Origin: a virus
DNA length: 21,644 nucleotides
Direction: 5' to 3' (one strand)
Virus record (IMG/VR): IMGVR_UViG_3300005527_000345
Location: 1 to 21,644 of that record
Below, piece after piece: positions 1 to 21,644 of the stretch. The notes beneath the pieces are model-generated. The model did not search any database. It saw only the letters and a program-made list of their open reading frames with translations, and was not told the DNA's origin. Position 1 is the first letter of the stretch. Every line of letters starts with the position of its first letter. The translations under genes were made by a program, and so were the position numbers.

Positions 1-1
1 A

Positions 2-43
2 GATGCTGTCGATACCTCTAAAAATATATGTAAAGTAAGGTAA
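2..43 (+). CDS. Possible 3' end of an upstream gene (truncated by window edge)
   Basis: The frame starting at base 2 reads DAVDTSKNICKVR and stops at 41-43, four bases before the next start codon. A second frame is also open from the edge and stops at 36-38. Tight packing of genes in this array suggests one of them is the tail of an upstream structural gene (in T4 order, a gp13-like neck protein). Nothing here identifies it. Confidence 0.25.
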   Translation, partial: DAVDTSKNICKVR

Positions 44-47
44 GGAT

Positions 48-596
48 ATGCCATTATTCACATCACAACGAGATGCCGGTTTTTTATTAGGCGTCAACAA
101 AGAGATAATGCATGGGTTCTCAAGTGTTGAGGTTGCTGTATATAAAATCGATATCGAACAAACCGATGTGAATATATACGAAGAATCTACAAGTAAAGCA
201 TATCGACCACCGGTTAGAATTTTTGCACAAATACGTTTCGACGAGAAAACTACTGCCGGTGATGAACTCACAGATTTTACACAAACATTAGGTGTAGGCT
301 TTCTTATAAACGATTTGAAAACTGCCCAGTTGTTTATCGAAGAAGGTGATATTATCGAGTACGATAGTGGATTTTATCAGGTAGATCAAATCAGTGAACC
401 GAAAGGGTGGGCAGGCCGACGACCGGATGCAATGATAGGAATCTCTGAAGATGGATGGAATTCACATGGTTACGATATATCAGTAGTTGCTGAATGTCAT
501 CTTACACGTACTAACAATCTTAATATTGTGGAAGTACGAAAGGGCATAGTTGAAACTGCAATCGGCACCGATACGAGTATACCGAATTTCTTATAA
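48..596 (+). CDS. Neck protein, T4 gp14-like
   Basis: A 182-residue protein with the pattern of the T4 gp14 neck family. It has an N-terminal segment naming a residue-rich turn before EIMHG, a central NIYEESTSKAYRPPV stretch (about residues 42-56), a GDIIEYDSGFYQV stretch (about 99-112), and a late CHLTRTNNLNI stretch (about 149-159). Neck proteins close the capsid portal after packaging and form the surface where the tail docks. Position supports the call: it lies directly upstream of gp15-like, sheath and tube genes, as in T4. An AAGGTAAGG purine run just before the ATG is a plausible ribosome site. The family call rests on remembered sequence pattern and synteny. Confidence 0.6.
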   Translation: MPLFTSQRDAGFLLGVNKEIMHGFSSVEVAVYKIDIEQTDVNIYEESTSKAYRPPVRIFAQIRFDEKTTAGDELTDFTQTLGVGFLINDLKTAQLFIEEGDIIEYDSGFYQVDQISEPKGWAGRRPDAMIGISEDGWNSHGYDISVVAECHLTRTNNLNIVEVRKGIVETAIGTDTSIPNFL

Positions 597-613
597 AAAT
601 ATCTGTATAAATT

Positions 614-645
614 TTTGGCGTTCTGAGAATTAAGTTGTATATTTG
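614..645 (+). promoter_or_regulatory. Bacteroidota-type promoter before the metalloprotease gene
   Basis: TTTG at 614-617, 20 bases, then TATATTTG at 638-645. The bases after TTTG (GCGTTCTGAGAA) resemble the GAATTCTCA block of the other three copies. Transcription would start roughly 7 bases after the -7 element, leaving a leader of about 10 bases before the ATG at 663. Confidence 0.65.
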
Positions 646-662
646 TTTATAATTTATAGAGA

Positions 663-1268
663 ATGGCACGTTACGATTCGGTAATAAAACACTTAACACA
701 TAATGTAATGCGAAGTATTAAGCAGTCTGCTAAAAAAGGCAAAGTCTGTTTTGAATTTCCTAAAACAACAAGTGTTACAATCGACGACTGGGATTTGGAA
801 TTCGCACCGGAGATTACACTCAAATATCTCATAAAATACGATTCCGATTTTCCGTTAGATTTTGATATATACGGTCATGCTGATGACGAATCGATTGAAT
901 TTGCAATTATCGTAAATCCGTTAAAGGGTGAAACTATTTTTTCTGATATTGTACCGATACTAAAAGATGCACTACGTCATGAGATTGAGCATGTTGCTCA
1001 GAATCTTTTAGATCGACCTAAATCTGAAAGATACGAAAAAGTTGACGATTCTAATTTTTCTAAATATTTAACCGCAAGACATGAAATACCGGCCTATGTC
1101 CGTGGTCTATATAAACAGGCAAAAACAAGAAAACTGCCACTATCTAAAATGTTTGACTGGTATTTCGAAGATTATGCACATTTACTTTCAGATAAAGAAA
1201 TCAGTACAGTAAGAACCGCATGGACCGGATACGCTAAAAAACATCTACCTGCCGCACAATTTGTATAA
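663..1268 (+). CDS. Zinc metalloprotease-like protein in the neck gene cluster
   Basis: A 201-residue protein with a zincin signature HEIEH at residues 106-110 (H106 and H110 as metal ligands, E107 as catalytic base), inside a helix DALRHEIEHVAQNLL. A second conserved-looking segment, ARHEIPAYVRGLYKQAK (138-154), could supply the third ligand through E141, as in gluzincins. No signal peptide or membrane segment is visible, so it probably acts in the cytoplasm or in the particle. Substrate is unknown: candidates are head or neck proteins during maturation, or a host protein. It lies between neck and tail-terminator genes but carries its own TTTG/TATATTTG promoter, the class otherwise found before replication genes. 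Activity is inferred from the motif only. Confidence 0.65.
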   Translation: MARYDSVIKHLTHNVMRSIKQSAKKGKVCFEFPKTTSVTIDDWDLEFAPEITLKYLIKYDSDFPLDFDIYGHADDESIEFAIIVNPLKGETIFSDIVPILKDALRHEIEHVAQNLLDRPKSERYEKVDDSNFSKYLTARHEIPAYVRGLYKQAKTRKLPLSKMFDWYFEDYAHLLSDKEISTVRTAWTGYAKKHLPAAQFV

Positions 1269-1273
1269 TGCGA

Positions 1274-1281
1274 TATTTATA
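1274..1281 (+). promoter_or_regulatory. TAYTTATW box before the tail-terminator gene
   Basis: TATTTATA preceded by GA, 13 bases before the ATG at 1295. It is one of six similar boxes in gaps upstream of structural genes. It may be a late-promoter core, but it is short and AT-rich. Confidence 0.35.
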
Positions 1282-1294
1282 TAAAAGGTAAGTG

Positions 1295-2164
1295 ATGGCT
1301 GATAATTTTGTAAATTCGAAGATTCGACAAGATGACGGTACACGAAATCGTGCATACGATACAAGACGTGATAACGACACGTTTAAAACGCCATCGATTA
1401 CAATTTACGATATCGATTATGCGGTTTTATACCAGCTGAAAAATAAAATGAAACTCACTGTTAATGAAAATGGTACAGAAATTCCAGTGCCGGTAATGTT
1501 TTCAAATGGTGAAACATGGGCGCAAGTTCAACGGCATGGATACTTGCGTGATAAGATGCGAAAGGTAATGACGCCGATTATTATGCTTAGGAGAACATCT
1601 GTTGCAGATGACGACCGTGTACCTAAATTAGACATACGAGATAATACACCTGGTAACTCGCATATCTACTTTACAAATATACAAAAAGAAAATGCATACG
1701 ATTGGGTAAATAAAACTACCGATCTTAATAGAGACGATCGTACATACACATATTATGCCAGTGTTATCCCTGACCATGTTCGCGTAGGTTACGACCTTAT
1801 AATATGGGCTGAACACACTATGCAATTAAACTATATAGTACAGCAACTGAATACACAGAATCGGTTACCGTGGGGCGACGCAATGCAGTTCGTAACCTCG
1901 TTAACGGAATTTTCGTTTGAGACAATGAACGCTGCCGGTGAAGATCGTATTGTCAAAGCGACAACTACACTTGAAGTTGCAGGTATACTCCAAGCGGAAT
2001 ACGAATTGAATCAGTCGACAATAACTAAGGCGCAGACAATTAAACGTGTCGAGTTCCGTAATGAAGTCGAACAGTATGAACTGTATCCTGACTATCTACC
2101 AATATCGATACGTTTCGGACAATCACGCATTGAAGCTACCGACTTTCAACGAAACCGACCATAA
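1295..2164 (+). CDS. Tail terminator / sheath stabiliser, T4 gp15-like
   Basis: A 289-residue protein in the position and with the pattern of T4 gp15, which caps the finished tail and stabilises the top of the sheath before head joining. The segment with PVMFSNGETWAQVQ followed by GYLRDKMRKVMTPIIMLRR (about residues 67-100) is the part that recalls gp15 homologues in other T4-type phages. A middle stretch, DHVRVGYDLIIWAEH (about 159-173), is also typical. I chose the ATG at 1295 over the GTG one codon earlier: AAAAGG at 1282-1287 then sits a usual distance upstream. The next gene is the sheath, matching contractile-tail order. Confidence 0.62.
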   Translation: MADNFVNSKIRQDDGTRNRAYDTRRDNDTFKTPSITIYDIDYAVLYQLKNKMKLTVNENGTEIPVPVMFSNGETWAQVQRHGYLRDKMRKVMTPIIMLRRTSVADDDRVPKLDIRDNTPGNSHIYFTNIQKENAYDWVNKTTDLNRDDRTYTYYASVIPDHVRVGYDLIIWAEHTMQLNYIVQQLNTQNRLPWGDAMQFVTSLTEFSFETMNAAGEDRIVKATTTLEVAGILQAEYELNQSTITKAQTIKRVEFRNEVEQYELYPDYLPISIRFGQSRIEATDFQRNRP

Positions 2165-2201
2165 TTTTCCTATCAAATCAGTGTTTGGTATTTTTGCAAA
2201 A

Positions 2202-2209
2202 TATTTATA
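2202..2209 (+). promoter_or_regulatory. TAYTTATW box before the sheath gene
   Basis: TATTTATA, 42 bases before the sheath ATG, inside an 87-base gap. The same gap also holds TTTGG at 2184-2188 and TATATTTTG around 2216, an imperfect relative of the other promoter class. A promoter for the sheath is very likely somewhere here; which element matters cannot be told by eye. Confidence 0.4.
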
Positions 2210-2251
2210 GTTGAATATATTTTGTAACATTATAACTAATAAGGAAAATCG

Positions 2252-4096
2252 ATGGCGAATAGAAGTACATTTCTTTCCGCTGGTGTTTTCACGAGAGAAT
2301 TTGATTTATCATTTCTACCTGAAGTAATACCAGCAGTAGGTGCAGCTGTTATTGGACCAACCGTGAGAGGGCCTGCCTTAGTACCTACTCCTGTATCGAC
2401 TTACAGCGAGTATCTACGATGGTTTGGAGATGTGTTCTCATCTGGTTCTGGTGCAAGCGAAAAAGAATACAAATATTTAACTACATATGCGGTACAAGAA
2501 TATTTGAGATGGGGTGAAGTTATCACCGTTGTAAGAATTTTGGCTGGTCAATATAGACCTGCATATTCTTTTGTACGTTCGAAGGCAGGTAAAGATGCGA
2601 ATAGCTACGCACAGAACCAAATGTCTTTCAAAATTACCGCATTAAGTGACGGTGAAATTACAAATAGTGGTCGCACGACCGCAGCGCTATCTGGTTCAGG
2701 TAAAACCACAGACGAATCGACACAAGGATCTTTAGTATCTGGTTCACGTTATAACATGAGATGGGAAGTTGCAAATGTTGACAACAACAGAGGAACATTC
2801 GATCTGTATATTAGACGTGGTGATGATAGCGACTTCAGAAAGATCATAATGGAACAATATGTCGGTGTAACCTTAGATCCGAACGCAAGTAATTATATTA
2901 CAAAAGTAATCGGTAACCAGACATACGCATTACGTTACGATAGTGGTGGAACGCCGTATCTTCAATTGACTGGTTCATATCCGAACCGTTCACGTTTTAT
3001 CCGTGTTGACGTAATAAAGAATACACTGAACTATATTAATAATGACGGTACAGTTCGTGATGGAGATCTTTCTGGTTCATTACCGGCAGCATTCTCTGCA
3101 TCGGTTCCGACTGCGTTCTCTGGTACGTTTGCATTTGGTAGCGACGGTTCTGTTGCACATCCAAGAGCAATGTACGGTGATATTTGGAATAATAATTCAC
3201 AGGGATTCAATTTAGCAGTATCGACATATAGTACACCGTATCTTGATGCAATCGATATACTTTCGAACAAAGATCAGTACGACTACGACTTGCTGTTAAC
3301 ACCTGGTTTGATCGACAACTTGCAAGATCACGCGAAAGTTATCACACGTGCAATTAGCATGGTAGAAGATAGAGGTGATGCATTCTATATCATCGACCCA
3401 ACATATAAAGGTTCGACTGTAGGTCAAGCGCAAATCGCAGCTGAAGGTAGGAACACAAACTATGCAGGATACTATTATCCGTGGGTTCAGATTGTTGATG
3501 CCGATTTAGGTGGAAACTATTGGGTACCGCCATCTGCAATTGTTCCTTCAGTTTACTCGTTTAACGATTTAGTAGCAGAAAAGTGGTATGCACCTGCTGG
3601 TTTGAATCGTGGTGGACTCGATCAGGCAATTCAGACTGAGCGACTGATGACACAGAACGATCGTGACAACTTGTATATCAAGAATATTAATCCTATCGCA
3701 ACATTCCCAAGAACTGGCGTTGTTGTATGGGGTCAGAAGACCTTACAGAAAAAGAAGAGTGCTCTTGATAGAATTAACGTTAGACGACTGTTAATCGCTG
3801 CAAAACGACATGTTGCGAACACTGCGAAATATTTAGTGTTCGAACAGAATACAATTGAAACAAGGACAAAGTTCATCAATATAACAACTCCTTGGTTCGA
3901 AAACGCACGTAAGAAGCAAGGTATATACGATTTCCGAATCATCATCGATGAAAGGAACAACACACCGGACGTTATCGATAGAAACGAGATGAGAGCACAG
4001 ATTTATTTGAAACCAGCAAAGACTGCGGAATTCATTATAGTTGATTTTGTTGTATTGCCAACAGGAGCAGCATTCCCAATCGATAACGCAGAATAA
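2252..4096 (+). CDS. 18: Contractile tail sheath protein, T4 gp18-like
   Basis: A 614-residue tail sheath subunit (T4 gp18 is 659). It polymerises around the tube and contracts on infection. The N-terminus, with FLSAGVFTREFDLSFLP (residues 8-24), is the classic sheath opening. The C-terminal third holds the conserved core: INVRRLLIAAKRHVANTAKY (about 507-526), then PWFENARKKQGIYDF and an ending with YLKPAKTAEFIIVDFVVLP. Residues about 130-320 form a variable region rich in Ser-Gly (repeated SGSG, SGSR, TGSY, SGSL), probably a surface-exposed domain. AAGGAAA lies just before the ATG. A terminator follows directly, so the sheath may be its own transcription unit. Confidence 0.92.
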   Translation: MANRSTFLSAGVFTREFDLSFLPEVIPAVGAAVIGPTVRGPALVPTPVSTYSEYLRWFGDVFSSGSGASEKEYKYLTTYAVQEYLRWGEVITVVRILAGQYRPAYSFVRSKAGKDANSYAQNQMSFKITALSDGEITNSGRTTAALSGSGKTTDESTQGSLVSGSRYNMRWEVANVDNNRGTFDLYIRRGDDSDFRKIIMEQYVGVTLDPNASNYITKVIGNQTYALRYDSGGTPYLQLTGSYPNRSRFIRVDVIKNTLNYINNDGTVRDGDLSGSLPAAFSASVPTAFSGTFAFGSDGSVAHPRAMYGDIWNNNSQGFNLAVSTYSTPYLDAIDILSNKDQYDYDLLLTPGLIDNLQDHAKVITRAISMVEDRGDAFYIIDPTYKGSTVGQAQIAAEGRNTNYAGYYYPWVQIVDADLGGNYWVPPSAIVPSVYSFNDLVAEKWYAPAGLNRGGLDQAIQTERLMTQNDRDNLYIKNINPIATFPRTGVVVWGQKTLQKKKSALDRINVRRLLIAAKRHVANTAKYLVFEQNTIETRTKFINITTPWFENARKKQGIYDFRIIIDERNNTPDVIDRNEMRAQIYLKPAKTAEFIIVDFVVLPTGAAFPIDNAE

Positions 4097-4104
4097 ATTT
4101 AAGT

Positions 4105-4133
4105 AGGGCGGCCTTAAAAAGCCGTCCTCTTTT
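4105..4133 (+). terminator. Factor-independent terminator after the sheath gene
   Basis: An 8-pair stem, AGGGCGGC at 4105-4112 with GCCGTCCT at 4121-4128 (one G-T pair), an 8-base loop CTTAAAAA, then CTTTT. It lies 9 bases after the sheath stop codon. Confidence 0.85.
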
Positions 4134-4134
4134 A

Positions 4135-4142
4135 TATTTATA
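4135..4142 (+). promoter_or_regulatory. TAYTTATW box before the tube gene
   Basis: TATTTATA directly after the sheath terminator and 20 bases before the tube ATG. Because the terminator would cut off read-through, a promoter is expected here, which makes this one of the better-supported copies of the box. Confidence 0.45.
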
Positions 4143-4162
4143 ATAAAAATAGGAAACTTAAA

Positions 4163-4624
4163 ATGATTTTTATACCTTTTGAACCTAAAGTAGCGTTTAG
4201 ACACATGTTTTTGGTAGACGGTTTAGACGCTTTTACTTGCAAAGCGACGAGCATGCCAAGTTTAGACCAGGGTGAAATTGTTATCGATTACATCAACACC
4301 GATTTTAAGGTTAAAGGTAAGTCACGATGGCAAGATATCACCGTTACTCTTTACGATCCAGTAGTTCCTTCAGCTGCTGCTAAAGTACACGATTGGATCA
4401 AAATACATCACAATTCACAAACCGGTATTGACGGATACGCTTTCGCAGAATACAAGAAAGATATTGCGATTGCTGCATTGGATCCTAAGGGTGTACCTGT
4501 TGAAAAATGGACACTGTCTGGTGCTTTCATTAGTGCTGTAAACTGGGGAGATATGGACTGGGCTACTGATGAAGCTAAAACAATCGAATTGACAATCAAA
4601 TACGATTACGCATACTTATCATAA
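4163..4624 (+). CDS. 19: Tail tube protein, T4 gp19-like
   Basis: A 153-residue inner tail tube subunit (T4 gp19 is 163). It stacks as rings around the tape measure and forms the channel for DNA. The opening PFEPKVAFRHMFLVDGLDAFTCKATSMPSL (read as FRHMFLVDGLDAF plus CKATSMPSL) and the ending, with KWTLSGAFISAVNWGDMDW and ELTIKYDYAYL, match the tube fold: a strand pair at each end of a small barrel. Position immediately after the sheath gene is the usual order in contractile tails. AGGAAA precedes the ATG by about 9 bases. Confidence 0.88.
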   Translation: MIFIPFEPKVAFRHMFLVDGLDAFTCKATSMPSLDQGEIVIDYINTDFKVKGKSRWQDITVTLYDPVVPSAAAKVHDWIKIHHNSQTGIDGYAFAEYKKDIAIAALDPKGVPVEKWTLSGAFISAVNWGDMDWATDEAKTIELTIKYDYAYLS

Positions 4625-4640
4625 CCAATAAAGGATCTTC

Positions 4641-4862
4641 ATGAATACACCATTGAAATCGATGATTCGACACGCATTGACTGCATTAGGTACAATTCTT
4701 ACACTTATCGGATTAAACGATGCAATTCCAGTTATCGACTTTTTACAGAATTCATTGGATTACGTTTGGGAAGCGGCTATTATTTTAATAGGATTTGTTA
4801 CAACACTTATCGGATTCTTAAAAGATTCTAACCGATTCGAAACACCAACTGAGACAAAATAG
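4641..4862 (+). CDS. Small two-helix membrane protein, holin-like
   Basis: A 73-residue protein with two hydrophobic segments (about residues 12-25 and 42-60), a short linker between them, a basic N-terminus with SMIRHALTALG, and a charged tail KDSNRFETPTETK. The RHALT-GT opening followed by a membrane hairpin recalls small phage holins, which make holes in the inner membrane at lysis. It sits between the tube gene and a strong terminator, 16 bases after the tube stop with AAAGGA upstream, so it is co-transcribed with a highly expressed tail gene. No endolysin is in the window. It could instead be a membrane protein with another role. Confidence 0.5.
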   Translation: MNTPLKSMIRHALTALGTILTLIGLNDAIPVIDFLQNSLDYVWEAAIILIGFVTTLIGFLKDSNRFETPTETK

Positions 4863-4880
4863 TTAAAAAATTAGATTTTT

Positions 4881-4907
4881 AGAGCGGCCTTTTGTGCCGC
4901 TTTTTTT
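4881..4907 (+). terminator. Factor-independent terminator after the holin-like gene
   Basis: Stem AGCGGC (4883-4888) with GCCGCT (4896-4901), loop CTTTTGT, followed by a run of seven T (4901-4907). An outer A-T and G-T pair can extend the stem. It closes the tube/holin unit. Confidence 0.88.
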
Positions 4908-4930
4908 GTCTAAAATATATCGGAAAATGA

Positions 4931-4938
4931 TACTTATA
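4931..4938 (+). promoter_or_regulatory. TAYTTATW box before the gp26-like gene
   Basis: TACTTATA preceded by GA, 37 bases before the ATG at 4976 and 23 bases after a strong terminator. The terminator implies that transcription of the tape-measure block must restart in this gap. Confidence 0.45.
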
Positions 4939-4975
4939 GTAAATTAGAAAATTGTTACAATAAAAGGAAATAGTT

Positions 4976-5857
4976 ATGAACAAATTGTCAACGGCAGAAC
5001 CTATCAAAACCTCATCGACAAACGAATCGATAATTGTCGATCACGATCCTAAACTCGATGCAATGTTAGGATTCGCACCTCAAGCACCACAAAACACTGG
5101 TTATGATTTTCCAACTGAAATAATCGAATTGCCATCGAAAGGTCTGTTGTATTCGAAAGACAATCCACTATCGTCAGGGCGTATCGAAATAAAGTACATG
5201 ACTGCCAAAGAGGAAGACATACTCTCAACACAGACCTATGTACGTCAAGGAATTGTTTTAGACAAACTATGTGAAGCGATAATTGTTACACCCGGTGTAA
5301 AGTTCGACGAGTTACTGATTGGTGATAAGAATGCTGTATTAATGGCAGCACGTGCATACGGTTACGGTCCACAATACGACACCGTTGTACGAACCGAATC
5401 AGGCACCGAAGTTCCAATATCGGTAAACTTATCGGAACTGCCGTATAAAGAGTTCGATGAATCACTGATTATACAGGGTCAGAATCGTTTCCGATACACA
5501 CTGCCAAAAAGTGGTAGAACTGTCGAATTCAAATTACTGACTGTCGCAGACCAAAAGAGTATCGATGCCGATATTAAAGGTATGCAAAAATATAAAACAA
5601 GTACCGCTTCAAGAAACTTGACTACACGATTCCGTCACATGATACTGTCGGTTGACGGTAATGAAGACAGCGGCACGATAATTAAATTCATCGATAACAT
5701 GTTAGCCGTAGATTCAAGATCTTTACGTGAATATGTTGCTAAAATACAACCTGATGTCGACATTGAGGTGGAGGGGGTAGATCCTGAAACAGGTGAGCCC
5801 TTTCGTTCTGGTTTTGAAATCGGAATTGATCTTTTCTACCCTGACTATAAACGGTAA
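4976..5857 (+). CDS. Baseplate/tail assembly protein, T4 gp26-like
   Basis: A 293-residue protein whose core recalls the T4 gp26-type baseplate family (Pfam T4_baseplate): ELPSKGLLY at 51-59, GRIEIKYMTAKEEDIL at about 68-83, then a short helix QGIVLDKLCEAII (91-103). The N-terminal 45 residues are polar and variable. The C-terminus FEIGIDLFYPDYKR is a hydrophobic strand plus an aromatic-proline end that looks like a genuine terminus. It lies between the tube and the tape measure, the slot where lambda-type phages keep tail-assembly chaperones, so a chaperone role for the tape measure is a reasonable inference. AAAAGGAAA precedes the ATG. Its end overlaps the next ORF by 65 bases in a different frame. 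Confidence 0.6.
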   Translation: MNKLSTAEPIKTSSTNESIIVDHDPKLDAMLGFAPQAPQNTGYDFPTEIIELPSKGLLYSKDNPLSSGRIEIKYMTAKEEDILSTQTYVRQGIVLDKLCEAIIVTPGVKFDELLIGDKNAVLMAARAYGYGPQYDTVVRTESGTEVPISVNLSELPYKEFDESLIIQGQNRFRYTLPKSGRTVEFKLLTVADQKSIDADIKGMQKYKTSTASRNLTTRFRHMILSVDGNEDSGTIIKFIDNMLAVDSRSLREYVAKIQPDVDIEVEGVDPETGEPFRSGFEIGIDLFYPDYKR

Positions 5858-6086
5858 ACAGCAAGTACCGATCGAACTCGACGAGACGTTTTTCGGTGTA
5901 GGGCCGAATTACAAAATACAACTGTACGATCAGATGTTCGATTTTGTGTATTACAGTGAAGGTGCTTTCAGTTTAGACGAAGTTCGTAGTTGGCCTATTA
6001 CTTTACGCTTACACTATTTGAAGCGACTGCAAGGTATTCTTGAAGAGAAATCTAAACAAGCAAAGAAAGCGCAAAGACGTCGTTAG
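5793..6086 (+). CDS. Small assembly protein, gp51-like, overlapping the previous gene
   Basis: Up to 97 residues, in the +1 frame relative to the preceding gene. The convincing part starts near INGKQQVPIELDETFF and continues with LYDQMFDFVYYSEGAFSLDEVRSWPI and LRLHYLKRL, then a basic tail. A helix holding FVYY, G and a following WPI-LR-YL pattern resembles gp51-like proteins that accompany gp26-like proteins in T4-type phages. No ATG exists in the useful part. GTG at 5793 has GGAGGG about 17 bases upstream, rather far; TTG at 5826 would give a product starting just before the conserved part. The frame is closed upstream by a stop at 5778-5780, so a +1 or -2 frameshift within 5781-5857 is the other possibility. 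Confidence 0.6.
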   Translation: MSPFVLVLKSELIFSTLTINGKQQVPIELDETFFGVGPNYKIQLYDQMFDFVYYSEGAFSLDEVRSWPITLRLHYLKRLQGILEEKSKQAKKAQRRR

Positions 6087-6089
6087 TGA

Positions 6090-6097
6090 TATTTATT
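6090..6097 (+). promoter_or_regulatory. TAYTTATW box before the 82-residue gene
   Basis: TATTTATT preceded by GA, 13 bases before the ATG at 6111, in a 24-base gap. The spacing matches the copy before the gp15-like gene. Confidence 0.33.
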
Positions 6098-6110
6098 ATA
6101 AAGGTTCGGA

Positions 6111-6359
6111 ATGAAACATGGAAAAGTTAACGAAGGCATCTTAAGTAATATTTTACGTCTATTGATGGCGAAAGAACTTGAACGCCGACTCGATCCGATA
6201 GTTTCACAAATCGACGATGCCGAAGCACAGAAAAGTGCAGCGATAATAAAACATCAATTATCGATATTGGATTCGAAAGTGCGCGCCATTTGCAAAGCAC
6301 AACCGTCGCATCCGTGGTGTAAGGACGGAAATCAATTAGTTAAAGCGAAATGGAGGTAG
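6111..6359 (+). CDS. Small unknown protein upstream of the tape measure
   Basis: An 82-residue protein I do not recognise. It is mostly helical by composition, with a charged amphipathic stretch (LLMAKELERRLDPIVSQI) and a C-terminal part holding two cysteines in ICKAQPSHPWCKDG (about residues 59-72). No signal peptide or membrane segment. AAAGG lies 9 bases before the ATG. Its stop codon is three bases before the tape-measure start, and the ribosome site of the tape measure (GGAGG) lies inside its last codons, so the two are translationally coupled. A role in tail assembly is suggested by position only. Confidence 0.7.
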   Translation: MKHGKVNEGILSNILRLLMAKELERRLDPIVSQIDDAEAQKSAAIIKHQLSILDSKVRAICKAQPSHPWCKDGNQLVKAKWR

Positions 6360-6362
6360 TAA

Positions 6363-9300
6363 TTGGCGAATCCTAACGATCCGAAAAACCTACTTAAAAG
6401 CGCAAAAATACAAAAGGATATTGCAAAGGCTGCATCTAATACTGAGGATGCACAACGGGCTGTTCTTGCCGTTGTAGATGCAATAAATAAAGGACTAATC
6501 AGTTCAGAAACACAATTAGCAAAAGTCTTATCGTCACTCAAGGGTGCAGATTTCAAATCACTAAAGGCTTTAAATAAAAACTTTGCGGATTCTGGCGACA
6601 AATTAAACGATTGGGTATCGTATCTAACTAAGATCGAAAAATTAAGTAAAAATCAGTTAGATATCGAACTGGAAATTAGTGATCTGAATGAAGAGACTCG
6701 TAAGTTTTTACGAGATCATTTAAAGAATACCGATAAACTTCTTGATACTACTGAAAAAATACGTGATGTCGAAGAGGAGATCTCCGAACAACAAGAAATA
6801 AAACTCGATTTCAGTGAAAGACTTTCGAAAGCGTTTTCTGGTATCAATCAACAACAACGACAACAACTCGAACTTGCGTTATCGACAAATCAAACATACA
6901 GTGATATTTCAGCGAATTTAGCGAATTCGTTCGACATACTAAATTCATTCAGTATACCGAATATATTTGCGGATCTAATCGGTAATACTGCACAAGATGT
7001 TAAAGATACTTTCGGTACAGTATTAAATAATTTATCGGCCGAAAGTTTCGAATTATTCGGCGAAACTTTGAACTTTACAGATGCACATTCACGACTCGAA
7101 ACATTTAGTAGTGAAGTTGAAAATAAATTGACTGAATCGTTCTCAACAGCAATGCAACAGTCTGCATCAGAATTCGGTGTCTCTGTTGATACGATGACTG
7201 CATATATCGATCAACTCCGTTCAGATCTTGAAGGTAATTCGGTTCAAATATTGTCACCGGACCAAATTAGTGAAATCGACAGCGCATTGCAGAATATGGG
7301 TGATGAAGCACGTGCTGCGTTTCAAATTGCAACACGAAGTGGAATAGTATTTCAAGGAGAGATGCAAGGTATAAATGCTGAACTTGCAGTGTATCTTCAA
7401 CGAATGGCCCGTGTAGCCGAATCTCGTTCATCTTTTCAAATATCAGCACGTGCAGTCGACGAATTGACCCGTTCGGTTGAACGTCAAATATATGACGTTA
7501 TGCCGATGTGGATGTCGAATATATTAGGTATTGAAGATGCGTTCACAACGATACGAACATCGGCAACTACCGCATTGAATAAATACGCAGAAAACATATC
7601 GAATGGTGCAACGCAAACAGAAGCGTTAGGTGGACTTATAAAAGATTTCGGCGGAAGTCTATCGGCAACACTGACACCGGCAATGCGCTTAGGTTTAATT
7701 TTCGGCGGCATTGTTATAGCAGCAATGGCGTTATGGAAATTGATGACCGGTTTAGAAGATAGTGCAAAACAGTACTCTGAGATGTTGGGGGTATCAAGAC
7801 AACAGGGCGCTGAAATATATAAACAGACATTAGAGATAACAACCGCATCGAATAATCGATTGGCTACCGAAAAGGATATCCAAGAAATATTAGCTGCACA
7901 TGTTGAGAGGAACGGTACAATTCTTGATTTGTCGAAACAATCAAATCAGGAAATGATTAAATTTGCCGCATCACTCGGTAAAACATACGGAATATCTTCG
8001 GCAGAAGCAGCCGGCCTTATAAGTCAATTCAAAGGCATGGGTGCATCAATGGAGCAGTCACAAGGTCTCAGTTTATGGTTAGCACAAGCCTCAGAATTAG
8101 CCGGTATTTCATTTAAAGAAGTCACAAAAGATCTTGCAGATTCCACACAAGAAATTGCACTGTACTATCGTGGGATGCCGAAAGATGCAGCCCGTGCAGT
8201 GATACAGATAAAGAAGATGGGTATGTCGATGAAGTCGGTCGGTAAAGTGATGGACAAAGCATTAGACATCGGCACATTCTATCAAGACATGACCGAATTA
8301 TCGATCATGACAGGCGGAACAGCAAATCTCCAAAAGTTTTTCGATTTACGTTTTAGTGGTGCAAAACCTGATGAACTTGCCGGTGAAATCGCAGACCAGT
8401 TCGATAGAATGGTTGATTCCGGTGAGGCGAACGAATTCAATATGCGTAAATTTGCCGAAGCGACCGGTATGGAAGTCGACGAATTGATGAAGGGCCGTAA
8501 AATACGCAAAGAGTTGAACGGCTTAAGTGCAGAACAGCAAAAACTGTTATTACGTCACATGGATTCTTTATCGGATGCGGATTTGGCTAATTCGGCAAGT
8601 GCATTAGCAGCCCATGAACGACTCGATACCCAAGAAAGAATGAATGTTGCAATGGATAAAATGAAAGGCGTTTTGATGAAAGCCTTACTACCATTAGCAG
8701 AATCATTAAGTGAAGCCTTTGCGGCCGGCATACCATTTTTGAATGTTATCGGTGACGTATTAAAACTTATCGGTGGCATATTATCGTATACAATAATACC
8801 CGCATTTCAAATGATATTGTGGCCTCTACAACAAATCGGTAGTTTATTGCAAGAGGCATACGATTACACCGCAAAACTTTTTGGTGCGGCCGACGATACG
8901 GAAAGTGCAATGGGTGGTATCGGTGAACAAACGAAAACCATACTAAAATATATAACAGGGGGAATAAGCGCACTCTTTTTAGTATCTGGTCAATTTTCAA
9001 AAGCATTCACATGGCCTTTTCAAATGGTTAAAGGGTTGATACCTGGTGTGAAGGGTGGCGTATTCGATATATTCAAAGGTGGAATTTCTGGTGCAAAGGG
9101 ATTCGGTGAAAAACTTGTATCGGTATTTAAAGGTGGTGAAGATGGCAGTAAATCACTCGCAGATCGAATTAAAGGTATATTCACTGGCGGTGATGAAGGT
9201 GCAAAATCTCTAACCCAACGTTTAAAAGACTTTTTTAAAGGTGGTGAAGATGGCAGTAAGTCTTTGACGGATCGAATTAAAGGTATATTCACTGGCGGTG

Positions 9301-11051
9301 ATAAAACCCCAGTCGATGCTGTAACCGAAACGATAACAGACACAACAACTAATATACCGGCGCCGAATACCGGAGGTGTAACCGAATCGGTAAATAATAC
9401 ACGGAGTGCTTTTCAAAGATTAGGCGATGCGATGAAGAGTATCGGTGAAGGTATAAAAAAAGTATTGGAATTTATTGTAGATTTCATAACACAATCATTA
9501 CAGAAAATAGTCACTGCCGTATCTAATTCCTTGACAACACTTTCAAGTGCTATCGGCAATTCTTTAAGTTCGATATCTTCTGGTATACAGTCGGCAATCA
9601 CATCGATATCTTCTGGTATACAATCTGCACTGACATCGATATCTTCTGGTATACAATCTGCACTGACATCGATATCTTCTGGTATACAATCTGCACTGAC
9701 ATCGATATCGTCTGGTGTTGCATCTGCAATAAATTCACTATCATCTGCGATCGGTAACGCTCTTGGTTCAATCGGACAAGGTGTCGGTATATTTTTACAA
9801 TCGATACTCACTGGTATAGGTAAAGGATTGGCATCATTTAGTGCAAACGCGTTACTCGGTGCTGCTACACTTGTAGTCGTTGCCGGTGCATTATGGGTTG
9901 CTGCAGATGCTTTCGAAAAATTCGCATCGGTTAGTTGGGAAGATTTAGGAAAAGGATTTATTGCTTTAGGTTTATTAGCGGCAGCTGCTATCGGATTAGG
10001 ATTTGCTTTACCGTTTATCGTTCCGGGCGCAATTGCTATAGCATTATTAGGCGCATCGTTAATACCGTTAGCATTTGCCTTAAATTTAGCAGGACCAGCA
10101 CTGGAAACGTTTGGCAATATCATATCAAAAGTATTCGATGGTTTAGCACTGATAATAAGCACGGTTACAAACTCAATATCTGTACTATTCGATAAATTCA
10201 CATCATTAGAACCGGCTAAGTTATTCGGTGCAGCAGCAGGTATAGGTGCAATTAGTGCAGCATTAGTAGCGTTTGGTGGTGGATCGGCAATTGCTGGTGC
10301 CGGTGCAGCATTCGGTGAATTTTTTGGTGGTGACCCTATTGAAAAATTTACACAACTCGGTGAATTGGGTCCTAAATTGCAAGTGACCGCTGCATCGATC
10401 AATATGTTGACTGAAGCAATGCAAAAGTTTTCAGGAATAGACGGACAAGCTATCGGACTCGCAGCCGACGGTATTATGCGTTTAGGCAAAGCATTTGCAA
10501 CACTCGGCGCCGGTTCGGCAATTGAAGGTATCGGTTCTGCAATCGGTGAATTCATCGGAGGGGATCCACTTGATAAACTTGAACGTCTTTCAGCAATGTC
10601 TAACCCGTTACAGATCGTTGCGAACGCGATTGAAAAAATAGCACAGTCATTGAATTCGCTTTCCGCATCATTAGGTGATGTCGATCTATCAAAACTCGCA
10701 GAATTAGGAACGGCGATCGCAGGTACTATCGATACAAATATAAATGATATGGGAGGTGCAACCGCTGGTGCAACGATTAGTGAATCGCCGATATTGCAGT
10801 CAATAAATAATCCGGTAGAACAAGGATTCGCTGCACAACAAGCAATCGCTACAGATGGAGTCACGGCAACAACACCTTCAACACAGGTACAGGTTACAGC
10901 ACCGGCAGCACAAATTGCACCTACAAACAACGTGAAAGATATACAAAGTGCTTTATTGGCAATAGCAAATAGGCCGATAATTGTTAAGATCGGAGATATG
11001 GAACTGCGAACATTGAATAAACAGTTTCGTGGTATGAACAACAATATCTAA
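6363..11051 (+). CDS. Tape measure protein
   Basis: At 1562 residues this is by far the longest gene and sits after tube and assembly genes, as tape measures do. It sets tail length and helps DNA enter the cell. The first 400 residues are charged and likely coiled coil. Hydrophobic stretches lie at about 442-462 and at about 1163-1240. Repeats: three 18-residue units (924-977, GGEDGSKSL-DRIKGIFT type), five 11-residue units of TSISSGIQSAL type from 1070, and a 77-residue imperfect duplication from about 1304 (GSAI..G..FGEF-GGDP). The start is TTG at 6363, chosen because GGAGG at 6352-6356 is six bases upstream. If mostly extended helix at about 0.15 nm per residue, the tail would be near 230 nm, about twice T4; hydrophobic domains may shorten that. 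Confidence 0.93.
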   Translation: MANPNDPKNLLKSAKIQKDIAKAASNTEDAQRAVLAVVDAINKGLISSETQLAKVLSSLKGADFKSLKALNKNFADSGDKLNDWVSYLTKIEKLSKNQLDIELEISDLNEETRKFLRDHLKNTDKLLDTTEKIRDVEEEISEQQEIKLDFSERLSKAFSGINQQQRQQLELALSTNQTYSDISANLANSFDILNSFSIPNIFADLIGNTAQDVKDTFGTVLNNLSAESFELFGETLNFTDAHSRLETFSSEVENKLTESFSTAMQQSASEFGVSVDTMTAYIDQLRSDLEGNSVQILSPDQISEIDSALQNMGDEARAAFQIATRSGIVFQGEMQGINAELAVYLQRMARVAESRSSFQISARAVDELTRSVERQIYDVMPMWMSNILGIEDAFTTIRTSATTALNKYAENISNGATQTEALGGLIKDFGGSLSATLTPAMRLGLIFGGIVIAAMALWKLMTGLEDSAKQYSEMLGVSRQQGAEIYKQTLEITTASNNRLATEKDIQEILAAHVERNGTILDLSKQSNQEMIKFAASLGKTYGISSAEAAGLISQFKGMGASMEQSQGLSLWLAQASELAGISFKEVTKDLADSTQEIALYYRGMPKDAARAVIQIKKMGMSMKSVGKVMDKALDIGTFYQDMTELSIMTGGTANLQKFFDLRFSGAKPDELAGEIADQFDRMVDSGEANEFNMRKFAEATGMEVDELMKGRKIRKELNGLSAEQQKLLLRHMDSLSDADLANSASALAAHERLDTQERMNVAMDKMKGVLMKALLPLAESLSEAFAAGIPFLNVIGDVLKLIGGILSYTIIPAFQMILWPLQQIGSLLQEAYDYTAKLFGAADDTESAMGGIGEQTKTILKYITGGISALFLVSGQFSKAFTWPFQMVKGLIPGVKGGVFDIFKGGISGAKGFGEKLVSVFKGGEDGSKSLADRIKGIFTGGDEGAKSLTQRLKDFFKGGEDGSKSLTDRIKGIFTGGDKTPVDAVTETITDTTTNIPAPNTGGVTESVNNTRSAFQRLGDAMKSIGEGIKKVLEFIVDFITQSLQKIVTAVSNSLTTLSSAIGNSLSSISSGIQSAITSISSGIQSALTSISSGIQSALTSISSGIQSALTSISSGVASAINSLSSAIGNALGSIGQGVGIFLQSILTGIGKGLASFSANALLGAATLVVVAGALWVAADAFEKFASVSWEDLGKGFIALGLLAAAAIGLGFALPFIVPGAIAIALLGASLIPLAFALNLAGPALETFGNIISKVFDGLALIISTVTNSISVLFDKFTSLEPAKLFGAAAGIGAISAALVAFGGGSAIAGAGAAFGEFFGGDPIEKFTQLGELGPKLQVTAASINMLTEAMQKFSGIDGQAIGLAADGIMRLGKAFATLGAGSAIEGIGSAIGEFIGGDPLDKLERLSAMSNPLQIVANAIEKIAQSLNSLSASLGDVDLSKLAELGTAIAGTIDTNINDMGGATAGATISESPILQSINNPVEQGFAAQQAIATDGVTATTPSTQVQVTAPAAQIAPTNNVKDIQSALLAIANRPIIVKIGDMELRTLNKQFRGMNNNI
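9132..9293 (+). repeat. Three 54-base repeats inside the tape measure gene
   Basis: Units at 9132-9185, 9186-9239 and 9240-9293 each encode 18 residues starting GGE or GGD. Units 1 and 3 are nearly identical in DNA; unit 2 is diverged (GGDEGAKSLTQRLKDFFK), so units 1-2 form a 108-base higher-order period. The two copies of TTTAAAGGTGG start at 9126 and 9234. Confidence 0.88.
9570..9734 (+). repeat. Tandem 33-base repeats inside the tape measure gene
   Basis: Five in-frame 33-base units beginning TCGATATC at 9570, 9603, 9636, 9669 and 9702. Units 2, 3 and 4 are identical; unit 1 differs at a few bases and unit 5 is diverged in its second half. Each encodes TSISSGIQSAL-like 11 residues. No spacers separate the copies, so this is not a CRISPR array. 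Confidence 0.93.
10272..10733 (+). repeat. 77-residue duplication in the tape measure C-terminal region
   Basis: Copy A starts at 10272 (FGGGSAIAGAGAAFGEFFGGDP) read as FGGGSAIAG then FGEFFGGDP; copy B starts at 10503 (LGAGSAIEG then IGEFIGGDP). Both continue with a helix ending near a NMLTEAMQKF / IEKIAQSLNSL segment. The DNA has diverged, so this is an older duplication than the 33-base units. Confidence 0.7.
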
Positions 11052-11058
11052 AAAAAGA

Positions 11059-11066
11059 TACTTATT
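11059..11066 (+). promoter_or_regulatory. TAYTTATW box before the tube-initiator-like gene
   Basis: TACTTATT preceded by GA, 15 bases before the ATG at 11082, in a 30-base gap after the tape measure. Confidence 0.35.
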
Positions 11067-11081
11067 TAAAAAAGAGATATT

Positions 11082-11852
11082 ATGGCAATACCAGTCGGAG
11101 TCGGCCCATTCGGTTCATTGGCACCTAAATATTACGAACCGCCGAAAGGCGTAACAAAACCAACAGGTGGTACCGAATTTATAATCACGTGTATCGAACC
11201 AGGAGCGGCCGCTTCCAATCCTGCAAGTACTATTTCGTTTCCTGCTTATATAAGGTCAATACAAAATAGCTTTAACGGTAATTGGAACGAGCATAATGAT
11301 ATGGGACACGGACACGCTAAAGTGATGTATGGTTCGCATAACCAAACAATGGATATCAATTTCATGGTTGCGGCAATAAACGGTAGCGAACAACATAAAA
11401 AACTTATAAAAGCGGTAAATAAATTAACGGATATGACAAAACCGGTATACAAAACGGATAAAGGTTTTAATGGAATGTTTGCGAGTATAAAAATCGGTAA
11501 ATATATCGATAACATCTACGGGTTTATCGAATCTGTAAGTGTTAACGTCGACCAAGATTCCCCGTGGTCGATGAAAGAGGGTGTTATAATGCCGTTCTAT
11601 ATGGATGTAAATATGACATTTCGAGTATTGGCAAACAAGAATAACCAGCGTCCTGAATTTAAGGACGGGAATTCTACATTTTTTGACGGTAAACACGATC
11701 AAGGGGAAACAGATAAAGAAACAGGAAATAGTGCGCCTGATACCGTAGTCAACTACGAGAAAGATCCACCTAAAAGAAACCCGACACCGACATTCAGTCA
11801 AATATTATTACAATCTGTAGGGTCATCATTCAGAAATGCGTTAAAGATATAA
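11082..11852 (+). CDS. Baseplate tube-initiator-like protein (gp48/gp54 position)
   Basis: A 256-residue protein. A folded core seems to run from about residue 55 to 185: strands around YIRSIQNSFNGNWNEH, MYGSHNQTMDINFMVAA, a helix EQHKKLIKAVNKLTDM, then ASIKIGKYIDNIYGFIESVSVNVDQD and MDVNMTFRVL. Alternating strands with one central helix fit the tube-like fold of proteins that start the tail tube on the baseplate (T4 gp48 and gp54). The C-terminal 65 residues are polar and low-complexity. The gene follows the tape measure directly and is followed after three bases by a LysM/gp53-like gene, the usual order in contractile systems. The family call is inference from fold pattern and context. Confidence 0.5.
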   Translation: MAIPVGVGPFGSLAPKYYEPPKGVTKPTGGTEFIITCIEPGAAASNPASTISFPAYIRSIQNSFNGNWNEHNDMGHGHAKVMYGSHNQTMDINFMVAAINGSEQHKKLIKAVNKLTDMTKPVYKTDKGFNGMFASIKIGKYIDNIYGFIESVSVNVDQDSPWSMKEGVIMPFYMDVNMTFRVLANKNNQRPEFKDGNSTFFDGKHDQGETDKETGNSAPDTVVNYEKDPPKRNPTPTFSQILLQSVGSSFRNALKI

Positions 11853-11855
11853 TCG

Positions 11856-12164
11856 ATGAATAGATACACAATTTCAGTCGATAAAATTCGACACAATGGC
11901 GACGGTAAAACGAGATTTGAATCGATAAGATATCCTGAGTTCGATCCGAAAACTACCGATTATTATATAATAACAAAACGTATGGATCGTATGGATTTGA
12001 TCGCATACGATTGGTATCAGGATGCGACATTGTGGTGGGTAATACAACGTGCAAATAATTTACCGGGCGGTACATTGCAGATAAAACCAGGAACACGTGT
12101 TAGAATACCGTGGCCTCTAAACGATTTTGAAATTCAAGATAAATTACGTCAATCACAGTTTTAA
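11856..12164 (+). CDS. LysM-like baseplate protein, gp53 / tail protein X type
   Basis: A 102-residue protein. The segment YYIITKRMDRMDLIAYDWYQDATLWWVIQRANNL, read as YYIITKRMDRMDLIAYDWYQ plus DATLWWVIQRANNL (residues about 36-69), followed by LQIKPGTRVRIPWP, has the layout of the small LysM-containing baseplate proteins (T4 gp53, P2 tail protein X): a strand, two short helices with WW, then a G-rich turn leading to I-P. These proteins clamp hub to wedges. It lies between the tube-initiator-like and hub-like genes and starts three bases after the previous stop. Confidence 0.68.
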   Translation: MNRYTISVDKIRHNGDGKTRFESIRYPEFDPKTTDYYIITKRMDRMDLIAYDWYQDATLWWVIQRANNLPGGTLQIKPGTRVRIPWPLNDFEIQDKLRQSQF

Positions 12165-12175
12165 AAATATAGAAT

Positions 12176-14086
12176 ATGCCATCACCTTTTAAATTAAATC
12201 CAACAACCGGCAAGGGCGAATTACAAAAAAGAAGTACACTATGGAAAGTCGACTCGAAAACAACAAAGGGTTGGCAAGCATCAGTAAAAAACCCGGCGTA
12301 TTGTCACATCGGTTCTTATCCTGATAAAAATTTTACAAATTATAATGCAGTATACGGATCGTTTAAACTTAAACCGATACTCAAATCAGTTACACTCACA
12401 ATGGGTGGAAATTATGGACTCACAATGACATTAGAGGGTGAGATACAAACATTTACACGAGGGGATTTTGAGAGCGTTGAACGACAATATTGCAGATTCG
12501 GTAAAAAATTAAATATCTCGTTCGGTTATGCGAAACCTGCAGATCCGGCATATTCTTCAGAGAAATCAATAGGCGGGTTTCTCGTATGCAAATACAGTTT
12601 TTCTACCAATGACGATGGAAGTTGGACATCGAAGTTTACAGCAGTTGCACCTGGTGAAGCGATACAGTCTGCCGACATCACTATGGCATGTACCAATCTA
12701 TCAGGAATGTCATTTATACTTAAAGATTCTGAAACTGCCACTGTAACTGGACTTGCAGAAATGATGCAATACCACGCACAGGGTAACGGAAAAACAGCAA
12801 CGAAATCGCAAACTGACGGTTACGTAAATGACTGTAAAGTGGGTGGTTTATGGTTAGGTCATTGCGCAGTATTCGACTTGCGTGAAATGCTTGTGGCTGA
12901 AGGTACTGGAAATCGTATATTTTCATGGGTATCCGGTGTTTTTGGCAAAGAGGATGACAATCACTGTTATTACACTTTAGAATATTGTGTAAATATGTGG
13001 AACAAAGTCGTATTAGCATCGTATCCTGATATGGCAGGGTCAACAATAGACTTTACCGATTATAGTTATTCGTATATCAATAAATTTATAGCACCAGCAA
13101 GGCCTACAGAAGTATTAATGCTTGGAAATAAACTCGGAAACTATAAAAATTCATCAGGTCAGGGTAAAGATTTCGAAACCGTTATCCAATCAAAATCACC
13201 TTTTTGCGTAAAGACCAGTGGTGATCGTAATGAAATAAATCATAGATGGATTCTAATAGAGCGTGGAGTTATACTTGCAGCATTGAATGCTGCCAAACCG
13301 GAAAAAAAATCGGCAGAATCGAATGATGTAAAAGAGAAGCAGGAAACGAATGTAACTGTTAAACAGTATTTCAACACAATATTCGATGCGATCGATCGTG
13401 CAACGGGTGGTGCTATGAAATTACGTTTAGCAATGTCACCCAATGTGTTTGAAGGGTCAAAACTGAATGCGATGACCATTATTGATGAAAACAATGGTCG
13501 GTTAGATGCAGCTTTAGACTGTATAGTATTCGATCCAATCGATGGTGACGGGTCAACAAGATCGTGCTCTTTAACATCCGATGCAGGATCTCAAACGTTT
13601 CAGGCAGCAATGTTTGCCGGTACACATAAATCCGGTGACACATGCGCTAAAATTGCCGACAAAAATCCACAATTCGAAAGATTGAAAGCGTACACTCAAG
13701 CATTGACCTCAAGGGGTCAATTATTGTGGTCGCCCGGTAAAATGCAAAAATCTGGTTTTTCTGAGGAAACGATGAAAGCACTTGAAGAAGCGAATAGTTC
13801 CATGGCAGCACATGGTGGACAGGAAAACGTAAACGAAAAATCGAAATACGACCAATTAGTATATCCTGGTTTAGGTATCGATGTTACAATCGATGGTGTA
13901 TGGGGAATACGACCAGGCTGTGGTATTTCTACAACCCAATTACCGGATGCGTATTCAACAGATAAAGGTATTTATTTTTATGTAGACAGTGTAGTTCACC
14001 AATTCGACGGGGAGAGTTCGGATTGGACTACAAAATTGACCGGTAAATTGAATACTCATCATAATTTAGCAGCAATACGATTATAA
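12176..14086 (+). CDS. Large baseplate hub-like protein
   Basis: A 636-residue protein. Residues about 60-160 look like the first hub domain of gp27/gpD/VgrG-type proteins: SFKLKPILKSVTLTMGG, EGEIQTFTRGDFESVERQ, then FGKKLNISFGYAKP, and a later GFLVCKYSFSTNDDGSWT. The middle (250-420) has several cysteines and aromatic residues and is unlike anything I recognise. The ending, with GIDVTIDGVWGIRPGCGIS and FYVDSVVHQFDGESSDWTTKL, is a strand-rich domain resembling the last domain of hub proteins, whose job is to seat the spike. I see no lysozyme or peptidase motif. Its place after tape measure, initiator and LysM genes supports hub function. Confidence 0.6.
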   Translation: MPSPFKLNPTTGKGELQKRSTLWKVDSKTTKGWQASVKNPAYCHIGSYPDKNFTNYNAVYGSFKLKPILKSVTLTMGGNYGLTMTLEGEIQTFTRGDFESVERQYCRFGKKLNISFGYAKPADPAYSSEKSIGGFLVCKYSFSTNDDGSWTSKFTAVAPGEAIQSADITMACTNLSGMSFILKDSETATVTGLAEMMQYHAQGNGKTATKSQTDGYVNDCKVGGLWLGHCAVFDLREMLVAEGTGNRIFSWVSGVFGKEDDNHCYYTLEYCVNMWNKVVLASYPDMAGSTIDFTDYSYSYINKFIAPARPTEVLMLGNKLGNYKNSSGQGKDFETVIQSKSPFCVKTSGDRNEINHRWILIERGVILAALNAAKPEKKSAESNDVKEKQETNVTVKQYFNTIFDAIDRATGGAMKLRLAMSPNVFEGSKLNAMTIIDENNGRLDAALDCIVFDPIDGDGSTRSCSLTSDAGSQTFQAAMFAGTHKSGDTCAKIADKNPQFERLKAYTQALTSRGQLLWSPGKMQKSGFSEETMKALEEANSSMAAHGGQENVNEKSKYDQLVYPGLGIDVTIDGVWGIRPGCGISTTQLPDAYSTDKGIYFYVDSVVHQFDGESSDWTTKLTGKLNTHHNLAAIRL

Positions 14087-14087
14087 T

Positions 14088-14663
14088 ATGCCATTAAGTC
14101 CTTACATAGAACCGTATTACCCACTAAGTAAAATTAGAACTGGACTCTACACGAAAGGTGGCGAGTTCGTACCGTATTTTCGTACATCGGATGAATACGT
14201 TGGATTGTATCACGAATTGCCAAATGGTGATTATTGGACCGAAAGTATACCAACTGAAGGCAAGTCGATACGTATTGTGCCTAAAAGATTCGAAGCGTCT
14301 GCTGATGTGATACGATATAATCAGATACGACAACGACCCGAAAATCAGTATATAAGTCCGATTCAAAAGTTTCCGTATATTGGTGATGACGATCGACAAA
14401 CGGGCTTCATATTTAGATTCTTTGTACAGAAAAGAAATTCGCCAGAGAATACGATAATCGAAGTCGATGGCGAACAATACAAAACAATAAACGGTCAAAA
14501 CTATCCTGGTATAAGCAATCTTGTATGGAATAACTGTACAATACAGTGGCAAATTGCAGGTGACTATGCAGAACAGTTGAATCGAAATGCAGTGATGAAA
14601 GCCGAAATTAATTTCCCTGGTATACAAAAATATTTAGCAAATTATTTGGAATTTTGGAAATAA
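14088..14663 (+). CDS. Putative virion protein of unknown role
   Basis: A 191-residue protein. The N-terminal half has a compact pattern of KIRTGLYTKGGEFV, then YVGLYHELPNGDYWTESIP and GKSIRIVPKRF (residues about 15-67). This Gly/Tyr-rich hairpin arrangement is familiar from structural-gene clusters of marine T4-type phages, where such proteins are annotated only as hypothetical or virion proteins. The rest (IQWQIAGDYAEQLNRNAV and FPGIQKYLANYLEFWK) is mixed. It starts one base after the hub-like gene stop, so it belongs to that unit. Its last codons contain the TTTGG element of the next operon's promoter. Confidence 0.6.
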   Translation: MPLSPYIEPYYPLSKIRTGLYTKGGEFVPYFRTSDEYVGLYHELPNGDYWTESIPTEGKSIRIVPKRFEASADVIRYNQIRQRPENQYISPIQKFPYIGDDDRQTGFIFRFFVQKRNSPENTIIEVDGEQYKTINGQNYPGISNLVWNNCTIQWQIAGDYAEQLNRNAVMKAEINFPGIQKYLANYLEFWK

Positions 14664-14676
14664 AGTCGTATATTTG
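14645..14676 (+). promoter_or_regulatory. Bacteroidota-type promoter of the polymerase operon
   Basis: TTTG at 14645-14648, 20 bases, then TATATTTG at 14669-14676. The block after TTTG reads GAATTTTGGAAA, a variant of GAATTCTCA. The first element lies in the last codons of the preceding gene. Predicted start of transcription is about 13 bases before the TTG at 14696. Confidence 0.7.
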
Positions 14677-14695
14677 ATTTTATTTCCACAATTAC

Positions 14696-16009
14696 TTGAA
14701 ATACATACAAACATATACAGATGTCAATTGGTCTGACATGCTCAACGATATGCTTATCGTTGTACCGGTATTATCTGACCATACGCGACACCGTTGTGAA
14801 AATCGTATCAGTTTCGTGTATTTCTATAATTACAGCACCGGTGACGAATTTGTAATCGGATGTAGTCACAGTGATCTTGTAAAAAACGGCGAAAATTGGT
14901 TAACAGAGATCAGTTTACCGGAATCGACAATCTGCTATAAAAAATCGATATTATGGTCAAAGGGCATTAAATGTTATGATGCAGATCTTTGTTATTGGTT
15001 ACAAGAAAATACACCGATCGAAATCGAATATTCACAAGATATAACTGCATATCATAGATGGTATTCAGATCTCCGAAATGTAAACGACATTATACCGATA
15101 GTTAATCTAATCGAATATTGTCGGACTATACGAAGTAATTTCGAACAGTGCATTTTTCGAATCGAATTCGATGACACTTTGAATTTCTATAACGAAAACG
15201 TAATCGAAAACTTTTACCGAATCGAAAACTCAGGTTTACCGATAAATTCCGATAAACTGAAACAATTCTATAATATCAATAAAAGTCGACTCTATACCGA
15301 ATACTATCCGTATACTGCAACAGGCAGGCCAAGTAACCGTTTCGGTGGTATAAATTTCGCTGCATTAGATAAAGGCACTGGTGTACGTTCGATTATCGAA
15401 GTTGAAAACAATTCACAGATGCTAATCGAATTCGATTACGATAGTCATCATGTACGTCTTGTTGCGAAACTTATCGGTTACGAATTACCTGCTGGTAACT
15501 TGCACGAATATTTCGGCAGACAATATTTTAAAACACCGGTAATAACAGATGAACAATACGCCGAGTCGAAAACAATAACGTTCAGAATGTTGTACGGTAC
15601 TATATACAATGAATACAGTGATATTCCATTTTTTAAAATGGTGCAAGAGTACCGTAATCGTTTATGGTCCGAGTTCGACGATATCGGTTATATAAAAACG
15701 CCGTTGACTAAACGTAAAATCTATGCGAAAAATCATGAGAATATGAACGCAAGTAAACTGTTCAACTATGTATTGCAGGGCTATGAAACAGATGTGAATT
15801 CGTTAATGTTAAACAAAATTCTCAGATATTTATATGAAAAGTATAGTAAAATTGTACTATATACATACGATTCTTTCTTATTTTTGTATGATAAACGCGA
15901 CGGTAAAAATTTTATAGATGATATTTTAATGATTCTGAATAATTACGGAATGCGTGCAAGTTTAAAGGTAGGAATAGGATACGATAATATGATAAAACCT
16001 AAAAGGTAG
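14696..16009 (+). CDS. Family A DNA polymerase, core only with a degenerate exonuclease-like N-terminus
   Basis: A 437-residue protein with Pol I core motifs in order: TATGRPSNRFGGINFAAL (207-224); motif A EFDYDSHHVRLVAKLIG, D247 as metal ligand; O-helix KTITFRMLYG (K292, F296, Y300 matching Pol I K758, F762, Y766); LQGYETDVNSLM; motif C YTYDSFLF, D392 as second ligand. Oddities: the Pol I steric-gate Glu of SQIE is His (H252), the Arg four before the O-helix Lys is Tyr, and HDE is YDS. Residues 1-150 resemble a decayed 3'-5' exonuclease (CYDADLCYWL) without its acidic residues. Much shorter than Pol I (928) or T7 polymerase (704). TTG start at 14696 suits the promoter spacing; ATG at 14735-14740 region is an alternative. 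First gene of its operon. Confidence 0.82.
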   Translation: MKYIQTYTDVNWSDMLNDMLIVVPVLSDHTRHRCENRISFVYFYNYSTGDEFVIGCSHSDLVKNGENWLTEISLPESTICYKKSILWSKGIKCYDADLCYWLQENTPIEIEYSQDITAYHRWYSDLRNVNDIIPIVNLIEYCRTIRSNFEQCIFRIEFDDTLNFYNENVIENFYRIENSGLPINSDKLKQFYNINKSRLYTEYYPYTATGRPSNRFGGINFAALDKGTGVRSIIEVENNSQMLIEFDYDSHHVRLVAKLIGYELPAGNLHEYFGRQYFKTPVITDEQYAESKTITFRMLYGTIYNEYSDIPFFKMVQEYRNRLWSEFDDIGYIKTPLTKRKIYAKNHENMNASKLFNYVLQGYETDVNSLMLNKILRYLYEKYSKIVLYTYDSFLFLYDKRDGKNFIDDILMILNNYGMRASLKVGIGYDNMIKPKR

Positions 16010-16012
16010 TTA

Positions 16013-17119
16013 ATGAAAACGATAACATATAAAGATTTGATAAATAAATGGTTTGCACAATTAGATAAAGGTTATGCAAATCCACCATATACGAAAGAGG
16101 AATGGGATATATTAGAATCGTTAAAACGAGAATATACAATCATAACAGAAGCAGAACCTGAAACACCAGAAAAACCGGAAAAAGAAAAATCTACTGAAGA
16201 TGACCGATTCGTAGCGAAGACTGCATTGTTTATGGATTCACCAGAAGCATTCACAGAATATATAATAACCAATTATACAAATGGTGTGCAGATACCGGGC
16301 TTAGAACTTGTATTTCAAGATCTTTCAAAACTGACACCTGAAAAATTTCAAGATGTAGCTAAAATAATAAATTCTGGTACAAACCGAAATCCTGATGACG
16401 GTTCATTCGGTATGGGTGAAAACGAGCAGACTCTGATGCGTCTACTCATTAAACATGTACAAATGCAAACTGGTGACCCAACCGAGTTATTTTTAGCAAT
16501 AGTCTTAGGTGGTAGAATCAAAGCCGGCACATCAGAAACCGGTGATAGTATTACGAGCAACGTCGATATCGATGGTACACGTGGTATTATAGTTAAAGAC
16601 TTTGCTTTGATACCGGAATTGGATTTCGGTAAGTTGTCACCTGAAGCGATTGAGGCATTGGAAGACGTTTTCGAAATGGCGAATGTAGTGTTAGACCAAC
16701 AACAAAAACCAGAACTGCAACGTGATTCTTTGAACGACATATTTCGACTAATGTCAGATCCTGAAATTATTGCAGAAATCAACGAATTACTGAAACTCTA
16801 TCAAACTACCGAAATAAAAGTTGTACAACGTTTAGGAAAAAAGGTAGCGAACATATTAGGTGATAAATCGCCTGAACAATTAGTTATCACTTTTTTCAAT
16901 TTGTTCGACGAATACTTACGAACAAAAATAACTCAGACCGGCTATTGGTCGACCGTCGACTCGGAAAAGTTCACGGTGTATTTAGAACCCTCATCTGATA
17001 TTTATAGTATACTCAAATCCGATATCGAAAACCGCAGAATTTCAAGAGCGATATCGAATTTAGAATCGTATTTTGTTAAGGTGAAGGGTGAATCAATAAA
17101 CAAAAAATTGTTGGCATAA
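16013..17119 (+). CDS. Paralog of the downstream nuclease-like protein, apparently degenerate
   Basis: A 368-residue protein I cannot name. Residues 11-35 (KWFAQLDKGYANPPYTKEEW) match the start of the next gene product closely, followed by a Glu/Pro/Lys-rich linker (46-62). Around 158-195 it can be aligned with the PD-(D/E)xK region of its neighbour: E158, then VDIDG with D185 and D187, then GIIVKDF with K195. In place of the catalytic Glu of E-x-K stands I193, so nuclease activity looks lost, although D and K remain. The rest is helical. It starts three bases after the polymerase stop with AAAAGG upstream and ends one base before the next gene, so the three are one unit. A non-catalytic partner of the next protein is a reasonable guess. 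Confidence 0.72.
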   Translation: MKTITYKDLINKWFAQLDKGYANPPYTKEEWDILESLKREYTIITEAEPETPEKPEKEKSTEDDRFVAKTALFMDSPEAFTEYIITNYTNGVQIPGLELVFQDLSKLTPEKFQDVAKIINSGTNRNPDDGSFGMGENEQTLMRLLIKHVQMQTGDPTELFLAIVLGGRIKAGTSETGDSITSNVDIDGTRGIIVKDFALIPELDFGKLSPEAIEALEDVFEMANVVLDQQQKPELQRDSLNDIFRLMSDPEIIAEINELLKLYQTTEIKVVQRLGKKVANILGDKSPEQLVITFFNLFDEYLRTKITQTGYWSTVDSEKFTVYLEPSSDIYSILKSDIENRRISRAISNLESYFVKVKGESINKKLLA

Positions 17120-17120
17120 T

Positions 17121-18086
17121 ATGAATTTTGAAAAAGCAGTAGTAGAATGGTTTGCGAATTTAGAAAAAGGATACGCAATACCACCGTACACCAAAGAAGA
17201 AATCCGTGTACTCGAACGTATTGTCAAATCACAAGCAACTGTACTAAATGAGAATGCAGAATGGGATAAACTTATAGCGGATAAGTTTCCAAATGGTGTG
17301 CCTGATCCAGTTGGTACGTATAAAATACCACAAGGAAAAACTGGCCCTATTAGTATTGCACCGGGTGATAAAAAGGTCTATGAAACATTGTTTAAAGTAA
17401 AACCTGGTGCAGGTGTGGGTAACGGCGAACTTGCGTTGTATTGGTTATTCAGCAAAAGTACAACTGTCGAAAGCACAGGAAAAGGTGCAGCTGCCGATCT
17501 ACGTATAGGTGGCCTTAATTGCGAAGTTAAATCGTATAAAAAGCATGACGGTAAAATAAAACTTGGGAAATTCAAAGAATTACGTAACTCAAGACAGATC
17601 ATTTCACGTGTATTTGGTATTCTAAATCTTACAAAGGCGTTTGACCGAAATTCCGATTCGAGTTTCTTTACCGAAACTAAATTTACAGTAGAGGATTTAC
17701 GTCAAGGATTTGAAAGTCTACTTGACCTAAATGCGAACGTTTTCAATAATGCAGATTTACAACCTTTTCTATCAAGAGTTACTGCATTTAAACAAATGAA
17801 GGCGGAAATCGATTGGGTACTGAAAACGTTTGAAGGTAAAGATAACGATCAGGATTTAGCGAAAGCGTGTATGGCGAAGGTGGTTTCTGAAAAATTGGAC
17901 TTGAAACCAGGTTTCGGAGGTTATATGATTAATTGTTTAAAGGAAAAACCTACAGATATTAAATCGTTCTATATACCAACAAACGCAGAAGCGATTCTTA
18001 GAGATACCGATTTCGATACCCTAAATAAAAATACAGCGGTGAATTCCGGTGAAATTGAATTGAATTATAATGAACTATTCGGATAA
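17121..18086 (+). CDS. PD-(D/E)xK nuclease-like protein
   Basis: A 321-residue protein. The signature lies at 102-137: GELALYWLF (E103), AADLRIGG (D126), then NCEVKSYKK (E135, K137). Spacing of about 23 residues from E to D and nine from D to E-x-K is normal for PD-(D/E)xK enzymes, which cut DNA with metal ions. Residues 9-33 (EWFANLEKGYAIPPYTKEEI) repeat the start of the upstream paralog. The end, NYNELFG, is almost the same as the end of the SSB (FDEMFG). It may be a recombination, repair or host-DNA nuclease acting with the polymerase operon; cleavage specificity cannot be read. The fold call is from motif only, without structure prediction. Confidence 0.62.
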   Translation: MNFEKAVVEWFANLEKGYAIPPYTKEEIRVLERIVKSQATVLNENAEWDKLIADKFPNGVPDPVGTYKIPQGKTGPISIAPGDKKVYETLFKVKPGAGVGNGELALYWLFSKSTTVESTGKGAAADLRIGGLNCEVKSYKKHDGKIKLGKFKELRNSRQIISRVFGILNLTKAFDRNSDSSFFTETKFTVEDLRQGFESLLDLNANVFNNADLQPFLSRVTAFKQMKAEIDWVLKTFEGKDNDQDLAKACMAKVVSEKLDLKPGFGGYMINCLKEKPTDIKSFYIPTNAEAILRDTDFDTLNKNTAVNSGEIELNYNELFG

Positions 18087-18108
18087 ATAGAACGAAGGAG
18101 CTGATTTG

Positions 18109-18498
18109 GTGAAAACGCACTTGTTATGTACATTTGTACAAAAATGTGATTTAGGCCTCGTACTCGATTATATACAACGGACATACGAACTTAACTCAAA
18201 TTTAATATTTGTTTTCAGTAATATAGAGAATCCGCAGCAATTATATTGTACTTATAATGTAGTCGGTAATTACGATTTGACTGCAAATACTATATTGGTG
18301 CATAGAAAATCCGATTCGAATACTATTTACACAATAAATGCTCTTAATCAAATTATACGTCAGGTAAATAACGGTCTATTAGACATGACGTATCAAATCG
18401 ATTGGGCAATGTATACAAATAACCTTATTTTGTTTCAAAATGATGAGATAGTTAAGATAGATTTAAAACTTGAAAAGATTCATAAAGTAAACAGATAG
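18109..18498 (+). CDS. Unknown 129-residue protein in the polymerase operon
   Basis: Not recognised by function. It begins KTHLLCTFVQKCDLGLVLDYI and has a central block ILVHRKSDSNTIYTINALN (about residues 64-82) followed by an IDWAMYTNNLILF segment. Alternating strand and helix suggests a small globular cytoplasmic protein. I have the impression that similar proteins occur in T4-type marine phages as conserved hypotheticals. GTG at 18109 is preferred over TTG one codon earlier because GAAGGAG at 18094-18100 lies eight bases before it. It is 22 bases after the nuclease-like gene and seven bases before the hydrolase gene, so it is part of the same transcript. Confidence 0.72.
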   Translation: MKTHLLCTFVQKCDLGLVLDYIQRTYELNSNLIFVFSNIENPQQLYCTYNVVGNYDLTANTILVHRKSDSNTIYTINALNQIIRQVNNGLLDMTYQIDWAMYTNNLILFQNDEIVKIDLKLEKIHKVNR

Positions 18499-18505
18499 GA
18501 AAAAA

Positions 18506-19300
18506 ATGTGTATAATTGCAAGTAAATATATCGATGGTTCACGCGTAATTGCGAAAAATAGAGACCGTGCATACAAAGCATCGATTGAAATTATACATAC
18601 AGTCATGAACGGTGTTGAGGTTGCGTATATACGGGATACGGTAACCGATTGGTCGGAAGGAATGAACGAATACGGAATCGGAATCTTAAATACTGCATTA
18701 ATGGTGGGGTTCGATGAGATCGAAGATAAGATAGTTAAGAAAACCGGCAAGCCTTCAAAAGATGGCATCAAAATACGAATGGCGTTATGTCAAAAAACAA
18801 TGACCGATGCAGTGCAGTTCGCAGTTTCATACGACGGCGGTGTACGAGGTCACACATTTGTATCGAATCCTAAAATGACCGTATCGATTGAAACGACATC
18901 GAAACACTCGCCTAAATACGCACTGCACAAAACAAACAATGTCGTGCGTACAAATCATGGTCACTTCTATTCGAACGCAGGATATACGCAAGGTCCTGAT
19001 TATGTGTCATCGAAAATCAGAAAAATCTCAGCTGAAAAGATGATCGATCGTATTACGACACCAGATGGTATACTCCCGTCATTGCGTAAAAAACTGTATT
19101 CCTATGATAGTCCGTTAAATATGCGAAGAGACACCGAAAAAATGCGCACCTCTTCACAATTATTATTAGACTTAGAAAAGCGCATATTTCATTTGGTATT
19201 GATAAATAAAAATGTCGATTCGTTCGTAGGTATAAAGCAAGAATTTCCTAAAGGATACACACCTAAAATTACGATTAAAGTGACGCAAGTCGAAGATTAA
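18506..19300 (+). CDS. N-terminal-nucleophile amide hydrolase (C45/C59-like)
   Basis: A 264-residue protein with the layout of the Ntn-hydrolases that include penicillin acyltransferase-like (C45) and choloylglycine hydrolase (C59) families. Cys2 follows Met directly, so Met removal would expose the catalytic cysteine. AKNRD (16-20) holds the usual Arg-Asp pair, SEGMNEYGIGILN (50-62) matches the G-M-N-E-x-G signature, and RTNHGHFYSNAGY (148-160) holds the Asn-His pair. No signal peptide, so it should act in the cytoplasm. Substrate is unknown: a C-N amide bond of a small molecule, signal, cell-wall fragment or peptide. TAGGAAAAAA precedes the ATG. Last gene of the polymerase operon. Family call good, function open. 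Confidence 0.78.
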   Translation: MCIIASKYIDGSRVIAKNRDRAYKASIEIIHTVMNGVEVAYIRDTVTDWSEGMNEYGIGILNTALMVGFDEIEDKIVKKTGKPSKDGIKIRMALCQKTMTDAVQFAVSYDGGVRGHTFVSNPKMTVSIETTSKHSPKYALHKTNNVVRTNHGHFYSNAGYTQGPDYVSSKIRKISAEKMIDRITTPDGILPSLRKKLYSYDSPLNMRRDTEKMRTSSQLLLDLEKRIFHLVLINKNVDSFVGIKQEFPKGYTPKITIKVTQVED

Positions 19301-19318
19301 AAAAAACATTTAAAATTA

Positions 19319-19350
19319 TTTGGAATTCTCAGAAAAATCACTTATATTTG
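19319..19350 (+). promoter_or_regulatory. Bacteroidota-type promoter of the SSB-UvsX operon
   Basis: TTTG at 19319-19322, 20 bases, then TATATTTG at 19343-19350, with the full GAATTCTCA block after TTTG. The leader to the ATG at 19386 is about 29 bases, longer than in the other copies and very AT-rich. Confidence 0.78.
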
Positions 19351-19385
19351 ATTTATATTATTTAATTTTTTAAACAGGTTAATTT

Positions 19386-20216
19386 ATGGACTTAAACAAA
19401 ATTAGAGAGAGGCTTGAATCTCTCACAAATCAAAACAAGCCGTCGGCATCAAAACAAATTTGGAAGCCGCAACCTGGTTCACAGGTAATTCGTATTGTAC
19501 CATATGTACATAACAAAGATTGGCCTTTTTTGGAACTACTGTTTTACTACGATTTGGCTAAGAAAACTATCATTTCGCCGCAAAATTTCAATCAACCTGA
19601 CCCAGTTCAGGAATTGGCTGACAAACTGAAAGGCACTGGTGAACGTGAGGATTGGTTGTTAGCACGGAAGATCGAACCGAAGATGCGTACTTATGTACCT
19701 ATTTTGGTTAGAGGTCAGGAACACGAGGGTGTAAAATTTTGGGGTTTCGGTAAAACTGTATACGAGGAACTTCTGAAGACGATCGATGACCCTGATTATG
19801 GTAACATCACAGATCTGAAGAACGGTACCGATATTACAGTCGAATACGAAAAAGCAGCAGACGGATCTTATCCGAAAACAAGTTTCCGTGTTAAGAGAAA
19901 CACGTCACCTGCAACAACAGATCCTGAAGTGATTAAACTTCTAAAAGAAATGCCTACGGTCAAAGACATATGGGAACCTCCTACATATGAAGAACTGGCG
20001 GATCTATTAGACAAGTTTATCAACAACACAGCTGAAGAGGATGCTGCACCTGCTACGGATGATGATGAAGACTTGCCGACAAGTGATTTCTTAGCAGATC
20101 CACTCAATCCTTTGAATGGGCCGATTCGTGTAAATGTACCGTCAGCCAAAAAGTCAGCACCAGCAGCTGCTGTGACTAACGATATTGATGCTGCATTCGA
20201 TGAAATGTTCGGATAA
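19386..20216 (+). CDS. 32: Single-stranded DNA-binding protein, T4 gp32-like
   Basis: A 276-residue gp32-type SSB (T4 gp32 is 301). It coats single strands and organises replication and recombination proteins. The N-terminus (KIRERLESLTNQNK) is a basic cooperativity-type segment. The core has WKPQPGSQVIRIVPY (26-40), WPFLELLFYY (46-55), then KMRTYVPILVRG (99-110) and VKFWGFGKTVYEELL (116-130). The acidic tail from about 215 ends in DIDAAFDEMFG. Odd: the zinc site of gp32 seems lost. SPQNFNQPDPVQE (64-76) occupies the place of a C-P...C-P-x-C pattern, with S64, D72 and Q75 at the Cys positions, and the whole protein has no cysteine. It is followed 11 bases later by the UvsX gene. Confidence 0.87.
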   Translation: MDLNKIRERLESLTNQNKPSASKQIWKPQPGSQVIRIVPYVHNKDWPFLELLFYYDLAKKTIISPQNFNQPDPVQELADKLKGTGEREDWLLARKIEPKMRTYVPILVRGQEHEGVKFWGFGKTVYEELLKTIDDPDYGNITDLKNGTDITVEYEKAADGSYPKTSFRVKRNTSPATTDPEVIKLLKEMPTVKDIWEPPTYEELADLLDKFINNTAEEDAAPATDDDEDLPTSDFLADPLNPLNGPIRVNVPSAKKSAPAAAVTNDIDAAFDEMFG

Positions 20217-20227
20217 CAGAAAACAAT

Positions 20228-21460
20228 ATGGCGAGTAAAATTAATGTAGAGACAGTAGACAGTCTTGCAAGTGATTTGGTTTCGACACTAAATACGAAAT
20301 TCAATCATTCAACCGACAAGGCTGCCTACTTCTTATCGGATGACAAGATCAGTGATGTTAACAAATGGGTACCAACAGGATGCGATATTTTAGATTTGGC
20401 AATTGCAAATCGTCCGCATGGTGGTTTTCCGGCAGGTAGAATCATTGAGATCACAGGTATGGAGGCTTCTGGTAAATCTTTGTTAGCTGCGTATGCACTG
20501 AAAAGTACACAGAAACAAGGAGGACTGGCGATATACATCGACACAGAAGCCGCTATCAGTAGAGAGTATCTACAAGCAATTGGTGTTGACATTGAGAAGA
20601 TGGTATACGTTCCTTTAGAATCATTGGAAGACATCTTCGATACAATTGAAGCGACAATTGTAAAGGTACGTAAGACGAATAAAGACGTTCTTGTCACGAT
20701 CGTTGTCGACTCGATTATGGGTGCAACAACTAAGAATGAGATGAACGCAGAGCATGGTAAAGATGGGTATGCAACTGAAAAGGCGATCGTGTTGTCGAAA
20801 GCAATGCGTAAGATAACAAACATGTTAGCAAGACAGAATGTATGTTTGATATTGACGAATCAGTTACGGATACGTATGGGCGTTTCATTTGGAGATCCGT
20901 ATTCGACATCGGGCGGTAAAGCCGTCGCGTTTCACTCTTCGGTAAGGATTCGATTGAAGTCGTTAGGACAAATTAAAGCAAAAAACTCAGATGGTGTCGA
21001 ACAGGTAGTAGGGATAAAAACCCATGCGATAGTTCAAAAGAATCGATTGGGTCCACCATTGAAAGCTGTTGATTACGACATATATTTCGAATCTGGTATT
21101 GACAATTATGGCAGTTGGTTAAACACCATGAAGACATTCAAATTGGCAAATTCTGGTGGTTATTGGACAATTAAACTATCATACGAAAGTAACAAGGAGC
21201 GCGACGAGAACGGTAAACCGGTATTACGAACATTCGATGGCGATGTTGTTAATCCTGAAACAGGTGAATTAAAGAAACTTGCCGGTGAATTGAAATTTAG
21301 AAGTAAAGATTTTGGGCAATGGATGGATGCGAATACCGAATTGCGTGAATGGATCTACGATATGATATGCGATCGTTTCGTGATGACGTATAAAGTGAAT
21401 CGTGATTTCGGAGTAGATGATATTGTAGTACAGGAAGATTTCTTAGGGGAAAACGATTAA
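20228..21460 (+). CDS. uvsX: UvsX/RecA-like recombinase
   Basis: A 410-residue strand-exchange ATPase that forms filaments on single-stranded DNA. Walker A is GMEASGKS at 77-84; IDTEAA at 104-109 carries the likely catalytic Glu (E107); Walker B is VTIVVD ending at D161; loop region TNQLRIRMGVSFGDPYSTSGG (210-230, read as TNQLRIRMG then DPYSTSGG) matches RecA L2 with the switch Gln at Q212. The N-terminus KINVETVDSLASDLV is the likely oligomerisation helix. The C-terminal 130 residues hold a polar domain with RDENGKPV and an acidic end. Co-transcribed with SSB, its usual partner in recombination-dependent replication. Confidence 0.92.
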   Translation: MASKINVETVDSLASDLVSTLNTKFNHSTDKAAYFLSDDKISDVNKWVPTGCDILDLAIANRPHGGFPAGRIIEITGMEASGKSLLAAYALKSTQKQGGLAIYIDTEAAISREYLQAIGVDIEKMVYVPLESLEDIFDTIEATIVKVRKTNKDVLVTIVVDSIMGATTKNEMNAEHGKDGYATEKAIVLSKAMRKITNMLARQNVCLILTNQLRIRMGVSFGDPYSTSGGKAVAFHSSVRIRLKSLGQIKAKNSDGVEQVVGIKTHAIVQKNRLGPPLKAVDYDIYFESGIDNYGSWLNTMKTFKLANSGGYWTIKLSYESNKERDENGKPVLRTFDGDVVNPETGELKKLAGELKFRSKDFGQWMDANTELREWIYDMICDRFVMTYKVNRDFGVDDIVVQEDFLGEND

Positions 21461-21474
21461 TTAATTGCTAATTA

Positions 21475-21506
21475 TTTGGAATTCTCACAAAAGATTATTA
21501 CATTTG
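21475..21506 (+). promoter_or_regulatory. Bacteroidota-type promoter before the last, truncated gene
   Basis: TTTG at 21475-21478, 20 bases, then TACATTTG at 21499-21506, with the GAATTCTCA block after TTTG. The leader to the ATG at 21531 is about 18 bases. Confidence 0.75.
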
Positions 21507-21530
21507 ATTTGAAATTAAAAAGTAAAATTT

Positions 21531-21644
21531 ATGAAAGGTAAAGGTTATTTATTTGAAGTTGCTGCAATAGGTTATTTGTGCAATGATGAAGGTGATATTT
21601 TAGAAACAAACATTGTGTATCCTATCACAAGTATTTTGTCAAAG
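21531..21644 (+). CDS. Start of an unknown gene, cut by the window edge
   Basis: The frame from ATG 21531 is open for 38 codons to the end of the window: it begins MKGKGYLFEVAAIGYL and continues with NDEGDILE and IVYPITSIL. Too little is present to assign a function. A dedicated promoter and a leader of normal length make this a real gene start. By promoter class it should be expressed with the replication genes. Confidence 0.75.
   Translation, partial: MKGKGYLFEVAAIGYLCNDEGDILETNIVYPITSILSK

What the first reader, a model, noticed from the sequence alone, without database searches (positions are those of the whole stretch)
614..1268. A metalloprotease gene among neck genes carries the replication-class promoter
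The HEIEH protein is surrounded by late structural genes, yet it is the only one in the first 14 kb with an intact TTTG/TATATTTG promoter. That suggests it is made earlier than the virion proteins around it, so it may cleave a host protein or act before assembly instead of being a virion part. Read-through into the gp15-like gene would also follow.
Basis: inference. Interest (0 to 1): 0.52.

Follow-up and report, generated by a model that had tools for sequence, protein, structure and literature searches.

The report
Phage protease swapped leader for promoter
A bacterial virus carries a predicted zinc protease among its neck genes; related viruses appear to pack this protein inside their heads, but this one has lost the packing signal and instead has a promoter like those of its DNA-replication genes, so it is probably made fresh inside the infected cell.

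Summary
The site at 614-645 (TTTG-N20-TATATTTG) belongs to a four-member promoter set (614, 14645, 19319, 21475); a matrix from 33 sites of other phages finds exactly these four in the window (24.9-33.2 bits, next -0.7). The other three precede a DNA polymerase, an SSB and the gene after UvsX. Neighbouring structural genes carry a different motif, TATTTATA, which I identify as the clade's late promoter. The ORF 663-1268 is a predicted zincin: HEIEH and E141 are invariant in 51 aligned members. It matches no Pfam or PHROG family.

The window copy begins M-ARYD, where the mature protein would start; the leader is gone and a promoter stands in its place. Same-position relatives still have leaders and no promoter of their own. 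Best reading: an effector once packed in the head and injected is now made after infection, probably to cut a host protein. Timing, cleavage, packaging and substrate are inferred; nothing was measured.

The parts
614..645 (+). Promoter of the replication class: -33 box TTTG (614-617), -7 box TATATTTG (638-645), spacer 20
   Evidence: also in L003 and L004
657..659 (+). In-frame TAG that closes the frame directly upstream of the ATG at 663, so no leader peptide is possible
   Evidence: sequence
663..1268 (+). Predicted zincin-type metallopeptidase, 201 aa, starting M-ARYD (the position of the mature N-terminus in relatives)
978..992 (+). HEIEH motif, residues 106-110
   Evidence: invariant in 51 of 51 rows of A3; one family member kept out of A3, L064, has HEIEY
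1083..1085 (+). E141, candidate third zinc ligand, first residue of the helix 141-156
   Evidence: invariant in A3; model
1274..1281 (+). TATTTATA late-type element of the gp15-like gene (ends 14 nt before the ATG at 1295)
48..596 (+). gp14-like neck gene (label by position; no family match)
2202..2209 (+). TATTTATA before the tail sheath gene
4135..4142 (+). TATTTATA before the tail tube gene
14645..14676 (+). Same promoter class, before the DNA polymerase A-like gene at 14696
19319..19350 (+). Same promoter class, before the SSB gene at 19386
21475..21506 (+). Same promoter class, downstream of the UvsX gene
4105..4128 (+). Intrinsic-terminator-like hairpin after the sheath gene; where a transcript from 614 could end

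Best explanation
The gene encodes a small zincin-type metallopeptidase that acts in the infected cell. Its relatives are mostly delivered with the virion: a leader, or an upstream module of a fused protein, carries them into the prohead, the prohead protease cuts after (L/I/M/V)-x-E before GRYD, and the freed peptidase is injected with the DNA. In this phage the leader is missing, the protein starts at the residue corresponding to the cut end, and the space between the neck genes holds a promoter of the class used by the DNA polymerase and SSB genes. The protein is therefore made in the cell at about the time of replication, before the surrounding neck and tail proteins, and probably cleaves a host (perhaps defence) protein. 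Shown by computation: promoter class, late motif of the neighbours, conserved HEIEH+E, conserved junction, absence of the leader, leader-bearing genes in the same place in relatives. Inferred: timing, cleavage at the junction, packaging of relatives, peptidase activity, substrate.
For: Promoter class. The same long motif in viral contigs: 67 stretches, 70 sites, of which 16 lie directly before SSB homologues and 3 at DNA polymerase homologues (for 2 of these 3 the extrapolated start falls inside the site). Late motif: in the relative immuto, 24 of 30 + strand TATTTATA lie within 45 nt before a + strand CDS start, 2.0 expected. In 188 kb of structural DNA of 21 sheath-relative loci no site of the promoter class scores above 13.1. 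Junction: 52 distinct junctions besides the window's; P1 is Glu in 51, P1' is Gly in 52, P3 is L/I/M/V in 51 (L/I in 40). Search bias: 75 of 84 loci carry only the HExxH-side search pattern, 5 both, 0 only the GRYD-side one. Such sites also stand in immuto head proteins: MCP IVSE|A after residue 59, and LLTE|S and SLNE|G in the prohead protease itself. Same place, gp14-like/gp15-like: L162 and L165 have MPRNSSKLKNLLLE|GRYD; L159 and L160 have MQLIEQLIIK|GRYD; none has its own promoter of the class. Of 61 distinct family ORFs with an intact 5' end, the window's included, only the window's has a credible site upstream; L061 has a match with a spacer of 22 in upstream coding DNA; two, L012 and L016, have TATTTATA. 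In the immuto fused protein both [LIVM]xE|G sites that flank the HEMIH module (after residues 496 and 702) lie in or beside poorly predicted linkers. Structure model pLDDT 79.8, pTM 0.72, helix - four strands - HEIEH helix - Glu helix.
Against: No expression, proteomic or activity data exist for this phage. Read-through from late promoters upstream would also express the gene late. The junction could be conserved for folding or by descent. L159/L160 have Lys at P1, so a leader can stay without a cleavable site. Peptidase activity is not shown; L064 has HEIEY, so some copies may be inactive. The gene tree does not make the three same-place copies one clade (one change in 8% of 200 bootstrap trees; long branches), so replacement by a leaderless gene is possible. 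No PDB fold match at E <= 0.001.
Confidence: 0.55

Rival explanations
1. The protein is still a virion or assembly protein, made from both promoters: it processes head or neck proteins during assembly, and the extra promoter only raises its level.
For: It lies between neck genes, the following one with a late-type element; no credible terminator stops late read-through. Zincins have been proposed to act in virion maturation in jumbo phages (PMC7824862, passages). One weak structural match is named 'Structural protein' of Serratia phage BF (E 6e-3).
Against: Close relatives lack the gene: in L157 (sheath 80% identical) gp14-like is followed directly by gp15-like, so it is not needed for the neck. 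The class of its promoter is that of replication genes.
Confidence: 0.2
2. The promoter-like site is not functional, or serves late as well; the gene is an ordinary late accessory gene that lost its leader by chance.
For: Timing of the class is unknown; the 614 site differs from the consensus at the two positions after TTTGG (CG for AA).
Against: 27.2 bits against a best of 17.1 in 60 simulations; both boxes and the spacing are the same in three contigs. No usable TATTTATA stands before 663: the nearest near-match, AATTTATA, ends 3 nt before the ATG (sequence).
Confidence: 0.15
3. The conserved E|GRYD is part of the fold or a natural start of the domain and not a protease site; relatives are plain fused enzymes that are not packed.
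For: The motif could be kept by descent; no cleavage product has been seen.
Against: The window copy lacks the Glu and the leader but keeps RYD; leaders are otherwise unlike each other; the same site form occurs in MCP, scaffold and prohead protease of immuto; [LIVM]xEG is enriched in 51 fused proteins (114 seen; shuffled mean 46, maximum 63 of 200; reversed motif 47), though these proteins are related to each other and not independent.
Confidence: 0.15

Closest known systems
Zincin-like metallopeptidases (MPTases) of phage polyvalent proteins (Iyer et al. 2017, PMC5512222; passages read)
   Same: HExxH helix followed by a helix with a Glu; modules of large fused proteins thought to enter the host with the DNA; proposed to cut themselves free or to attack host proteins
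   Different: No convincing Pfam match for this family; here the modules are bounded by prohead-protease-like sites; the window copy stands alone, without leader, with a replication-class promoter
T4 internal head proteins and Alt with capsid targeting sequences (PMC9026906; passages and section 2.5 read)
   Same: Relatives have N-terminal leaders ending in a site of the L/I-X-E type and so resemble packed cargo
   Different: The window protein has no leader; P3 may also be Met or Val; packaging is inferred only
T4 Alt versus ModA/ModB (recalled, no call)
   Same: One activity delivered by two routes: packed in the virion, or made early in the cell
   Different: There the two forms are in one phage; here the two forms are seen in different phages, and the activity would be a peptidase
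SprT-like and ArdC-like MPTases of jumbo phages (PMC7824862, passages)
   Same: Patchy accessory zincins proposed to cleave host proteins
   Different: No sequence link found; different operon setting

Membership tests
Zincin-like metallopeptidase | HExxH in a helix | tested here: met
   HEIEH in 51 of 51 rows, on helix 86-117. L064, with HEIEY, was left out of the alignment
Zincin-like metallopeptidase | Glu ligand in the following helix | tested here: met
   E141 invariant, helix 141-156
Zincin-like metallopeptidase | N-terminal helix and beta sheet before the HExxH helix | tested here: met
   H5-24, E34-39, E50-59, E67-73, E77-84, H86-117; core as described in PMC5512222
Zincin-like metallopeptidase | Fold match to a solved zincin | tested here: inconclusive
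   No Foldseek match with E <= 0.001; VIA Z at most 5.5, zincins such as PepN at Z 4.1 over 126 residues among the rows; in BFVD 6 matches with E <= 0.001, and weaker rows include IrrE, M48, SprT and polyvalent proteins
Zincin-like metallopeptidase | Zinc binding and peptidase activity | not testable with these tools
   Needs protein
Head-packed cargo with capsid-targeting leader | N-terminal leader ending in a prohead-protease site, in the window protein | tested here: not met
   Stop codon at 657-659, start M-ARYD
Head-packed cargo with capsid-targeting leader | The same in relatives | tested here: met
   51 of 52 distinct junctions have Glu at P1, 52 Gly at P1'; P3 L/I in 40, L/I/M/V in 51
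Head-packed cargo with capsid-targeting leader | Cut product present in virions | not testable with these tools
   No proteomics found
Bacteroidetes-type (-33 TTTG / -7 TAnnTTTG) promoter | Both boxes with a spacer of about 19-21 | tested here: met
   Spacer 20; consensus recalled, only a search listing seen
T4-type late promoter | Late-type -10 element usable by the gene at 663 (T4 TATAAATA, recalled) | tested here: not met
   Clade element is TATTTATA; none usable before 663

The most novel reading that the evidence does not exclude
Phages of this group switch an effector between two delivery routes by exchanging a head-targeting leader for a replication-class promoter. In the ancestral route, large fused cargo proteins (nucleotidyltransferase, NMN adenylyltransferase, two zinc proteases, zinc ribbons) are packed whole and cut by the prohead protease into separate enzymes that are injected together, a viral-polyprotein strategy in a tailed phage.
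Probability: 0.4. Interest if true: 0.75.

Novelty: new variant of a known kind. Interest (0 to 1): 0.57.

Why it matters
Head-packed, injected phage effectors are known, and so are early-made ones, but sequence evidence of one family moving from one route to the other, visible as loss of a leader and gain of a promoter at one spot, would let delivery mode be read from genomes. The junction motif offers a simple way to find injected cargo in phages of Bacteroidetes, where little is known. A culturable relative (immuto) makes the cleavage prediction directly testable by virion mass spectrometry.

Tried and rejected
Family searches of the protein alone and of 51 members found nothing convincing: Pfam and PHROGs (best hit phrog_10499 at 1.1e-4, one of 51 members, no function); sequence search of solved structures, 0 matches; plasmids, no match; near-identity phage DNA, no match. 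The fold searches also list unrelated rows (PRC2, myoglobin, anthrax lethal factor with TM about 0.12); I do not use them. The bacterial genome collection gave two relatives, in a Burkholderiaceae MAG and a Winogradskyella MAG, not followed.

A search for the 614-type promoter in immuto with the strict pattern found none on the + strand; its SSB and early-type genes seem to use another sequence. So the class is not shared by all relatives. Seven further records of sheath relatives had no match with up to 2 mismatches, although four of the seven hold an SSB gene; in the L159 phage the SSB promoter is a variant ending TATATTAT. The idea that 18105 is a fifth promoter was dropped on score, not disproved. 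The idea that every neck-slot copy of the protease has the promoter was rejected. Literature: searches 'prohead protease + capsid targeting sequence + phage', 'phage + polyprotein + prohead protease + metalloprotease' (none), 'phage + capsid targeting + internal head protein + metallopeptidase', 'polyprotein + bacteriophage + prohead protease + ejected' and 'late promoter + T4-like + Bacteroidetes + phage' showed in their listings no account of this family or of a leader-for-promoter exchange. The 'immuto' search gave four papers that I did not open. The Baltic Flavobacterium phage paper PMC7077304 does not mention immuto (passages). In PMC5694885 I saw passages only.

Full report
What is there. 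The window is a 21.6 kb fragment of a viral record, a T4-like phage with sheath, tube, baseplate, DNA polymerase A, SSB and UvsX genes (SSB and UvsX named from the immuto gene order and from homology among loci). The nearest named genome is Flavobacterium phage immuto (sheath 43.5% identical), whose genome has the same order around its ends. The host of the window phage is not known; Bacteroidetes is inferred from immuto and from the promoter type.

The promoter. The site at 614-645 has both boxes intact with a spacer of 20. Its membership in a set was tested out of sample: a matrix from the three other good sites scores it 27.2 bits, against 11.7 for the next non-training site in the window and at most 17.1 in 60 first-order Markov simulations. 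A second matrix, from 33 distinct sites in other viral contigs (contigs of the window's own phage left out: L094, L104, L108, L127), finds four sites in the window and nothing else above 0. Those training sites were chosen by an exact long pattern, so the matrix is narrow; the 614 site differs from it by CG for AA. Of the 70 sites found with that pattern, 16 lie directly before SSB homologues and 3 at polymerase homologues; 51 have no window homologue directly downstream, though many of these lie in the same cluster before a 113-aa gene near the SSB gene. Three loci (L092, L096, L129) have a site near tail genes, pointing the other way. So the class is mainly, not only, one of replication genes.

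The neighbours. TATTTATA is the late-type element of this clade: in immuto 24 of 30 + strand copies lie within 45 nt before a + strand CDS start, 2.0 expected, most of them 11-26 nt away, among them copies before terminase, portal, sheath, tube and tape measure genes. Three of the 24 lie only 2-5 nt away and may be chance. In the window it stands before the gp15-like gene (1274), sheath (2202) and tube (4135), with near-matches before 4976, 6111 and 11082; two copies, 15827 and 16999, are inside genes. Nothing usable stands before 663.

The protein. HEIEH and E141 are invariant in 51 aligned members (51 chosen from 63 non-identical domains). The AlphaFold model (pLDDT 79.8, pTM 0.72) has the zincin order of elements, with E141 at the start of a helix that follows the HEIEH helix. 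Solved-structure matches are weak; in the viral library the best match is an unnamed phage protein (E 2.2e-10), and among the weaker rows are several metallopeptidases.

The leader. Of 84 family loci examined, the 80 kept by the search plus four neck-slot copies, every one outside the window's own phage has residues before the GRYD-like start of the domain. Among 52 distinct junctions P1 is Glu in 51 and P1' is Gly in 52; P3 is L or I in 40, M or V in 11, T in 1. T4 gp21 cuts after L/I-X-E (PMC9026906, section 2.5). The same form stands at a comparable place in the immuto capsid protein (after residue 59; T4 gp23 loses 65 residues) and in the immuto prohead protease. The leaders are short and otherwise unlike each other, such as MKYIKMFESFTLNE, MKIIISEQQLKQLITE and MKSLKRIIIE, or the domain is part of proteins of about 524-1616 aa. 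In immuto gp088 the sites after 496 and 702 lie in or beside weakly predicted linkers. The window copy has none of this: its frame reads TAG, AGA, ATG, GCA, CGT, TAC, GAT.

The neck slot. In relatives with sheath proteins 67-81% identical to the window's, the gene lies between the gp14-like and gp15-like genes in L159, L160, L162, L164 (cut at its start) and L165; in L157, L163, L166, L170, L175 and L176 both flanking genes are there and the protease is not; in L169 the two genes are next to each other elsewhere in the locus; others are too short or arranged differently. The same-place copies carry leaders. Other leader-bearing genes stand in this region: a zeta-toxin/AAA kinase in L165 (Pfam Zeta_toxin E 8.8e-10) and small proteins in L159, L166 and L176. 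In the sister phage of L159 (28.4 kb, collinear with the window) the pattern TTTGG-N19-TA[TC]ATT occurs three times on the + strand (mean 0.055 in 200 simulations): before SSB, before a gene at 25945, and at 96 in the neck, before a 175-aa gene with no such leader. So a replication-class promoter in front of a leaderless accessory gene in the neck region has been seen twice, with different genes. That site could also read through to the protease there.

Reading. Two independent features of the window copy, lost leader and gained promoter, point the same way: the protein is made in the cell, before the late proteins, and acts there. The family background makes a host target the most likely role, as proposed for zincins in polyvalent proteins (PMC5512222) and in jumbo phages (PMC7824862). 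None of timing, cleavage or activity was measured. The gene tree neither proves nor excludes one origin of the neck-slot copies, so replacement by a leaderless gene is a real alternative to leader loss.

Noticed in passing
window 16013-17119 and 17121-18086: Two neighbouring genes share an N-terminal stretch (WFAxLxKGYAxPPYTKEE) that is followed by IITE|A or VLNE|N; possibly two more head-targeted cargo proteins of this phage. The sister phage has a relative.
   Followed up: partly
L023 3895-6615 (immuto gp088) and relatives: Large fused proteins combine an NMN adenylyltransferase-like part, a HEMIH protein and the HEIEH domain, in some relatives also zinc-ribbon-like stretches, joined at prohead-protease-like sites: a possible injected polyprotein.
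   Followed up: partly
L165 1962-2681: Zeta-toxin/AAA kinase with the leader MKLKQLLQFESILE|G between gp13-like and gp14-like genes.
   Followed up: partly
L159 96-127 and 158-685: Replication-class promoter variant before a leaderless 175-aa gene of unknown family in the neck region of the sister phage.
   Followed up: yes
immuto genome (L002, L007-L009): TATTTATA is the likely late promoter element of these phages; T4 uses TATAAATA (recalled).
   Followed up: yes
L163, L167-L170, L172, L175-L177: These sheath relatives show two or three tail-tube-like matches in a row where the window has one.
   Followed up: no
L064: Family member with HEIEY instead of HEIEH, perhaps an inactive copy.
   Followed up: no
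window 9413-11044, - strand: A 543-aa open frame antisense to the tape measure gene; most likely a by-product of its codon use.
   Followed up: no
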